Shown one piece after another: positions 1 to 64,000 of a stretch of 64,000 bases of DNA. Numbering within the stretch: the first letter of the stretch is position 1; each line of letters begins with the position of its first letter. The position numbers and the translations under genes were made by a program. The DNA lies in assembly GCA_028279345.1 (NCBI GenBank), contig JANQNY010000008.1, forward strand, positions 1 through 64,000. The letters are read 5' to 3'. The notes under the pieces are model-generated. The model did not search any database, was not told the DNA's origin, and saw only the letters and a program-made list of their open reading frames with translations. This stretch comes from Geminicoccaceae bacterium (GTDB lineage: Bacteria; Pseudomonadota; Alphaproteobacteria; Geminicoccales; Geminicoccaceae).

Positions 1-1
1 C

Positions 2-142
2 GCGACAAAGCGCCTCTTCGAGGCCGGCCTCCACGTCAAGTTCACGGGCGATGCCGGCATCATCGCGCCGCCTTTGGTCGCCGAGCGCGCGCATGTCGAC
101 GAGATCTTCGACAAGCTCGCCCAGGTGCTCCGGACTTACTGA
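2..142 (+). CDS. Class III aminotransferase, C-terminal end (partial)
   Basis: Only the last 46 residues lie in the window; the gene starts to the left. The tail carries a short alpha/beta ending with an IAPPL core (I-x-PPL) followed by a helix with an H-V-D-E-I-F stretch. This is how PLP-dependent class III (omega-amino acid or glutamate-semialdehyde type) aminotransferases end. The substrate cannot be read from this fragment. The stop is 6 bases before the next start, so it is probably co-transcribed with the following lyase-family gene. The family is inferred from the tail alone. Confidence 0.55.
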   Translation, partial: ATKRLFEAGLHVKFTGDAGIIAPPLVAERAHVDEIFDKLAQVLRTY

Positions 143-148
143 CGCGCG

Positions 149-979
149 ATGGTCGATCGCTCCGCCGCCGCCCGGTTTCGCGCGCTGCATGAGGAGCCGG
201 GGCTTTTCGTCATGCCGAACCCCTGGGACGTGGGCACGGCCCGTGTCCTAGTCGCCGCCGGATTTCACGCGCTCGCTTCGGCAAGTGCCGCGCTTGCGAC
301 GACGCTCGGCCGGCCTGACGGCGCCGTTGCGGTGGACCGAGACACGGCGATCGCGCACGCGGCCATGCTCGCGCGCGCCAGCGATCTGCCTGTCAATGGC
401 GACTTCGAGAACGGCTATGGCGACCTGCCCGAGGCGGTGGCGGAGACGATCCGCGCGGCGATCGATGCGGGTCTCGCCGGCTGCTCGATCGAGGACATGA
501 CGGGTGATCCGGTACGGCCGCTCTACGACAGGAGCCTGGCGACGGAGCGAATCGCCGCCGCCGTCGAGACGCGCGATGCCTTGGACCCCGCGTTCGTCCT
601 CACGGCCCGCTGTGAGGCCTTTCTCACGGACCACCCCACCCCGCTCGACGAGTGCCTAGCCCGCCTCAGCGCCATGGCGGCAGCAGGCGCCGACGTCGTC
701 TACGCCTGTGGCATGAGCCGCCGAGACGACATCAAGGCGCTCGTGGAAGCCGTCCCGGTCCCCGTGAACGTGCTCGGCGGCACGGGTGCCGCGCCGCTCT
801 CGCTGGGCGAGCTCGAAGCGCTGGGCGTCAAACGCGTCAGCCTGGGGCCCCGGCTGATGCAGGCGGCGATGGGCGGCTTTCTCCGCGCTGTCGACGAGCT
901 GCAGGCGAACGGCACCTTCGGCTTCATGGCGGATGCGGGCGATCTTCGCCGTCTGCAACGCTCGTCGACTACGCCCTAG
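149..979 (+). CDS. Isocitrate lyase / PEP mutase superfamily enzyme
   Basis: 276-residue cytosolic TIM-barrel enzyme. Visible family marks are M-PNPWD near residue 22, the metal-binding G-DFENGYG at about 83-91, G-CSIED at 111-116 and an RCEAF strand near 154. These fit the Mg-dependent superfamily of isocitrate lyase, methylisocitrate lyase, PEP mutase and oxaloacetate decarboxylase. The isocitrate-lyase active-site loop KKCGH is absent, so it is more like the short oxaloacetate-decarboxylase or carboxyphosphonoenolpyruvate type. The exact C-C lyase reaction cannot be fixed. It starts at ATG six bases after an aminotransferase gene and the two may share a transcript. Confidence 0.8.
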   Translation: MVDRSAAARFRALHEEPGLFVMPNPWDVGTARVLVAAGFHALASASAALATTLGRPDGAVAVDRDTAIAHAAMLARASDLPVNGDFENGYGDLPEAVAETIRAAIDAGLAGCSIEDMTGDPVRPLYDRSLATERIAAAVETRDALDPAFVLTARCEAFLTDHPTPLDECLARLSAMAAAGADVVYACGMSRRDDIKALVEAVPVPVNVLGGTGAAPLSLGELEALGVKRVSLGPRLMQAAMGGFLRAVDELQANGTFGFMADAGDLRRLQRSSTTP

Positions 980-1054
980 CGAACACCGCCAGCTGGTCGG
1001 TGCGATGCGGCCGCACCAGCTCACAAGTGCGTTTCACCTCTGAAAAGGTGCTCG

Positions 1055-1654
1055 ATGGCGTTGCGCACGGCGCTTCTCACCGCCCTCTGCATGGGGTTGT
1101 CGTTCGTCGACCAGGCGAGCGAGACCTACGCGTTCGACGACAGCCACACGCAGATTAGCTTCAGCTGGTCGCATTTCGGCCGACCTGTGCCGCCTGCATC
1201 GTTCACCGGCTTTACAGGAACCGTCGTGATCGATCAGGAAGATCTCGCGGCCTCCAAGGTCGATGTCACCATCGACGCGAGGACGCTGCGCACGGGGTTT
1301 GTGCTGCTCAACCCGATCATGGAGTCCGGTGCGTTCTTCGACGCGGCGCACTATCCCGAGATCCAATTCCGGTCCACCGGCGTCCGCCCAACCGACGCAA
1401 CGCGGGCAGAGATCGATGGCGAGCTCACGATGAAAGGGATCACGCGTCCGGTGGTGCTCGATGTGCAGCTGGTGGAGGGTGGCGCCGCCGGGGAGGCGTC
1501 TCATTCGGAAGCCGCCGCGAGCACACTTCAGTTTCGCGCCACGACGACGCTACGGCGCACCGCGTGGAAGCTCGGCGGGCAGTTGCCGTTCACTTCCGAT
1601 ACGGTCGACATCACCATTCAGGCGCAGCTCCTGGCGACAAAGGCCGACGGCTGA
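1055..1654 (+). CDS. YceI family periplasmic lipid-binding-like protein
   Basis: 199 residues with an N-terminal hydrophobic signal peptide (about residues 1-26) and then a lipocalin-like beta barrel. The mature part opens with a DDSHTQISFSWSHFG segment, the usual YceI start. It contains a V-D-V-T-I-D-A strand, the F-F-D-A-A-H-YP-E-IQF segment typical of the family and an E-L-T-M-K-G-ITRPV turn. YceI proteins bind isoprenoid or amide lipids in the periplasm; the ligand here is unknown. The start is supported by a GAAAAGG-like ribosome site 6-12 bases upstream. The next downstream reading frame is a decayed gene. Confidence 0.88.
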   Translation: MALRTALLTALCMGLSFVDQASETYAFDDSHTQISFSWSHFGRPVPPASFTGFTGTVVIDQEDLAASKVDVTIDARTLRTGFVLLNPIMESGAFFDAAHYPEIQFRSTGVRPTDATRAEIDGELTMKGITRPVVLDVQLVEGGAAGEASHSEAAASTLQFRATTTLRRTAWKLGGQLPFTSDTVDITIQAQLLATKADG

Positions 1655-1675
1655 CTTCGTCGCGACAGCGCGTCG

Positions 1676-3040
1676 GCATTTGACAGCAACGTTTTGCTGC
1701 TGGAGGCCGGCGGCGAGGCGAACTGGATCCGGACGACATCCCGGTCGGCTACCTCTTCACGCAGGACAACCCGCGCACGGATTGGTGCTTCAACACGGAG
1801 GTCGAACCAGGCTTGGGCGGCCGCGCCCTCAACTACCCGCGCGGGAAGGTCATCGGCCGCCGCTCGGCCATCAAAGGCATGATCGACATTCGAGGACAGG
1901 CGCGCGGCGCCGACGCCTTCCACGGCGCGGGCGGCGAGTGGCGCGTGGACGAGATGCGGCTTTCCTGGGAAATCCTGGATGCGTGGCGCGAGGCAGCGGC
2001 GGACTGCGGCGTCCCCCCCAACCGAGTACTTCAATCGCGGCGATAACGAGAGCTGCGGCTATCTCGAGGTAAGGCAACGCGGCGGTGTCCGCCTCCATAC
2101 CGGGACGGCGTCCCTTGAGCCTGTCCGCAAGCGTCCCAATCTCCGCGTTCTCACCAAGGCCCAAGCGACGCGAATCGCAGGCCAAGTCCTGCTCGCCGCC
2201 GGCTCGGTGGGCACGCCTCACCTCTTGGAGCTGTCGGGCATCGGTGACGGGGAGCGCCTGCAGGCGTTCGACATCGGCGTTCAACGTCACCGGCCCGACC
2301 TCGGCCAGAACCTGCAGGACGATCTGCAGCTCGGTCAGGCCTTCCGGGTCCAGGGGACGCGAACGCTGAACGAGCGGGCACGGACGCTCTGGGTAAGGCG
2401 CGCATGGCGCTCGCGTATGCGCTCTACAGGCGGAGCCCGTTGACGATGGCCCCAAGCCAGCATGGGGCATTCGCCAAGAGCGACCCGGCCATGGCCTCGC
2501 CGGATCTCCAATACCACGTGCAGCCACTGAGCCTGGAGCGTTTCGGCAAGCCGCTCCACCCGTTTCCGGTTCACGGCGTCGGTGTGCAACCTGCGCCCGA
2601 CGAGTCGCGGCAGTATCCGCGCGACCGCGGCGGATTGGCTGGCCAAGCCGGCGATCAGGCCGACCTACCTGGCGACCGACGAGGACCGGCGGACGGCCGC
2701 AGAGGCCATCCGTCTCAGCAGGCGCATCGCGGCAGCGGAGCCGCTGGCGCGGTTCGGGCGGGGTGCGGCCTTTGAGACCGACGGCGAACTGGTCACGGCA
2801 GCCGGTCAGATCGGAGCGACGATCGTCCAGCCCGTCGGCACCGGCCGAATGGGCACCGATCCGGAGGCCGTCGTCGACGCGCGCTTGCGTTTCAAGGGTC
2901 TGCAGAGGATCAGAATAGCCGATGCCTCGATCATGCCGACGATCACGTCCGGCAACACGAACGCGCCGACGCTGATGATCGCTGAGAAGGCTGCCGCCAT
3001 ACTGCGCGAGGACAGGAAGAGAACAAACTCAGGCGACTAG
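1676..3040 (+). pseudogene. Decayed GMC-family FAD oxidoreductase (choline dehydrogenase-like)
   Basis: A recognisable GMC oxidoreductase is spread over two alternating frames. LLLEAGGEANWI (about 1691) is followed after a shift by D-IPVGYLFTQDNPRTDW (about 1735) and an ALNYPRGKVIG segment (about 1827). Next come F-NRGDNESCGYLEV (about 2030), L-LAAGSVGTPHLLELSGIGD (about 2190), then a shift to M-APSQHGAFAKSDPA (about 2446), another shift to C-NLRPTSRGS (about 2583) and a C-terminal G-TGRMGTDPEAVVDARLRF...NTNAPTLMIAEKAA segment. The N-terminal GxGxxG FAD fold is missing and a stretch of roughly 40 residues is absent near 2172. The normally conserved GGCSSIN segment reads RRSAIK. At least four frame disruptions make this a pseudogene. 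A sequencing artefact would not explain the combined deletions and missing start. Confidence 0.85.
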
Positions 3041-3071
3041 CCGAAAGTTCTATGCTGCCACGCAAACGTCA

Positions 3072-3086
3072 TGTTGCGCTGCAGCA
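3072..3086. promoter_or_regulatory. PhaR-like operator upstream of phasin 1
   Basis: TGTTGC-GCT-GCAGCA, a near-perfect 6-3-6 palindrome 60 bases before the phasin start. The same pattern occurs twice before the second phasin. TGC/GCA-rich palindromes are the known binding sites of the PHA-responsive repressor PhaR in alphaproteobacteria. Assignment to PhaR is inference, as no phaR gene lies in the window. Confidence 0.6.
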
Positions 3087-3145
3087 TAATCAAGCGTAAG
3101 CAGAGTGGCGATCAATCGGTCGTCAACCAACGAGGTACCCGGGTC

Positions 3146-3508
3146 ATGAAGCCGCTTACGCTCCCGAATTTCGACATGGACAGCTTCGTCGCGCTCACCA
3201 AGGCAAACATGGATGCGCTGATGAAGGCGCAGACCGTCATGGCCGAGGCTTGCCAGGCGGCCGCGAAGATGCAGTACGGCTTCATGGCGGAATACGTCGA
3301 CCAGATGCAGGCGATGGCGGCCGGCAAGTTTGCCATGGAAAAGAAGCCCGAGGCGTACATGGCCGACATGAAGGCCGCGGCCGAGAAGGCGGTTTCCGTC
3401 GCCCAGATGCAGGTCGATCTAGGCATGAAGGCGCAAGCCGAGGCCATGGATCTTCTTACGAAGCGCGCCCAGGCCAACGTCAATGAGCTGCAGAAGCTCT
3501 CTGCCTAA
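3146..3508 (+). CDS. Phasin family protein 1
   Basis: 120-residue, almost entirely helical, Met/Ala/Gln-rich protein of the small phasin class (PF09361-like) that coats polyhydroxyalkanoate granules. It opens with M-KPLTLPNFDMDSF and then an amphipathic helix (ALTKANMDALMKAQTVMAEA). It ends with a second helix, AMDLLTKRAQANVNELQKL. The next gene encodes a diverged copy with the same layout, so this is a tandem duplication. The ATG at 3146 is chosen because homology to the copy begins there; a frame start at 3071 lies inside an operator-like palindrome. A strong stem-loop terminator follows the stop. No PHA synthase or depolymerase gene is in the window. Confidence 0.87.
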   Translation: MKPLTLPNFDMDSFVALTKANMDALMKAQTVMAEACQAAAKMQYGFMAEYVDQMQAMAAGKFAMEKKPEAYMADMKAAAEKAVSVAQMQVDLGMKAQAEAMDLLTKRAQANVNELQKLSA

Positions 3509-3567
3509 ACCTAGCTAGGCGCCTTTGCCGAGCGTCGGCGGCTGTCCGCCGACACCGGCCGGAACGA

Positions 3568-3595
3568 GGCCCCGGACATCGGTCCGGGGCCTTTT
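3568..3595 (+). terminator. Rho-independent terminator after phasin 1
   Basis: Perfect 10-bp stem GGCCCCGGAC / GTCCGGGGCC with a four-base loop, followed directly by TTTT. It lies 60 bases after the phasin 1 stop and separates the two phasin transcription units. Confidence 0.85.
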
Positions 3596-3693
3596 CCTTG
3601 CGTAGCGTCGCCCGGGCTCGTCTGGCGGCCATTTGGCTGGTGGCCGCCGGAACGGTTGCCGGATGGGAAGGCCAACACTTTACGAAGGTGTTA

Positions 3694-3708
3694 TGTTGCG
3701 ATGCAGCA
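3694..3708. promoter_or_regulatory. PhaR-like operator, distal site before phasin 2
   Basis: TGTTGC-GAT-GCAGCA palindrome, matching the site before phasin 1. Together with the next site it forms a tandem pair whose starts are 18 bases apart, placing both on nearly the same DNA face. Binding by a PhaR-type repressor is inferred. Confidence 0.6.
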
Positions 3709-3711
3709 TTT

Positions 3712-3726
3712 TGTTGCAGCGCAGCA
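3712..3726. promoter_or_regulatory. PhaR-like operator, proximal site before phasin 2
   Basis: TGTTGC-AGC-GCAGCA palindrome ending 43 bases before the phasin 2 start codon, so it would overlap the promoter or early leader. It is the second copy of a tandem pair. Confidence 0.6.
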
Positions 3727-3769
3727 TGAATGGGCGTATATAGAAATCCGGCCCCCAGGAGTAACCAGA

Positions 3770-4138
3770 ATGAAGACACCTCCCCTCTCCACTCCCATGC
3801 TCGACATCGACGGCTTGGTCGCGATGCAGCGTGCGAACGTCGACACGCTGGTCCAGGCGCAGTCGATCATCATGCAAGCTTGCCAGGTGGCCGCCGAGGC
3901 GCAGTGCAGCTTTCTCGCCGATTGCGCCGATCGCATCGAATCGGTGACGCGCGGCGAACTCGACGTGGGGAAGCGGCCGCAGGCCTATGTGGCCGACATG
4001 CACGCCGCTGCCGAGAAGGCCATTGCCGTTGCGCAGTCGCATGTCGACCTGGGTATCCGCGCCAACGCCGAAGCCATCGATCTGCTGGCCAAGCGCGCCC
4101 GCGCCAACGTCGACGAACTGCAGCGGCTCGCCGCCTGA
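3770..4138 (+). CDS. Phasin family protein 2
   Basis: 122-residue paralogue of the preceding phasin, aligned end to end. Shared pieces include ML-DIDGLVAMQRANVDTLVQAQ, V-ADMHAAAEKAIAVAQ, and DLLAKRARANVDELQRLAA near the end. It probably coats PHA granules. The ATG is preceded by AGGAG at 3757-3761 with 8 bases of spacing, which fixes the start. Tandem operator-like palindromes precede it, so expression is likely tied to PHA content. It is more acidic and has fewer Met residues than its partner, suggesting some divergence of role. Confidence 0.87.
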   Translation: MKTPPLSTPMLDIDGLVAMQRANVDTLVQAQSIIMQACQVAAEAQCSFLADCADRIESVTRGELDVGKRPQAYVADMHAAAEKAIAVAQSHVDLGIRANAEAIDLLAKRARANVDELQRLAA

Positions 4139-4200
4139 ACGAAGCACGCATGAGCCGACAGGACGTAGGCCTCCTCCCTACCTATGTTGTCTGAAGGCTG

Positions 4201-4227
4201 AGCCCCGGGCGCACCGCTCCCGGGGCT
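4201..4227 (+). terminator. Stem-loop after phasin 2
   Basis: AGCCCCGGG / CCCGGGGCT 9-bp perfect stem with a 9-base loop, followed by CCTTGCGTTT rather than a clean T run. Position after the phasin 2 stop and before sfsA suggests a terminator of moderate strength. Confidence 0.6.
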
Positions 4228-4263
4228 CCTTGCGTTTGGCCCCTGCCCCGCCACCTCCAAGCC

Positions 4264-4968
4264 ATGTCGTCCCCGCCGCAGCTCGTCAGCGCCCGTCTCA
4301 TTCGTCGCTACAAGCGCTTTCTCGCCGACGTCGTTCTCGAGGATGGTCGCGAAGCTACGGCTCACTGCCCGAACCCGGGCCGGATGCTCGGCCTCAACGC
4401 ACCTGGAGCCAAAGTCTGGCTGCGGCCCGCGCCGCCGGGGAGGAAGCTTCCCCTCACGATGGAACTCGTCGAGGCTGAAGGGACCCTGGTCGGCATCAAC
4501 ACCCACGTGCCTAATCGGCTCGTACGTCGCGCCCTCACCGTGGGGCGCGTGCCCGAGCTGGCCGGCTATGATGCGCTGCGCGGCGAGGTCACCTACGGTC
4601 ACGAACGTTCGCGGATCGACTTTCTGCTCGAAGACCCTGTGCGCGGTCGCTGTTGGGTTGAGGTCAAGAACGTGCATTGGCGGGTCGGTGATTTCGCACG
4701 TTTTCCCGATGCGGTGACCAGTCGTGGCGCCAAGCACTTGCGTGAGCTCGCAGCACAAGTCGCAATTGGCGAACGTGCGGCGATGGTCTACGTCGTACAG
4801 CGTAATGACTGCGAGCGGCTCGGGCTCGCCCGTGATATCGATCCAGCTTACGCAGATGCCTGTGCCAGGGCGGCAACCGCAGGTGTCGAGTTCTTGGCCT
4901 ATGCGTGCCGCGTGAGCTTGGAGGGGATCGAGCTGGCTCACCCGATGGATATCGACCTGGAAGCCTAA
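4264..4968 (+). CDS. sfsA: DNA/RNA nuclease SfsA
   Basis: 234 residues, the normal length for SfsA. Family marks are an OB-like N-terminus (RLIRRYKRFLADVVLEDGR), the A-HCPNPGRM motif near residues 35-43, a nuclease-like core with S-RIDFLL and W-VEVKNV (an acidic/E-x-K pattern of PD-(D/E)XK folds) and FPDAVTSRGAKHLREL. SfsA was named for sugar fermentation stimulation in E. coli; nuclease activity is known for the family, the physiological role less so. The stop is 3 bases before map, so the two are almost certainly co-transcribed. Confidence 0.92.
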   Translation: MSSPPQLVSARLIRRYKRFLADVVLEDGREATAHCPNPGRMLGLNAPGAKVWLRPAPPGRKLPLTMELVEAEGTLVGINTHVPNRLVRRALTVGRVPELAGYDALRGEVTYGHERSRIDFLLEDPVRGRCWVEVKNVHWRVGDFARFPDAVTSRGAKHLRELAAQVAIGERAAMVYVVQRNDCERLGLARDIDPAYADACARAATAGVEFLAYACRVSLEGIELAHPMDIDLEA

Positions 4969-4971
4969 CGG

Positions 4972-5781
4972 ATGTACCGCAACAGCTCCGGCCAATCCCG
5001 ATCGCAGGCGGTGCCCCTGCACGGCGCCGCGGCGTTCGATGGCATGCGCCGCGCAGGCCGCCTTGCGGCCGAAATCCTGGACATGATCGAGCCCTACGTG
5101 CGTCCGGGCGTGACGACCGGCGAGCTCGATCGGCTGTGTCACCAGGCCATCAGCAAGGCTGACGCGACACCGGCGCCGCTCGGCTATCGGGGCTACCCGA
5201 AGGCCACCTGCATCTCGCTCAACCACGTGGTCTGCCATGGCATCCCTGGCGACCGGGTGCTCAGGGACGGCGACATTCTCAACATCGACGTCACCGTCGT
5301 TCTCGGCGGTTGGCATGGCGACAGCTCGCGCATGTACTTCGCCGGCAATCCGGCGCTCAAGGCGCGTCGGCTCTGCCGCGTCGCTTTCGAGGCACTATGG
5401 AAGGGCATCGAGCAGGTGCGGCCCGAAGCGACGCTCGGCGACATCGGTGCCGCGATCCAGACCCACGCCGAATCGCATCGGTGCTCGGTCGTCCGGGACT
5501 ATTGCGGGCACGGCATCGGACGGGTGTTCCACGATGCCCCAAGCGTGCTGCACTACGGCAAGCCCGGCGAGGGGCTGACCCTAGAGCCTGGGATGATTTT
5601 CACGATCGAGCCGATGATCAACCTCGGCACCTTCGAAACCAAGCTGCTCGGCGACAGTTGGACCGTGGTCACCAAGGACCGGCAGCTTTCGGCACAGTTC
5701 GAGCATACGGTGGGCGTCACCGAAGAGGGCTGCGAGGTCTTCACGCTGTCACCCGCCGGTCGACATCACCCGACCTGGTGA
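4972..5781 (+). CDS. map: Methionine aminopeptidase, type I
   Basis: 269-residue cytosolic metalloprotease that removes the initiator methionine from nascent proteins. The five metal ligands are visible: D106 (NIDVTV), D117 (WHGDSSRM), H180 (CGHGIG), E213 (IEPM) and E244 (QFEHT). Substrate-side H89 is in V-CHGIPG. There is no zinc-finger N-terminal extension, so it is type Ia. It starts 3 bases after sfsA stops and is followed 6 bases later by radC, forming an sfsA-map-radC unit. The ATG at 4972 gives a slightly longer N-terminus than usual; a GTG at 5011 is possible. Confidence 0.94.
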   Translation: MYRNSSGQSRSQAVPLHGAAAFDGMRRAGRLAAEILDMIEPYVRPGVTTGELDRLCHQAISKADATPAPLGYRGYPKATCISLNHVVCHGIPGDRVLRDGDILNIDVTVVLGGWHGDSSRMYFAGNPALKARRLCRVAFEALWKGIEQVRPEATLGDIGAAIQTHAESHRCSVVRDYCGHGIGRVFHDAPSVLHYGKPGEGLTLEPGMIFTIEPMINLGTFETKLLGDSWTVVTKDRQLSAQFEHTVGVTEEGCEVFTLSPAGRHHPTW

Positions 5782-5787
5782 GACGCC

Positions 5788-6774
5788 ATGGCCGGCTTCT
5801 GGGCCAACCTCCTCGGCGGTCACACGCCGCTTCAACCGGCGGATGAACTCGAAGCCTGCGGCCTCCTGGTACGCGCGACCGATCGGGGTTTCGTCGTCAG
5901 CGGTGAGACCTACCGACATCATCAGGCGTTACGCCGCGCGGGCGGGCACTGGCAGGCCGAGGCCAAGAGCTGGCTCTTCGAGGATGGCGAGGCATTGGCC
6001 ACCGTCGCGGCGCTGATCCGAGCACCCGCGTCCGCCGGCCTCGCCGAGCAGCACGCCCCCTTCGTGGACAAGCCACTCGCGCACGGCACCAAGCACTATC
6101 ACGGGCATCGCGATCGGCTGCGTCAGCGCTTCCTCGAGGTCGGCGGCGAGGCACTCGCCGATTACGAGCTTCTGGAGCTGCTGCTCTTTTTCTCGATCCG
6201 CACGCGAGACACCAAACCGCTCGCCAAGGCGCTGATCACGCGCTTCGGCAGCCTTGCAGCCGTTCTGGCGGTCGAGTCGTCGCGGCTCGCCGAGATCGCC
6301 GAGTTTCGAGACGATCAGGAACGGCGCTTCACATCGGTGCTGCTTCGGCTCGTTCGCGAGATCGACGTTCGCGCGCAACGCGCAGGCCTCAGCGGCGCGC
6401 CTGTCATCGGCTCCCCCGAGGCGCTCGAAGCCTATCTGGCATCGGCCTTCTCTCACGAGGCGGTCGAGGAGTTCCACGCGCTCTTCCTCGACACGCAGAA
6501 CCGTCTGATGCGCGACGAGTGCCTCGGGCGCGGCACCGTCGATCACACGCCCCTTTATCCGCGCGAGATCGCGAAGCGGGCGCTCGAGCTGGGTGCCGTG
6601 GCGCTGATCCTTGTCCACAACCATCCATCCGGCGATCCGACCCCGTCGCCCGAGGACGTAGCGACCACCCGCCGGGTCATCGAGGCTCTCGAACCGCTGA
6701 ATATCCTCGTCTACGACCACGTCATCGTCGGCAAGGGGCGCCAGACGAGCTTCCGCGGCGAAGGGCTGCTGTAG
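5788..6774 (+). CDS. radC: RadC/JAB-domain protein with extra N-terminal module
   Basis: 328 residues, about 100 longer than ordinary RadC. Residues 105-200 hold the helix-hairpin-helix part (YELLELLLFFSIRTRDTKPLAKALI). Residues 207-328 hold the JAB/MPN metalloprotease-like domain with a complete JAMM motif: H277-x-H279, S287, D290. Residues 16-78 are an added module with HHQALRRAGGHWQAEAKSWLF, resembling short K-x-W modules seen in DNA-metabolism proteins; this likeness is impressionistic. The 'radC' name is historical and the molecular function of RadC is not settled. Co-directional with sfsA and map. Confidence 0.88.
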   Translation: MAGFWANLLGGHTPLQPADELEACGLLVRATDRGFVVSGETYRHHQALRRAGGHWQAEAKSWLFEDGEALATVAALIRAPASAGLAEQHAPFVDKPLAHGTKHYHGHRDRLRQRFLEVGGEALADYELLELLLFFSIRTRDTKPLAKALITRFGSLAAVLAVESSRLAEIAEFRDDQERRFTSVLLRLVREIDVRAQRAGLSGAPVIGSPEALEAYLASAFSHEAVEEFHALFLDTQNRLMRDECLGRGTVDHTPLYPREIAKRALELGAVALILVHNHPSGDPTPSPEDVATTRRVIEALEPLNILVYDHVIVGKGRQTSFRGEGLL

Positions 6775-6798
6775 CGGCCGCCATCGATCCTGGAGGCC

Positions 6799-7689
6799 TC
6801 AGCGCCGTGGGATCGTAGCTTGCCAAGGAGTGGGCTCGACGCTGATGAGCCGGCGTCCCAAGCCCACCAGCACCAGCGCCGAGGCGTTCATCGCCAACAC
6901 GTAGAGCACCGCCGGCACCATCAGCTCGGGCACGCCGAGCACGCTGCCGCCCAGGAACAAAGCGAGCGCCACGTTCTGCAGACCACACTCGATGCCGAGG
7001 GTGACCGCGACGCGATCGCCAAGGCGGAGCGCCCGCGCCAGGAAGAGCCCGCCGCACACCGCAAGGGCGTTGAAAGCAACGACCGCCGCGCCCACCGACT
7101 GCCACCCCGCCTCGACGATGGCCCAGTCGCGGACGAAGGCGGCGAGCACGATGGCGATGAACAGGAGGGTCGCGAGCATTCGCGCCGCCGGCAGCAGCTG
7201 CGCCGTCCTCTGCGGAAACCAATGACGGACGATCATCCCCACCGTGAGCGGCAGGAGCGTCACCAGCAGCACCGCGCGCACCGTGGCGATGAGCGAGAGC
7301 CGGTCGGGGAGAATGACCCCTTGCGGGTCGAACAGTGCGACCGCCGCGGCGAGCATGAGCGGCACCGTCACCAGGCCCAAAGCCGTCGTCGCCGCGGTCA
7401 TCACCACCGAGAGTGCTGCATCGCCTCGAGCCAGAACGGTGATGAAGTTCGAGGTGACACCGCCGGGCACGCAGGCCACCAGCACCAGACCGAGCGCCAC
7501 GACAGGCGGTAGGTCGAACACGACGGCGCAAAAGGCCGCGAGTACAGGCAGCCCCAGCGTCTGGACGAGTACGCCTGCGGTCAACGCGCTGAGTCGGCCC
7601 GCCACCGCACGAAAATCCGCGAGCGCGAGGCCCAGGCCCACCGTCACCATGATGCAGGCAAGACCGAGCGGGATGAACCAAGAGGTCAA
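6799..7689 (-). CDS. Bile acid:sodium symporter (BASS) family transporter
   Basis: 296 residues with about nine or ten hydrophobic segments and almost no soluble loops, typical of the BASS fold. The C-V-PGGVTSNFITVLARGDAALS segment in the first half and GIECGLQNVALALFLGG in the second are the paired crossover regions of sodium-coupled BASS carriers. Substrate (bile acid, pantoate, pyruvate or other organic anion) cannot be told. The frame opens with TTG at 7689, which lacks a clear ribosome site; an ATG 13 codons inside would shorten the first membrane segment, so TTG is preferred. It converges with radC and stands alone. Confidence 0.82.
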   Translation of the reverse strand: MTSWFIPLGLACIMVTVGLGLALADFRAVAGRLSALTAGVLVQTLGLPVLAAFCAVVFDLPPVVALGLVLVACVPGGVTSNFITVLARGDAALSVVMTAATTALGLVTVPLMLAAAVALFDPQGVILPDRLSLIATVRAVLLVTLLPLTVGMIVRHWFPQRTAQLLPAARMLATLLFIAIVLAAFVRDWAIVEAGWQSVGAAVVAFNALAVCGGLFLARALRLGDRVAVTLGIECGLQNVALALFLGGSVLGVPELMVPAVLYVLAMNASALVLVGLGRRLISVEPTPWQATIPRR

Positions 7690-7794
7690 GGCGACGGGTC
7701 CGCGCGAAACAGCTTCCAGGGCGAAACAGGCTAGAGCCGCCCGCGACCTCGCGCACGCATCTGGATCAAAGCCGTGTGCGCCAGGGCTTCGACC

Positions 7795-8700
7795 TCAGTC
7801 GGTGACGAGCAGCGCCAGCACAGTCAGCAGAGCTGCCGCGAGCTGGTAGCGGACAGTGTTGGCCAGCAGGCCATTCAACCTCTCGTCGATTGCCGCCTTG
7901 CGAAGCCGGTCCGCCAGCATCCAGGACGGAACCACGAGCGCGAGGCTAGCGACGATGCCAACTCCACCGAAGCCGGTAGCAACCGCCGGTGCCGCCGCCG
8001 CCAGGACGACGAGCACGCCGTAGAGCCGGCACGTCGCTCGGGGCCCCAGGACGATCGCCAGCGTGCGCCGTCCTGCCCGTCGATCGCTGAGGCGATCGCG
8101 ATGATTGTTCAAGAGCAGCACGGCGGCGGCAGGAAGGCCGATCAGCAGGCCTAGGGCGGCAAGCCCCGGGGTGACCGTGCCACCATGGGCCGCCGCCGTG
8201 CCGGCAACTGCGGCGACACCGAAGAAGGCCAACACCAGGACTTCGCCTAGAGGCGTCGCCGCGAGCGGTCGAGGCCCCGAGGAGTAGAGAAGACCGCACG
8301 CGATCCCGGCGACGCCGATGGCGAGCAGCAGCGGCCCGCCGATCGCAACGAGTCCCAGCCCAGCAAGGACGGCCAGCGCGAACCAGGCAAGCGCCGCCAA
8401 TCGCACCCGTCGCGCCGGCAAGAGGCCGGCTGCCGTCGCCCGGATCGGTCCAAGACGGACCCCCGCGTCGACCCCACGCTCGCCGTCGAGGGCATCGTTC
8501 CAGAGATTCGTGCCCGACTGCATGGCAACGGCACCGAGCGCGGCGAGCACGAGAACCCGCGCATCGAACGCACCCGCCTCGGCCCAAGCCCAGGCGGAGC
8601 CGGCGAGCACCGGTGCCAGCGACAGGCTCAGCGTTTTTGGGCGTAGCGCCTGCCACCAGACCTTGAGCCGGTTCGGGGGGGCACCGCTCAGGGCGTCCAT
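7795..8700 (-). CDS. UbiA-superfamily prenyltransferase, MenA-like
   Basis: 301-residue integral membrane prenyltransferase. The first aspartate motif is NLWNDALDGERGVD (N-D-x2-D-x5-D) and the second is NNHRDRLSDRRAGRRTLAIVLG, matching MenA (1,4-dihydroxy-2-naphthoate polyprenyltransferase) better than UbiA. The start region RPKTLSLSLAPVLAGSA is also MenA-like. MenA makes demethylmenaquinone at the inner membrane. No other men or mqn gene is nearby, so a different aromatic acceptor remains possible. ATG 8700 is chosen because homology begins just after it; a longer frame to 8793 adds unrelated residues. Confidence 0.75.
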   Translation of the reverse strand: MDALSGAPPNRLKVWWQALRPKTLSLSLAPVLAGSAWAWAEAGAFDARVLVLAALGAVAMQSGTNLWNDALDGERGVDAGVRLGPIRATAAGLLPARRVRLAALAWFALAVLAGLGLVAIGGPLLLAIGVAGIACGLLYSSGPRPLAATPLGEVLVLAFFGVAAVAGTAAAHGGTVTPGLAALGLLIGLPAAAVLLLNNHRDRLSDRRAGRRTLAIVLGPRATCRLYGVLVVLAAAAPAVATGFGGVGIVASLALVVPSWMLADRLRKAAIDERLNGLLANTVRYQLAAALLTVLALLVTD

Positions 8701-8879
8701 ACAGGGCCTTTCGCGCCAGTTGTCTTCCGTTCCCGCACGATCCGCTGCTAGCAGGCCGTGCCGCGTGCCGCGATGAGCCAAGGGTGGAATCACGCGAAGG
8801 CCGGACGACTTTCACGTCCACATGACCTAGAGTGAGTGCGTGACGCGTCCTCTTGCCGCCCCTTAGACGGAGCCAACCG

Positions 8880-9308
8880 ATGAGCCAGCCGATCGAGACG
8901 TTCCGTGGCGTTGCGCATCCCTGGCTCTGCGACGTGTTCGGTCACCTCAATACACGCCACCAGATGGCGATGTTCGACGACGCGGGCTTTCATTTCCTGC
9001 ACGCGATCGGCCCGGCGGCCGAAGCGATGCGCGCGAGCAGGACCGGCTGGGCGGACGTGCGGATCGAGGTCGACCTGGTCGACGAGGTGCCACTGGGCGG
9101 GCTCGTCGTCATCCGCTCGGAGCTGATCAAGCTCGGCCGGACCTCGATCACCTACCGGCACAGCATGCACTCGGCAGACGACGATCGCGTTCACAGCAGG
9201 GTGCAGATGATCACGGTGCACTTCGACCTCGAGGCCCGAAAGGCGATCGCGCTGCCCGCCGAAACCCTTGCGGCCGGCGAGCGTTTCGTGGCACCGCCCG
9301 CGAGCTGA
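8880..9308 (+). CDS. Acyl-CoA thioesterase, hotdog fold
   Basis: 142 residues of the 4-hydroxybenzoyl-CoA thioesterase-like hotdog family. The pattern W-LCDVFGHLNTRHQMAMFDDAG carries the family's D-x-x-GH-x-N-x-x-x-Y/H catalytic turn, here with N24 and D32 context. The closing strands are ITYRHSMHSADDDRVHSR and MITVHFDLEARKA. It should hydrolyse an acyl-CoA or acyl-carnitine-like substrate of unknown identity in the cytosol. ATG 8880 begins just before the first conserved strand. It is divergent from the MenA-like gene. Confidence 0.75.
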   Translation: MSQPIETFRGVAHPWLCDVFGHLNTRHQMAMFDDAGFHFLHAIGPAAEAMRASRTGWADVRIEVDLVDEVPLGGLVVIRSELIKLGRTSITYRHSMHSADDDRVHSRVQMITVHFDLEARKAIALPAETLAAGERFVAPPAS

Positions 9309-9422
9309 CGCCTTCGCCGATCGCGCGTTGCCGGTGCGACGCTTTGCCTGCGGCTGATTTCGCCCGCCACTTAAAGCAATATATGCGGCTCGATTAAACT
9401 CTCGCGGAAGCGCGGAGGATCG

Positions 9423-11144
9423 ATGGCTGAGACCCTTGGCGACTACATCTTCTACGAGGTCGCAGCGCTTCTGGTGCTGGCGTCGGCCGTAGGCTTCATT
9501 GGCCTGCTCCTGCGACAGCCGCTGATCGTGAGCTTCATCGCGGTCGGCATCCTCGCCGGCCCGTCGGTTCTCGACATCGCGCGCTCGGACGAGCACATCG
9601 ACCTGCTCGCCGAGCTCGGCATCGCAGTCCTGCTGTTTCTCGTAGGCCTCAAGCTCGACTTGAACCTCGTCCGTACGCTCGGCCCCGTAGCGCTCGTAAC
9701 GGGTCTGGGCCAGGTGCTGTTCACGACGCTTTTCGGTTTTCTGATCGGGATCGGGCTGGGGCTCGACGCGACGACGAGCCTCTATGTCGCGATCGCGCTC
9801 ACCTTCTCTTCAACGATCATTGTGGTGAAGCTCCTCGCCGACAAGCGCGAGATCGATTCGCTGCACGGCCGGATCGCCCTGGGCTTCCTCATTGTCCAGG
9901 ACATCGTCGTGGTGCTCGCGATGATCGTCCTCTCGGCTCTCGGTGTCGGTGCGGGCGAGGATGCGGGGCTGACCGACGTGCTCCTGGTGTTCGCCTACGG
10001 CGCCTTGATGCTCGCGGCGGTGGTCCTCTTCATCCGCTACCTCGCCGACCCGCTGGTCGAGCGACTGTCGCGCGCGCCCGAGCTCCTCATGTCGTTCGCC
10101 ATCGGCTGGGCGGCGCTGCTCGCGGCCCTCGGCCACTATTTCGGTTTCGGCAAGGAGCTGGGCGGTCTGCTCGCCGGCGTCTCGCTGGCGTCCACACCGT
10201 TCCGCGAGGCGATCGCGGCGCGCCTCGCACCTTTACGCGACTTCCTCCTGCTCTTCTTCTTCATCGCCCTTGGTGCTGCACTCGACCTATCGGTGCTGAC
10301 CGCGAGCGTCGGCCCGGCGCTGGTCCTCTCGCTGTTCGTGCTGATCGGCAACCCGCTGATCGTGATGGTCCTCATGGGCGCCATGGGCTATCGGAAGCGC
10401 ACGGGCTTTCTCGCCGGTCTCACCGTCGCGCAGATCAGCGAGTTCTCGCTCATCTTCATGGGCATGGCCGTGGCGGTCGGCCATGTCGACGCCGAATCAC
10501 TCGGTCTCGTCACGCTGGTGGGGCTCATCACCATCGCCGCGTCGACCTACATGATCACCTATTCGCATCCGATCTACGCTGCGCTCGAGCCCTGGCTCGG
10601 CATCTTCGAGCGGCGCGTGCCGGCACGCGAGGACGACGGCGCGCATGACGTTGCGCGACCCCATGACGTCGTCGTCTTCGGACTTGGCCGCTACGGGCTC
10701 GCGATCGCCAAAGAGTTGCGGCGCCACGACCATCAGGTGCTCGGCGTCGACTTCAACCCGCTGGCCGTGAAGCACGCGCGGCGGCAGGGCTTAGACGTCG
10801 TCTATGGTGACGCAACCGACCCAGAGTTTCTGGCGCATCTGCCGCTCGCTGGCGTCCGCTGGGCGGTCTCCGCCGTGCCCGACCACGACACCGGCATCAC
10901 GCACGACGATGCGCGGCGCTCGCTCATCCAGACGCTCAAGGAGCAGCGCTTCGATGGCCGGATCGCCGTCGCCGACCATGCGCAAACCGCGGCCGATTCC
11001 CTGGAGGCCGCGGGCGCCGACCTCGTGCTCCTCCCCTTCCGCGACGCCGCTGCGCATGCCGCCGAGCTGATCCTCAAAGGCGGCGCCAAGCCCGCCCCCA
11101 TCGAAGACGTGGACCCCGAAGGCCAGCGCGAGTTCGCGAGCTGA
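9423..11144 (+). CDS. Cation:proton antiporter, CPA2 (KefB/KefC/YbaL type)
   Basis: 573 residues. Residues 1-385 contain 12-13 membrane segments of the Na+/H+ exchanger fold, with LLFLVGLKLDLNLVR and FSSTIIVVKLLADKRE (the conserved ion-site region) and Q-ISEFSLIFMG. Residues 410-530 form a Rossmann TrkA-N domain (VVVFGLGRYGLAIAKEL, G-x-G-x-x-G) that binds NAD(H) or another nucleotide. There is no TrkA-C domain. It likely mediates potassium or other monovalent cation efflux linked to proton entry in the inner membrane. A GGAGG-like site precedes ATG 9423. Confidence 0.88.
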   Translation: MAETLGDYIFYEVAALLVLASAVGFIGLLLRQPLIVSFIAVGILAGPSVLDIARSDEHIDLLAELGIAVLLFLVGLKLDLNLVRTLGPVALVTGLGQVLFTTLFGFLIGIGLGLDATTSLYVAIALTFSSTIIVVKLLADKREIDSLHGRIALGFLIVQDIVVVLAMIVLSALGVGAGEDAGLTDVLLVFAYGALMLAAVVLFIRYLADPLVERLSRAPELLMSFAIGWAALLAALGHYFGFGKELGGLLAGVSLASTPFREAIAARLAPLRDFLLLFFFIALGAALDLSVLTASVGPALVLSLFVLIGNPLIVMVLMGAMGYRKRTGFLAGLTVAQISEFSLIFMGMAVAVGHVDAESLGLVTLVGLITIAASTYMITYSHPIYAALEPWLGIFERRVPAREDDGAHDVARPHDVVVFGLGRYGLAIAKELRRHDHQVLGVDFNPLAVKHARRQGLDVVYGDATDPEFLAHLPLAGVRWAVSAVPDHDTGITHDDARRSLIQTLKEQRFDGRIAVADHAQTAADSLEAAGADLVLLPFRDAAAHAAELILKGGAKPAPIEDVDPEGQREFAS

Positions 11145-11159
11145 CGCGGCCGCTTCCGC

Positions 11160-13970
11160 TTACTTGGCCTCCCAATGGTCTGGGCGCCTTAGGCCGTTCG
11201 GTAGGCGCGCATTCTCGTCTCCTAACGCCGTGTTGATCTGCGCCTGAGTCAAATGTCGGCATTCGCCCAGGTTCGCGCCGCGCAGGTTCGCGCGCCTCAG
11301 GTCCGCGCCGCGCAGGAACGCGTCGCGCAGGTTCGCGAGCTCCAGGTTCGCATCGCGAAGGTTAGCGCCGCCCAGGGACGCGCGCCTCAGGTCCGCGCCG
11401 CCCAGGTCCGCGCCGCCCAGGTCCGCGCCCAGGCTCGCGCGCTCCAGGATCGCGTCGCGCAGGTTCACGCTCTCCAGGTTCGCGTCGCGCAGGTTCGCGC
11501 CGACCAGGAATGCGTCGACCAGGAACGCGTCGACCAGGAACGCGTCGACGAGAGAGACGAATGAGAGGTCGGCCTTACTCAACTTCTGGTGTATCGTAGC
11601 GGGATCGTTTTCAGGTTGGTCGCCGGAGCGCCGCCAAGCCAGATGATCGAAAGCGAGGGCTAGCGGAAACGTGTCCCGTCCGCGGCGCAATCGCTGCAGG
11701 AGTTGCAACAGCGCCAGCGGTTGGGGCCAGTCAAGAGCGATGGCTGCGCCTGCCGTGCCCTCGACGGCCACCTTCCGCGCGCAAGCATTCAAGACCGCAA
11801 GCAGCGCGCCCTCCGCATTCGCCTGCTTGGCCTCGATGACCCTAAAGGCAGCACCGCTATCTTCGCGATGGGTCGGCATCCCCACCCGCAACGTCCAGTT
11901 CATCAACGCCTGCGAGCCGTTCTTCAGGTCTCTGGCATCGTCGACCCGCTCGAAGCGAACTCGGGCTTCGTCCCGCAGGAAGCGAAGGATCTCGTGCGTG
12001 ATCTCGGCGAGGCTCGCAACGCGCAGCCACTTCCTCGCCGCCTCGGCTTCACCTTCGCGGTCGAGATCGTCTCGCGCCCGGTGCGCAGCACGCAGCAGCG
12101 CTCGTGCGATCAGGTATTCTCCGAAGCTCTTGTGGATGAACTGATAGCCTGGCTCGTCCAGGTCGCGCCGCGCGTAGAATTGTACGGCCACGCTCTCAAG
12201 ATCGGCGTTGTCGAGAGCGGTGAACTTCCGCTCTTGGCTGCCCGTCGAGTGGATGTCGCGCAGACGTTTGAACTCTTCGTCGCTGCCGGTTCGTCCGCCA
12301 CCGGCCCAAGTGGCGAGTCCAAGGCACTCCATCAGCGTGAAAAAGTCGTCGGCGTTGAGCTGCGCGACCTGCCACTTGTCCGCTTCGCGGTCCCGTTCGT
12401 AGACCTTGTTGAAGATGTCTTCGTAGACGCAGTTCCGGTTCTCGACCGCCTCGCGCCATCGGTTCGGAGCCAGGCGCCCCGAGATGATCAAAAGATGCAA
12501 CAGGAGCGGCTCGGCATTGAGTTCGCTGAGGTCTTTGTGCGTCAGCCCTTCAGGCACCGGCTCCGATGGGTCACCGCGCACCATCTGCCACTTGCGCCAG
12601 TATAGGGGCCGTTGGTCGGGGTCTCGGGTGAGCAAGTCCTCCGCGTCCAACACGTCCTTCTCTGCCTTGGCGTCACCGTCGCCACCAAGGAGCAAATCGC
12701 GGCGGGTCGGGGGGCGAAGCGGCAGGACGTGGAGGATGGATCGTAGGTCGAGCTCCGCGTTCGCACATCCCTCCTGTGCCGCAGCCGAGCGCCCAAGGAC
12801 CACCGCCTTGAGCGATCTATCGCCTGTGCACTGGCGCAACATCCACTTGAGGTTGGCCACAAAGCGGCGAGTGAGGTCGGTGTTTCCAGCCTCGCTACGC
12901 GCCAGCTCGTCGAGGCCGTCGAAGACCAGGAGACACGGTCCGCCGCCGTCGGCGTACCAGCTCAGCGGATCATCAGGGAAGCCGGCACCCGAGGCGCGCC
13001 GATGATCGAAGTAGCGCGCCAGATCGTCGCGTAGGTCGCCACGCAAGCGGAGGAGCTGTAGCTCGACGAAGACGACCCGCCAGCCCGTGTCGAGGATCAC
13101 CTCCCGCGCGAACGCCTTGGCGACGGAGGACTTGCCGCTCCCCGGCCCGCCGGCAACGATCCGAATGCGGTCCTCGACGTCGTCGGCATCGAGCCAGCCG
13201 TGCAAGCTCTCGTGCAGCCAACCGACGTGCGCGCGACGCTTCTTCCGCTCGAAGCTGCGTTCGCGACGCCCGTCCGTCTCGTCCTCGATCTCCTCATGGT
13301 GCACGCATCGAAGCGGCACGTACACGTGCGCGAGCTTGATCCCCTCGTCCCGCTTCTCCGGCGAAAAGACCGGCGCGTCTTCGAACTGGGAGCGAACCCA
13401 CGCATAGTGCCGCATCCACGCCGCCTGACGGCGTGCACCCTCGGCGATCGGCCCCTGGAGCCTGTCGACGATCGGCTGAAACCGTTCGACGTCATCGGAC
13501 CATGCGCGGCGCAGGCCGCGACCGAGCGCCGTGTCGAGATGCTCGCGCAACCGGTCGGCCCCGGCGGCCGCGTCGAACTCGGGATCGATCCGACGAACGA
13601 ACGCCGGGAAGCGCTCGCGGACGGGCGGGTACGCCGCGTAGGTCGTGGGTTCGATCAGCTCGTTTGCGCCGAAATCAACGTCTGGCTGCAGCGCCTCTCC
13701 CAACTCCTCGCCAATCGCCTTGGTTAGCTCAGTCTCGCTCTGCTGCACATGCACGCGCGCCGAGCGCAGGGCGTCCGCGAGCGCGAAGCTGAAGGCTCGA
13801 CGCCACAGGACTTCATCCGGCGAACGCGTATCGGAAGCGAGGCCCGACAAGAGCCTTTGCGCCTCCTCCCCAGCGCTGACGAGGCCGCCACCGCCGCCGA
13901 GATGAAGGATGATCTTGGCGACGGAGAGCGCGATCGCATTGGAGGTCGGCCGATCGGCGCGTGCCCTCAT
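11160..13970 (-). CDS. NACHT NTPase with C-terminal pentapeptide repeats
   Basis: 936-residue STAND-type ATPase. Residues 1-250 are helical with no nuclease, TIR or protease motif I recognise. Residues 270-450 hold the NACHT core: Walker A AGGPGSGKSS (273-282) and Walker B LLVFDGLDEL (347-356). Residues 450-800 are helical and include FIHKSFGEYLIARALL, typical of NACHT C-lobes. Residues 800-901 are about 20 pentapeptide units (A-N/D-L-x-x), followed by a 35-residue tail. Bacterial NACHT proteins are often antiphage sensors; this role is inferred, since no other defence gene is adjacent. ATG 13970 has GAGG 8 bases upstream. It stands alone between the antiporter and yej genes. Confidence 0.85.
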   Translation of the reverse strand: MRARADRPTSNAIALSVAKIILHLGGGGGLVSAGEEAQRLLSGLASDTRSPDEVLWRRAFSFALADALRSARVHVQQSETELTKAIGEELGEALQPDVDFGANELIEPTTYAAYPPVRERFPAFVRRIDPEFDAAAGADRLREHLDTALGRGLRRAWSDDVERFQPIVDRLQGPIAEGARRQAAWMRHYAWVRSQFEDAPVFSPEKRDEGIKLAHVYVPLRCVHHEEIEDETDGRRERSFERKKRRAHVGWLHESLHGWLDADDVEDRIRIVAGGPGSGKSSVAKAFAREVILDTGWRVVFVELQLLRLRGDLRDDLARYFDHRRASGAGFPDDPLSWYADGGGPCLLVFDGLDELARSEAGNTDLTRRFVANLKWMLRQCTGDRSLKAVVLGRSAAAQEGCANAELDLRSILHVLPLRPPTRRDLLLGGDGDAKAEKDVLDAEDLLTRDPDQRPLYWRKWQMVRGDPSEPVPEGLTHKDLSELNAEPLLLHLLIISGRLAPNRWREAVENRNCVYEDIFNKVYERDREADKWQVAQLNADDFFTLMECLGLATWAGGGRTGSDEEFKRLRDIHSTGSQERKFTALDNADLESVAVQFYARRDLDEPGYQFIHKSFGEYLIARALLRAAHRARDDLDREGEAEAARKWLRVASLAEITHEILRFLRDEARVRFERVDDARDLKNGSQALMNWTLRVGMPTHREDSGAAFRVIEAKQANAEGALLAVLNACARKVAVEGTAGAAIALDWPQPLALLQLLQRLRRGRDTFPLALAFDHLAWRRSGDQPENDPATIHQKLSKADLSFVSLVDAFLVDAFLVDAFLVGANLRDANLESVNLRDAILERASLGADLGGADLGGADLRRASLGGANLRDANLELANLRDAFLRGADLRRANLRGANLGECRHLTQAQINTALGDENARLPNGLRRPDHWEAK
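11268..11573 (-). repeat. 15-bp tandem DNA repeats coding pentapeptides
   Basis: About twenty imperfect 15-base units encoding A-x-L-x-x pentapeptides at the 3' end of the NACHT gene. Three adjacent units near 11505-11555 (AFLVD repeated) are almost identical in DNA, indicating recent expansion by slippage or unequal crossover. One unit (ASLG) is a residue short, breaking the five-residue register. Confidence 0.85.
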
Positions 13971-14059
13971 TCGAAATGCCTCGTCGGTCTCAATTCAGCG
14001 CGAATGTCCTCGCCGAGGCGGCGCCATGTCAAACAGTGCATTGAAGGTAGCGGTCAGCG

Positions 14060-15685
14060 TCAGCTCGCCACCGCCGTCGGCTCCGCGCTCACGGCCACGT
14101 CGAAGGCGGCGGCGAGGAGAGCTTTGGTGTAGGGCTCCTGCGGGCGCTCGAAGATGTCGCGGCCGCTGCCGCTTTCGACGACGACGCCGTCCTTCATGAC
14201 GATGATGCGGTTGCAGAGAGCGCGGACCACGCGCAGGTCGTGGCTGATGAAGAGATAGGCCAGCTCGTGCTGTCGCTGGAGGTCGCGCAGGAGCTCGATG
14301 ATCTGGCTCTGCACCGAGAGGTCGAGCGCTGAGGTGGGCTCGTCCAGCACGACGAAGCGCGGCTTCAAGACCATCGCCCGGGCGATGGCGATGCGCTGCC
14401 GCTGGCCGCCCGAGAACTCGTGCGGGTAGCGGTCGATCGAGGCCGGGTCGAGCCCGACCTCCTCGAGCGCCTCGATGACCCGCTGGCGACGCTTGTCGGC
14501 CTCTGCGGCGAAGCCGTGCACCAACAGCCCCTCGCCGACGATCTCGCCGACCGACATGCGCGGGCTGAGGCTGCCATAAGGGTCCTGGAAGACGATCTGC
14601 ATCTCGCGGCGCAACGGGCGGAGCTGCTTGAAGCTCCAGCCCTGGATGTCCTGGCCCATGAAGATCACCGGGCCGTCGCTCTTGAGGAGCCGCAGGAGCG
14701 CCATGCCGAGCGTGGTCTTGCCGGAGCCGCTCTCGCCGACAACGCCCAGCGTCTCGCCGGCGCGCACCTCGAGGCCGATGCCGTCGACCGCCTTCACGTG
14801 AGCCACGGTCCGTTTGAGAAGGCCGCGCTGGATCGGGAAGTGCACCTTGAGGTCATCGGTCTGAACGATCACGGGTGCGTCGGGTTTCGGCTGCAGCGGT
14901 TCGCCCTTGGGCTCGGACGCCAGCAGGTGGCGGGTGTAGGGATGCTCGGGCGTGGCGAAGATGCGTTCGGTCGGTCCCTGCTCGACGACGAGGCCGTCGT
15001 GCATCACGACGACCCGGTGGGCCACCTTGCGGACGATGGTGAGGTCGTGGCTGATCAGCAGCACCGCCATCCCCAGCCGCCGCTGCAGGTCCTTCAGAAG
15101 CGTCAGGATCTGCGCCTGGATGGTGACGTCGAGGGCAGTGGTGGGCTCATCGGCGATCAGCAGCGACGGCTCGTTGGCGAGCGCCATGGCGATCATCACC
15201 CGCTGGCGCTGCCCACCCGAGAGCTGGTGCGGGAAGGCATCGAGCCGCGCCTCCGCATCCTGAAGCTGCACGAGCTCCAGCAGCTCGAGCACGCGCTTTC
15301 GGGCACTCTCCTTGGTGAAGCCCCGATGCAGGATGAGGCTCTCGGCGACCTGCTTCTCGATCGTGTGGAGCGGGTTCAGGGAGGTCATCGGTTCTTGGAA
15401 GATGATGCCGACGCGGCCGCCCCGGACCTCGCGGAGAACCCGCTCGGGCGCGCCGATCAGCTCCTCGCCCTCGAAGCGGATCGAGCCCTTGGGGTGGCTC
15501 GCGGTGGGGTAAGGCAGGAGCTGGAGGATCGAGAGCGCGGTGACGGACTTCCCCGAGCCGCTCTCACCGACGACCGCGACGGTTTCGCCCTTGTCCAGGT
15601 TGAAGCTCGCGCCCCTGACCGCATCGACCGCACCGTGCTCGACCCGGAAGCGGACGTGCAGGTCCTCGATCTCGACCAGGCTCAT
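14060..15685 (-). CDS. yejF: ABC transporter ATPase, fused double module (YejF type)
   Basis: 541 residues with two complete ABC ATPase modules, at about 1-265 and 285-541. Each has a Walker A (GESGSGKS in both), a Q-loop ([22 protein letters not shown]), an LSGGQRQR or FSGGQRQR signature and a Walker B ([24 protein letters not shown]). This duplicated layout is that of YejF, which powers the YejABEF oligopeptide/microcin C importer. The gene is last in the operon; its ATG overlaps the yejE stop by 4 bases. Confidence 0.92.
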
Positions 15686-16803
15686 TTGAACGTCTTCCGC
15701 GGATCGAAGGCGTCGCGCACGGCTTCGCCCACGAAGACGAGGAGGCTCAGCATGATCGCGAGGGTGAAGAAGCCCGTGAAGCCGAGCCAGGGCGCCTGCA
15801 GGTTGTTCTTGCCCTGGTTCAACAGCTCGCCGATCGACGGCGAGCCCGGCGGCAGGCCGAAGCCGAGGAAGTCGAGGCTGGTGAGCGTCGTGATCGAGCC
15901 ACTCAGGATGAACGGCAGAAAGGTGATTGTGGAGATCATGGCGTTGGGCAGCACGTGCTTGAACATGATGGCGCTGTCCGAGAGGCCGAGGGCCTTGGCG
16001 GCGCGCACATAGTCGAAATTGCGGCCGCGCAGGAACTCGGCCCGCACCACACCAACGAGCGCTGGCCAGCTGAAGATCGCCATGACGATGAGGAGCGAGA
16101 GAAAGCCCGGCGTAATGAGGCTCGCGAGGATGATGAGGATGAACAGCGTCGGCAGGCTCGTCCAGACCTCGACGAAACGCTGGAAGACGAGATCGACCCA
16201 GCCACCGCGGTAGCCCTGGACGGCGCCCGCAGCGATGCCGACGACCGAGGCGGCGAGCGTCAGAAGAAGCCCGAACAGGACGGAGATGCGCACGCCATAG
16301 ATGACCCGGGCGAGCACATCGCGGCCCTGATCGTCGGTGCCCAGATAGTTCGCGCAGAGCCGGGGCGCGCCCAGCTCACAGTCTTCAGGCGTTTGCCACC
16401 ACCAGCCATTCGGCGGCGACGGTGCCGGCTGCGGCAGGTCGTAGTTGATGGTCCGATAGCTGAACGGGATCGGCGCCCATACGACCCAACCGCCGGCCTC
16501 GTGGATCAGCTCCAGGACGAACGGGTCGCGGTATTCGGCCTCCGTCGCGAAATCGCCGCCGAAGGTCGTCTCTGGATAGGCCTGGAGGAAAGGCACGTAG
16601 AACTGGCCCTCGAAGCGCACGAGAAGCGGCTTCTCGGTCGCCAGCACGTCAGCGAGAAGGCTCGCACCGAAGAGCGCCAGGAAGAGCCATAGCGAGATGA
16701 AGCCACGCCGGTTCCGGCGGAAATTGGCGAGCCGGCGTTCGGTCAGGGGGCTGGGCGCCGGCAGCAGGCGCCAGCGGTGCTGCAGGGCCTGGGCCGCGCT
16801 CAA
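15682..16803 (-). CDS. yejE: Peptide ABC transporter permease (YejE type)
   Basis: 373 residues. The N-terminal [22 protein letters not shown] is the usual OppC/YejE entry helix. It is followed by a large periplasmic insert containing [21 protein letters not shown] and then the permease core with the EAA-like loop [21 protein letters not shown]. The large periplasmic insert sets YejE apart from OppC. The start is TTG at 16803, overlapping the yejB stop as TTGA. It forms the inner-membrane channel with YejB. Confidence 0.9.
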
Positions 16804-17912
16804 GACTGCCTGGCCTCGAAATCGATCCTGGGATCGATGATCGTGTAGGTGATGTCGCCGATCAGCCCGAGGATCAGGCCCAGGAGCGTGAAGAAGTAGA
16901 GCGTGCCGAACATCACCGGGTAGTCGCGATTGATCGCCGCCTCCCAGCCCAACAGACCGAGGCCGTCGAGCGAGAAGATCACCTCGATCAGGAGCGCGCC
17001 GGTGAAGAGAACACCCACGAACGCCGCTGGAAAGCCGGCGATGACGATGAGCATCGCGTTGCGGAAGATATGGCCGTAGAGCACGCGTTGCTCAGAGAGC
17101 CCCTTCGCGCGGGCCGTCAGCACATAGGCCTTGTTGATCTCGTCGAGGAACGAGTTCTTGGTCAGCATGGTGAGTGTGGCGAACCCGCCGACCACCATCG
17201 CCGTCACCGGCAAGGTGATGTGCCAGAAGTAGTCGAGGATGAGCGCCGGCCAGCTCAGCTCTCGCCAGTTCTCCGAGACGAGGCCGCGCAGGGGGAACCA
17301 TTTCAAGTACTCGCCGCCGGCGAAGAGGATGATGAGGAGGATGGCGAACAGGAAGGCGGGCACAGCATAGCCGACGATGATCACGCCGCTCGTCCAGACG
17401 TCGAAACGAGAACCGTCGCGCACCGCCTTAGCGATGCCGAGCGGGATCGACACCAGATAGGTGATGAGCGTCGTCCAGATGCCCAGCGAGATCGAGACCG
17501 GCATCTTGTCGATCACCAGGTCGGCTACGCTTTGGCCTCGGAAGTAGCTGTCGCCGAAGTCGAAGCGCAGATAGTCCCACATCATCTTGAGGAAGCGCTC
17601 ATGCGCCGGGCGGTCGAAGCCGAACAGCTCCTCAAGCTCGGCGATGAACGCCGGGTCGAGCCCTTGGGCACCACGATACTGCCCGCGTGGCCCGGCTTCA
17701 GCACCGGATCCCGCCCCGCCGGTGGGTGATCCGATGTCGCCACCGCCGCCAGTGAAGCGGTCCGTCGCGCCGACGGCGGTGCCGCGCATCTCGGCGAGCA
17801 TCTGCTCGACCGGACCGCCGGGCACGAACTGCACGATAATGAACGTGATGAGCATGATGCCGAACAGCGTCGGCACCATCAGCAAGATGCGGCGGAGGAT
17901 GTAGGCGGTCAC
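16800..17912 (-). CDS. yejB: Peptide ABC transporter permease (YejB type)
   Basis: 370 residues. It begins with the classic [25 protein letters not shown] segment and has a long periplasmic loop with [13 protein letters not shown]. The permease core contains [20 protein letters not shown]. The start chosen is GTG 17912, since family homology begins exactly there; a frame start at 17972 would overlap yejA by 28 bases and adds a non-conserved stretch. It pairs with YejE as the membrane channel. The gap after yejA is 32 bases. Confidence 0.88.
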
Positions 17913-17944
17913 GGGTCTTGCGTCGCGCTGCTCAGGTCGACGCG

Positions 17945-19804
17945 CTAGCGCGCCGCTGCCGGATCGACCCACCAGGTCGCTGGAAAGCCCGTGCCGTAGA
18001 CGGGTGCAATCTCCGGATGCCGCAGCTTCGACCAGTAGGCGAGCCGATTCCGCGCCGAGTAGAAGGTGTGCACGATGTAGTGACCGCGCAGAAGGACGCG
18101 GTCGAGCGCGCGGGTGGTCGCCTTTAGCCGCTCGAGGTCCTCGTCGCTTTGCCCGTCGATGCTGACGATCAGCTCGAGGAGCTCATCGACGACGGGGTCT
18201 TGGATGCCAGCCCAGTTCGCCGAGCCTTCCTCGCTGGCCGCAGCCGAGCTGAAATAGGTGCGCAGCTCCTCGTTGGGCGGCGGGAAGAAATTGGCGCCGA
18301 TCGCCACCATGTCGTAGTCGAAGGTGTCGGTGAGCCGCTGGAACTGGGCGGTGTCGACGACGCGTACCGAAGCGTCGACGCCGGCCCGATCTAGGTTCGT
18401 AACGAAGGGCTGGACATAGCGCACCGACGACTGCGTCTGCGTCACGATCTGCAGGCGCATCTGCGCGCCATCCGCGTTGCGGAGCTGGCCGTCCTGCACG
18501 GTCCAGCCGGCCTCCTCCAATAGCGCCCAGGCCTGGCGCAGCTCACGGCGGATGCGGCCGCTGCCGTCGGTCTCGTTGAGCTCGAACGCCTCGTCGAAGA
18601 CGCTCTCCGGCACGCGCCCGCGAAACTGCTCGAGTATGTCGAGCTCCTCGGCCGTGGGCATGGGGACGTCGCGGGTGCCGTAATCGGAATTGGGAAAGTA
18701 GCTTTGCGCGCGGGCATAGAGCCCATAGAGAATGTTCGCCTGCGTCCACTCGAAGTCGAACAAGAGGCTTAGGCCCTCGCGCACGCGCACATCGTCGAAG
18801 GGCGGGCGCCGGCTGTTGAAGACGAGGCCAGCGAAGCCGCGCGGCGTGTTGATCTCGATGCTGTCGTCGCGAATGATCCGACCGTCGGCCACCTGTGGAA
18901 TGTTGTAGCCCGTCGCCCAGCGTCGCGCTTCGTTCTCGCTCCAGAAGTCGATCTCGCCGCTCTTGAACGCCTCGAACGCCACATCGAGGTCGCGAAAGTA
19001 GACGTAGGTGATGCGCTCGATGTGGTTGAGGCCGCGGTTTACCGGCAGGTCGGCTGCCCAGTAGTCGGGGACGCGCTCGTAGGTGATCGAGCGGCCGAGG
19101 TCGACATTGGCGATGCGGTACGGCCCCTCATAGACTTCCGGCTCGGTGTTGAACGCGGCCGGGTCGAGGTCGTTGGCCTCGTAGAAGTGCTTCGGCTGCG
19201 GGCCGAGGCTCGCGGCGAGTCCGAGGGTCTTCCAGTTGTTGCTGGTGGCGAAATCGATGCGGAGTCGGTCGGGTGCCAAGGCCGTGGCGCTCTCCAGATT
19301 GCGCCAGAACTCGCGCAACAGCGGCCGCGCGTGTTGTTGGATGATCTCCAGGGCGAAGACGAAGTCGTCTGCGGTGATCGGCTCGCCGTCGTGCCAGCGG
19401 GCGCGCGAATCGAGCTCGAAGATGGCGTACGACACGTCGTCCGGGATGTTCACGGCGAGCGCAATCGACGGGTAGTAGGCCGCGAGCTCGTCGGACGACC
19501 CGCTCATGAGCGAATCGTAGACCAGCCCCAGGCCCTGCGGCCACGCCGGGCCCAGCGGGATGGGATTGATGCGCTCGAAGGTGCCGTAGGCGGCAAGGCG
19601 AACATGCCCGCCCGTGGGTGCATCGAGATTGACGTAGTCGAAGTGCTCGAAGCCCTCCGGATAGACCGGCTCGCCGAACTCGGCGAACTGGGTGAGCCGC
19701 GTGAGCCCCGCCTCATCCGCCGTCGCCACGGTGAGCGTGAGCCCGGACGCGAGGAGGGCTGCGGCGGCGAGCCGGCAGCCGTCGGCAAAGCTCCGCACGA
19801 ACAT
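17945..19804 (-). CDS. yejA: Extracellular peptide-binding protein (YejA type)
   Basis: 619 residues with a signal peptide (about 1-27, ending TVATADE) and the long two-lobed SBP family 5 fold. Visible stretches include [53 protein letters not shown] and [15 protein letters not shown]. These match YejA, the periplasmic peptide receptor. It is first in the yejABEF operon, followed by two permeases and a double ATPase. ATG 19804 starts the signal peptide; a frame start at 19954 adds residues with no signal. Confidence 0.9.
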
Positions 19805-19883
19805 CAGCGGTCTCCCATCAAATACGCGGGCAAGGTGGCATCCAGCGTTGCGGCAGTGAACCATCGCTGGTCTGAACGGCGGC

Positions 19884-20660
19884 TCAACCGTTGAGCGCCT
19901 TGAGCGCCTGCTCGTGCAGCAGCGCGCTTCCAGCCGCCAGGATGCGTCCATCACTTGCGAGCGAGAGCGGGCGTCCCTGCCAATCCGTCACCTTGCCGCC
20001 CACCGCCTCGATGATCGGTGCGAGCGGCGCCAGGTCGAAGGGCTTCAGGCCGGCCTCGACGACGATGTCAATGCTGCCCAGGGCTAGCAGGCCATAGGCG
20101 TAGGCGTCCCCGCCCCAGCTCGTGTAGGCCGTTGCTCGCTGTAGCCGCGCGACGGCTGCGCGATCCGCTTCATCCTGGAACATCTCCGGAGCGGTCGACG
20201 AAAGTACAGCGCGCTCGAGCGGCGGCGGTGTTTTGCGAACGACTTCGCGGCCGCCGAACGTCGCGTTCTGACCATCGCCGATCCAGCGCTCACGTAGGAA
20301 CGGCTGGTCGATGCAGCCGAGCCGCGGTCGGTCCTCCTCGACCAGGGCGATCAGGGTCGTGAAGAGCGGCTTGCCGGCGGTGAAGGCCTTGGTCCCGTCA
20401 ATCGGATCAAGCACCCAGAGCCATCCACTGGTGCAGGCGACGGGTTCGAACTCCTCGCCAAGAATACCGTCCGCAGGTCGTTCACGAGCAAGCAGCTCGC
20501 GCATGGCAAGCTCCGCTGCCTTGTCGGCGACGGTAACCGGGGTTGCGTCGGCTTTGAGTTCGATTGCGTCCAACCGCCGGAAGTGCGGCCGAATCACCTG
20601 TCCGGCTGCATCCGCGAGCCGCTCGACGAGTTGCCAGTTGCTCGCGGCGGATGGCGCCAC
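19884..20660 (-). CDS. hisN: Inositol-phosphatase family enzyme, HisN-type histidinol-phosphatase
   Basis: 258-residue Mg-dependent phosphatase. Motifs are GEEFE (metal-binding acidic), W-VLDPIDGTKAF (the signature DPIDGT) and W-GGDAYAYGLLALG followed by FDLAPLAPIIEAVGG. The last pattern, with W-GGD-YAY, is typical of the HisN/ImpL subgroup, which completes histidine biosynthesis in many alphaproteobacteria. The assignment to histidinol phosphate rather than inositol phosphate is an inference from motif style. GTG 20660 is 7 bases after the cytochrome gene stop, so the two are co-transcribed. The longer upstream frame is an Arg/Pro-rich shadow of the cytochrome tail. Confidence 0.82.
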   Translation of the reverse strand: MAPSAASNWQLVERLADAAGQVIRPHFRRLDAIELKADATPVTVADKAAELAMRELLARERPADGILGEEFEPVACTSGWLWVLDPIDGTKAFTAGKPLFTTLIALVEEDRPRLGCIDQPFLRERWIGDGQNATFGGREVVRKTPPPLERAVLSSTAPEMFQDEADRAAVARLQRATAYTSWGGDAYAYGLLALGSIDIVVEAGLKPFDLAPLAPIIEAVGGKVTDWQGRPLSLASDGRILAAGSALLHEQALKALNG

Positions 20661-20667
20661 GCGCGCG

Positions 20668-21375
20668 TCAGCCTTCCGTCGCCGATGACCCGTCGGCGGG
20701 CTCGGTTTCGGTCGCAGGTTCCGCGTCGGACTCGGGTTCCGTATCCGCGGCAGGCTCGGCGTCCGATGCGGGCTCGGCGTCCGATGCGGGCTCGGCGTCC
20801 GATGCGGGTGCCGCTTCCTCTGAGGTCGCTGCTGCCGCCTCCGGCTCTGGCAAGGGTGGCGGATCATTCGACAGCGACCGCAGGAACGCGATCATGTCGG
20901 CGCGGTCCTCAGCTTCCCTGATGCCCGCATAGCTCATGCTCGTCCCGGGTGCCCAGTCCTGAGGCGCCTTCAGGAATTGGTAGAGGTGCTCGTAGCTCCA
21001 CTCGCCGTCTTTGCCGGCGAGGGCATCCGAATAGGAGAAACCGTCCTTTGACGCGATATCGACGCCCACGATGTCCCAGAGGTTCGGACCGACCCGATGT
21101 GCGCCGCCTTCGTCGTTCGTGTGGCAAGCCGCGCAGGCGCGAAACGCACCCTCGCCGTCCTCCACCGACGCGTCGGCGAGCAGCACAGGCAGAGGCACTG
21201 CCGCAGGCTCGGCTTCGACGACCTCCGTCGCTTCCTCGACAACAACCGGAAAGGCGTTCTCGGCCACGGTCTTCGGATGATAGAGCAGATCGCCCAGGAC
21301 GCCGGCGCCGACGACGATGATCCCGCCGGTGAGCACGCCCCCGATGAGCTTGTTTGCTTCGAGCGATCCTGCCAT
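20668..21375 (-). CDS. Membrane-anchored cytochrome c (CycM/c552 type)
   Basis: 235 residues. An uncleaved N-terminal anchor (residues 8-31) is followed by a Pro/Glu-rich linker. The class I cytochrome c domain has CAACH at about 80-84, G-PNLWDIVG and a MSYAG methionine ligand. This matches CycM, which carries electrons from the bc1 complex to aa3 oxidase in alphaproteobacteria. Unusually, the C-terminus has about 50 acidic residues built from repeated A-S-D-A-E-P units. It is divergent from kdsB and followed by a HisN-type phosphatase. Confidence 0.88.
   Translation of the reverse strand: MAGSLEANKLIGGVLTGGIIVVGAGVLGDLLYHPKTVAENAFPVVVEEATEVVEAEPAAVPLPVLLADASVEDGEGAFRACAACHTNDEGGAHRVGPNLWDIVGVDIASKDGFSYSDALAGKDGEWSYEHLYQFLKAPQDWAPGTSMSYAGIREAEDRADMIAFLRSLSNDPPPLPEPEAAAATSEEAAPASDAEPASDAEPASDAEPAADTEPESDAEPATETEPADGSSATEG
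20753..20806 (-). repeat. Three exact 18-bp tandem repeats in cytochrome tail
   Basis: Three identical, contiguous 18-base copies (20753-20770, 20771-20788, 20789-20806) encode repeated A-S-D-A-E-P units in the acidic C-terminal tail. The lack of third-base differences points to recent slippage. Confidence 0.9.
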
Positions 21376-21526
21376 TGCTTACTTTCCGCTGTCAGTCACA
21401 AACGGGAACGTGCTGCTCAGCCCCCCGCGACGCGGGCGGTTTGGGGACCACCCCGAGCAGTGTCAACCGAGAAGTCTAGACGGCAGTTCCAGGAACCAAC
21501 GCCCTGAAGCCCGGTCACAAAGCCGC

Positions 21527-22309
21527 ATGCCCGCCGATCCCAGCGTCCTCATCGTCATTCCCGCGCGGCTCGCGGCAACCCGACTGCCGCGCAAGCCACT
21601 CTTGGAGATCGGCGGCGCCGCGATGATCCTGCACGTCGTCCAGCGCGCGCTCGAAGCGGGGATCGGTCCGGTCGTGGTCGCCGCAGCGGACCTCGAAATC
21701 GCCTTTGCGGTCGAGAGCGCGGGTGGCCAAGCGGTGCTCACCGATCCGGCGCTGCCATCCGGAACCGATCGCGTCCTCGCAGCGGTCGAGGAGCTCGACC
21801 CCGGGCGCACCATCGATCTCGTCATCAACGTGCAAGGCGACATGCCCGAGCTGGACCCCAAGGCCATTCAGCAGTCGTTGGCGCCTGTGATCGAGGACGG
21901 CTGCGACATCGGGACCATCGTGGTGCCGACCGAAGATGCCCGCCACCGCGATGACCCGAATGTCGTGAAGGCGATCGTCAGCTTCGAGGACGCCGCCGAG
22001 TCGCGGGGCAGAGCGCTCTATTTCACGCGCAGCTCGTCCCCGAGCGGCACGGGCCCGGTGCAGCACCATGTGGGCGTCTACGGCTTTCGGCGAGATGCGC
22101 TCGAGCGCTTCTGCGATCTACAGCCGAGCGCACTGGAGCGGCGCGAGCGGCTGGAGCAGCTGCGCGCCCTGGAGGCCGGCATGACCATCGGCGTCCGCCG
22201 CGTCGCCGTTGCACCTCCGGGCGTCGACACGCCGGAGGACCTCGAAGACGCGCGGCGCCGGCTCGCGCACCGCCCCCTGAGCCTACCCTTCGGCGGAACC
22301 GAACCTTGA
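21527..22309 (+). CDS. kdsB: 3-deoxy-manno-octulosonate cytidylyltransferase
   Basis: 260 residues. It catalyses CTP plus Kdo to CMP-Kdo, the activation step for lipopolysaccharide inner core. The N-terminal nucleotide loop IPARLAATRLPRKPL is the KdsB signature. NVQGDMPELDP and Y-FTRSSSP with a late H-VGVYGFRRDALERF complete it. ATG 21527 is chosen as homology begins there; a long upstream frame extends into the promoter region shared with the cytochrome gene. The stop overlaps the pheA start by 4 bases, so the two are translationally coupled. Confidence 0.93.
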   Translation: MPADPSVLIVIPARLAATRLPRKPLLEIGGAAMILHVVQRALEAGIGPVVVAAADLEIAFAVESAGGQAVLTDPALPSGTDRVLAAVEELDPGRTIDLVINVQGDMPELDPKAIQQSLAPVIEDGCDIGTIVVPTEDARHRDDPNVVKAIVSFEDAAESRGRALYFTRSSSPSGTGPVQHHVGVYGFRRDALERFCDLQPSALERRERLEQLRALEAGMTIGVRRVAVAPPGVDTPEDLEDARRRLAHRPLSLPFGGTEP

Positions 22310-23166
22310 GCCCCCTCGCCCGAGCTCGGCGCGTCGCCTTCCAAGGCCATGCCGGGGCGTACTCCCATCTCGCTTGCAGGCAGACCTTCCCAGAGCTCGA
22401 GGCCCTGCCCTGCCCATCTTTCGAGGACGCGTTCGCCGCCGTCCGCGACGGCAGCGTCGAACTCGCGATGATCCCGATCGAGAACTCGGTCGCCGGCCGC
22501 GTCGCCGACATTCATCTCCTCATGCCGCACGGCAATCTGCACATCGTCGGCGAGACCTTCCTCCGGGTGAACCATCAGCTGTTGGCACCAAAGGGAACGC
22601 GGCTCGATGAGCTGACCCACGTACACAGCCACGAGCAGGCGCTAGGCCAGTGCCGGCGCTACCTGCAGCGGCATGGCTTGTCGCCCGTCGTCCATGCCGA
22701 CACGGCCGGAGCAGCGCGGATGGTCGCCGAGGAATGCCCGCCCAGCCACGGCGCCATCGCTTCGACGCTCGCAGCCGAAGTCTATGGGCTCGCGATTTTG
22801 GACACCGGCATCGAAGACGCCGACCACAACACGACTCGCTTTGTCATCCTTGCCGCCGAGCCCTACCTCCCCGACGCCGGCGACAGCACGTTCGTCACCA
22901 GCTTCGTCTTCCGCGTGCGCAACGTGCCGGCCGCGCTCTACAAGGCGTTGGGCGGCTTCGCGACCAACGGCGTCAACATGACCAAGCTCGAAAGCTATGT
23001 GGAGCCGGACTTCAACCAGGCGTTCTTCTACGCCGACGTGATCGCGCATCCGAGCGAGACGCCGCTCGCCAACGCCCTGGAAGAGCTGGCGTTCTTCTCC
23101 GAGGAGTTGCGGCTCTTGGGCACCTACCCGGCGCACACCTTCCGCGGCTTGGGTCGACGCTCCTAG
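22306..23166 (+). CDS. pheA: Prephenate dehydratase with ACT domain
   Basis: 286 residues. It converts prephenate to phenylpyruvate in phenylalanine biosynthesis. The catalytic part has FQGHAGAYSHLA, the I-PIENSVAGRV motif and NTTRFVIL with the catalytic Thr-Arg-Phe. The ACT domain (about 200-280) has T-SFVFRVRNVPAALYKAL, G-VNMTKLESY and the feedback-site ESY pattern, so Phe inhibition is likely. There is no chorismate mutase domain, so it is monofunctional. The start is TTG 22306, which overlaps the kdsB stop as TTGA; no better start is present. Confidence 0.93.
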   Translation: MSPLARARRVAFQGHAGAYSHLACRQTFPELEALPCPSFEDAFAAVRDGSVELAMIPIENSVAGRVADIHLLMPHGNLHIVGETFLRVNHQLLAPKGTRLDELTHVHSHEQALGQCRRYLQRHGLSPVVHADTAGAARMVAEECPPSHGAIASTLAAEVYGLAILDTGIEDADHNTTRFVILAAEPYLPDAGDSTFVTSFVFRVRNVPAALYKALGGFATNGVNMTKLESYVEPDFNQAFFYADVIAHPSETPLANALEELAFFSEELRLLGTYPAHTFRGLGRRS

Positions 23167-23208
23167 AGCGCCATCGTCAGCGCTCGTTCCGGTCGAGCGT
23201 AACCCATA

Positions 23209-23266
23209 CCCGCGCCCTTCCGCCCACGAGCGTATGGTGCCATCGGGCGGAAGAGTGGGGCGCGGG
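23209..23266. terminator. Long inverted repeat between convergent genes
   Basis: Nested stem: CCCGCGCC pairs with GGCGCGGG and TTCCGCCC pairs with GGGCGGAA, across a loop of about 20 bases. It lies between the convergent pheA and GNAT-nitrilase genes. There is no T run, so termination is plausible but not certain. Confidence 0.45.
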
Positions 23267-23291
23267 TGGTCCCAGCCAAACCGGACCGGCT

Positions 23292-24842
23292 CTAGCGGCG
23301 CTGCGTCCAGTCCACGCGATAGAGGTCGAAGCGGCGGTCGTTGAGGTTCTGCACGGTGCCCGAAGCGCGCGCCTGCTCTATGTCGGCAAGCCGCACGTCG
23401 GCGAACGCCACCATCTCGGCGTTGGGCGTGGTGTCGGCAGCGACACCGTCGCGCGCGAAGGGGAAGTCGCAGGGCGTCACGATGCAGCTCTGGGCGTACT
23501 GGATATCCATGTTGTCGACGCCCGGTAGGTTGCCGCAGTTGCCGGCGAGCGCGACATAGAGCTGGTTCTCCACGGCACGCGCCTGGCAGCAGTACCGCAC
23601 GCGCAAATAGCTCTGTCGCTCGTCGGTGCAGAACGGGACGAACAGCAGCCGCGCACCCTGGTCGGTGAGGTGCCGCGCCAACTCCGGGAACTCCGCGTCA
23701 TAGCAGATCAAGACGCCGATCGGCCCGCAATCGGTCATGATCGTCTCGCAGGTCTCGGCGCCGTCGATGTTCCACCAGTAGCGTTCGTTGGGCGTCGGGT
23801 GGATCTTGGGCTGCTCGTGGATCGAGCCGTCCCGAAGGCAGACATAGGCGATGTTGTGGATGGCTCCGGATGCGACCCGTGTCGGGTGCGAACCACCGAT
23901 GATGTTGATGTTGTACTCGACGGCCAACCGCGACAGCAGCTCCTTCAGGGGCTCGGTATAGCTGTCGAGCCGCGCGATCGCCTCGGCGGCCGGGATCGGC
24001 GCGTTCTCGATCGAGAGCAGCTGTAGCGTAAACAGCTCGGGAAACAGCACGAAGTCGGCATTGTAGTCGGCAACCACGTCGACAAAGTACTCGACGTTGT
24101 GACCGAACTCCTCGAAGGTCCGGACGCGCCGCTGCTGATACTGCACCACGGCGATCCGCACGTGGTCCTTGACGATGCTTGAGCTGTAGGTGTCGCGGCC
24201 GGCGGCCTCCGCGAGCCAGCGCGGGTTGTACCAGACGAGGTGGACGGCATAGCCGAGGCTCTCGCGATCGCTCGGCAGATAGTTGGGAAGAATGCCTTTG
24301 ACCTCGAAGCCGTTCCTTAGCTGGAAGCTGAGCACTGGATCACGCGCACGACCCTCGGCGATGGCTGCGACATAGGCCTCGGGCGAGCCGAAGGTCTTGA
24401 GCCTCCGGTAGAGCGTCGGCAGCCGACCGGCGAAGACGATCCCCTTGCAGCCGAGCCTGATGCACAGCGCCTTCCGCGCCGCGTAGAGCCGCTGGCCGAT
24501 CCGCGAGCCGCGCCGGTCGGGGTCGACAAAAACCTCGGCGCCGTAGAGCCAATCACCGGCCGGCACGTGGCGCGAATGGTAGCCGCCGCCGGTGATCTCG
24601 GACCAGGTGTGACGCTGGAACGCCACGCGCTCCGACACGCGGAAGGTGGCGCAATAGCCGATGACCTCACCGTCGAGCACCGCGACGAGCTGGCCCTGGG
24701 GAAAGTTCTGGAGCTGGCCTTTGAGCTGCGCCGTGCCGTAGATCTCGGCCTCACCATACACCTTCGCGGAAAGCCGCCGGACAGCCGGGATGTCTCCGAG
24801 ATCTGCTTGGCGCACCTCCAGGCGCCGGGTTCCGTCGGTCAT
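23292..24842 (-). CDS. GNAT acetyltransferase fused to carbon-nitrogen hydrolase
   Basis: 516 residues in two parts. Residues 1-200 are GNAT-like (D-IPAVRRL start and a G-SRIGQRLYAARKALC acyl-CoA loop). Residues 225-510 are a nitrilase-superfamily hydrolase with the Glu-Lys-Cys triad in F-PELFTLQ, QPKIHPTPNE and V-LICYDAEFPEL. This fusion is a known recurrent architecture; its substrate is not established. The nitrilase half would hydrolyse an amide and the GNAT half might acylate an amine. ATG 24842 has CGGAG 6 bases upstream; a GTG two codons earlier is less likely. It converges on pheA. Confidence 0.88.
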   Translation of the reverse strand: MTDGTRRLEVRQADLGDIPAVRRLSAKVYGEAEIYGTAQLKGQLQNFPQGQLVAVLDGEVIGYCATFRVSERVAFQRHTWSEITGGGYHSRHVPAGDWLYGAEVFVDPDRRGSRIGQRLYAARKALCIRLGCKGIVFAGRLPTLYRRLKTFGSPEAYVAAIAEGRARDPVLSFQLRNGFEVKGILPNYLPSDRESLGYAVHLVWYNPRWLAEAAGRDTYSSSIVKDHVRIAVVQYQQRRVRTFEEFGHNVEYFVDVVADYNADFVLFPELFTLQLLSIENAPIPAAEAIARLDSYTEPLKELLSRLAVEYNINIIGGSHPTRVASGAIHNIAYVCLRDGSIHEQPKIHPTPNERYWWNIDGAETCETIMTDCGPIGVLICYDAEFPELARHLTDQGARLLFVPFCTDERQSYLRVRYCCQARAVENQLYVALAGNCGNLPGVDNMDIQYAQSCIVTPCDFPFARDGVAADTTPNAEMVAFADVRLADIEQARASGTVQNLNDRRFDLYRVDWTQRR

Positions 24843-25109
24843 TGGCACTCCGTGCTGAATGGGTCGTGGCGAAGCCCGTCGCCGTTCGCTCCGGTCGTTC
24901 TACTGGCATGCACGTCGACATATGGCCAACGCTGCGATCACCGCTCGCGGGATGTCGATCGGCCGTGCCGCCGAAGACCTCCGCGTCGACGCGAAGCGCA
25001 GCCCGCTACGTCCGCCTGCACCTTTCCATTCGTTAACCATAGGACGTGAGCCCCGGCGTCGCAGGCTTCCGCTAGGGTACGGCGCTGGGAGGCACGCGGG
25101 AGACGGCCA

Positions 25110-25298
25110 ATGGCGGATGGCGACGAGATCATCCTTCCGGATGGGAGGGTCCTGCCGCTCAAGGGCAGAAGAACCTCGCCGGAGCCCGTGACGGCGAGCG
25201 AGGAACCGTGCGCCATGCCGGCCGGCAACACCCGTGACCGGCGCAGACGGCCCCGGAGCGACACGCACCGGGGCGGCCTCTTCGACCAGCTGAGCTGA
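25110..25298 (+). CDS. Small hypothetical protein (62 aa)
   Basis: Short, hydrophilic and basic, with an N-terminal D-EIILPDGRVLPLKGR segment, then a low-complexity middle and an R-GGLFDQLS end. I do not recognise it. Support for being real: ATG 25110 has GGGAGA 6 bases upstream, and the gene fills an otherwise empty stretch converging on the sigma factor gene. The strand-like DGRVLPL start could form a small beta hairpin. Confidence 0.4.
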   Translation: MADGDEIILPDGRVLPLKGRRTSPEPVTASEEPCAMPAGNTRDRRRRPRSDTHRGGLFDQLS

Positions 25299-25307
25299 CG
25301 GCGGCCC

Positions 25308-25895
25308 TCAAGCCTGCGCCTCGTCGTCGCCGAGAGCCAGGCGCAGCTTCTGCATCGCCAGCCGTACGCGCGATTTCACCGTGCCCAGCGGCAAGTCAAG
25401 GCGCTCGGCGATCGCGTTGTGCGAGGCCTCCTCGAAGAACGATAGTCGGATGAGGTCTGCCTGCTCGGCGGGGAGCTGCTCCAGGGCAGCACGAACACGC
25501 ACCGCCACCTGCTCGGTATCGAAGGCGGCATCAGGGATCGGCGATGCGCTCGGCAGTAGCGCCGGCTCCTCCGGGTCCAGCTCGGGCCGGCGCTCGCGGC
25601 GGATGAGGTCGATCTGCCGGTTGCGGGCGATCGTGAAGACCCAAGTACTGACACCGGCCTGGCCGCGATCATACTGATCCGCACGCTGCCAGAGCGCGAT
25701 CATCACGTCCTGAACCATGTCCTCGGCGCGAGCATCGTCCGTACCGCGGCGTCGGTAGAAAGCCTTGAGGCGCGGCGCGTAATAGTCGAACAGGCCTAGA
25801 AAGGCGTTGCGATCCCGGCCGTTCGCGACGCGCTCGACGAGATCGGCGAGCCGGCCGGGAGACATAGGCTCCGAGGAAGGATCGTCCGCCGACAT
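25308..25895 (-). CDS. ECF-type RNA polymerase sigma factor
   Basis: 195 residues. Region 2 (about 30-95) has F-YRRRGTDDARAEDMVQDVM and W-VFTIARNRQIDLIR. Region 4 (about 130-185) has L-PAEQADLIRLSFFEEASHNAIAERLDLPLGTVKSRVRLA. The form resembles the RpoE/ECF11 type of alphaproteobacteria. That type is normally followed by a ChrR anti-sigma gene; here none follows, as the next gene is a small convergent frame. Regulons of this class often include photolyase genes, and one lies in this window, but no matching promoter was found. Confidence 0.9.
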   Translation of the reverse strand: MSADDPSSEPMSPGRLADLVERVANGRDRNAFLGLFDYYAPRLKAFYRRRGTDDARAEDMVQDVMIALWQRADQYDRGQAGVSTWVFTIARNRQIDLIRRERRPELDPEEPALLPSASPIPDAAFDTEQVAVRVRAALEQLPAEQADLIRLSFFEEASHNAIAERLDLPLGTVKSRVRLAMQKLRLALGDDEAQA

Positions 25896-25944
25896 GGATT
25901 GCTTCTAGCGGCCCCGTTCCTGGCTCCACAAGCGGAAAGCCACC

Positions 25945-26286
25945 TCAGCGCGCGGCCGCGCAGTCGCGGCACAAGGGCGTCGCCGGGTCGACCCCGAGCC
26001 TGCCCGGTTCGATCGGCTCCTCACAGCGGGTGCAGTAGCCGTACGCTCCACTTTCCATACGCGCGAGCGCGGCGTCGATGCGGACCAGGTCACGCGTCCG
26101 TCGCCGTCGGGCGTCCCGCGCCATCTCCTGCCTCGCGATCGCGTCGATCCGAGAGAGCCTGCCCTGCTGCGTCTGGTCGAGCACGACCGGACCGGCGTCC
26201 TCTTGCGTTCCATCGAGTAGCGCGCATATCTCAACCCGGTGGGCTTGGAGGGCGGCGCGCAGCGCCTCCAGATCGGCGTCGCTCAT
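25945..26286 (-). CDS. TraR/DksA-type C4 zinc-finger protein
   Basis: 113 residues. The N-terminal half is a helical coil (D-ADLEALRAALQAHRVEICALLD and Q-QGRLSRIDAIARQEMARDARRR). The C-terminal half has two C-x2-C knuckles, YCTRCEEPI and LCRDC, the DksA/TraR zinc finger. The two acidic coiled-coil-tip residues of true DksA (D-x-x-D) are not obvious, so direct ppGpp/RNAP partnership is uncertain. ATG 26286 begins the coil; a frame start at 26475 adds residues antisense to prfC. Confidence 0.78.
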   Translation of the reverse strand: MSDADLEALRAALQAHRVEICALLDGTQEDAGPVVLDQTQQGRLSRIDAIARQEMARDARRRRTRDLVRIDAALARMESGAYGYCTRCEEPIEPGRLGVDPATPLCRDCAAAR

Positions 26287-26344
26287 GATCTCCGTTCCAA
26301 CCTCCGGGGCGTCGCCGCCCGGCCCCAGACTTTCGGAGGTATCG

Positions 26345-27940
26345 TTGGACGACGCAACCGTCCAAAGCCCGGCTGCCGCCGCGGCCGCCCGTCGTCGCAC
26401 CTTCGCGATCATCTCGCACCCCGACGCCGGCAAGACCACGCTCACCGAGAAGCTCCTGCTTCGCGGCGGCGCCATTCATCTCGCGGGCGAGGTGAAGGCG
26501 AAAGGCGAGCGTCGGCGCGCGCGGTCGGACTGGATGAAGATCGAGCAGCAGCGCGGCATCTCGGTCTCGACCTCGGTCATGACCTTCGATTTCGACGGCT
26601 GCACTTTCAACCTGCTCGACACGCCGGGCCACGAGGATTTCTCGGAGGATACCTACCGCACGCTGACCGCGGTCGATTCCGCCATCATGGTGCTCGATGC
26701 CGCCAAAGGGATCGAGGCACAGACGCGTAAGCTCTTCGAGGTCTGTCGCCTGCGCGACATGCCGATCGTCACCTTCATCAATAAGCTCGATCGCGAAGCC
26801 CGTGACCCGCTCGAGCTTCTGGACGAGATTGCCAGCGAGCTCGCCCTCGATACCACACCGATGGTCTGGCCCGTCGGCATGGGGCAGAACTTCAAAGGGG
26901 TCTGGGACTTTCGCGAGCATGTGTTCCGCACCTTCGAGCATCCGAATGAGGAGGCGCGCCTGCAGGCCAACCCGTTGCCGGACGGCACGGCGCTCGCGGA
27001 GATTGCCGGCACCGAGGCCGCTGCGCACGCGCTCGAGGGTATGGAGCTGGTCAGCGCGGCCTGCCCACCCTTCGACTTGGAGAGCTACCGCGAAGGTCAT
27101 CTGACGCCTGTCTTCTTCGGCTCGGCACTCCGCGATTTCGGCGTCGACCAGCTCTTGGAGGGGCTGGCCGCAGTAGCACCGTCGCCCCGTGCGCAGCCGA
27201 GCAGCGAGCGGAATGTCAACCCGGGCGAGGAAAAGGTCTCGGGCTTCGTCTTCAAGGTCCAGGCCAATATGGACCCGAAGCATCGCGATCGCGTCGCCTT
27301 CGTCCGCTTGTGCTCCGGGCGCTTTCAGCGTGGCATGAAGCTCAGGCAGGTGCGCACCGGCAAGCCGATCACGGTCTCGTCGCCGATCTTCTTCTTTGCC
27401 GACGATCGGGGCCTCGCCGATGAGGCCTGGCCGGGCGACATCATCGGTGTGCCCAATCATGGTGTGCTCAGGGTCGGTGACAGCCTCACCGAGGGTGAGG
27501 AGCTGCGCTTCACCGGCATCCCCAACTTCGCCCCAGAACTCCTTCAGCGCGTCCGGCTCGACGACCCGATGCGCCAGAAGCACCTGCGTCGCGCCCTGGA
27601 GGACCTTGCCGAGGAGGGCGTGAGCCAAGTCTTCAAGCCGATGCTCGGCGCGCAGTGGGTCGTTGGCGTGGTCGGTCGTCTGCAGCTCGACGTGCTGCAG
27701 ACCCGTATCGACAGTGAGTACGGAATCAAGATCGGCTTCGAGCCCGCCCCCTTCGTCACGGCGCGGTGGGTCGACGGCGAGCGGGCGGAGCTTGAGCGAT
27801 TCGTCGACGCCAAGCGCTCCGTCCTAGCCGAGGACCGCGACGAACAGCCGGTCTACCTCGCGCGGAACGCTTTCGATCTTCAGCGGACGACCGACGAGTG
27901 GCCGGGGCTGCGCTTCACCGCTACCCGCGAGCGGGCTTGA
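26345..27940 (+). CDS. prfC: Peptide chain release factor 3
   Basis: 531 residues, equal to the usual RF3 length. It recycles RF1/RF2 from the ribosome using GTP. G domain: SHPDAGKTTLTEKLL (G1), G-ISVSTSVMTF (G2), LLDTPGHEDFSEDTYRTL (G3) and F-INKLDREARDP (G4). The later domains contain V-FFGSALRDFGVDQLL and V-VGVVGRLQLDVLQ. The start is TTG 26345, supported by GGAGG at 26335-26339 with 5 bases of spacing; earlier in-frame starts overlap the divergent dksA-like gene. A tyrosine phosphatase gene starts 9 bases after the stop. Confidence 0.94.
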   Translation: MDDATVQSPAAAAAARRRTFAIISHPDAGKTTLTEKLLLRGGAIHLAGEVKAKGERRRARSDWMKIEQQRGISVSTSVMTFDFDGCTFNLLDTPGHEDFSEDTYRTLTAVDSAIMVLDAAKGIEAQTRKLFEVCRLRDMPIVTFINKLDREARDPLELLDEIASELALDTTPMVWPVGMGQNFKGVWDFREHVFRTFEHPNEEARLQANPLPDGTALAEIAGTEAAAHALEGMELVSAACPPFDLESYREGHLTPVFFGSALRDFGVDQLLEGLAAVAPSPRAQPSSERNVNPGEEKVSGFVFKVQANMDPKHRDRVAFVRLCSGRFQRGMKLRQVRTGKPITVSSPIFFFADDRGLADEAWPGDIIGVPNHGVLRVGDSLTEGEELRFTGIPNFAPELLQRVRLDDPMRQKHLRRALEDLAEEGVSQVFKPMLGAQWVVGVVGRLQLDVLQTRIDSEYGIKIGFEPAPFVTARWVDGERAELERFVDAKRSVLAEDRDEQPVYLARNAFDLQRTTDEWPGLRFTATRERA

Positions 27941-27949
27941 GGCCGGCCG

Positions 27950-28702
27950 ATGTCCGGCGAAACACGTAGCGGTTCCCTGCGCATGGTCGAAGTCTGGGAC
28001 GGGCTGGGCGGTCCCGATGACATCGAGCACGTGGTCATCACCAAACGTGTCGACACGCGCTGGCAACGCTTTCTCGCGTGGCTCGACATGATGGTGCTGG
28101 ATCACGGTGCGCTGCGCACCATCCGCCTCAACTGGGGGGAGGTGGCGCCGGGGATGTACCGCTCGGCGCAGCCGCGTCCGGGCCAGCTGCGCTATCGCAT
28201 CAAGCGCCACGGCATCAAGACCGTCTTGAACCTGCGCGCCGAGCGCGACTGCGGCGCCTTCGTGCTCGAGGAACGCCTCTGCGCCAAGCTCGGCATCAAC
28301 CTCATCAACGTCCGCGTAAGGTCGCGCGACGTCCCGTCGAAGGAGCTCATCGCGCTGCTCGACGAGCTCTACGCGACCATCGAGTATCCGGCGGTGATGC
28401 ACTGCAAGTCCGGCTGCGATCGCACGGGCATCGCCGCCGGCCTCTACCTGATGCTGCGCGAGGGGCGACCGGTCGAGGCCGCCATGGCCCAGCTCTCCAA
28501 ACGCTGGGGCCACATCCGCGAGGCGAAGACCGGCATCCTCGACTTCTTCTTCGAGACCTACGCTGCCGACAACCGACTCCGACCGATGAAGCTGCGCGAA
28601 TGGGTGCGCGACGTCTACGACCCGGACGCGGTACGCGCCGCCTTCTTCAAGCGCTGGAAAGGTAGCTGGCTGGGCGTCGATCTCGCCTTCTGGCGCGAAT
28701 GA
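27950..28702 (+). CDS. Tyrosine / dual-specificity protein phosphatase
   Basis: 250 residues. The P-loop is MHCKSGCDRTGIA, which fits HCX5R, with an upstream S-AQPRPGQLRYRIKRHGIKTVLNLRAE strand-helix region. The general-acid Asp is less clear, possibly in the R-SRDVPSK loop. This is the alphaproteobacterial PTP family often found as a short orphan; the substrate is unknown. The C-terminal 60 residues (FFFETYAADNRLRP...) are helical and conserved-looking. It starts 9 bases after prfC and may share its transcript. Confidence 0.82.
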   Translation: MSGETRSGSLRMVEVWDGLGGPDDIEHVVITKRVDTRWQRFLAWLDMMVLDHGALRTIRLNWGEVAPGMYRSAQPRPGQLRYRIKRHGIKTVLNLRAERDCGAFVLEERLCAKLGINLINVRVRSRDVPSKELIALLDELYATIEYPAVMHCKSGCDRTGIAAGLYLMLREGRPVEAAMAQLSKRWGHIREAKTGILDFFFETYAADNRLRPMKLREWVRDVYDPDAVRAAFFKRWKGSWLGVDLAFWRE

Positions 28703-28715
28703 GCCCGTCGTTCGG

Positions 28716-29582
28716 TCAAGCGTCGGCGCCGGCGCCGACAAGCTCCCAGGCCACTTCAGGGTCCAGCGACGCCATCAGCATGGCGAGCGCCGTACGATCC
28801 CCGTCGAAGCTGTCCAAGAGCCGCACCGCAGCACCACCGGGCTTAAAGAGACGGTCCGTGGGGGTGCTGCAAGCGATGCGGCTGACACAGCCAGCGGCAA
28901 CCCGAACACCGTAGGTGATCCGACCCGAAGAGGTCAGTGCGGTGCCCATCCCGTCGGCCTCGACGACCGCGGGCAGTGCCGGCTCCGAGCCGAGCGCCCG
29001 CAAGCGCCGCGGTAGCTCGCCGTGCAACCGGGCCAAGAGCTCCTCCGGCGCACCAGAAGCCGCTTCGACGACAGCGCGCGCTTCCGGTAGGAGTGGGTGG
29101 AGCCGCGGCGGCATCATCGCATGCAGACCCGCAACGAACGCGGTGAACGTGTCGGCGAGCCGGCTCACCGCTTGCTCGCACCCGGCAGGGTGCGGTGCGA
29201 GTGCGGCTCGTGGGCCGTCTTCAATGCCCAGTTCCCGCAGGAGCGCGTCGGTCGCCTCCAGCACCGGCTGTGCAAGCTCGTTCACGCGCGTGCCCGCCGC
29301 CAGCTCTGGTTGGAACCGCGTGACCTCGGCAGCGATGTCCTCGGCGAGCAGGACGATCTCCCAAGCGGCCTCGCGTGCCTCGCTGTGCGCACCTCGGCCT
29401 AGAGCCCGCGCCAGCGCAATCTGATGCGCCATGCCTGAGAAGCCGTGCCAGTATCTCACGGCCCGCAACGCATCGTCACTCGTGCGCCCCAAGAGGCACG
29501 CCGTCGTACCTGCAGGCCGGTAGTCCACGTCCAGACCGCGACGGTCGTCACGGGCACGCAGCACAATCTCGTCCAGTGTCAA
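28716..29582 (-). CDS. Hydrogenase large-subunit-like (HupK-like) protein lacking cysteine ligands
   Basis: 288 residues. The C-terminus STPTDRLFKPGG followed by ALAMLMASLDPEVAWEL resembles the end of NiFe hydrogenase large subunits (APTEWNFHP-G ... LDPCVAYEV), but the expected Cys in DPC is Glu. The N-terminal FSGMAHQIALARALGRG resembles the region after the first CxxC, and no CxxC is present. It is therefore likely a metal-free paralogue like HupK, an assembly factor. No other hydrogenase gene is in the window. The start is TTG 29582 with GGAG 7 bases upstream. The family is my recognition by eye and uncertain. Confidence 0.45.
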   Translation of the reverse strand: MTLDEIVLRARDDRRGLDVDYRPAGTTACLLGRTSDDALRAVRYWHGFSGMAHQIALARALGRGAHSEAREAAWEIVLLAEDIAAEVTRFQPELAAGTRVNELAQPVLEATDALLRELGIEDGPRAALAPHPAGCEQAVSRLADTFTAFVAGLHAMMPPRLHPLLPEARAVVEAASGAPEELLARLHGELPRRLRALGSEPALPAVVEADGMGTALTSSGRITYGVRVAAGCVSRIACSTPTDRLFKPGGAAVRLLDSFDGDRTALAMLMASLDPEVAWELVGAGADA

Positions 29583-29737
29583 ACCGCGCTCCGCGAAAAT
29601 GATTCGCGCCGGAGTGAGCCATGAGGTGTTGGCCGCGGCTACGAGCGAAAGGTCGTGCGACCGTAGTACGCGGCCGCCTAAGCCAGTCTACGCCTCAAGT
29701 CGCGCGCACGACTAGGACGAAAGCGCTAGCCGCTTCA

Positions 29738-30865
29738 TTAACGTTCGGGCAAGTCTCCGCTGGCATAGCGATCGAGAAACGCTGCCGCAGTGCCCTCCGC
29801 ATCTGCGCCGATGATTGCGGCGCGGAGGCGCCGCATAAGTTCTTGATAAAAGAATAGGTTGTTCCAAGTCAGTAGAATAGCTGCAAGAATCTCGTCGCAT
29901 TTCGCCAAATGATGCAGGTAGGCGCGGCTATAGTCCCGCGCGGCCGGGCAGGCACTCTCCTCATCGAGCGGCCGCGGGTCGTCGCGGTGGCGGGCGTTCC
30001 GCAGGTTCACCGGCCCTCTCGCCGTGAATGCCTGACCGTTGCGCCCCGACCGGGTCGGCAGCACGCAGTCGAACATGTCGATACCGCGCAGGACGGCACC
30101 CACGAGGTCCTCGGGCTTGCCGACACCCATGAGGTAGCGCGGCTGATCGGCCGGCAGGTGCGCGCAGGTCGCTTCCACCACCCGCAGCATGACGTCTCTG
30201 GGCTCACCCACCGCGAGCCCGCCGATGGCATAGCCCTCGAAGCCGGTCTTGCGGAGCGCCTCCGCGGATGCGCGGCGCTGATCCTCGAAAATGCTCCCCT
30301 GCACGATCCCGAACTGGCCATATCCCGGCCGTACTTCGAAGGCGCGCCGCGAGCGCTCGGCCCAGCGCAGGGAGAGCTCCATCGACGCCCGCGCCGCCTG
30401 CTCCTCGATCGGCCACGGTGCGCATTCGTCCAACTGCATCGTGATCGTCGCATCGAGAAGGTGTTGCACCTCCGTCGCGCGTTCTGGTGTCAGCCGATGT
30501 CGTGAGCCGTCCAGATGGGAGGCAAAGGTCACGCCATCGGCGTCGAGCGCGCGAAGCTTGGCGAGCGACATGACCTGGTAGCCACCGCTATCGGTCAGAA
30601 TCGGGCCGGGCCAACGCATGAAACGATGTAGCCCACCAAGCCCGGCGATGCGCTCCGCCCCTGGGCGCAGCATCAGATGGTAGGTGTTCGCGAGCACGAT
30701 CGGGGCGCCCGTGGACGCCACCATCTCGGGCGTCATCGCCTTCACCGTTGCTTGCGTCCCAACGGGCATGAAGACAGGCGTCGACACCGAACCGTGCGCC
30801 GTCTCGAGCCGACCGGCTCGCGCTTTCCCCGAGGTCGCCTCGACGGCGAAGCCGAACGCGCTCAC
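29738..30865 (-). CDS. tgt: tRNA-guanine transglycosylase
   Basis: 375 residues. It exchanges guanine-34 for preQ1 in GUN-anticodon tRNAs. Family marks are [32 protein letters not shown] with the catalytic Asp, [27 protein letters not shown] and [14 protein letters not shown] with the second Asp region. The zinc site usually ending the protein is C-x-C-x2-C; here the sequence ends [27 protein letters not shown], so only part of the usual cysteine set is visible. GTG 30865 overlaps the queA stop as GTGA. Expected motif order otherwise matches. Confidence 0.93.
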
Positions 30866-31890
30866 CGCGCCGCACGCTCCAACAAACACGCATCACCGTA
30901 GGAGAAGAACCGGTAGCCCGCGCGCACGGCATGCGCGTAGGCGCGACGCATCCTCTCCAGACCGCCGATCGCCGCGACGAGCATGAACAGCGTCGACCGC
31001 GGCAGGTGGAAGTTGGTGAGCAGCCGATCGATCGAGCGCACCGGGACGCCTGGCTGGAGGAAGATGTCGGTGCGGCCACCGCCCGGACGGTAGGTGCCAC
31101 CCTCATAGATCGTCTCGAGCGTCCGCAGCACGGTGGTGCCAAACGCGAAAACGCGCCCGCTCTGCCGGCGATGTGCGGCGAGGATTGCCGCGGCATCGTC
31201 TGACACTTCATAGCGTTCGGCGTGCATCGCATGCGCCCGTGTGTCCGCAACCTTGACCGGCAGAAACGTCCCGGCGCCGACATGTAAGGTCAAGCGCACT
31301 TGCCGCGCGCCGCGCGCCAACATGGCAGCGAGCAGCGTCTCCGTGACGTGCAACGATGCCGTCGGCGCCGCGACGGCCCCGGGGCGCGCAGCGAAGATGG
31401 TCTGATAGTCTCGGCGATCGCGTTCGTCGCCGCCGGGCCCGCGCTTGATGTAGGGCGGCAGCGGCATGATGCCGTGCCGCTCGATCGCCGCGCCGACATC
31501 GGCAGCGCTCGCGAGCTCGACCTCCACCTCGCCGCCGCCCAGCTTGTCGAGCACGTGCGCCTCCAGGTCGTCGCCGATCGCGATCCTATCGCCGGCGCTG
31601 AGGCGCTTCGCCGGCCGCGCGAAGCAGCGCCACCGATCGCGACCCAAGGGCTCGTGCAGTAGCAGCTCGACCCCGGCGTTGCCGCGGCGCCCGCGCAGCC
31701 GGGCGGGGATCACCTGCGTGTCGTTGAAGACCAGGAGGTCGCGATCGTCGATCAGCGACGGTAGATCGCGGACATGGCGATCGCGTAGCCGCCATTCGAT
31801 GTGGAGGAGGCGCGCGGCTTCGCGCGGGTCGAGCGGGTGCTGAGCGACGTTGTGCTGCGGAAGGGCGAAGTCGAAGGCGTCGACCCTCAT
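30862..31890 (-). CDS. queA: tRNA ribosyltransferase-isomerase QueA
   Basis: 342 residues. It adds the epoxycyclopentanediol moiety from SAM to preQ1-tRNA. Markers: [18 protein letters not shown] at the start, [55 protein letters not shown] and [15 protein letters not shown]. It sits between coaD and tgt with 4-base overlaps at both ends, so the three are one operon. The queuosine pathway is thus at least partly encoded here. Confidence 0.95.
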
Positions 31891-32414
31891 TGCTGGAGGG
31901 CTCGCTTCTCCTCCAACTTAGCCAACACGTCAGTATAGACCTGGGGAGAAACGAAGCTCGATACATCCCCGCCCAAGAGCCCGATCTCCTTGACGAAGCG
32001 AGACGAGATGAATTGCGTCGTCTCCGCCGCCATCAAAAACAGGGTTTCAATATCGGGGCTGAGCCGCGCGTTGTTGGCACCCATCTGAAACTCGTACTCG
32101 AAGTCGGAGACTGCCCTTAGACCACGGATGATGATCTGCCCGCCCTGATCCTCGACGAAGTGCATGAGCAGGTTCGAGAAGGACTTGACCTCCACTTGGC
32201 AACCGTTCGTGCGGTTGCCAGCCATCAGCATCGCCGCCTCGCGCTCGACCAGGCGTGTCCGTTCCTCGAGCGTGAACAACGGGCCTTTGCCGGCGTTGCG
32301 GGCGACGCCGATGATCAGCTTGTCGAGCATCCGCGTGGCGCGACGGATGATGTCCGTATGGCCGTTGTGGATCGGGTCGAAAGTGCCTGGGTAGACGCCC
32401 ACGCGCACGCCCAT
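31887..32414 (-). CDS. coaD: Phosphopantetheine adenylyltransferase
   Basis: 175 residues. It catalyses the fourth step of coenzyme A synthesis. Visible motifs are PGTFDPIHNGHTDII (T/H-x-G-H nucleotidyltransferase), a GLRAVSDFEYEFQMG segment and the late S-SRFVKEIGLLGGDVSSFV. The start ATG is 13 bases after the gyrA stop and its stop overlaps the queA start by 4 bases. A gyrA-coaD-queA-tgt order is usual in alphaproteobacteria. Confidence 0.95.
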   Translation of the reverse strand: MGVRVGVYPGTFDPIHNGHTDIIRRATRMLDKLIIGVARNAGKGPLFTLEERTRLVEREAAMLMAGNRTNGCQVEVKSFSNLLMHFVEDQGGQIIIRGLRAVSDFEYEFQMGANNARLSPDIETLFLMAAETTQFISSRFVKEIGLLGGDVSSFVSPQVYTDVLAKLEEKRALQQ

Positions 32415-32426
32415 GACCGCGCTCCC

Positions 32427-35126
<2,700 letters not shown>

Positions 35127-35189
35127 CTCTGCGGGTTGCCCGGCGCGTTGCCGCAGCGCGGGAAAGAAGCGTTGCGTCTAGCAGAGCCA

Positions 35190-35825
35190 CTAGGTGCGGT
35201 CGAGGGTTGCGGCGCCGTAATAATGCCAGAGAAGCACTGCTGCGCAGCCGCGCCACGGCGCCCAAGGCTCGGCCAGCGTGCGGGCTTGTTTGGCCGTCAA
35301 CGGCATCGGCAGCCCCTTCAGGCGCTGCAAGGCCAGCCTTACCGCCAGGTCGTCGGCCGGAAACGTGTCCGCGCGGCCGAGCGCGAACAGCAGGTAGATC
35401 TCCGCACTCCAGCGCCCGAACCCCTTGAGCGCCGTGATCGCCCCGATCGCGTCCTCTTCGGCGGCCGCGCCCAAGGCGGCAAGATCGAGACGCCCCGAGA
35501 TGACCGCGTCTGCCAGCCCATGGGCGTAGGCGATCTTCTGCCGGCTCAACCCGCAGCTGCGGAGCTCTTCCGCCGAGCTGCCGGCTACGGTCGCGGGGCT
35601 GATGTCGCCCAGCCGCTCCGCGAGCCGCTTCCAGATAGCCGCCGCGGCGTGGGTCGAGACCTGCTGCGCCGTTACGATCTGCAGCAGTGTTGCGAAGCCG
35701 GGCTCGCGCACACGGGCCGTGGGCGGACCGATTTCGGCGAGTGCACGCGCGATGTCCGCATCGGCCTGCGCCAGGACTCGGAGCCCCTGCTCGAGGCGGT
35801 CTTGATGGAGCGGTGTGGTGCGCAT
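35190..35825 (-). CDS. DNA-3-methyladenine glycosylase, AlkA-type HhH
   Basis: 211 residues of the HhH-GPD DNA glycosylase superfamily. Core segments are LLQIVTAQQVSTHAAAAIWKRL, L-SRQKIAYAHGLADAV, A-LKGFGRWSAEIYLLFALGRADTFPADDLA. The last carries the helix-hairpin-helix (L-x-G-F/I-G) and the catalytic Asp in P-ADDLAV. It should remove alkylated bases in base excision repair. ATG 35825 begins the conserved part; an upstream frame start at 35900 adds unrelated residues and abuts the photolyase stop. It lies directly downstream of the photolyase gene, so two DNA repair enzymes are adjacent. Confidence 0.85.
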   Translation of the reverse strand: MRTTPLHQDRLEQGLRVLAQADADIARALAEIGPPTARVREPGFATLLQIVTAQQVSTHAAAAIWKRLAERLGDISPATVAGSSAEELRSCGLSRQKIAYAHGLADAVISGRLDLAALGAAAEEDAIGAITALKGFGRWSAEIYLLFALGRADTFPADDLAVRLALQRLKGLPMPLTAKQARTLAEPWAPWRGCAAVLLWHYYGAATLDRT

Positions 35826-35900
35826 GCGGGCTTCGGTCCGATCGGGGGGCTTCACGCTTCTTCGTTCACGGCCCACCTTGCGTCGAGAGCCTCTAGCCAC

Positions 35901-38297
35901 TCAGGTTGCCACGTGGTCGGTGCCACGATCCAGATCGACGCTGAGGTTCAAGAGCCGCCCTGCCGCCGCGGCACCGGATAGGAACGCGGCTTCGATCCGA
36001 CCGCCCAGGCACCAGTCCCCACAAGCCGCGACGCCCGTTTCGGCGTCGAACAGGCACGGCTCGCCGAGCGGGGCGTCGGCCAAGGCGTAGCGCCAGCGGT
36101 GCGCCGCCGCGTAGGTCGTTTCCGGCAGGGGCCCAGCGAGCGTCCCCAACGCCGATCGCAGATCCTCCAGGACCTCGTCCACGTCACGCTCCAGATTGGC
36201 TCGAGACCAAGGGTGGCTCGCGTGCACGACCCAAGTCTCGCCGGACGGGCGCTGGGGCTTGGCCGCGTCGCGGGTAATCCACGCGAGTGGCCCCTGCCCG
36301 GGTCGCACCACATCGGGAAGGTCGAGCGGTGCCTTGAACGCGAACAGTCCCGCCCAGCAGGGCGCCATGCCAGCCTCACCTGCGCGCCCGGCGAGCGCGG
36401 GAAGCGGCTCCAGAAGCGCTGCCGCTTGTGGTGCCGGCACAGCAACGACGACGCACCGGAACGGACCGCGATCCTCCAGTCCGTCACCCACGAGGCGCCA
36501 CCCACGCGAATCGGGCAGCAGCCGGCGGATGGTGGTTTCATTGACGACTTCGAGGTCCGCCGCGAGATGCCGGCCGAGCGCGCTCATGCCCGGGACCGGT
36601 ACCTGCCAGGGCGCGGCGTCCCCAGGAACGGCCCCATCCGCCGGTGTCCAAGCGGCGACGAGCCCTTGTTCGGTCCAGGCCTGCACATAGCGTTGGAAAC
36701 GGAGATCGCGAGTCGTGAAGTACTGCGCGCCATGGTCGAACGCGACATCACCGACGCGCCGCGTAGCTATGCGACCGCCGACGCCGCGCGACTTGTCGAA
36801 CACCGTCACGGCGAGGCCGTGGTCACGGAGCGTGCGGGCGCAGACGAGGCCGGCCATCCCGGCCCCGATCACCGCCACCTTGGGCGGCCGGCGCAGATTG
36901 GCGCGTGTCACCCTCGCCCTGTAGGCATCGACATCGAGCCGCTTCGCGTGCCCCACAGTCGACCGCGCGCGCAGCGTACCGGTGACCGGAGACGGCGGCT
37001 CGAAAGGGCGGTCGAAGAGGCCGAGACACCAAAAGAGACCGCCATAGGAGTTCGGGTCCCGGCCATCGAGCGCGAAGCGGTGGTTGAGATCGACCAAGAG
37101 GCGCATGGCCGCCTCGGGCGTGGCCGTCCAGGGCGGGAGCGCCTTGCCCCAGGTCATCCGCAGATTGTTGTGCAGCTCGCCGTGCACCATGAGCGAGGTC
37201 TGGGCGGCGTCCCACAGAGCGTCACCGGTGCGCCCGCGCGCCAGCGTTTCCCAGTCATAGGTCCGGTCTCGCGTATCGTCGCGGTGCGCTTCCAACGTCG
37301 CCTGGGCCCACCTGGGCAGTGCTTCGAGCGTTTCGATCTCTTCGGTGTGGAAACACCAGGCATGGGCGAGCTCGCGCCAAACCAGGAGCTCGTCGAGGAA
37401 CTTCGCGGCACCCGGCCCGCCGACGGCCATAGCCTCGCGCGCGATGGCGAACGGCGAGACGTGCCCGAAATGCAGATAGGGCGAAAGGCGGCTCACCCCG
37501 TCGCGATCGAGGGCATCGTTGCGGCGCCGGGCGTAGGCGTGCAGGCGCTCGTCACGGAAACGTGCCCAGCGTGCGTAGCCTGCGCGACTGCCGCCCGGCG
37601 TGTCCGCGACCGGGCCCACCATGTGGTCGATGTCGCAGGCGGCGACGAGCGCGCCGAGGTCGGCCCCCGCGAGGTCGACTGGCTCGAACGGCAGCTGACG
37701 TGGCAGCGCGCTTAGTATCCGCCCAGCGAAGGGCGGCCACGGCAACGCCAGCCGTTCGAGCCTCGCCGCCTGCGTCTCCTGGCGAAAGCGGAAGGCGCGC
37801 TCAGGGCGTCGCTTGACCAGCCGCATCGGGAAGACGCAGGCGGTATCCACCGCCAGCAGCGGCGCCGGCGACGATCGGGCGAGGCTTTGCGTCGCCCGCC
37901 GACTTGGCGGCGTAGGACAATCCTCACAGACGATCGCCGCGGCTGCCTCGGCGAGTTGCTCGATCACCGGTCGGTCGCCCGAATGCTCCAGATGAAAAGC
38001 GTAGGCGATGCGCTGCTCCGAGAGCTCCGCGGCGACGTCGCGCGCGCCCTCCAGAATGAAGCGGTGGATGCGGTCAGAGGCGAAGGGATAGCGCGGGCTC
38101 AGACCATGGTAGACGAAGAGCGGCCGTTCCAACGCGTCGGCTAGGTGCAGCGCCGCATCGAGCGCCGGGTTGTCGTGGCCACGGGCGGCGTTGCGCATCC
38201 AGTAGAGGACACAGGCGCCATCGGCCCGTGCGTCGGGCCCTCGCGCCCGCGTCCGCTCGATCAGGTGGTCGGGAAGGTGCCGGAGGATGGGATGCAT
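35901..38297 (-). CDS. Class II-like photolyase fused to renalase-like flavin oxidoreductase
   Basis: 798 residues, far longer than a photolyase (about 450-480). Residues 28-435 are a photolyase: antenna-domain V-LYWMRNAARGHDN, FAD-site SRLSPYLHFGHVSP (269-282), ELLVWRELAH (303-312) and E-LHNNLRMTWGKALPPW (374-390), with LNHRFALDGRDPNSYGG after it, all of class II style. Residues 474-790 are a separate flavoprotein: Rossmann VIGAGMAGLVCA (476-487), K-SRGVGGRIATRR, F-DHGAQYFT and a late V-AACGDWCLGGRIEAAFLSG. This half matches NAD(P)/FAD amine-oxidase-like renalase proteins. The fused part may donate electrons or recycle flavin; that is inference. No frameshift joins them. Confidence 0.88.
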   Translation of the reverse strand: MHPILRHLPDHLIERTRARGPDARADGACVLYWMRNAARGHDNPALDAALHLADALERPLFVYHGLSPRYPFASDRIHRFILEGARDVAAELSEQRIAYAFHLEHSGDRPVIEQLAEAAAAIVCEDCPTPPSRRATQSLARSSPAPLLAVDTACVFPMRLVKRRPERAFRFRQETQAARLERLALPWPPFAGRILSALPRQLPFEPVDLAGADLGALVAACDIDHMVGPVADTPGGSRAGYARWARFRDERLHAYARRRNDALDRDGVSRLSPYLHFGHVSPFAIAREAMAVGGPGAAKFLDELLVWRELAHAWCFHTEEIETLEALPRWAQATLEAHRDDTRDRTYDWETLARGRTGDALWDAAQTSLMVHGELHNNLRMTWGKALPPWTATPEAAMRLLVDLNHRFALDGRDPNSYGGLFWCLGLFDRPFEPPSPVTGTLRARSTVGHAKRLDVDAYRARVTRANLRRPPKVAVIGAGMAGLVCARTLRDHGLAVTVFDKSRGVGGRIATRRVGDVAFDHGAQYFTTRDLRFQRYVQAWTEQGLVAAWTPADGAVPGDAAPWQVPVPGMSALGRHLAADLEVVNETTIRRLLPDSRGWRLVGDGLEDRGPFRCVVVAVPAPQAAALLEPLPALAGRAGEAGMAPCWAGLFAFKAPLDLPDVVRPGQGPLAWITRDAAKPQRPSGETWVVHASHPWSRANLERDVDEVLEDLRSALGTLAGPLPETTYAAAHRWRYALADAPLGEPCLFDAETGVAACGDWCLGGRIEAAFLSGAAAAGRLLNLSVDLDRGTDHVAT

Positions 38298-38427
38298 CTT
38301 AGCGGGAGGCCATGCGTTGAGCGTGGGGAGCTAAGGCGGCAACGTTGTGTGTCTACCCAACGATTCGACGTAGCGTTCTTCGTCGCCTAGGTTTTGTGCA
38401 ACTGCGAACTGTAGTGAGGAGACGGTG

Positions 38428-40053
38428 GTGGAACGCGAGGCCATGGAGTTCGACGTCGTCATCGTGGGTGCCGGCCCGGCCGGTCTCACCGCGGCGATCC
38501 GACTGATGCAGCTGGCCGAAGAGGCCGGCCGCGAACTCACGGTCTGCGTCCTCGAGAAGGGCTCCGAGGTCGGCGCGCACATCCTGTCCGGTGCGGTGAT
38601 CGAGCCACGCGCGCTCGACGAGCTGCTCCCCGACTGGTGCGAGCGCGGCGCACCACTCAAGACCGAAGCGAAAGACGACAGCTTCTACTTCCTGACCGAG
38701 AAGCGCTCATTTCGCTTGCCGACACCGCCGCAGATGCACAACCACGGCAACTACATCATCTCGCTGGGCAATTTCTGTCGCTGGCTCGCCGAGCAGGCGG
38801 AGGCGATGGGTGTCGAGATCTACCCGGGCTTCGCCGCCGCCGAAGTGCTCTACGACGACGACGGCCGGATCGCCGGCGTCGCCACCGGGGACATGGGCGT
38901 CGCCCATGACGGCACGCACAAGCCGGACTACCAGCCTGGCATGGAGCTGCGCGCCAAGGTGACGCTCTTCGGCGAGGGGTGCCGCGGCTCGCTCACCAAG
39001 CAGCTCGAAGCCAAGCACGACCTGCGCCGAAACGCCCAGCCGCAAAGCTACGGGATCGGCATCAAGGAACTCTGGGAGGTGAGCCCTGAAGCCCACCACC
39101 CCGGCAAGATCATCCACACGATCGGGTGGCCCTTGGACCGCAAGACCTATGGCGGCTCGTTTCTCTACCACCTCGAAGATCGGCAGGTAGCCATCGGCTT
39201 CGTCATCGGGCTCGACTACGAGAACCCTTACCTATCGCCCTTCGAGGAGTTCCAGCGCTTCAAGCACCACCCCCTCATCAAGCCGACGTTCGAGAACGGC
39301 AGGCGCGTCGCCTACGGCGCGCGCGCGCTCAACGAGGGCGGCTTCCAGGCCATCCCCGAACTGGCATTGCCCGGCGGCGCGATCATCGGCTGCGCCGCCG
39401 GCTTCCTCAACGTGCCCAAGATCAAGGGCACGCACACGGCGATGAAGTCGGCGATGGTGGCGGCGGAGCAGGCCTTCGCCTCGATCGTCGAGGACGATCC
39501 GCAGCAGCTCCTCGCCTTCAAAGACAAGCTCAAGGAGAGCTGGGTTTGGGACGAGCTCTACCGCGTGCGCAATGTTCGCCCGAGCTTCCGTTGGGGCCTC
39601 TGGCCGGGACTAGCCTATGCCGGGCTCGACACCTACCTGCTACGCGGCCGGGCGCCCTGGACGTTCGCCAACCACGCCGACCACACACAGCTCAAGAAGG
39701 CGAAGGACTGCACGCCAATAGAGTATCCGAAGCCGGATGGTGTGATCAGCTTCGACCTCCTCTCCTCCGTCTTTCTCTCGAGCACCAACCATGAGGAGGA
39801 CCAGCCGGTCCACTTGACGCTCAAGGACCAGAGCGTCGCGATCGATGTCAACTACGATGAGTACGCGTCGCCGGAGAGCCGCTACTGCCCTGCGGGCGTC
39901 TACGAGATCGTCGAGGAGGAGGGCAAACCGCGCCTGCAGATCAACGCACAGAACTGCGTGCACTGCAAAACCTGCGACATCAAGGATCCGACGCAGAACA
40001 TCAACTGGGTGGTGCCGGAAGGCTCGGGCGGGCCGAACTACCCCAACATGTAG
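38428..40053 (+). CDS. Electron transfer flavoprotein-ubiquinone oxidoreductase
   Basis: 541 residues. It passes electrons from ETF to ubiquinone at the inner membrane. The N-terminal FAD site is [17 protein letters not shown], then [32 protein letters not shown] and a membrane-association region. The C-terminus carries the 4Fe-4S site with YCPAGVYE and [13 protein letters not shown]. Length and order match ETF-QO (ETFDH). GAGGAG at 38416-38421 favours the GTG at 38428 (6 bases); GTG 38425 and ATG 38443 are alternatives. No etfAB genes are in the window. Confidence 0.93.
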
Positions 40054-40391
40054 GCCGTCCGCGCAGGCCTCGTACAACCAAGTGCGTCGCGATGGCCGCC
40101 ATGTCGCGGCCGCGATGCTGTCACCTGCATCGATTGAGCACTAATGTAGAATCGTTCGCCCATAGTTTGCGATCAGTGATGTATTGATGATTCCCGACAT
40201 CAACTCGTTGCGCGATCAAGGAGAGATCAACCTTACGTTATATTAATGGGACGGGCGTCAATACTTGGTGATTGCAGCATCACCAAACGGCACGAACGTG
40301 TTATTATTAGTGCAAATCGTATTTCACCGGTCTCGTAGCGATCGGCGCATTTTTTTTGCCTGTTCACCAACACAAGCTCAGGGAGATGGTC
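40054..40391. other. AT-rich intergenic region before the CBS gene
   Basis: 338 bases without a gene. From about 40130 the base content drops to roughly 55% AT against a GC-rich background, with runs such as TTATATTAAT, TTATTATTAG and an eight-T run near 40351. It most likely holds the promoter and leader of the CBS-domain gene. I see no tRNA, IS end or clear hairpin. Confidence 0.5.
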
Positions 40392-40997
40392 ATGCAGAGA
40401 AGCCGCTCATCCGCCCAACCGTTGGTGCAAGACGTGATGCGCGCGGACGTGATCGTGACCGACACGCAGGCCACGTTGGCAGCGGCCGTGAACCAGATGG
40501 ACCGCCACGGCATCGGCTGCATGCCGGTTCTCGAAGGCAAGGGGCTGGTCGGCATGGTGACCGACCGCGACATCCTGGTTCGTGGCTTCGCCCGGCAGCT
40601 CGACTTCAAGCGCGCCCACGTGAAGGACGTGATGTCGGCGGGCCTGCTGTCCGTGCGAACGACCGACAGTCTGGACGCGGCGGAAGAGCTCATGCTCGAC
40701 TGGGGCGTCCGCCGACTGATCGTCGTCGATCGACACGGTGAGCTCGCCGGCCTCTTGTCGGCGCATGACCTCGCCTACGGACGAAACGCGAAGCCCGAGG
40801 CGCGCGAGGTGTCGTTCTATCGGTGGCTCCTGGATTCGCACGGTCACGCGCACAAGGTCGAAACCTGCCGCTTCTACATCTCGCCCGGCGTTCCCCAGGA
40901 CGTGGCAGAGCCCCTGGCGATCGAACGGTTCGAGCAGGCGAGCGGCGGACACTCCTGGCGCTCGCTGGCCGAGGGGTACGAGGTCTTCCGCGCCTGA
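40392..40997 (+). CDS. CBS-domain protein
   Basis: 201 residues. Two CBS motifs: V-QDVMRADVIVTDTQATLAAAVNQMDRHGIGCMPV at about 12-70 and V-KDVMSAGLLSVRTTDSLDAAEELMLDWGVRRLIVV at about 78-135, ending in D-LAYGR. They form an adenosyl-ligand-binding Bateman module. The C-terminal 65 residues (V-SFYRWLLDSHGHAHKVETCRFYISPG...) are a separate small region I do not recognise. ATG 40392 has AGGGAG 6 bases upstream. The partner protein is unknown. Confidence 0.85.
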   Translation: MQRSRSSAQPLVQDVMRADVIVTDTQATLAAAVNQMDRHGIGCMPVLEGKGLVGMVTDRDILVRGFARQLDFKRAHVKDVMSAGLLSVRTTDSLDAAEELMLDWGVRRLIVVDRHGELAGLLSAHDLAYGRNAKPEAREVSFYRWLLDSHGHAHKVETCRFYISPGVPQDVAEPLAIERFEQASGGHSWRSLAEGYEVFRA

Positions 40998-41062
40998 CCC
41001 CGCCCGATGGCGGGATTGCTCCCGCCGGGCCACCGCGCGAAGACGGTTCTGCGTCGTGCGCC

Positions 41063-41911
41063 ATGCGTGCGACCAGGAGGAGGACCATCAACTACGAGCG
41101 CGAGTACGACAATCGCGGGCGCGTTCCGGAGCACCCCGCGATCATCGACGGCTGGTACACCGAGGCCGCCGCCTTTCGCCAGCGACAGAGCGGCGAGTTC
41201 GACCTCGCCTATGGCGACCATCCGCGTGAGAAGCTCGACCTCTTCCGGCCGCCGCGCGACGCGGGCCGCCCGGCACTCCTCTTCATCCATGGTGGCTATT
41301 GGCAGGCGCTCGACAAGAACGGCTTCAGTCACCTGGCGGCGGGCATGCTCGCGCACGATGTTCCGGTGGCCGTCGCGGGCTATCCCCTCTGCCCGGAAGT
41401 GCCAATCGCGTTCATCGTCGAGGCCATCCGCAAGGCCGTGCTGCTGACCGCGGAGCGCACCGGCCGCCGGGTCGTTGTGGCCGGACACTCCGCCGGCGGC
41501 CATCTCGCTGCGGCGATGCTCGCGACCGATTGGAGCAACCGCTCGGCCGACGCCGATCTGGTGCCTTCGGCACTCGCCATCTCTGGCCTCTTCGACCTGG
41601 AGCCCCTGACCCACACCTCGGTCAACGCGGCGCTGAGGCTTGATGTCGAGACGGCACGCGCGCTCAGCCCGCTCTACTGGCCAGTGGCGCGTGACCGGCG
41701 TCTCGATGCCTGGGTGGGCGCGCATGAGAGCGACGCCTACCATCGCCAGAGCGTCGACGTGGTCCGCGTCTGGGGCGAAGCGGGCGTCGACACCGAGTAT
41801 CACGTGGTCACTGACGCCGACCACTTCCGGGTGATCCAACCGCTCGTCGACCCCACCAGCCCGTTGACCACGCGGCTCGCGAGCTTCTGCACGGCGGCGC
41901 CTCTCGCTTGA
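41063..41911 (+). CDS. Alpha/beta hydrolase, kynurenine formamidase-like
   Basis: 282 residues. The oxyanion segment FIHGGYWQALDKNGF (HGGYW) and the nucleophile elbow G-HSAGGHLA match the arylformamidase/KynB-like esterase family, with D-ADHFRVIQPL carrying the acid and base. It hydrolyses an N-formyl or ester substrate, not identified. ATG 41063 gives an MRATRRRT lead; a strong AGGAGG stretch lies inside the frame at 41078-41083, just before ACC-ATC, but no AUG follows it. Its stop is 77 bases before an ABC importer operon, suggesting the hydrolase and importer share a substrate or transcript. Confidence 0.8.
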   Translation: MRATRRRTINYEREYDNRGRVPEHPAIIDGWYTEAAAFRQRQSGEFDLAYGDHPREKLDLFRPPRDAGRPALLFIHGGYWQALDKNGFSHLAAGMLAHDVPVAVAGYPLCPEVPIAFIVEAIRKAVLLTAERTGRRVVVAGHSAGGHLAAAMLATDWSNRSADADLVPSALAISGLFDLEPLTHTSVNAALRLDVETARALSPLYWPVARDRRLDAWVGAHESDAYHRQSVDVVRVWGEAGVDTEYHVVTDADHFRVIQPLVDPTSPLTTRLASFCTAAPLA

Positions 41912-41988
41912 CAGCTTCGTCAGGCTCCTCGATCCCTCCTCGCGATCAAAGAGCGCTGACGCGCCCGAGCACGAAGGATCGACAAACC

Positions 41989-43158
41989 ATGCAGCGCAGC
42001 GTCCTGGCGGCCCTGACCGCCGGCATCGTCCTCTCCACCGCGAGCGTGGCCGTCGCCGAGCCGCTGCGTGTCGGCATGATCGTCACCCTTTCCGGGCCGC
42101 CGGCTGCACTGGGCCAGCAGGCGGTCGACGGCTTCCAGCTCGCGCTCGAGGAGAATGGCGGGCAGCTCGGCGGGGTCGAGACCGAGCTTCTGGTCGAGGA
42201 CACGGAGTTCAAGCCCGAGGTCGCCCAAACCAAAGTGCGCGCGCTGATCGAGCGCGACGGCGCCGAGATCATCGTCGGCACCATCTTCTCCAACATGCTG
42301 GCGGCGATCTTCAAGCCGGTGATCGACAGCGACACGATCCTGATCAGCCCCAACGCCGGACCTTCGGTGTTCGCCGGTGCCAACTGTCACCCGAACTTCT
42401 TCGCGGTCTCCTATCAGAACGACCAGAACCACGAGGTCTTGGGCCGCTACGCCGAGGATCAGGGCTTCGAGAGCGTCTTCCTGCTGGCACCCAACTACCA
42501 GGCCGGCAAAGACAGCCTGGCAGGCTTCAAGCGGCACTACACAGGCAACATCGCCGACGAGGTCTATACGCCGCTCGGCCATCAGGACTTCTCGGCGGAG
42601 CTTGCGCGGATCGCCGCGGCCTCACCGGATGCGCTCTTCACGTTCATGCCGGGCGGCATGGGCGTGCGCCTTGTCCGCCAGTTCCGGCAGGCGGGGCTCG
42701 CCGATCGCATGGTGTTCCTCTCGGCCTTCACCGTCGACGAGACGACGCTCCCCGCGCAGGGCGCCGATGCGCTGGGCTTCTTCGGCGGTGGCGCCTGGGC
42801 GCCCGACTTCGACAATGAGCAGAGCCAAGCATTCGTCGCCGCGTTCGAGGGGGCCTATGGCTACATCCCGGGCGTCTACGCCGCCTTCGGCTATGACGGG
42901 GCGATGCTCATCGATTCGGCCGTGCGCTCGGTCGACGGCAATGTCGAGGATACCCAGGCGCTGAGCGCGGCCATCGAGGCCGCCGAGTTCACTTCCCTGC
43001 GCGGCGACTTCACCTTCGGCAGCAACAACTTCCCGGTCCAGGATTTTTACCTGCTCGAGGTGGTCGAACGGGAGGACGGCAAGTTCCACACGAGCATCGT
43101 CGAGCGGGTCTTCGAAGACTACGCCGACGTCTACGCGACCGAGTGCTCGATGGAGTGA
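41989..43158 (+). CDS. Branched-chain-type ABC substrate-binding protein
   Basis: 389 residues with a signal peptide (about 1-22, ending SVAVAEPL). The mature part is a Leu/Ile/Val-binding type I fold: LRVGMIVTLSGPPAALGQQAVDGF, G-AEIIVGTIFSNMLAAI and Y-AAFGYDGAMLIDSA. It binds an amino acid, urea or aromatic ligand in the periplasm; specificity is not readable. ATG 41989 begins the signal peptide, with GAAGGAT about 10 bases upstream. It is first of a five-gene importer. Confidence 0.88.
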   Translation: MQRSVLAALTAGIVLSTASVAVAEPLRVGMIVTLSGPPAALGQQAVDGFQLALEENGGQLGGVETELLVEDTEFKPEVAQTKVRALIERDGAEIIVGTIFSNMLAAIFKPVIDSDTILISPNAGPSVFAGANCHPNFFAVSYQNDQNHEVLGRYAEDQGFESVFLLAPNYQAGKDSLAGFKRHYTGNIADEVYTPLGHQDFSAELARIAAASPDALFTFMPGGMGVRLVRQFRQAGLADRMVFLSAFTVDETTLPAQGADALGFFGGGAWAPDFDNEQSQAFVAAFEGAYGYIPGVYAAFGYDGAMLIDSAVRSVDGNVEDTQALSAAIEAAEFTSLRGDFTFGSNNFPVQDFYLLEVVEREDGKFHTSIVERVFEDYADVYATECSME

Positions 43159-43186
43159 GTGTGGCCGCGGCGCCGAGGACCGCTCG

Positions 43187-44110
43187 ATGTCGACGGCGCT
43201 GCTCGTCGTGCAGGTGCTCAACGGGCTGCAACTAGGTCTTCTGCTCTTCCTCATCGCCGCCGGCCTGACCCTGGTCTTCGGCATCATGGGCTGCATCAAC
43301 CTGGCGCACGGCGTGCAGTACATGATCGGCGCTTACCTGGCCGTGCAGTTCTACGCTTGGACCGAGCATTTCGGCCTCACGATCCTCTTGGCTCTGGCGA
43401 CCGCGCTCTTGCTCGGCCTCCTGCTCGAGATCGTGGTGTTCAGACGGCTCTATGAACGCGACCATCTCGATCAGGTGCTCGCCACCTTCGGCATCATCCT
43501 CTTCGTTAACGAAGCAGTGAAGGTGATCTGGGGGCCTGTGCCGCTCTCCTTGCCAGCGCCCGAGCTGTTGAGTGGCTCGTTCGTGTTGATGGACGGGCTC
43601 CTCTATCCGACCTACCGACTCGCCATTCTCGCGGCGGGCTTGCTGGTGGCCTTGCTGCTCTGGCTCGTCGTCATGCGCACCCGCGTCGGCATGCGGCTTC
43701 GGGCGGGTGCCACGCATCCGCAGATCGTCTCGGCCTTGGGCGTCGACATCGGCCGGCTCTTCATGCTGGTCTTCGCTTTCGGCGCGATGCTCGCGGGCTT
43801 CGCCGGCGCGCTCGCGGCCCCCATCCTCTCGGTCGAGCCGGGCATGGGCGACAACCTCCTGATCGTCGCCTTCGTCGTCATCATCATCGGCGGCATCGGC
43901 TCGATCAAGGGCGCGTTCTTCGCAGCACTCCTGGTGGGGCTCGTCGACACGCTCGGACGCTCGCTCGCCACGGACGTCTTGAAGCTCGCCTTTGCACCCG
44001 CCACAGCCAACCAAATCGGCCCAGCGCTCGCTTCGATGCTCATCTACATCTTGATGGCCGCCATCCTCTGGGTGCGGCCGACCGGCCTCTTCGGCGCCCG
44101 CACCAGCTGA
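43187..44110 (+). CDS. Branched-chain-type ABC permease (LivH-like)
   Basis: 307 residues, about eight membrane segments. L-VFGIMGCINLAHGVQYMIGAYLAV near the start and A-FVVIIIGGIGSIKGAFFAALLVGLVDTLGR in the second half are LivH signatures. With the next gene it forms the channel. It begins 28 bases after the binding-protein gene. The stop shares bases with the LivM-like start. Confidence 0.9.
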   Translation: MSTALLVVQVLNGLQLGLLLFLIAAGLTLVFGIMGCINLAHGVQYMIGAYLAVQFYAWTEHFGLTILLALATALLLGLLLEIVVFRRLYERDHLDQVLATFGIILFVNEAVKVIWGPVPLSLPAPELLSGSFVLMDGLLYPTYRLAILAAGLLVALLLWLVVMRTRVGMRLRAGATHPQIVSALGVDIGRLFMLVFAFGAMLAGFAGALAAPILSVEPGMGDNLLIVAFVVIIIGGIGSIKGAFFAALLVGLVDTLGRSLATDVLKLAFAPATANQIGPALASMLIYILMAAILWVRPTGLFGARTS

Positions 44111-45102
44111 TGCATGACGCGCTGGAACTTGCCGCCACCCGGCCGCAGAGCGCGGCGCTCCGGAGCTACGCGCCGGCGCTTCTGATCTTCGTCGTGTTGG
44201 CGCTCGTCCCACCGATCGCGCTTCTGGGCCCCGAGGGCTACGTCTTGAGCCTGACGACACGGATGATGATCCTCGCGATCGCGGTGATCTCGCTCGACCT
44301 CCTGTTGGGCCATTCGGGCCTCGTCAGCTTCGGCCATGCCGCCTTCGTCGGTCTCGGCGCCTACGTCACCGGCATCCTCATCACCGAGGGCGTGGTCGAC
44401 GCCTTCACCATCCTCGGCTGCGTGGTCGCCGCATCGGCCCTCTTTGCGCTCGTGACCGGTGCCGTGTCGCTCCGCACTTCGGGCGTCTACTTCATCATGA
44501 TCACGCTGGCATTCGGGCAGATGCTCTACTTTGCCGCCAGCTCGCTCTCGGCCTATGGCGGCGATGACGGCCTGACCCTCTGGAACAACGCGCAACTCCT
44601 GGGCACGGGCGTCCTCGATGACCCGCGTGGGCTGTTCTACGCGGTCCTGGCATCGCTCATCGGCGCCTTTGTGCTCGTCGATCGCCTCAAGGGCTCGCGC
44701 TTCGGCCGCGTGCTGAACGCCGCCAAAAGCAATCCGACTCGCGTCACCTGTCTAGGCTTCGATGTCTTTCGTTTTCGTCTGGCGGCCTACGTGATCGCGG
44801 GCGTGCTTGCCGGGCTCGCCGGGTTCCTGTCGGCGGTGCAAACCGAGTTCGTGAGCCCCGCGACGATGAGCTGGCACCGCTCGGGCGAGCTCATCGTCAT
44901 GGTGATCCTGGGCGGGATGGGCTCGCGCAACGGCGCGCTACTCGGCGCTTTGGCCTATGTCGGGCTTGAGGAGCTGCTCTCCACCTACTTCGCGCATTGG
45001 AAGCTGATCTTCGGTCCGCTACTCGTGCTGATGGTCCTCTACGCGAAGGGTGGCCTTGGCGCTGTTCTGGCGCCGCTCACCGGCGAGCGGCCGCGTGGCT
45101 GA
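44110..45102 (+). CDS. Branched-chain-type ABC permease (LivM-like)
   Basis: 330 residues, eight to ten membrane segments. D-LLLGHSGLVSFGHAAFVGLGAYV, A-VSLRTSGVYFIMITLAFGQMLYF and I-VMVILGGMGSRNGALLGA are LivM signatures. Its ATG shares the A of the LivH-like TGA, so translation is coupled. The stop overlaps the LivG-like GTG start. Confidence 0.9.
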   Translation: MHDALELAATRPQSAALRSYAPALLIFVVLALVPPIALLGPEGYVLSLTTRMMILAIAVISLDLLLGHSGLVSFGHAAFVGLGAYVTGILITEGVVDAFTILGCVVAASALFALVTGAVSLRTSGVYFIMITLAFGQMLYFAASSLSAYGGDDGLTLWNNAQLLGTGVLDDPRGLFYAVLASLIGAFVLVDRLKGSRFGRVLNAAKSNPTRVTCLGFDVFRFRLAAYVIAGVLAGLAGFLSAVQTEFVSPATMSWHRSGELIVMVILGGMGSRNGALLGALAYVGLEELLSTYFAHWKLIFGPLLVLMVLYAKGGLGAVLAPLTGERPRG

Positions 45103-45844
45103 GCCGCTCCTTCAGGTGTGCGGCCTCAGCAAGCGCTTTGGCGCACTCCTGGCGACCGATGATGTCAGCTTCGAGCTATTCCCGGGCGAGTGCCACGCCC
45201 TCATCGGGCCCAACGGCGCCGGCAAGACGACGCTGGTCCACCAGATCTCTGGCCTCCTCAGGCCCGATGACGGCAGCATCCATTTCGCCGGCAGCGACAT
45301 CACCCGTCTGCCCGCGGCCGCCCGCGCCCTCCGGGGGCTCGTCCGTACCTTCCAGATCAGCTCGGTGATCGACAGCTTCACGACTCTCGACAACGTGGCC
45401 CTCGCCGCGCAGGCGCGCCATGGCTCCAGCTTTCGGTTCCTCGCACGCGCCGATCGCGAGACCGCGCTCAACGACGCCGCCATGGCCGCGCTCGCCGACG
45501 TCGGCCTCGAGCATCGCGCCCAAGTCCCCGCGACGACCCTGGCGCATGGCGAGAAGCGGGTCTTGGAGCTGGCCATGGCGCTGGTGCAGAAGCCCAGGGC
45601 GCTGCTCCTCGACGAGCCGATGGCGGGCGTCGGCCTTGAGGAGGCAGAACGCCTCATCACCTTGCTCAACAGGCTCAAGTCAGAGCTGCCGATGCTGCTG
45701 GTCGAGCATGACATGCAGGCCGTCTTCAGCCTCGCCGACCGGCTGTCGGTTCTGGTCTACGGCCGGCTGATCGCCACCGGGACACCGGAGGCCGTGCGCG
45801 CCGACCCGGAGGTCCGCGCTGCCTATCTCGGCGACGCAGGCTGA
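45095..45844 (+). CDS. Branched-chain-type ABC ATPase (LivG-like)
   Basis: 249 residues. Walker A IGPNGAGKTTL, Q-loop FQISSVIDSF, signature T-LAHGEKRVLELA (LSGGQ replaced by LAHGE, usual for this family), Walker B LLLDEPMAGVG and H-loop VEHDM. GTG 45095 is chosen because homology starts at once; it overlaps the LivM-like stop by 8 bases. It works with the LivF-like ATPase. Confidence 0.9.
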   Translation: MAEPLLQVCGLSKRFGALLATDDVSFELFPGECHALIGPNGAGKTTLVHQISGLLRPDDGSIHFAGSDITRLPAAARALRGLVRTFQISSVIDSFTTLDNVALAAQARHGSSFRFLARADRETALNDAAMAALADVGLEHRAQVPATTLAHGEKRVLELAMALVQKPRALLLDEPMAGVGLEEAERLITLLNRLKSELPMLLVEHDMQAVFSLADRLSVLVYGRLIATGTPEAVRADPEVRAAYLGDAG

Positions 45845-45846
45845 GC

Positions 45847-46533
45847 ATGCTGGAGGTGCGCGACCTCGAAGCCGGCTATGGCGCTGCCCGCGTGCTCTTC
45901 GGCGTCGACTTTGCGGTGCGTGAAGGCGAGGCCGTGGCGCTGCTCGGCCGGAACGGCATGGGCAAGAGCACCACCGTCAAGGCGCTCTGCGGTATCATCC
46001 GCCCCTGGGCCGGCACCATCCGCCTTCACGGTCGCGACCTGAGCGGCCTGCCCTCGCATCGGATCGGGCGCGCCGGCATCGGGTTGGTGCCGGAGGGCCG
46101 TCAGGTGTTCCCGACCCTGACCGTGGAAGAGAACCTCCAGGCCACCGCGCGCCCGGGGCTCTTCACGCTGCCCGATGTGCTCGAGCTTTTCCCCAAGCTC
46201 GCCGAGCGCCGGCATCATCTGGGCACGCACCTCTCGGGGGGTGAGCAGCAGATGGTGGCGATCGGCCGGGCGATCATGACCAACCCGACCCTGCTGGTGC
46301 TCGACGAGGCGACCGAGGGGCTGGCACCGTTGGTGCGCGCGGACATCTGGGCCTGCCTCGATCAGCTCAAATCGCGTGGTCTCGCCATTCTCGTGATCGA
46401 CAAGCACGTGCGCACGCTCGAGCGGTTCGCCGATCGGCTCGTCGTGCTCGAGCGCGGACGGGTCGTCTGGACCGGGGCTGCCACTGACCTGCACGCGTAC
46501 GGCGCCGTGGTCGATCGTTATCTTCACCTGTGA
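45847..46533 (+). CDS. Branched-chain-type ABC ATPase (LivF-like)
   Basis: 228 residues. Walker A LLGRNGMGKSTT, V-PEGRQVFPTLTVEENL (LivF hallmark), signature HLSGGEQQM, Walker B LLVLDEATEGLAP, and H-loop as V-IDKHVRT. It starts 2 bases after the LivG-like stop and ends the importer operon. A weak stem-loop follows. Confidence 0.9.
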   Translation: MLEVRDLEAGYGAARVLFGVDFAVREGEAVALLGRNGMGKSTTVKALCGIIRPWAGTIRLHGRDLSGLPSHRIGRAGIGLVPEGRQVFPTLTVEENLQATARPGLFTLPDVLELFPKLAERRHHLGTHLSGGEQQMVAIGRAIMTNPTLLVLDEATEGLAPLVRADIWACLDQLKSRGLAILVIDKHVRTLERFADRLVVLERGRVVWTGAATDLHAYGAVVDRYLHL

Positions 46534-46560
46534 ACGCGGGAAGTCCGACGCGCCGCGTTC
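46532..46560 (+). terminator. Possible terminator after the ABC importer operon
   Basis: GAACGCGG / CCGCGTTC 8-bp perfect stem with a 13-base loop directly at the LivF-like stop, followed by GTGTT. Modest evidence because the T run is short. Confidence 0.4.
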
Positions 46561-46600
46561 GTGTTAAGCTACGACGTCCAGGATCAATGGAGGCGGAGAC

Positions 46601-47008
46601 ATGAGCAGCGAGACCCACGGCGCCATCTGGTGGAGCGAGCTGGCGACGCGCAACCCGGAAGAGGCCAGCATCTTCTGTGCGCGCATCTATGGCTGGGACA
46701 TCGAGGAGACGGAGATGCACGACGGCAGCATCTACCGGGTCTGCAAGCAGCACGGACGGCCCATCGCGGGCATTTTCGACATCGCCAACGCACCTGCCAT
46801 GCCACAGGACCTGTCTCCGCATTGGATGACCTATATCGCCGTCGACGACGTCGACGCCGCGGTCGCCGAGGTCGCGCTAGCCGGTGGTCAAATCGCCCAG
46901 CCGCCCTTCGACATTCCGATGGTCGGACGGATCGCCATGATCGTCGACCCGACGGGCGCAACCGTCGGCATCATCACGCCGGCACCACCGCCGCCGATGG
47001 CCGCCTGA
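46601..47008 (+). CDS. VOC (glyoxalase-like) family protein
   Basis: 135 residues. It has paired beta-alpha-beta-beta-beta modules: a first W-WSELATRNPEEASIFCARIYGW and a second W-MTYIAVDDVDAAVAEVALAGGQIAQPPFDIPMVGRIAMIVDPTGA. The close of each module matches vicinal-oxygen-chelate proteins, which bind a metal. The enzymatic role is not assignable. A GGAG-type ribosome site precedes ATG 46601. It lies upstream of the YHS/bufferin genes with a 190-base gap and may be separate. Confidence 0.82.
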   Translation: MSSETHGAIWWSELATRNPEEASIFCARIYGWDIEETEMHDGSIYRVCKQHGRPIAGIFDIANAPAMPQDLSPHWMTYIAVDDVDAAVAEVALAGGQIAQPPFDIPMVGRIAMIVDPTGATVGIITPAPPPPMAA

Positions 47009-47197
47009 AACGCGGTCGACGGACCTGGATTCCGACCGAATCGCGCAGGCGTGAGTGACCGTCAGGCCTCGTGTGTGTTCTGGCGCCCCGCTCTCCCGCT
47101 ACGTTCATCGGGTCGTCGCGGAGCTTGCCGCGATCGTCGGGACCGCCTTCCCGGAGCGGACGTCCCGGCAGGTTCTGGGCTCCGGTGGAATGACGCG

Positions 47198-47725
47198 ATG
47201 ATCAGCCTTTCGACCGCGCGACGCGGGCTCTTCGGCCTCGCGGCAGCATTGGGATTGACGCTCGGCGGCGCCGCTTGGGCCGCGGACGCGATGCCCAAGA
47301 ACGTCGACGACGACGGCCTCGCGCTGCGCGGCTACGATCCGGTCGCCTACTTTGAGGAGGGTGCACCGACGCGTGGCTCCGCCGAGCACAGCGCGACGTT
47401 CGACGGTGCCACCTACCATTTCGCCACAGCCGCCAACCGCGAGGCCTTCGAAGCCGATCCTGCGCGCTTCGTGCCGGCCTATGGCGGCTATTGCGCTTTC
47501 GGGACCGCCATGGGCCGCAAGTTCGATGGCGATCCCGAGGTTTGGAAGATCGTCGATGACAAGCTCTACCTGAACCTGAATCCTGGCGTGCAGAAGCGCT
47601 GGGAAGGCAACATTCCGGGTTTCGTCGACACCGCGGACCACAACTGGTCGCTCATCGAGAACGTTGCCGACGCAACGCTCGCCACCGAGGCGCCCGCAGG
47701 CGTTCGACTCGGTGCAGCGCAGTAG
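47198..47725 (+). CDS. Secreted YHS-domain protein
   Basis: 175 residues with a signal peptide (1-27, GGAAWAAD). After an [16 protein letters not shown] lead, the YHS core is [46 protein letters not shown] domains are short, metal-associated modules with heavy-metal links. It ends with [27 protein letters not shown], a common tail of this subgroup. ATG 47198 begins the signal. It is 46 bases before the bufferin precursor gene in the same direction, so it may be part of that copper-related operon. Confidence 0.85.
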
Positions 47726-47771
47726 CGGTAGGCATCGTGCCTTTAGCCATCGATCCGAGGAGGGAAGACTG

Positions 47772-48068
47772 ATGAAATCTGCCGCCGCTCTGTTGAGCAC
47801 CGCCTTCGTCGCCGCTGCCGGAGTGACCGCCAGTGGTGGCGCCAACGCCGAAGACATGGTGAAGTGCTACGGCATCTCGCTCGCTGGTCAGAACGATTGC
47901 GCTGCCGGGCCGGGAACGAGCTGCGCCGGCACGTCGACGATCGACTACCAGGGCAATGCCTGGAAGCTCGTGCCGGCTGGCACGTGCGAGGAGACCACCA
48001 TCACCACGGCCGACGGCCGCGAGATCAAGGGCAGCCTCGAGGAGCTCGACCGCGACCTCCCGTCCTGA
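47772..48068 (+). CDS. bufA: Bufferin-type RiPP precursor (DUF2282, BufA)
   Basis: 98 residues. A signal peptide (1-26, SGGANA) is followed by a small core with four cysteines at 32, 43, 51 and 72: [29 protein letters not shown] and L-VPAGTCEE. This matches DUF2282 bufferin precursors. In characterised members the MNIO enzyme BufB converts cysteines to thiooxazole-type groups and the secreted peptide binds copper. Modification here is inferred from context. ATG 47772 has a strong GAGGAGGG site with 7 bases of spacing, stronger than those of downstream genes, suiting a high-yield precursor. A hairpin pair follows the stop. Confidence 0.93.
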
Positions 48069-48077
48069 CGTTCGGTT

Positions 48078-48115
48078 GCCTACCCGCCGGTGGGCGCCCT
48101 GCCCATCGGTGGGCA
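48078..48115 (+). other. Tandem hairpins between bufA and bufB
   Basis: Two stem-loops in series: GCCTACC / GGTGGGC (48078-48095, one G-U pair, 4-base loop) and TGCCCA / TGGGCA (48100-48115, loop TCGG). They may limit read-through or protect the bufA message, giving more precursor than enzyme. This function is inference. Confidence 0.5.
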
Positions 48116-48140
48116 CTTGTTCGACCGCCGGAGAGCCGAG

Positions 48141-48986
48141 ATGGCTGACCGCCTTCCACCGCGTGCCGGCGTAGGCTTCAAGCTGGAACACGCAACAGAC
48201 GTGCTCGACGGGCGGCCGGAAATCGGCTGGTTTGAGGTCCATCCCGAGAACTACATGGTCGATGGCGGTCCGCGGCATCGAGCGCTCGAAGCGCTTCGCG
48301 ACGCCTATCCGCTCTCGCTGCACGGCGTGGGGCTGTCGCTCGCAAGCGATGCCCCGCCCGATGCTGGTCACCTCGCTGCGCTCAAGGCGCTCATCGACCG
48401 CTACGATCCAGCATCGGTGTCGGAGCACCTCGCGTGGTCGGCGCACGGTGATCTCTATTTCGGCGACCTCTTCCCGGTGCCGCTGACCAACGCCGCGCTC
48501 GACCGCGTCGCCGACAACGTCGCGCGCGCGCAGGACGCGCTCGACCGGCGCATCCTCATCGAGAACCCGACGCACTATCTGAGGCCCAACGGCTCGGCCG
48601 AGGAGGAGGTCGCGTTCCTCACAACCATCGCCGCGAGAACCGGCTGCGGGCTCCTGGTCGACGTGAACAACATCCAGATCAGTGCCGCGAATGTCGGCTA
48701 CGATGCGGAAGCCTACATCGACGCGCTGCCGGTCGAGCTGATCGGCGAGGTGCACCTCGCCGGCTACGAGGAGGACGAGGGCGCCGAGGCGCTGTTGATC
48801 GACAGCCATGCGCGTCCCGTGCAGAGCGACGTGTGGCAACTGTTCCGGCGCCTCGTGGCGCGGGCGGGCGCGCTACCTACGCTCGTCGAATGGGACAATG
48901 ATGTGCCCGCTTGGCAGGTCCTCTACGCGGAGGCGCAGAAAGCGGAGCTTTGCCTCCGCGCGCACGCGACCGGGCACGCCGCTTGA
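48141..48986 (+). CDS. bufB: MNIO family RiPP-modifying oxidase (DUF692, BufB)
   Basis: 281 residues of the multinuclear non-heme iron oxidase family. It has a TIM-barrel-like fold with candidate metal ligands in LHGVGLSL, SEHLAWS, IENPTHYL, L-VDVNNIQISAANVGYD, G-EVHLAGY, LIDSHARPV and VEWDNDVPAW. Start region VGFKLEHATDVLD is usual for DUF692. It is predicted to modify BufA cysteines in the cytosol before export. ATG 48141 begins the conserved part; a GTG at 48090 adds residues covering the hairpins. The bufC TTG start overlaps its stop. Confidence 0.93.
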   Translation: MADRLPPRAGVGFKLEHATDVLDGRPEIGWFEVHPENYMVDGGPRHRALEALRDAYPLSLHGVGLSLASDAPPDAGHLAALKALIDRYDPASVSEHLAWSAHGDLYFGDLFPVPLTNAALDRVADNVARAQDALDRRILIENPTHYLRPNGSAEEEVAFLTTIAARTGCGLLVDVNNIQISAANVGYDAEAYIDALPVELIGEVHLAGYEEDEGAEALLIDSHARPVQSDVWQLFRRLVARAGALPTLVEWDNDVPAWQVLYAEAQKAELCLRAHATGHAA

Positions 48987-49741
48987 GCACGTTGGGCGCA
49001 TTTCAACAGCGCTTCGCCGAAGCAGCGCTCGACGCGCACGGTGATGCCGCACCGTCCGGCCTAGACGAGGCCGACCGACGCCGGTTCCGCGTCTACCGCA
49101 ACAACGTCCGCCATGGCCTGATCGAGGCGCTGGGTGCAGCCTATCCGAGCGTCCGTCGCCTGGTGGGCGATGCGTTCTTCAGGGCGATGGCCGGCGCCTT
49201 CGTCGTCGCACACCCCCCGACCAGCCGCTCGCTCGCCCTCTACGGCGAAGGGTTCGCCGCGTTCATCGCCGACTTCGAGCCGGCCACGAGCGTGCCCTAT
49301 CTCGCCGATGTCGCCCGCCTCGAACGGGCGGTGCTCGAAGCGATGCACAGCGCCGATGCGGCACCCCTCGATCCGGGCTCGGTGACGGCGCTCGGCGAGG
49401 CGGTCGACGAGGCGGCGTTCGTGCCGCATCCGGCAACATGCGTGGTCGTCTCGCCGCATCCCATCGTCGCCCTCTGGCGCGCCCAGCAGGAGGACGCCGG
49501 TCCGTTGACCATTGCGGACCGGGCCGAGACGGCTCTCGTCACCCGGCCCGACGAGCGCGTTCAGGTGCTTGCACTGGAAGCCGCAACCGGCCGCTTCGTT
49601 ATGGAGCTGCTTGGCGGTTCGCGACCGACCGCTGCACTTGCCGTGGCCCAGCGCGTTTCGCCCCGCTTCGATGCTCTCGAGGCCTTCCAGCATCTGCTCG
49701 CGACCGGCGCGCTCACCGCCGTGATCCCGGCAGGCCCCTAG
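48983..49741 (+). CDS. bufC: BufC-type partner protein (DUF2063)
   Basis: 252 residues. The N-terminal DUF2063 domain shows L-STLGAFQQRFAEAAL, RFRVYRNNVRHGLIEALGAAYP, VRRLVGDAFF, A-HPPTSRSLALYGEGFAAFI and PYLADVARLER. A second half of about 110 residues follows. DUF2063 proteins pair with DUF692 enzymes and act as recognition or scaffold partners; the family was once called putative DNA-binding, which is not supported here. The start is TTG 48983, overlapping the bufB stop as TTGA, so the two are translationally coupled. No better start is present. Confidence 0.9.
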   Translation: MSTLGAFQQRFAEAALDAHGDAAPSGLDEADRRRFRVYRNNVRHGLIEALGAAYPSVRRLVGDAFFRAMAGAFVVAHPPTSRSLALYGEGFAAFIADFEPATSVPYLADVARLERAVLEAMHSADAAPLDPGSVTALGEAVDEAAFVPHPATCVVVSPHPIVALWRAQQEDAGPLTIADRAETALVTRPDERVQVLALEAATGRFVMELLGGSRPTAALAVAQRVSPRFDALEAFQHLLATGALTAVIPAGP

Positions 49742-49752
49742 GAGGAATTCTC

Positions 49753-50250
49753 ATGACGGACGCCGATCAGGTCGCTGACGCTAGTGCCGGCGGCCCCATC
49801 GCCGGGCTGCGGCACGTTCAGGCGCGCATCGACGCGTGGGCCACGAGCCTGACGCCCTTAGCGCTCCTGCTGCTCCGCCTGCCGGTAGCCTGGGTGTTCT
49901 GGCGCTCGGGACGCACCAAGGTCGAGGGCTGGAACATTTTCAGCATCACACCGAGCCAGCCCTTTCTCTTCGAGCACGAGTTCGGCATGCCTTTTCCGGT
50001 CCTGAGCGCGCACGTTACCGCCATCGCTGAGCACGTCTTGCCGATCCTGCTCGTGCTCGGGCTGGCCACGCGGTTCAGCGCATTGGGCCTCCTCATCATG
50101 ACCGCGGTCATCCAGCTCTTCATCTTCCCCGGCGCCTGGGCTAGCACGCACATGTGGTGGGCGGTGACGCTCGTGGCCGTGCTGATCCTCGGTCCTGGCA
50201 AGCTCTCGCTCGACTACCTGTTCGGACGCGCATTTGGTGGAGCACGATGA
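49753..50250 (+). CDS. DoxX-family membrane protein (bufferin operon)
   Basis: 165 residues, four membrane helices. The first is L-TPLALLLLRLPVAWVFWRSGRTK, followed by E-FGMPFPVLSAHVTAIAEHVLPILLVLGL and two more after. DoxX proteins often complete bufA-bufB-bufC operons (sometimes as bufD); their job is not established. A perfect AGGAGG at 49740-49745 with 7 bases of spacing precedes ATG 49753. The stop overlaps the next start (ATGATG). Confidence 0.88.
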   Translation: MTDADQVADASAGGPIAGLRHVQARIDAWATSLTPLALLLLRLPVAWVFWRSGRTKVEGWNIFSITPSQPFLFEHEFGMPFPVLSAHVTAIAEHVLPILLVLGLATRFSALGLLIMTAVIQLFIFPGAWASTHMWWAVTLVAVLILGPGKLSLDYLFGRAFGGAR

Positions 50251-50714
50251 TGGTTAGGCTGGCACTCGTTCTCGCGTTGTTTGGTGCGAGCCCCGCGGCG
50301 GCGGAGCTGTTCGACAAGCCCGGCTGGGTGATCATGCCGACCGAGCACGACTACGCGACGCTCATCGAGCGTACCAACGCGGCCGTCGAGGCGAGCCCGC
50401 TCGGCGTGGTCACGCGCGCGAGCGCCACGGTCGGCGCGCAGAACATAGGCGAGACGATCCCCGGCAACATGGTCGTGGGCGTCTTCGCCCCACCCTTCGC
50501 CGTCCGCATGCTCGACGCCAGCGTCCAGGCCGGCATCGAGGCTCCCTTGCGCCTCTACCTGACCGAGAACGACGACGGCACGGCCACCCTCAGCTACCGC
50601 ACCGCCACCCACGTCTTCGCCCCCTATACCGACGGCGGCTTCGAACTCGAAGACCTAGCCGGCGAGCTCGACGGCATCCTCGCCGCGATCGCGGAAAACG
50701 CGGCGGGGAGCTGA
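50247..50714 (+). CDS. Secreted DUF302 protein (bufferin operon)
   Basis: 155 residues with a signal peptide (1-20, ASPAAAEL). A single DUF302 domain follows: D-YATLIERTNAAVEASPLGVVTRASATVGAQNIGETIPGNMVVGVFAPPFAVRML and A-PLRLYLTENDDGTATLSYRTATHVFAPY. DUF302 has no known function but recurs near metal and sulfur genes. Start ATG 50247 overlaps the DoxX stop; the second ATG at 50250 is possible. Its coupling to the bufferin genes suggests a periplasmic partner of the copper peptide, an inference. Confidence 0.85.
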   Translation: MMVRLALVLALFGASPAAAELFDKPGWVIMPTEHDYATLIERTNAAVEASPLGVVTRASATVGAQNIGETIPGNMVVGVFAPPFAVRMLDASVQAGIEAPLRLYLTENDDGTATLSYRTATHVFAPYTDGGFELEDLAGELDGILAAIAENAAGS

Positions 50715-51205
50715 GGTGCGCGCTTGATCGTGGCGTGACCGCGCCGCCTCGCGGCAGCGGCCTCGTCGTCGACTGCGACTTGTCGATCGGTTGCAGATCT
50801 TTGAGCCCGTCCAGACCCGCTTCCGATAAGGCCGTTTCCAGTCCCGGAAGCCGGTCCGGTCCACCCGGCCCCCGCGGCACGCCTCGCTTGCACTGCCGAG
50901 CGTGTCCGTCGGCTCACTGACCTTCGGCCGCCGGTGTGCCAGCTCGGTCCAGAGGCCTTTGAGTTCGTGCGCTTGCGGGTCGTGGTTCCTGACTTCGCTA
51001 TTCCCGTTTGCCACGAGGTCGACCCAGACCGGGCCGCACGGCAGGGAGGTCAAGCGAGCACATACGTGTTCTATTAGAGGATCATAAATTCATCACACGA
51101 GCCATTGATGGAACATCTGCTCTCCGAATCGCTTGAAGTCTCTGCAATGATCTATAAATGATGCATGAAGCGTCTTTGGCGTCTATTCATGGATCGAACG
51201 GAGCG
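50715..51205. other. Gap holding a transposase relic and AT-rich hipBA leader
   Basis: 491 bases with no intact gene. The first half carries decayed transposase-like coding on the minus strand (see separate entry). From about 51065 it turns AT-rich (TATTAGAGGATCATAAATTCA, ATGATCTATAAATGATGC), probably the hipBA promoter and operator zone. I found no clean HipB-type TATCC-N8-GGATA operator. Confidence 0.5.
50755..50890 (-). pseudogene. Fragment of an IS481/integrase-type transposase
   Basis: Read on the minus strand, two frames give R-VDRTGFRDWKRPYRKR and then GLDGLKDLQPIDKSQSTT. This pair resembles the N-terminal helix-turn-helix part of IS481-like transposases (V-SRTG-YRWKRRY ... GLEGLKDLPPIHKS). 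A frameshift lies between them and nothing of the catalytic DDE domain remains. The fragment flanks hipBA, in line with past insertion. Confidence 0.45.
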
Positions 51206-51544
51206 ATGGCGAAGCCTGCCCACCGAAGCTATTCCCGGTATGCTCGCGAAGCTGCGGAGCTTCTGGGGCTCATGATCCATAACGCGCGCACAGAGCGCGA
51301 TCTCACGGTCGCCGATGTCGCGGAGCGCGCCGGGATCTCGCGTGGCCTTGTCCACCGGATCGAGAAGGGCGAAATGGGCTCATCCATCGGTGCGGCCTTC
51401 GAAGTGGCCGCCATCGTCGGGCTGCGCCTCTTCCAAGCCGAGCCGACAACTCTGACCCGGCACCTGTCGATGGAACGCGACAAGTTCACCCTGCTTCCGA
51501 AAGCCGTTCGCGCGGGAAGGACCAAGGTGAACGATGACTTCTGA
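51206..51544 (+). CDS. hipB: HipB-like XRE antitoxin
   Basis: 112 residues with an XRE helix-turn-helix: L-IHNARTERDLTVADVAERAGISRGLVHRIEKGEMGSSIG. It binds DNA and the HipA toxin, repressing the operon. ATG 51206 begins MAKPAHRSYSRYAREAAELLG and has ACGGAG upstream; earlier in-frame starts at 51158 lie in the AT-rich leader. The gene overlaps hipA by 11 bases, a typical toxin-antitoxin arrangement. Confidence 0.85.
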   Translation: MAKPAHRSYSRYAREAAELLGLMIHNARTERDLTVADVAERAGISRGLVHRIEKGEMGSSIGAAFEVAAIVGLRLFQAEPTTLTRHLSMERDKFTLLPKAVRAGRTKVNDDF

Positions 51545-52814
51545 GCGCCCCGCGACCAAAGCGCCGGAAGAGGCTTATGTCTGGTTGTGGCTGCCCAACG
51601 CAACGGAACCCATCGTCGCCGGTCGCATCGCGCGCGACGGCGAGCGGCTGATCTTCAACTACGGCCAGAGCTATCTCGACCGGAACAATCGCGTCTCGAT
51701 CTATGAGCCGGAGCTACCGTTGCGCAGCGGCGCCATTGCGCCTGAGGTCGGACTAAGGATGGCCGGATGCCTGCGCGACGCGGCGCCCGATGCGTGGGGC
51801 CGTCGTGTGATCTTGAACCGAACCTTTGGACGCAAGGGCAAGGACATAGATGCCGGCGCGTTGGACGAACTCATCTACCTGTTGGAGTCGGGATCCGACC
51901 GCGTTGGCGCATTGGACTTCCAGCGATCCCCTACCGAGTACCAGCCGCGCGCCGTCCAAGCCGCGACGCTCGAGGAGTTGCTGAGCGCCGCCGAGAAAGT
52001 CGAGAACGGTGTGCCGCTGACGCCCGATCTCGATCAGGCGCTCTATCACGGCACTTCGCTGGGCGGCGCGCGCCCGAAGGCCATGATCCAGGATGGCGAC
52101 ACGAAGATGATCGCCAAGTTCGCTTCCTCCACGGACACGTACAACGTGGTGAAGGGGGAGTATCTCGCCATGCGGCTTGCCGCAAAAATTGGCCTCGACG
52201 TCGCCCCCGTGCGACTCGAGCGGGCCGCGGGCAAGGATGTGCTGCTGGTCGAGCGCTTCGACCGTATCCGTACCGTTGGCGAATGGACGCGCAAGGCGAT
52301 GGTCTCGGCACTCACGCTGTTCGGCCTCGACGAGATGATGGCGCGTTACACCAGCTATGAGGACCTTGCAGAAATCGTCCGCCACCGTTTTACGTCGCCG
52401 AAGGCGACGCTGCATGAGTTGTACGGACGATTGGTATTCAACATTCTGTGCGGCAACACAGATGACCATGCTCGCAATCACGCAGGGTTCTGGGACGGCG
52501 AACACCTGACGCTGACACCCGCCTATGATATCTGCCCGCAAAGCCGCACCGGCAACGTGGCCCGCCAGGCGATGCTGATCGTCGGGAACGATCGGACGAG
52601 CAGCCTCGCGACCTGCCTCGAGGCGGCGCCTAAGTTCCAGCTCGATGCAAAGGCAGCAAAGGACATCATCGTTCGGCAGATCAGCACCGTCCGCGATGGA
52701 TGGAACGATATCTGCGAGGAGGCGGAATTGACTGAGGTTGAGCGCAGCCTGTTCGAGCAGCGCATCTTTTTGAACAGCTTCATCTTCGAAGGCACGCCGG
52801 AGGCTTTGCGATGA
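51534..52814 (+). CDS. hipA: HipA-like serine/threonine kinase toxin
   Basis: 426 residues. N-terminal subdomain has F-NYGQSYLDRNNRVSIYEPELP and a P-loop-like region LYHGTSLGGARPKA; the kinase core has MIAKFASSTDTYNVVKGEYLAMRLA, D-VLLVERFDR, and the catalytic loop C-GNTDDHARNHAGFW with L-TPAYDICP as the metal Asp. HipA phosphorylates a cellular target (GltX in E. coli), inducing dormancy. The catalytic residues look intact. The C-terminus is complete. It overlaps hipB by 11 bases. Confidence 0.9.
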   Translation: MTSERPATKAPEEAYVWLWLPNATEPIVAGRIARDGERLIFNYGQSYLDRNNRVSIYEPELPLRSGAIAPEVGLRMAGCLRDAAPDAWGRRVILNRTFGRKGKDIDAGALDELIYLLESGSDRVGALDFQRSPTEYQPRAVQAATLEELLSAAEKVENGVPLTPDLDQALYHGTSLGGARPKAMIQDGDTKMIAKFASSTDTYNVVKGEYLAMRLAAKIGLDVAPVRLERAAGKDVLLVERFDRIRTVGEWTRKAMVSALTLFGLDEMMARYTSYEDLAEIVRHRFTSPKATLHELYGRLVFNILCGNTDDHARNHAGFWDGEHLTLTPAYDICPQSRTGNVARQAMLIVGNDRTSSLATCLEAAPKFQLDAKAAKDIIVRQISTVRDGWNDICEEAELTEVERSLFEQRIFLNSFIFEGTPEALR

Positions 52815-53131
52815 TGGAGAACCCATCTTGGCGATGGCGAAGGCCGACATGTCCCCTCGGCCTCCTTGGCTGCCGAACAGCTCGTTTGTTTCCCAGGGTC
52901 TTCGGCACTGAGTGCGGTGGCCGCGATGCGGTCGCTCTCGGTTGTCGTGGTGCCGTGAGCCAGCGTGCTTAGGTTTGCGTGCCTCGACACTGTGGTCGGC
53001 CGTCGACCGCGAGCTGGGCTGGAAGAGTTCGGCGAACACGGCGACATGGGATCGTTGGACGAGGCCTTGGCCCTTGATCCCAGCGCCGCGGGGCCTCATC
53101 CAGTGCGGCGCGCCGTTCCCGGAGAGCGTCC
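52815..53131. other. Gap after hipA with no recognised gene
   Basis: 317 bases. No frame in either direction has family motifs and I saw no hairpin with a T run or IS end. It may be the other side of the hipBA insertion; its origin is not clear. The rpe ribosome site lies at its right end. Confidence 0.4.
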
Positions 53132-53803
53132 GTGCCCAACGACCTACTGATCGCGCCGTCGATCCTTGCTGCCGACTTCGCGCGGCTGGGCGACGAGGTG
53201 GAGGCGGTCGATCGGGCGGGGGCGGATTGGGTACACCTGGACGTCATGGACGGGCATTTCGTGCCCAACATCACCTTCGGGCCGCAGGTGGTGCGCGCGA
53301 TCCGGGGGCGCACGGCGAAGCCCTTCGACTGTCATCTGATGATCGAGCCTGTGGACCCGTTCATCGTGCCATTCGCCGAGGCGGGCTCGGACCTCATCAC
53401 GGTCCACGCCGAAGCATGTCCGCATCTCGACCGCTCGCTGCAGCTCATCCGCTCGCTCGGCAAGCGCGCGGGCGTCTCGCTCAACCCGGCGACGCCCGAG
53501 ACGGTGATCGAGTACGTGCTCGACCAGATCGACCTCATCCTCGTCATGACCGTGAACCCCGGCTTCGGTGGCCAGGCCTTCTTGCCCTCGCAGCTCGAGA
53601 AACTGCGACGGCTCAAGGCGATGATCGCCGGGCGGCCGATCCGGCTCGAGGTCGACGGAGGCATCACACCCGAGACAGAGGGTGCGGTAGTGAGCGCCGG
53701 CGCCGACGTGCTGGTGGCAGGCTCGGCGATCTTCGGGGCTGCGGACTACGCAGAGGCCATCCGCGCCCTTAGACGGCACGCACCCGACGCGATCGACGTC
53801 TAA
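53132..53803 (+). CDS. rpe: Ribulose-phosphate 3-epimerase
   Basis: 223 residues. It interconverts ribulose-5-P and xylulose-5-P. Motifs: [33 protein letters not shown] with metal His/Asp, [25 protein letters not shown] and [11 protein letters not shown] with the second catalytic Asp, then [12 protein letters not shown]. The start is GTG 53132 with a GGAGAG site. It converges with glpK, 12 bases apart. Confidence 0.95.
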
Positions 53804-53815
53804 GCGCGCTCGCCC

Positions 53816-55318
53816 TCAGCCGCTCGTCGTGCGCACCCGCGCCACCGCGTCCCGCCACCCTGCGAGCCGCGCCTCGCGCGTGCCGGCGTCGAGCCGTGGT
53901 TCGAAGGTTCGCTCGCACTGCCAGGCCGCGCTGATGTCGTCGAGGCTCTTGTAGACCCCCACTTCGAGGCCGGCGAGGTAAGCCGCGCCTAGAGCGGTGG
54001 TTTCGATCACCCGCGGGCGCTCGACGACGAGGTCGAGGATGTCGGCAAGCGCCTGGCAGACGAAATCGTTCGCCACCATGCCGCCATCGACGCGCAGCGA
54101 CGTGGCACCGGTGATCCCCGCTGCCGCGGCATCCGCGGTCATCGCCGCCTGGAGATCGCTGGTCTGGTAGGCGACCGATTCGAGGGTCGCGCGAACAATG
54201 TGCGCCCTTGCGCTGTCGCGGCTGAGGCCGATGAGCGCGCCCCTGGCATCAGGGTCCCAGAAGGGCGCGCCGAGGCCGGTGAAGGCCGGCACCAGATAGG
54301 CGCCGCGGGTGTCGGGGACCGACTGCGCGATGGCCTCCGTCTCCGCTGCCGTGGTCACCAGGGCGAGCTGATCGCGCAGCCACTGCACGGCAGCGCCGGC
54401 AACGAAGATGCTGCCTTCGATGGCGTAGGTGCGCTCGCCACCGAGCTGCCAGGCGACCGTGGTGAGGAGGCGGTTCTCTGATTCGACTGGTGCCGTGCCG
54501 ATGTTGAGCAGCGCGAAGCAACCGGTGCCGTAGGTGCTCTTGACCATGCCTGGGGTGAAGCAGGCCTGGCCGAAGGTGGCCGCCTGCTGGTCACCCGCAA
54601 TACCCGTGATGGGCAAGGCCCGGCCGAGATGGGCGGGCGCCATCTCGCCGAAGAAGCCGCTATTGTCCTTCACCTCGGGCAGCATGCTTGTCGGGATGCC
54701 CAGCCGCTCGAGCATCACCTTGTCCCACGTCCCCGAGCGGATGTCGTACAGCAACGTACGACTGGCGTTGGCCGCGTCGGTCGCGTGCACGCGACCTTCG
54801 GTGAGCCGCCAAAGGAGAAAGCAGTCGATCGTCCCCATCGCCAGCTCGCCGCGCTCTGCAGCCTCACGCGCGCCCGCCACGTTCTCCAGCATCCAGGCGA
54901 CCTTGGTGCCCGCGAAATAGCTGTCGATGACGAGGCCAGTGGTAGCGCGGACGTGCGGTTCGAAACCGTCGCTGACGAGCTGGCGGCAGAGCGGTGCCGT
55001 GCGCCGGTCCTGCCAGACGATCGCTCGGTGGATGGGTCGACCGGTCGCGCGCTCCCAAACCACCGCCGTTTCGCGCTGGTTGGTGATGCCGACGGCGGCA
55101 ATGTCGTTGACGCCGAGCCCCGCGTCCGCAAGCGCCTCCTTGCACGTGGCGAGCACGCCGTACCAGATCTCCTCGGCGTCGTGCTCGACCCAGCCGCTCT
55201 CGGGAAAGTGCTGGGTCAGCTCTTGCTGACCGGTGCCGCGAATCACTCCCGCCTCGTCGAAAACGATCGCCCGTGTGCTCGTGGTTCCCTGGTCGATCGC
55301 CAGGACGTGCGTCGCCAT
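53816..55318 (-). CDS. glpK: Glycerol kinase
   Basis: 500 residues, the standard length. It phosphorylates glycerol to sn-glycerol-3-P. Markers: [15 protein letters not shown] (ATP phosphate loop), [89 protein letters not shown]. glpF, glpD and glpR are not in the window. ATG 55318 starts the conserved stretch. Confidence 0.95.
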
Positions 55319-55703
55319 GTGCGGCCCCTCCCCTTGCTTGGTCGCACTAGCCGATCACCGGAGATCACCACGCGTCAAGCCCCGCCCGCCGCAGCCGAAC
55401 CTTCGTTGGCTCGGCCGCCGGCGCTTCGGTCCCCTACCGGGGGACGCCCGCACGCGACCACGGGTACGCCCCGCGTTCGCTCCAAGTCTGCGTTCGCCCA
55501 GCGCGTCTGAGGCCGCGAATCTTCCGCAACTGAGACCTGCGTAGGCGCAACCCGCTGAGAAAGCTCGACGTCGGGCCACGCCGGTCGCCCGCTGCCCAAT
55601 TCATGGTTGAAGAAGCTGAAAGCAATAATCGTAAAGAGGAACTTCAAGAAAGCTCACATAAACTCTACCTGAGCTGAACATATTCGATAAAGAGGGCTTT
55701 CTC
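55319..55703. other. Gap between glpK and the CTERM gene
   Basis: 385 bases without a gene. The left two-thirds are GC-rich without motifs; the last hundred bases are richer in A/T (ATAATCGTAAAGAGGAACTTC...; ATATTCGATAAAGAGGG) and probably hold the CTERM gene promoter. No tRNA or repeat seen. Confidence 0.45.
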
Positions 55704-56411
55704 ATGCTTCTTCGACGGTCAGCGACAACGTTCGGCGCCGTTCTGGGCCTGCTCACGGGTGGCGCGCTCCTGGCCGCGCCGACGCAAGCGGCGATCCTGA
55801 TTGAGCGCACCGACGATTTGTTCTTCAGCCGGCCCGGCAATGTCGAGTTCGCCGTTGCGGAGGGTCGCGCCGGCGTTCCGGGTAATGGCGATTGGGAGGT
55901 TGGCATCGGCAACCCATCTCCCGGCGGCGGCCAGGCGCAGTTCAACTGGAGCGGGGACACCCCGTTTGAGCTCGCCTACGACAGCGGCGCGAACGAGCTG
56001 AGCTTCACGCTCGGTTCGCTATCGCCAATGACCTTCACCCCTGACCTCAGCAGTGCCGACGCGATTGCGATTCGTGTGCGCGGTGAGAGTGGCAACCCCA
56101 ACGCGGCGCGAAACGGGACGGTGACGCTGACGGACCTGACGTTCAACGGCCACCTGCTCGACGGGGGCACCGTGGCCAGCAGCGACGGCGTTTCGGTCCT
56201 CGCGTTCAGCACGACGGGCCTCGACAGCGATTGGACGCTCTCGGGCATGGCCAGTGTTCTGGGCGGTGTCAGATCGTCGGTCGCCTTCCAGATCAAGGCC
56301 GGTGACTTCACCGTCGTGCCCGTGCCGGCGGCCCTGCCGCTGCTGGCGACGGGGCTCGCCGCGCTCGGCTATGTCCGCCATCGCCGCCGGCAGAACAGCG
56401 CTACCGCTTGA
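55704..56411 (+). CDS. Secreted VPLPA-CTERM-type sorted protein
   Basis: 235 residues. A signal peptide (about 1-29, APTQAAI) is followed by a beta-rich, repeat-free domain with no Cys (RTDDLFFSRPGNVEF, choice-of-anchor-like). The end is V-VPVPAALPLLATGLAALGYVRHRRRQ, a VPxPAALPLL motif, membrane helix and Arg tail. This is the VPLPA-CTERM/PEP-CTERM-like sorting signal recognised by exosortase systems. No exosortase is in the window. Function of the body is unknown. A terminator follows. Confidence 0.85.
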   Translation: MLLRRSATTFGAVLGLLTGGALLAAPTQAAILIERTDDLFFSRPGNVEFAVAEGRAGVPGNGDWEVGIGNPSPGGGQAQFNWSGDTPFELAYDSGANELSFTLGSLSPMTFTPDLSSADAIAIRVRGESGNPNAARNGTVTLTDLTFNGHLLDGGTVASSDGVSVLAFSTTGLDSDWTLSGMASVLGGVRSSVAFQIKAGDFTVVPVPAALPLLATGLAALGYVRHRRRQNSATA

Positions 56412-56435
56412 TCGGGAGCATTTCCGCGCAAGAGA

Positions 56436-56459
56436 AAGGGCGGCTCTCGGGCCGCCCTT
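56436..56459. terminator. Bidirectional terminator between CTERM gene and ilvC
   Basis: AAGGGCGGC / GCCGCCCTT 9-bp perfect stem, 6-base loop, with GTCTTTGTC after it on the plus side and an A-rich flank serving the minus side. It lies between two converging genes. Confidence 0.75.
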
Positions 56460-56499
56460 GTCTTTGTCGGCCGCAGTCGGAGCCGAGTCCGCCGCGTGC

Positions 56500-57531
<1,032 letters not shown>

Positions 57532-57563
57532 TCATTGTTTGCGTTGGCGCGATCTCTAGGGGC

Positions 57564-58103
57564 TCAGGGGCGCAGTTCGCTCGCGGTGAGCATCCTCGTG
57601 CCGCGGGCCATCGCGACGACGCCGGCGCGGCTCACCTCTTCCGGCTCGAGCAGCCTCAAGAAACTGTCGATGTCCTCGCTCGAGCCGGTCACCTCGAAGG
57701 TCAGCGTCTCGAGCGTGCGATCGATCAGCCGGGCACCCATGAAGTCGGCGACGCGTAGCGCATCGATCAGCCGCGCGCGATCGCCCACGACCTTGGCGAG
57801 CGCCATCTCGCGCTCGACGACCTGGCCTTCGGTGGTGAGGTCTGCAAGTTGCCGCACGGGCACCTGCTTCGCCAACAGCGCCTTGATCTGCTCGATGATC
57901 TGCTCGGTGCCGGAGGTCACGATGGTGATCCGCGACAGGTGCTCGGCGCGGTCCACCTCGGCGACGGTCAGGCTGTCGATGTTGTAGCCGCGGCCGGAGA
58001 AGAGACCGATCACGCGCGCCAACACGCCCGGCTCGTTGTCGACGAGAACCGCAATGGTGTGGCGCCGGGTCGTATCCTCGGCAATGCGTTGCTCGTAGAG
58101 CAC
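57564..58103 (-). CDS. ilvN: Acetolactate synthase small (regulatory) subunit
   Basis: 179 residues. N-terminal ACT domain: R-HTIAVLVDNEPGVLARVIGLFSGRGYNIDSLTV, then R-ITIVTSGTEQIIEQIKALLAK. The C-terminal half has G-ARLIDRTLETLTFEVTGSSEDIDSFLRLL. It carries valine feedback control. GTG 58103 is preferred since GGGAG lies 9 bases upstream and the ACT domain begins soon after; an ATG at 58139 would overlap ilvB by 20 bases. Sometimes called ilvH. Confidence 0.93.
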   Translation of the reverse strand: MLYEQRIAEDTTRRHTIAVLVDNEPGVLARVIGLFSGRGYNIDSLTVAEVDRAEHLSRITIVTSGTEQIIEQIKALLAKQVPVRQLADLTTEGQVVEREMALAKVVGDRARLIDALRVADFMGARLIDRTLETLTFEVTGSSEDIDSFLRLLEPEEVSRAGVVAMARGTRMLTASELRP

Positions 58104-58119
58104 CGGCGTCGGCTCCCGT

Positions 58120-59910
58120 TCAGACGAGCGGCATGCCATCCTCAGATCCCCGAACAGGTTCGTCCGGGTCCTCGGGCGACAGCATGATGTCGTTGTGGGC
58201 GGCACCGCCGGGGATCATGGGATAAACGTTCTCGGCACGATCCACGACGATGTCGCAAATGACCGGCCCGTCGACCGCCATCATCTCACGGATCACGTCG
58301 TCGAGCTCGTCGGGCGTCGTCGCCCGAAGCCCGACCGCGCCGAACGCTTCGGCGAGCTTCACGAAATCGGGCAGGCTGTCCATGTAGCTTTCGGCGTGCC
58401 GGTTGCCGTGGAAGAAGTCCTGCCACTGGCGCACCATGCCCATATAGCTGTTGTTGAGGATGAACGACTTCACCGGCAGCCGGTACTGCACCAGCGTCGA
58501 CATCTCCTGCATGTTCATCACCCACGACGCCTCGCCGGCGATGTCGATGACGAGGCCCCCTGGCCGCGCCAGCTGCACGCCCATCGCGGCGGGCAGCCCG
58601 TAGCCCATCGTCCCGAGGCCGCCCGACGTCATCCAGCGGAATGGGTCCTCGAACTTGAAGTGCTGGGCCGCCCACATCTGATGCTGGCCGACCTCGGTCG
58701 TGATGTAGACGTCCTCGTTCTTGGTCAGCTCGTAGAGCCGTTCGATGGCATGCTGCGGCTTGATCGAGGTCTCCGATTTCCGATAGCCGAGCGAGTTCCG
58801 CGACTGCCAGCCCCTGATCGTCTCCCACCAAGGGGCGATGCGCAGCGGGTCGGGCTGATGGCCGCGTTCACGCCAACGGGCGAGCATCGCCTTCAAGGCC
58901 TCGCCGCAGTCGGCGATGATCGGCAGCTGCACCTGGATGTTCTTGTTGATCGAGCTCGGGTCGATGTCGACGTGGATCTTGACGGAGTTCGGCGAGAAGC
59001 CGTCCAGGCGACCGGTCACGCGGTCATCGAAGCGCGCGCCGATGCAGATCATCAGATCGCATCCGTGCATCGCCATATTCGCTTCGTACGTACCGTGCAT
59101 GCCGAGCATGCCGATGAACAGGGGATCGCTCGCCGGAAAGGCGCCCAAGCCCATCAGCGTCTGGGTGATCGGATAGCCGGTTGCCCGCACGAGCGTGCGG
59201 AGGTCCTCGCAAGCCTCGGGACCGGCGTTGATCACCCCGCCGCCGACATAGAAGATCGGCCGGTGCGCACGCGCGATCAGGTCGACCGCCTGCTCGATGC
59301 GATCTGCGGCCGGCGTGCGCTTCGGCTGGTAGTGCCGGTGCGGCACGTCCTCGGGGGCGTGGTAGGGCGCCGGGCCGAGCGCTACGTCCTTGGGCAGATC
59401 GACGACTACGGGACCCGGCCGCCCGGAACGCGCGACGTGGAACGCCTCGTGGATCGTGCGCGCCAGATCCTCCGGGTCCTTCACGAGATAATTGTGCTTG
59501 GTGCAGGGCCGCGTGATGCCGACGGTGTCCGCCTCCTGGAAGGCGTCGTTGCCGATCATGTGGGTGGGCACCTGTCCCGTCAGCACGACGATCGGCACGC
59601 TGTCCATGAGCGCGTCGGTGAGGCCCGTTACCGTGTTCGTAGCGCCAGGCCCGGAGGTGACGAGCACCACCCCCACCTTGCCCGAGGTCCGCGCATAGCC
59701 TTCGGCGGCGTGCACGGCCCCCTGCTCGTGGCGGACCAGGATGTGCTGCAGATGGTTCTGCTTGAAGATGGCATCATAAAGCGGAAGCACCGCGCCACCC
59801 GGATAGCCGAAGACGTGCTCTACGCCCTGATCCACGAGCGCCCGGAGCACCACCTCGGCGCCGTTCAGTTTGGGGGTAACAGGCGGAGCGAGATCGGGCG
59901 CGTCGCTCAT
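58120..59910 (-). CDS. ilvB: Acetolactate synthase large subunit
   Basis: 596 residues. ThDP- and FAD-dependent first enzyme of branched-chain amino-acid synthesis. HVFGYPGGAVLPLYDA (N-terminal with the catalytic Glu in V-RHEQGAVHAAEGYAR), G-IGARFDDRVTGRL FAD-site and C-terminal T-MGYGLPAAMGVQLA with D-IAGEASW and NNSYMGMVRQW (GDG-like/ThDP Mg motif as GEA). Asp in the usual GDG is replaced: the motif reads I-AGEASWVMN. That is close to GDGSFQMN by position. ATG 59910 starts before the conserved region. A TGCTGC palindrome lies 63 bases upstream. Confidence 0.94.
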   Translation of the reverse strand: MSDAPDLAPPVTPKLNGAEVVLRALVDQGVEHVFGYPGGAVLPLYDAIFKQNHLQHILVRHEQGAVHAAEGYARTSGKVGVVLVTSGPGATNTVTGLTDALMDSVPIVVLTGQVPTHMIGNDAFQEADTVGITRPCTKHNYLVKDPEDLARTIHEAFHVARSGRPGPVVVDLPKDVALGPAPYHAPEDVPHRHYQPKRTPAADRIEQAVDLIARAHRPIFYVGGGVINAGPEACEDLRTLVRATGYPITQTLMGLGAFPASDPLFIGMLGMHGTYEANMAMHGCDLMICIGARFDDRVTGRLDGFSPNSVKIHVDIDPSSINKNIQVQLPIIADCGEALKAMLARWRERGHQPDPLRIAPWWETIRGWQSRNSLGYRKSETSIKPQHAIERLYELTKNEDVYITTEVGQHQMWAAQHFKFEDPFRWMTSGGLGTMGYGLPAAMGVQLARPGGLVIDIAGEASWVMNMQEMSTLVQYRLPVKSFILNNSYMGMVRQWQDFFHGNRHAESYMDSLPDFVKLAEAFGAVGLRATTPDELDDVIREMMAVDGPVICDIVVDRAENVYPMIPGGAAHNDIMLSPEDPDEPVRGSEDGMPLV

Positions 59911-59972
59911 GGCGCTCTCCGTTGGGCAGGCAGGCGTCGACCTGGTTGGTGGTGGCTTGGCATCATCGGCAC

Positions 59973-59987
59973 TGCTGCACTGCAGCA
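59973..59987. promoter_or_regulatory. TGCTGC-ACT-GCAGCA palindrome upstream of ilvB
   Basis: Same pattern (TGYTGC-N3-GCAGCA) as the three sites before the phasin genes. It is 63 bases upstream of the ilvB start, in a good place for a transcriptional operator. Chance occurrence is possible in a GC-rich genome. Confidence 0.4.
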
Positions 59988-60061
59988 CCGCGGGGACCGC
60001 AGGCTAGTCGTGCTCAACGGCGTTGGTCAACAGCGCACCTGCTATCGGCTTCCGTCCTTCG

Positions 60062-61006
60062 TCAGCCTGCGACATCGCCGCGCAGCACCCGTGCTGCCAG
60101 CTCCTCGCCGGGGGTGGCGATCGCTGCCAGTTCCCGCAGCCGATGGCGCAGCCAAGTGCGCTGACGTTTGGCGTAGCGGCGAACCTTCACGACAGTCGCT
60201 GCTCGAGCGGAATTGAGACTAAGGTCGCCATCGAGATAGGCGCCGAACTCCCGCACCCCGTCCGCCTTGGCGAGCGGCGACGTTGTCCAGTTGTCGCCGC
60301 GGCGCCAGGCCTCCAGCTCGTCGAGCGCCCCAGCCTCCAGCATCGAGTCCAAGCGCCGCTCAATCCGGGGGCGCACCCGCTCCGACTGCAGCGCGAGCGC
60401 CAACCCACCGCGGTAGGCCGGCAACGCCGGCGGGGTGCGGCTCGCCTCGAAGCTCACGATCGACCGACCGGTGAGTTCGAGCACCTCGGCCGCCCGCAAG
60501 AGCCGCTGCGGGTCCTGCGGCAAACCTCTTGCGGCGAGTTCGGGGTCGTCCTGGCCCAGCGCCTTGGCGAAGCGGTCGCGACCAAGGGTCTCCAGTCGTC
60601 CCGCCAGACGCTGACGTAGCGCCGGTGGTGTCCGCGGCACGTCCGGCAGGCCCCGTAGCAGCGCCTCGAGGTAGAACCCCGTGCCACCCACCACGACCGC
60701 GCGCCGAGGTTGAGCGAGGCAGACGGCGTCGACCGCCAACTCCAGCCAGTGCGCCACCGAGCATCGCTCTTCGTCGCCGAGCACGCCATAGAGCTCGTGC
60801 GGCACCCGCTCGCGATCTGCTTCGGTCGGCTGCGCGGTCAGGATCGGCAGGCTACGGTAGAGCTGGATGCTGTCGGCATTGACGATGACCCCGTTGCACC
60901 GTTCGGCGAGTGCCAGCGCGAGAGCCGACTTGCCGCTCGCGGTCGTCCCCGCGACGATGCAGAAGCCGCCTGGCTCGTCTACGCGAAGCAATCTGGAAAG
61001 CAGCAT
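60062..61006 (-). CDS. miaA: tRNA dimethylallyltransferase
   Basis: 314 residues. It adds the isopentenyl group to A37 of tRNAs reading UNN codons. P-loop V-AGTTASGKSALALALAE, N-ADSIQLYRSLPILTAQPT and G-GTGFYLEALLRGLP. The late region has K-VRRYAKRQRTWLRHRL. ATG 61006 is chosen: the frame upstream is a shadow of serB. This start codon shares two bases with the divergent serB ATG. No ribosome site is visible before it, so its message may be leaderless or nearly so. Confidence 0.92.
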   Translation of the reverse strand: MLLSRLLRVDEPGGFCIVAGTTASGKSALALALAERCNGVIVNADSIQLYRSLPILTAQPTEADRERVPHELYGVLGDEERCSVAHWLELAVDAVCLAQPRRAVVVGGTGFYLEALLRGLPDVPRTPPALRQRLAGRLETLGRDRFAKALGQDDPELAARGLPQDPQRLLRAAEVLELTGRSIVSFEASRTPPALPAYRGGLALALQSERVRPRIERRLDSMLEAGALDELEAWRRGDNWTTSPLAKADGVREFGAYLDGDLSLNSARAATVVKVRRYAKRQRTWLRHRLRELAAIATPGEELAARVLRGDVAG

Positions 61007-61892
61007 GGCCACTGTCGTCTGCCTGATCGCCAACCGCGCGACCATGCCGCTCACCGAGCACCTCGTCGAGCGGGCACGCCGGGCGCTGCCGGAGAGCGAG
61101 ATCGAGTGGCTCGCTCGCGAGGAGGCGTGCGAGCTCGGCCCGATCGAGATCGAGCCGGCCACGGCGCAACGCGCCGTGCGGAACGCGCTGGACGATGCCC
61201 CCGTCGACGTGTGCGCGCTCCCCTTCGAAGGGCGAAGGAAGCGACTGCTCCTTGCCGACATGGACAGCACGATCCTCCAGGTCGAGTGCATCGACGAACT
61301 CGCCGATGTTTTGGGGATCGGCGAACGAATCGCCGCGATCACCGAGCGGACCATGAATGGGGAGCTCGACTTCGCCCAAGCGCTCGCCGAGCGCGTCGCC
61401 CTGCTGGCAGGCCTCGGGGTGGCGCAGGTCGACGCGGTCGCGGAAACGCGCACGCCGCTCACACCCGGTGCTCGAACCCTGGTTCAGACCATGCGCGCGC
61501 ACGGCGCCCACACGGTGCTGGTTTCGGGCGGTTTCACTTTATTCACCGAGCGTGTTCGCGCGCGCGTCGGCTTCGATGCGGATGAGGCCAACACGCTCGA
61601 GATCGCCGACGGCCGGCTGACCGGCAAGGTCGTGCCGCCGGTGCTCGATCGGCATGCCAAGGCGCAGTCTCTGGCCCGGCATGCCACGGAACTCAGCCTG
61701 TCGTCCGACGCGACCCTAGCGCTGGGCGATGGCGCCAACGACATCGCCATGCTGCAGGCCGCCGGCATGGGCGTCGCCTTCCGCGCGCATCAAACGGTTC
61801 GCGCGGCGGTGCCGCTGCGGCTCGACGTGGCTGATCTGACCGGTGTCCTGTTTCTTCAAGGCTACCGCCGGGACGAGTTCGCCGCGGACTGA
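61005..61892 (+). CDS. serB: Phosphoserine phosphatase SerB
   Basis: 295 residues. It makes serine from phosphoserine. HAD motifs: L-LADMDSTILQ (DxDST), V-LVSGGFTLF, K-AQSLARHATELSLS and G-DGANDIAML. The N-terminal 80 residues (VVCLIANRATMPLTEHLVERARRAL) form an ACT-like domain. ATG 61005 has a GGAAAG site. It overlaps the 3' end of the convergent DUF2061 gene by about 31 bases and its ATG overlaps the divergent miaA ATG. Confidence 0.93.
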   Translation: MATVVCLIANRATMPLTEHLVERARRALPESEIEWLAREEACELGPIEIEPATAQRAVRNALDDAPVDVCALPFEGRRKRLLLADMDSTILQVECIDELADVLGIGERIAAITERTMNGELDFAQALAERVALLAGLGVAQVDAVAETRTPLTPGARTLVQTMRAHGAHTVLVSGGFTLFTERVRARVGFDADEANTLEIADGRLTGKVVPPVLDRHAKAQSLARHATELSLSSDATLALGDGANDIAMLQAAGMGVAFRAHQTVRAAVPLRLDVADLTGVLFLQGYRRDEFAAD

Positions 61893-62107
61893 GCATCGTC
61901 GAGATGGATGCGCCCCCAAGGGATGGCTAGCCACAGGCGCTCGTAGAAGACGTACGTCGTGAAGCCGATCGCCGCCAAGGAGAGCGACAAGCCGCCCGAC
62001 TGCGTGATCGAGCCCGTGAAGAACCACCCGAGCAGGAAGCTCACCAGCAGGCCGAGCAGTTGCCAGCCAATCGCTTTGGTCGCCGTGCGAAGCCGCGTTT
62101 CACCCAT
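61862..62107 (-). CDS. DUF2061 family membrane protein
   Basis: 81 residues with two membrane helices. T-KAIGWQLLGLLVSFLLGWFFTGSI and G-LSLSLAAIGFTTYVFYERLWLAI match the DUF2061 pattern (K-x-x-x-W-R/Q at the start and Y-x-x-H/Y-E-R-x-W at the end). Function is unknown. ATG 62107 starts the helix; a much longer upstream frame is antisense to the regulator gene. It converges on serB, overlapping by about 31 bases. Confidence 0.75.
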   Translation of the reverse strand: MGETRLRTATKAIGWQLLGLLVSFLLGWFFTGSITQSGGLSLSLAAIGFTTYVFYERLWLAIPWGRIHLDDAQSAANSSRR

Positions 62108-62203
62108 GGCAGCCCAAGGATACCGCCTCACGCGGTACCGCTCGATGCGGAGACTGCGCACAAAACTCGACAACAAGCTCGCGTTTAAAGCAGACTGTCG
62201 AGA

Positions 62204-63070
62204 ATGCACACAAACGTTGAAATCTCTCGAACTGCACGTGCTGCGCTGTTCCGTGACCGGTTGGGCGATGCGCTCGAAGCGAGCCGCGAGCCGGCTGCGC
62301 GCATCGCGCGCGACGCCGGCATCGACCGCTCGACCCTCGCTCAGCTCTTGGGAGCCCAGACGCCACGGCTGCCTGGGGGCCACGCGCTCGCGGGCTTGGC
62401 CAAGGCCCTCGGCGTGACGACCGACTGGCTGCTCGGGCTTGTCGACGCGCCACAGCCGGCGACTGCCATTATCGATGCGTCGGTCCAGATCACCGACGTT
62501 CCCTTCGCGCCGGCCGACCAGAACCTCCTGTCCTGGTTGGAGGAGGCTCGCGGCTACAAGATCCGCCACGTGCCCCTTTCGCTGCCGGCGCTGGTCAAGA
62601 CCGAAGCCGTGCTCCGGCACGAGTACGACGCCGCCGTCGGTCGGACCACCGAGCAGGCCATTGCCGACAGCGAGCGGCGACTTGCCTATGCACGCGAGGA
62701 CGGCACCAATTTCGAGGTGTGCATGCCTCGGCAGAGCGTCGAGGGCTTCGCGCGCGGCGAGCACATCTGGCGCAACCTCGACGCCGCCTCACGCCGAGCA
62801 CAACTCCGCCAGATGGCGACGCTTCTAGACGAGCTCTACCCCGGCGTGCGCGTGCACCTGTTCGACTTCCGGCACATTCACGCGGTGCCGCTTACGGTGT
62901 TTGGTCCGCTGCGCGCCGCGATCTACGCCGGGCAGAGCTATCTCGTGTTCAACTCCGCCCAACACGTTCAGGCCCTCGCTTGGCGCTTCGATCAGCTCAT
63001 CAGAGCAGCCGACGTTCAGGCCCACGAGGTGGCGGAGCACGCCGCCGCCTGGGCCGCCCGGGTACGCTGA
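62204..63070 (+). CDS. XRE-family transcription regulator
   Basis: 288 residues. HTH at about 17-65: R-DRLGDALEASREPAARIARDAGIDRSTLAQLLGAQTPRLPGGHALAGLAKALGVTTDWLLGL. The C-terminal 200 residues (S-WLEEARGYKIRHVPLSLPALVKTEAVLRHEYDAAVG...) have no recognised motif; an H-VPLTVFGPLRAAIYAGQSYLVF segment hints at a ligand or signal domain. The target is unknown. ATG 62204 lies 97 bases from the divergent DUF2061 gene, so it could control either neighbour. Confidence 0.8.
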   Translation: MHTNVEISRTARAALFRDRLGDALEASREPAARIARDAGIDRSTLAQLLGAQTPRLPGGHALAGLAKALGVTTDWLLGLVDAPQPATAIIDASVQITDVPFAPADQNLLSWLEEARGYKIRHVPLSLPALVKTEAVLRHEYDAAVGRTTEQAIADSERRLAYAREDGTNFEVCMPRQSVEGFARGEHIWRNLDAASRRAQLRQMATLLDELYPGVRVHLFDFRHIHAVPLTVFGPLRAAIYAGQSYLVFNSAQHVQALAWRFDQLIRAADVQAHEVAEHAAAWAARVR

Positions 63071-63083
63071 CCACTCTCGGTGG

Positions 63084-64000
63084 TCAGGCCCGAAAGCGGA
63101 CCACGACAAACCGCGGATCGCCCTGGCGTTCGACGAGCATCAATACCGACGCTTTGCCATCGCTCTGCGCCTGGTTGACTGCGGCGACCAGCTCGGGTGG
63201 CGAGCCCACCGGGTTCTGATCGATGTCGACGATCACGTCGCCCGCACGCAGCTGCTGGGCCTCGGCGGGCCCGCCCGGCTCGACGTCGATGATGACCAGG
63301 CCCTCGACATCAGCCGGCAGCTCCAGCGATTGGCGAAGCTCAGGGGTAACCGTCGCCACCGTGATACCCAAGCTGGTGATCTCGGCGCGCGTCAGGGAGG
63401 GCTCCTCCCCTTCTTCCCCGCCAGAGCTCAGGCGCGCCAGCTCTTCGTCGCTCGGCAGCTCGCCCAGGGTCACCTCGACCTCTTCGGTCTCGCCACGCCG
63501 CCAGAGCTCGACCCTGACCTCTTTGCCGATCTCGGTTTCCGCGACGATCCGCGGCAAACCGCGCATGCGTTCGATCTTCTTACCGTCGAAGCTGACAATC
63601 ACGTCGCCGGTGCGGATGTCGGATTCCGCGGCGGGGCCGCCGGGCGTCACGCTGGCGACCAGCGCACCTTCGGCATCAGGGAGGCCGAGGCTCTCGGCGA
63701 TCTCGTCGGTGACCGACTGGATGCGAACGCCGAGCCAGCCACGCGCCACCCGCCCCGATTCTCGGAGGGACGCGATGACCGGGCGCGCCAGATTGCTCGG
63801 GATGGCGAAGCCGATGCCCACATTCCCGCCGGAAGGCGAGAAGATGGCGGTGTTCACGCCAAAAACCTTGCCGTCCATCGTGAAGCTCGGGCCGCCCGAA
63901 TTGCCGCGATTGATGGCCGCGTCGACCTGCACGAAGTCGTCATAGGGTCCGGCGCGAATGTCGCGACCGCGCGCCGAAACGATGCCGGAGGTTACGGTCG
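63084..64000 (-). CDS. Do-like serine protease, DegP/HtrA family (partial)
   Basis: At least 305 residues; the 5' end (catalytic His and Asp) is beyond the window. The catalytic Ser is in I-NRGNSGGPSF (about 63905), with Y-DDFVQVDAA before it and N-VGIGFAIPSNLA after. Two PDZ domains follow: V-ARGWLGVRIQSV to I-GKEVRVELWR, and V-TPELRQSLELPADVEGLVI to Q-GDPRFVVVRFRA. It acts in periplasmic protein quality control. Distinguishing DegP, DegQ or MucD needs the missing part. Confidence 0.9.
   Translation of the reverse strand, partial: TVTSGIVSARGRDIRAGPYDDFVQVDAAINRGNSGGPSFTMDGKVFGVNTAIFSPSGGNVGIGFAIPSNLARPVIASLRESGRVARGWLGVRIQSVTDEIAESLGLPDAEGALVASVTPGGPAAESDIRTGDVIVSFDGKKIERMRGLPRIVAETEIGKEVRVELWRRGETEEVEVTLGELPSDEELARLSSGGEEGEEPSLTRAEITSLGITVATVTPELRQSLELPADVEGLVIIDVEPGGPAEAQQLRAGDVIVDIDQNPVGSPPELVAAVNQAQSDGKASVLMLVERQGDPRFVVVRFRA

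Follow-up and report, generated by a model that had tools for sequence, protein, structure and literature searches.

Why would a bacterium carry a DNA photolyase and a renalase in one polypeptide, and is the joined protein real? The question is raised by a single gene in the window, a 64,000-nucleotide stretch of contig JANQNY010000008.1 from a Geminicoccaceae bacterium. To our knowledge, little is known of the role of renalase in bacteria. For photolyases, the excerpted text of PMC3204975 describes the cellular need for photoreduction of the FAD as still debated. A natural fusion of the two enzymes, found as one clade in six phyla, lets both matters be examined on one polypeptide. We found no description of a photolyase-renalase fusion in the portions of the open-licence PMC literature available, and a description elsewhere is possible; the two-part flavin protein is apparently undescribed. 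The novelty lies in the domain architecture and in a subfamily within an enzyme class that is already known; it does not amount to a new class of system.

One frame encodes a photolyase and a renalase

The fusion gene (35901–38297, minus strand) runs from an ATG at 38297 to a TGA at 35901 and encodes 798 residues with no internal stop. A sequence-only reading of the window had placed an uninterrupted 798-residue frame at these positions, and we found its coordinates to be exact and the two halves to be joined without a stop; the minus strand is now added. On the sequence alone, an internal translation start may exist within the frame. All parts of the gene lie on the minus strand. The class II-type CPD photolyase domain spans residues 8–463 (36909–38276) and was assigned by sequence match and by a predicted fold with Z 46. 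It is followed by a short linker of residues 464–471 (36885–36908), whose spacing is identical in 57 of 75 fusions, and by the renalase domain, residues 472–789 (35931–36884), assigned by sequence and by a predicted fold with Z 44 and rmsd 1.4. Within the renalase half we found the GxGxxG dinucleotide-binding motif at residues 478–483 (36849–36866), the DHGAQYFT motif at 521–528 (36714–36737), and a CGDW motif near the C terminus at 759–762 (36012–36023). The first two had already been noticed in the sequence-only reading, and its naming of the halves as a class II-like photolyase and a renalase-like flavoprotein was right, as judged by profiles, solved homologues and predicted fold.

The photolyase half is class II-type, with core sites kept and auxiliary donors largely lost

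The NCBIfam class II model phr2 (TIGR00591) matches residues 26–462 with 303 bits (E 4.8e-90), yet this is below its curated cut-off of 550. In profile searches PF00875 exceeded its cut-off while PF03441 fell slightly short (25.5 vs 27). Solved class II photolyases matched the N half with E values of 3e-56 to 2e-52, and its predicted fold gave Z 45–46 against class II structures (Z 46 over 448 residues) compared with about 30–32 against class I. The window protein matches 53/53 shared photolyase columns. In an unrooted tree the stand-alone class II proteins form its sister clade, and we therefore file the N half as class II-type but as a separate subfamily.

We compared eleven core photolyase sites, given in M. 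mazei numbering: Trp360, Trp381, Trp388, Glu301, Trp305, Asn403, Asp409, Trp421, Asp428, Arg256 and Arg441. Among these, Glu301, Trp305, Trp421, Asn403, Asp409 and Arg256 count as core by their roles in class II enzymes. In the alignment all eleven are unchanged in 71/75 fusions, and the four exceptions carry W388M (L057 and L089), W360Y (L088) or W305F (L185). Of the class II tryptophan triad, Trp360 is found in 74, Trp381 in 75 and Trp388 in 73 of the 75 fusions. The triad and its order, Trp381-Trp360-Trp388, are taken from the excerpted text of PMC5885780, and by alignment the window equivalents are W383 (37149–37151) for the FAD-proximal Trp381, W362 (37212–37214) for Trp360, and the distal W390 (37128–37130) for Trp388.

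The same excerpt names Tyr345 as a further electron donor in the class II enzyme. Its equivalent is retained in only 19/75 fusions, the window protein among them, that of Tyr380 is retained in none of the 75, and Glu387 is replaced. Since Tyr345 is a reported donor and is mostly lost, the electron supply route has been altered in the fusion clade with the main chain kept. Specific to the clade, Asn replaces Tyr376, Ala replaces Lys384, and Arg replaces both Met443 and Lys451; R445, R453 and A386 are new fixed residues.

The bubble-intruding region, as its residues are defined in the available part of PMC6126647, aligns with residues 429–443 of the window protein (36969–37013; D429, R430, F432 and R443). 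D429 corresponds to Asp428 and R443 to Arg441, and the Arg441 equivalent is present in 75/75 fusions. According to the same partial source, Phe or His can stand for Trp431; this position holds Phe in 66/75 and His in 6/75 fusions. The fusion defines a photolyase subfamily with DNA-contact changes of its own.

The renalase half retains the conserved columns of free renalases

Pseudomonas renalase (3kkj/4zcc) matched residues 474–784 of the fusion with an E value of 3e-65, and in the predicted fold 316 residues of the C half superimposed on renalase (Z 44, rmsd 1.4 Å). Both the GxGxxG and the GGR of the renalase FAD-binding motif are kept. The window protein retains 44/44 columns conserved among 52 stand-alone renalases. 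Across the fusions 35 of these 44 columns are also at least 90% conserved, and the median number kept is 42/44 in fusions and 43/44 in stand-alone proteins. Lack of flavin binding in the C half was an outcome that the sequence-only reading had named as telling against it; with all 44 columns kept, the C half would be expected to bind flavin. The narrow substrate choice of renalases reportedly goes back to a primary paper by Hoag and others, which PMC7660482 cites. In the excerpted text of PMC10297141, characterised renalases oxidise rare dihydro-NAD(P) isomers.

The two halves are predicted to dock in a fixed arrangement

AlphaFold modelled the full-length window protein with a mean pLDDT of 94.0 and a pTM of 0.94. 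The fusion L088, the most distant row of the alignment at 41% identity to the window protein, gave 91.8 and 0.93. A pTM this high for two large domains means that their relative placement is confidently predicted, so both models point to a confident docking of the photolyase and renalase halves.

The fusion is widespread yet sparse

A total of 98 ORFs carried both halves; 89 were full length, and these gave 75 distinct fusions. In the scan of named genomes we considered the best 80 loci of a larger set, of which the first 57 (L034–L090) are fused, some of them cut by contig ends or broken in frame. Among these best 80 loci, full-length fusions span Planctomycetota, Myxococcota, Pseudomonadota, Thermodesulfobacteriota, Gemmatimonadota and Sumerlaeota, and an Acidobacteria contig ends in a fusion fragment (L056). 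We left out of the fusion set L080 and L087, whose frame is broken on the contig, and fragments such as L195 and L197. Two fusions truncated at contig ends, L091 and L106, were counted as stand-alone in the first renalase tree and were removed for the column, state-change and AU analyses. Two long renalase ORFs, one in G588 (798 residues) and one in G563 (811), were rejected as fusions; neither gave a photolyase match in BLAST, and outside the renalase they resemble read-through upstream sequence.

The fusion was present in 5/60 nearest relatives and 4/385 genomes of the same class, in 10/294 genomes of the Planctomycetota group, and in 20/193 of the Myxococcota group, where some copies are incomplete at contig ends. 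Its distribution is therefore widespread yet sparse. Many fusion records are metagenome-assembled, which could favour an assembly or annotation artefact. However, the frame is single and free of stops, 75 distinct sequences share the junction, and these include several isolates and complete chromosomes; chromosome-level records from isolates are CP036526, CP043547 and CP036432. Since bacteria of many unrelated groups carry this gene in joined form, the fusion is real, and we put the chance of an artefact close to nil.

The sequence-only reading had proposed a survey of fused against separate genes, and had held that separate, unlinked halves in all relatives would speak against it. Fused relatives occur in six phyla and among the nearest relatives too, so this part of the idea stood; four of the 60 nearest relatives (G008, G012, G025 and G045), on the other side, encode the photolyase and the renalase in separate genes that are not linked.

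Of the fusion-bearing genomes, 14/18 also encode an ordinary class II photolyase, which indicates that the fusion does more than fill the place of a housekeeping photolyase. The window genome has two other photolyase-family genes on other contigs, both below curated cut-offs: L001 comes closest to the cryptochrome and class I-like models; L002 is a more distant family member. No stand-alone renalase reached threshold in this genome (G000), which gave one further weak match only. Stand-alone renalases were found in 2/20 fusion-bearing and 33/173 other genomes of the Myxococcota group, and in 1/10 and 30/284, respectively, of the Planctomycetota group; mutual exclusion of the fusion and a stand-alone renalase was rejected (pooled Fisher p 0.78).

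The simplest history is one ancient fusion

In an unrooted tree a fully supported branch (SH-aLRT 100) sets the photolyase halves of the 75 fusions, as one clade, apart from 43 stand-alone class II proteins, a number of them taken from fusion-bearing genomes. A fusion-clade photolyase lacking renalase was found neither among these 43 proteins in the tree nor among five borderline matches compared by BLAST; the latter (L228–L232) were rejected as clade members, being closer to stand-alone class II proteins than to the window half. The renalase halves, by contrast with the photolyase halves, are not monophyletic. Placing all fused renalases in one clade is rejected (AU test, p 0.0019, lnL difference 229), and the renalase tree needs 15 changes between the fused and free states, at least 3 of them on well-supported branches.

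The constant junction, the single photolyase clade and the scattered renalases are most simply read as a single ancient fusion event, after which the photolyase half was lost several times and free renalases would have been left behind. Repeated replacement of the renalase half within fusions may also have occurred. Because free renalases lie inside the tree of fused ones, the renalase half is useful without photolyase.

Two divergent fusions come from small genomes of the window's class: L008 (1498–3837, minus strand) and L115 (1486–3804, minus strand). The coverage filter kept them out of the 75, and we analysed them separately; their branches are long and their placement is unsure. We considered them as an independent second fusion and rejected this, as their N halves are closer to the fused clade than to stand-alone proteins and group with the fused rows. 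L008 and L115 keep 3 and 5, respectively, of the 11 core photolyase sites, and 32 and 34 of the 44 renalase columns. It is possible that they are former photolyases with a new role, and they suggest that a renalase half can persist after DNA repair has been lost.

Neighbouring genes link the fusion to DNA repair and photolyases

An AlkA-like HhH-GPD DNA glycosylase, assigned by family match, lies directly downstream of the fusion on the same strand (35190–35900). Its first start is a GTG at 35900, right after the fusion stop codon, and its first ATG is at 35825. In a genome of the same genus (G001, locus L006) a glycosylase homologue, 61% identical, likewise follows the fusion. The fusion and the glycosylase are probably in the same operon, and the shared order hints at a DNA-repair operon. 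The gene beyond the glycosylase is presumably gyrA, which it resembles by translation; upstream of the fusion is a divergent ETF-ubiquinone oxidoreductase gene.

Another photolyase-family gene adjoins the fusion in 6/57 named loci (L034, L044, L055, L040, L061 and L075), where about 0.25–0.4 such neighbours would be expected on a rough estimate that assumes gene numbers per genome. These neighbours carry PF00875 and PF03441 in L034, L044 and L055, and DPRP in L040 and L061. The neighbours at L034 (8891–10345), L044 (3773–5359) and L055 (3817–5337) are akin to the L002 protein of the window genome, with 41–53% identity. At L075 a stand-alone class II photolyase gene (4503–5987) is followed, with a slight overlap, by the fusion (5983–8316).

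The neighbour scans covered 85 ORFs chosen beside fusions and 41 beside stand-alone renalases. Beside fusions, 3/85 had Fpg-type glycosylase domains and 2/85 were squalene/phytoene synthases; the 41 beside stand-alone renalases included two with DPRP, two with FAD_binding_7, one with BLUF and one GTP cyclohydrolase I. Photolyase-family neighbours of stand-alone renalases indicate that a link between renalase and photolyase exists beyond the fusion.

Seventy plasmid records had a match and seven regions were inspected. In four of these, from Sphingobium, Rhizobium, Burkholderia and Asticcacaulis (L218, L219, L220 and L222), a stand-alone renalase sits next to folE, DUF3429, SDR, DUF2256, UbiB-like, MerR, CFA synthase or photolyase genes. 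In the other three (L221, L223 and L224) neither a photolyase nor a folE gene was found near the renalase.

What the fusion may do

The architecture, fold, intact active-site residues, recurrence and genomic context of the fusion are established. They support a picture of two complete enzymes held together and probably used in the same circumstances. The reading that we prefer, and to which we give about an even chance, is that the fusion is an ancient, rigidly docked, bifunctional light-stress flavoprotein that combines CPD photorepair with renalase-type oxidation of NAD(P)H isomers. Like other class II photolyases, the N half would bind FAD and split cyclobutane pyrimidine dimers with blue or near-UV light. 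A second FAD would sit in the C half, which like bacterial renalase would most likely oxidise misreduced NAD(P)H isomers, 2- and 6-dihydro-NAD(P), yielding NAD(P)+ and handing the electrons to O2. DNA repair and redox-cofactor repair would be produced together because illumination calls for both. We infer both activities, their substrates and this joint deployment under light as the reason for the fusion; the neighbouring photolyase genes that speak for light stress are confined to a minority of loci, the 6/57 above. If the two activities were independent, some fusion-clade photolyases without renalase would be expected, and that none was seen counts against the bifunctional reading. A photolyase clade that was never found free, beside a renalase that often is, suggests a one-sided dependence, of the photolyase half on the renalase half. 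Structural dependence and electron supply would each lead one to expect this.

Electron supply, the idea raised in the sequence-only reading, would make the fusion a self-reducing photolyase: the renalase flavin would take hydride from a nicotinamide donor and hand electrons on to the FAD of the photolyase, either straight or via the tryptophan chain, giving FADH- without an outside reductant. We consider this unlikely, though the likeliest of the alternatives. It would fit a clade never found without renalase beside the 43 stand-alone class II proteins of the tree, the linker spacing constant in 57/75, the fixed docking that pTM values of 0.94 and 0.93 imply, and the loss of auxiliary donors (Tyr345 kept in 19/75, Tyr380 in 0/75, Glu387 replaced) with the new R445, R453 and A386. 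However, with the tryptophan triad intact in nearly all fusions (74, 75 and 73 of 75) ordinary photoreduction is still possible, ordinary class II enzymes function without a partner, and renalase occurs alone elsewhere; moreover L008 and L115 lost most photolyase-site residues and kept most renalase ones, and the renalases characterised in the PMC10297141 excerpt use rare dihydro-NAD(P) isomers. The narrower proposal, that renalase docks at the tryptophan chain and by this contact keeps the photolyase FAD as repair-competent FADH-, is a little more doubtful still. If true, such a contact would explain both why the clade was never found without renalase and why the auxiliary tyrosine donors were lost.

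Structural dependence would mean tethering without catalytic exchange, where one half stabilises or positions the other and the fusion persists for that reason. The predicted docking, the constant linker and the clade-specific substitutions near the photolyase C terminus are consistent with this, but a pure scaffold needs no catalytic columns, and those of renalase are conserved about equally in fused and free proteins (median 42/44 vs 43/44). We judge it rather improbable. It is more improbable again that the photolyase half serves as a photoreceptor, or has another use outside repair, with renalase as the output module. The divergent pair L008 and L115, with 3 and 5 of 11 photolyase sites against 32 and 34 of 44 renalase columns, would suit such a role, as would the other photolyase owned by many bearers (14/18); in the main clade, however, 71/75 fusions retain all core sites for repair, and the residues that intrude into the DNA bubble are conserved as well.

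Comparison with known systems

With class II CPD photolyases, represented by M. mazei MmCPDII and by 3umv (listed as a plant class II enzyme, which we take to be that of rice), the bifunctional candidate shares the fold, the FAD site, the triad and Asp428/Arg429/Arg441. It differs in forming a separate clade, in the replacement of Trp431, Tyr376, Met443 and Lys451, in the loss of Tyr345 and Tyr380 from most members, and in its C-terminal renalase. With the bacterial renalases of Pseudomonas (3kkj/4zcc/4zcd/5krq) it shares the 44 conserved columns and about 40% identity, with Z 43–44 and rmsd 1.4–1.6 Å; unlike them, the window version is the C half of a photolyase.

A parallel in gene content is a light-inducible photolyase gene set under LitR/PplR in Pseudomonas, described in the excerpted text of PMC9758184, where PME6625 is an FAD-dependent oxidoreductase. 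The Burkholderia plasmid cluster L220, in which renalase accompanies a MerR regulator, CFA synthase, GTP cyclohydrolase I and a photolyase, resembles this set. In the Pseudomonas LitR/PplR clusters the genes are separate, whereas in the window photolyase and renalase are one protein.

Follow-up and report, generated by a model that had tools for sequence, protein, structure and literature searches.

Within the 64,000-nucleotide stretch of Geminicoccaceae DNA analysed here (the window), positions 47198-50714 hold a single tight run of plus-strand genes in the order YHS, bufA, bufB, bufC, doxX and DUF302. The six domains assigned to these genes by an initial annotation of the DNA were all recovered by profile matches. 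The head gene (47198..47725) encodes a YHS_seleno-family protein of 175 aa (NF041384, PF04945), and is followed by bufA (47772..48068), encoding a Buf1/DUF2282 precursor with a signal peptide and four Cys (PF10048, 86.5 bits against a cut-off of 22.4), and bufB (48141..48986), encoding the MNIO (DUF692) bufferin maturase (PF05114, 326.5 bits). Next are bufC (48983..49741; DUF2063 partner, PME type 1, TTG start; PF09836, 89.4 bits), doxX (49753..50250; HvfX-like membrane protein; PF07681, 67.1 bits) and a gene for a secreted DUF302 protein (50247..50714; PF03625, 36.9 bits against a cut-off of 23). The initial annotation had described the starts in the set as coupled. This held for bufB/bufC and doxX/DUF302, each pair overlapping by 4 bp with the downstream start spanning the upstream stop, but not for YHS and bufA, which are separated by 46 bp, a gap that makes a separate bufA promoter possible. 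The remaining gaps measure 72 bp (bufA/bufB) and 11 bp (bufC/doxX), and bufA is preceded by its own ribosome-binding site (gaggagg). Sec-like signal peptides were found by inspection in BufA, YHS and DUF302, in keeping with their earlier description as secreted proteins. In genome-wide profile searches the host genome contained one MNIO gene, one DUF2282 gene and two YHS_seleno genes. No sigma-70 promoters or terminators in the window exceeded the level found in shuffled sequence. Flanking the set, a glyoxalase/VOC-family gene (46601-47008) precedes YHS by 189 bp in the same orientation; at another locus, L142, YHS is also closely preceded by a co-oriented glyoxalase-family gene (5587-6084). 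A HipB/HipA-like gene pair, recognized by eye, lies downstream at 51158-52814.

Judged by their sequences, the core genes are an ordinary Buf1 bufferin cluster, which agrees with the identity first given to them: DUF2282, MNIO, DUF2063 and DoxX were all matched, and BufB scored above the equivalog cut-off for bufferin maturases (NF050167 MNIO_BufB, 357.5 bits against 310). In line with its earlier description as a secreted four-Cys protein, the precursor has a signal peptide and four conserved Cys, spaced C-x10-C-x7-C-x20-C and aligning with those of Caulobacter, Pseudomonas and other Buf1 peptides. In BufB, the ligand-type residues H61, H96, E141, D174, H205, D221, H223, E250 and D252 are kept in essentially all 137 rows of a BufB alignment, N177 is also conserved, and a homologue is present in the PDB (3BWW, E 3e-38). 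Both the PME-type 1 DUF2063 partner and the DoxX protein that a Buf1 cluster demands are present, the latter scoring 64.7 bits with NF050144, under its cut-off of 80.

The window shares the four-Cys DUF2282 protein, BufB, BufC and DoxX, in the same order, with the Buf1 clusters of Caulobacter (CC3254-CC3257; PMC12452194, PMC3511200), but adds YHS at the head and DUF302 at the tail, and has neither a sigma-F-type motif ahead of YHS or bufA nor, anywhere in the genome, NrsF. It likewise has DUF2282, DUF692, DUF2063 and DoxX in common with gigPABT of Cupriavidus metallidurans and the Legionella GIG operon, which respond to copper and gold and for which, unlike the window, neither YHS nor DUF302 is mentioned (PMC10304878, PMC5413113). 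The Cupriavidus operon further differs in that it is transcribed divergently from a gene for an ECF sigma factor.

The head protein matches the whole YHS_seleno_dom family model at twice its cut-off (NF041384, 148.8 bits against 70), and the shorter PF04945 model just above threshold (30.5 bits against 30.3). Its sole Cys, C99, is among the 11 columns that are invariant across 58 YHS sequences, whether linked to bufferin genes or not. What sets the protein apart from YHS_seleno_dom proteins at large is its clade, which has many bufferin-linked members and carries the signature GGYCAFGxAMGxKFDGDP. An AlphaFold model of it has a core pLDDT of about 98 and found no whole-domain match among solved structures with Foldseek; phmmer, profile searches of the PDB and Foldseek returned only toluene monooxygenases and axonemal proteins, matched over their short YHS core. 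Our search found no function for the YHS_seleno_dom family (NF041384). That the window's YHS is a selenoprotein was ruled out, as its gene has no in-frame stop (UGA) and C99 is an ordinary Cys.

We profile-searched 386 alphaproteobacterial genomes for DUF2282 and YHS_seleno, at least 142 of which matched the former and at least 115 the latter. A YHS gene immediately preceded DUF2282, in the same orientation, in at least 11 genomes from seven families (G000, G064, G073, G138, G177, G230, G263, G297, G325, G366, G367; 11 of the 142 DUF2282-positive genomes, among the matches listed), while random placement is expected to yield at most 0.02. The window's own order contributed four more (G010, G017, G027, G028), and a search of 397 genomes of the phylum added four loci from a single family (f177) of a class other than Alphaproteobacteria: one each in G415 and G684, and two in G658. 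The recurrence of YHS around DUF2282/DUF692/DUF2063, which the initial annotation had put forward as a check, is found in both classes, and YHS is a real, recurrent partner of bufferin clusters. A named example, by database annotation, is the mobilizable (MOBQ) plasmid NZ_CP139716.1 of the hydrothermal-plume strain Thalassobaculum sp. OXR-137, where the run reads YHS-DUF2282-DUF692-DUF2063-DoxX-sigma factor-NrsF (L189 5944-10507, equivalent to 1214-5777 of the plasmid).

On the DNA of these loci we confirmed the order YHS-bufA-bufB-bufC-doxX at all but two. At L130 (G073, 5506-6868) the run is YHS-bufA-doxX, and at L143 (G658, 3506-5307) it is YHS-thioredoxin-bufA-doxX; bufBC are missing locally at both, and in each genome another bufA locus, this one accompanied by bufBC, lies elsewhere (L144, L180). 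The retention of YHS at these bufBC-less loci ties it to bufA and doxX. Gaps between YHS and bufA were about 33-183 bp, plus two outliers of 373 and 482 bp. Most bufferin loci are without YHS (of the 80 BufB loci nearest to the window's in the genome collection, 76 have none), so it is dispensable for the core function.

A tree of 61 YHS proteins split the linked ones into two groups, both occupying the same position relative to bufA. Group A comprises six rows (support 100/99: G017, G027, G028, G325, G366, G367); group B comprises 18 rows (support 93/89), 13 of them linked, and takes in the f177 loci as well as the window, whose own family has members of both groups. For many YHS_seleno proteins, five of them in the window's clade, the gene lies far from any bufferin locus. 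On a BufB tree of 119 rows, built with a quick method, the YHS-linked BufBs were scattered, and the YHS label needed about ten changes, at least three of them on well-supported branches, so YHS has repeatedly joined, or been lost from, buf operons.

The YHS-linked loci also differ from other bufferin loci in their promoters. We searched for the motif GTA[AT]C, 15-18 nt, CG[TA][AT], which we take to be the sigma-F promoter of Caulobacter, an assignment supported by its strong over-representation in the loci searched. The motif preceded bufA in 48 of the 109 loci without YHS, those of Caulobacter included, and was found at none of the 20 YHS-linked loci, either upstream of YHS or upstream of bufA (Fisher p 6e-5, uncorrected for relatedness). 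In the window itself a GTAAC-N16-CG promoter lies upstream of neither gene and, with NrsF absent from the host genome by profile search, there is no SigF/NrsF pair. The Thalassobaculum locus does have such a pair despite lacking the motif, so the promoter sequence may differ there. YHS-headed clusters appear to be a class that does not use the sigma-F promoter known from classical bufferins. The placing of YHS in a wider set than the core, as the initial annotation had it, is supported by this regulatory difference together with the neighbourhood census in two classes of Pseudomonadota and the two YHS lineages.

Other regulators, and genes for metal or redox functions, were found beside several YHS genes. 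Related AraC regulators with a Cupin_6 domain lie near YHS at six linked loci (L143 2561-3382; L144 2690-3514; L145 5786-6616; L142 6816-7664; L129 3700-4563; L130 7316-8416), namely the four f177 loci and those of G297 and G073. Their best NCBIfam match is RclR, a reactive-chlorine regulator, far below its cut-off. The same Pfam architecture occurs beside a buf-free YHS gene in G325 (L184 5589-6533). In G263 genes for a CDF pump and for a MerR regulator (best NCBIfam match CueR) lie upstream; a thioredoxin gene stands between YHS and bufA in G658 (L143); and in G113 a group-B YHS gene sits beside cusB/cusA-like efflux genes, with bufA about 4 kb off and the bufferin operon on the other strand (L138 1-4109 and 7596-10307). 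The window has no adjacent regulator gene, and crude dyad counting upstream of YHS revealed no shared operator beyond near relatives.

Taking these observations together, we consider it probable that the window holds an alphaproteobacterial Buf1 operon producing a thiooxazole-containing copper-buffer peptide, accompanied by a recurrent periplasmic YHS helper and a lineage-specific DUF302 protein. Copper binding by Buf1 peptides, and the pattern of modified central Cys and an outer disulphide, have been described previously (PMC12452194), and by analogy with such characterised relatives the window's peptide would form thiooxazoles and chelate copper. BufB, a multinuclear iron oxidase, and BufC would convert the two central BufA cysteines to thiooxazoles in the cytoplasm; BufA would then be exported by Sec, its outer cysteines would form a disulphide, and the mature peptide would chelate excess copper in the periplasm, with DoxX supporting envelope redox homeostasis. 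YHS, secreted to the same compartment, would act with the peptide as a copper/thiol protein through C99, either binding or passing copper or keeping thiols, those of the peptide or others, in their proper state. From its gene context a metal-handling role for YHS is plausible, and copper/thiol handling with the peptide is the most likely one. More tentatively, YHS proteins may be dedicated periplasmic partners of Buf1 peptides, recruited at least twice, in a class of clusters where AraC (RclR-like) or MerR-type control replaces the sigma-F promoter.

Alternatively, YHS could be a protein of the metal- or oxidant-stress response, co-regulated with the bufferin genes through a common promoter and acting on neither the peptide nor its copper. 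Buf-free YHS genes beside the same type of regulator in G325 (L184) and on a Pseudoalteromonas plasmid (L190) indicate that AraC and YHS also form a unit independently of buf genes, and it is possible that the AraC-YHS pairing, with or without buf genes, is a conserved unit; clade-B YHS genes also stand alone in Ruegeria and G323. Set against this, YHS is always upstream and on the same strand at linked buf loci, with two lineages in one position, and it is kept with bufA and doxX at L130 and L143, where bufBC are missing. We therefore regard mere co-regulation as rather unlikely. It is highly improbable that YHS and buf are simply neighbours in a horizontally spreading cassette, with no functional coupling: one YHS-buf operon is on a mobilizable plasmid and the linked BufBs are scattered over their tree, but a single travelling cassette does not explain two YHS lineages in the same slot. 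That BufB/BufC act on YHS as a further substrate, modifying its single Cys, is scarcely credible, for although YHS is secreted, has one invariant Cys and is encoded next to an MNIO, and MNIOs have been proposed to modify proteins as well (PMC12452194), all 58 YHS rows share that Cys irrespective of linkage, and YHS stays with bufA-doxX where bufBC are locally absent.

The 2025 survey of bufferins describes their gene sets as almost bare cores; it found extra conserved genes in extremely low proportions, and admitted unrelated genes only if within 10 bp of a core gene (PMC12452194), a rule that would exclude YHS at the YHS-bufA gaps observed here. We found no mention of YHS in the texts of the bufferin survey or of the papers on fontiphorin, Cupriavidus gig, Microbulbifer and the Legionella GIG operon; in the open-licence literature we found no paper with 'YHS domain' and DUF2282 together, nor 'YHS domain' in the papers listed on DUF692/MNIO/DoxX. 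The bufferin core is already known, and what is new is the YHS-headed version, a variant and not a new kind of system, which seems to be under different regulation and to have gone undescribed until now. Bufferins rank with the largest peptide families produced by multinuclear iron oxidases, and a recurrent, position-conserved secreted partner offers an entry to the fate of the copper-loaded peptide in the periplasm. The partnership would also give the widespread YHS family, which is without a solved whole-domain structure, its first testable function.

The DUF302 gene has a much narrower distribution. DUF302 matched 59 of the 386 alphaproteobacterial genomes, and apart from the window genome only G113, one of the 58 other DUF302-positive genomes, had it near DUF2282 (1.4 kb away). 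A genus-mate carries an orthologue directly after doxX (L010/L090; 74% identical in L010), and the bufferin neighbourhood of Bradyrhizobium BTAi1 has a distant, convergent DUF302 gene. The earlier idea of DUF302 as a general part of the wider set is not supported, with recurrence confined to the window and its genus-mate plus the G113 and BTAi1 outliers. The census and a neighbourhood HMM search led us to reject it as a general bufferin component; DUF302 was added in this lineage specifically, and its conservation does not extend beyond the genus. The window's DUF302 protein has no Cys, and its gene is translationally coupled to doxX. Separately, at L187 and L188, from two genomes of family f21, YHS_seleno, CoA-binding-like, histidine-biosynthesis and DUF302 genes occur within a few kb.
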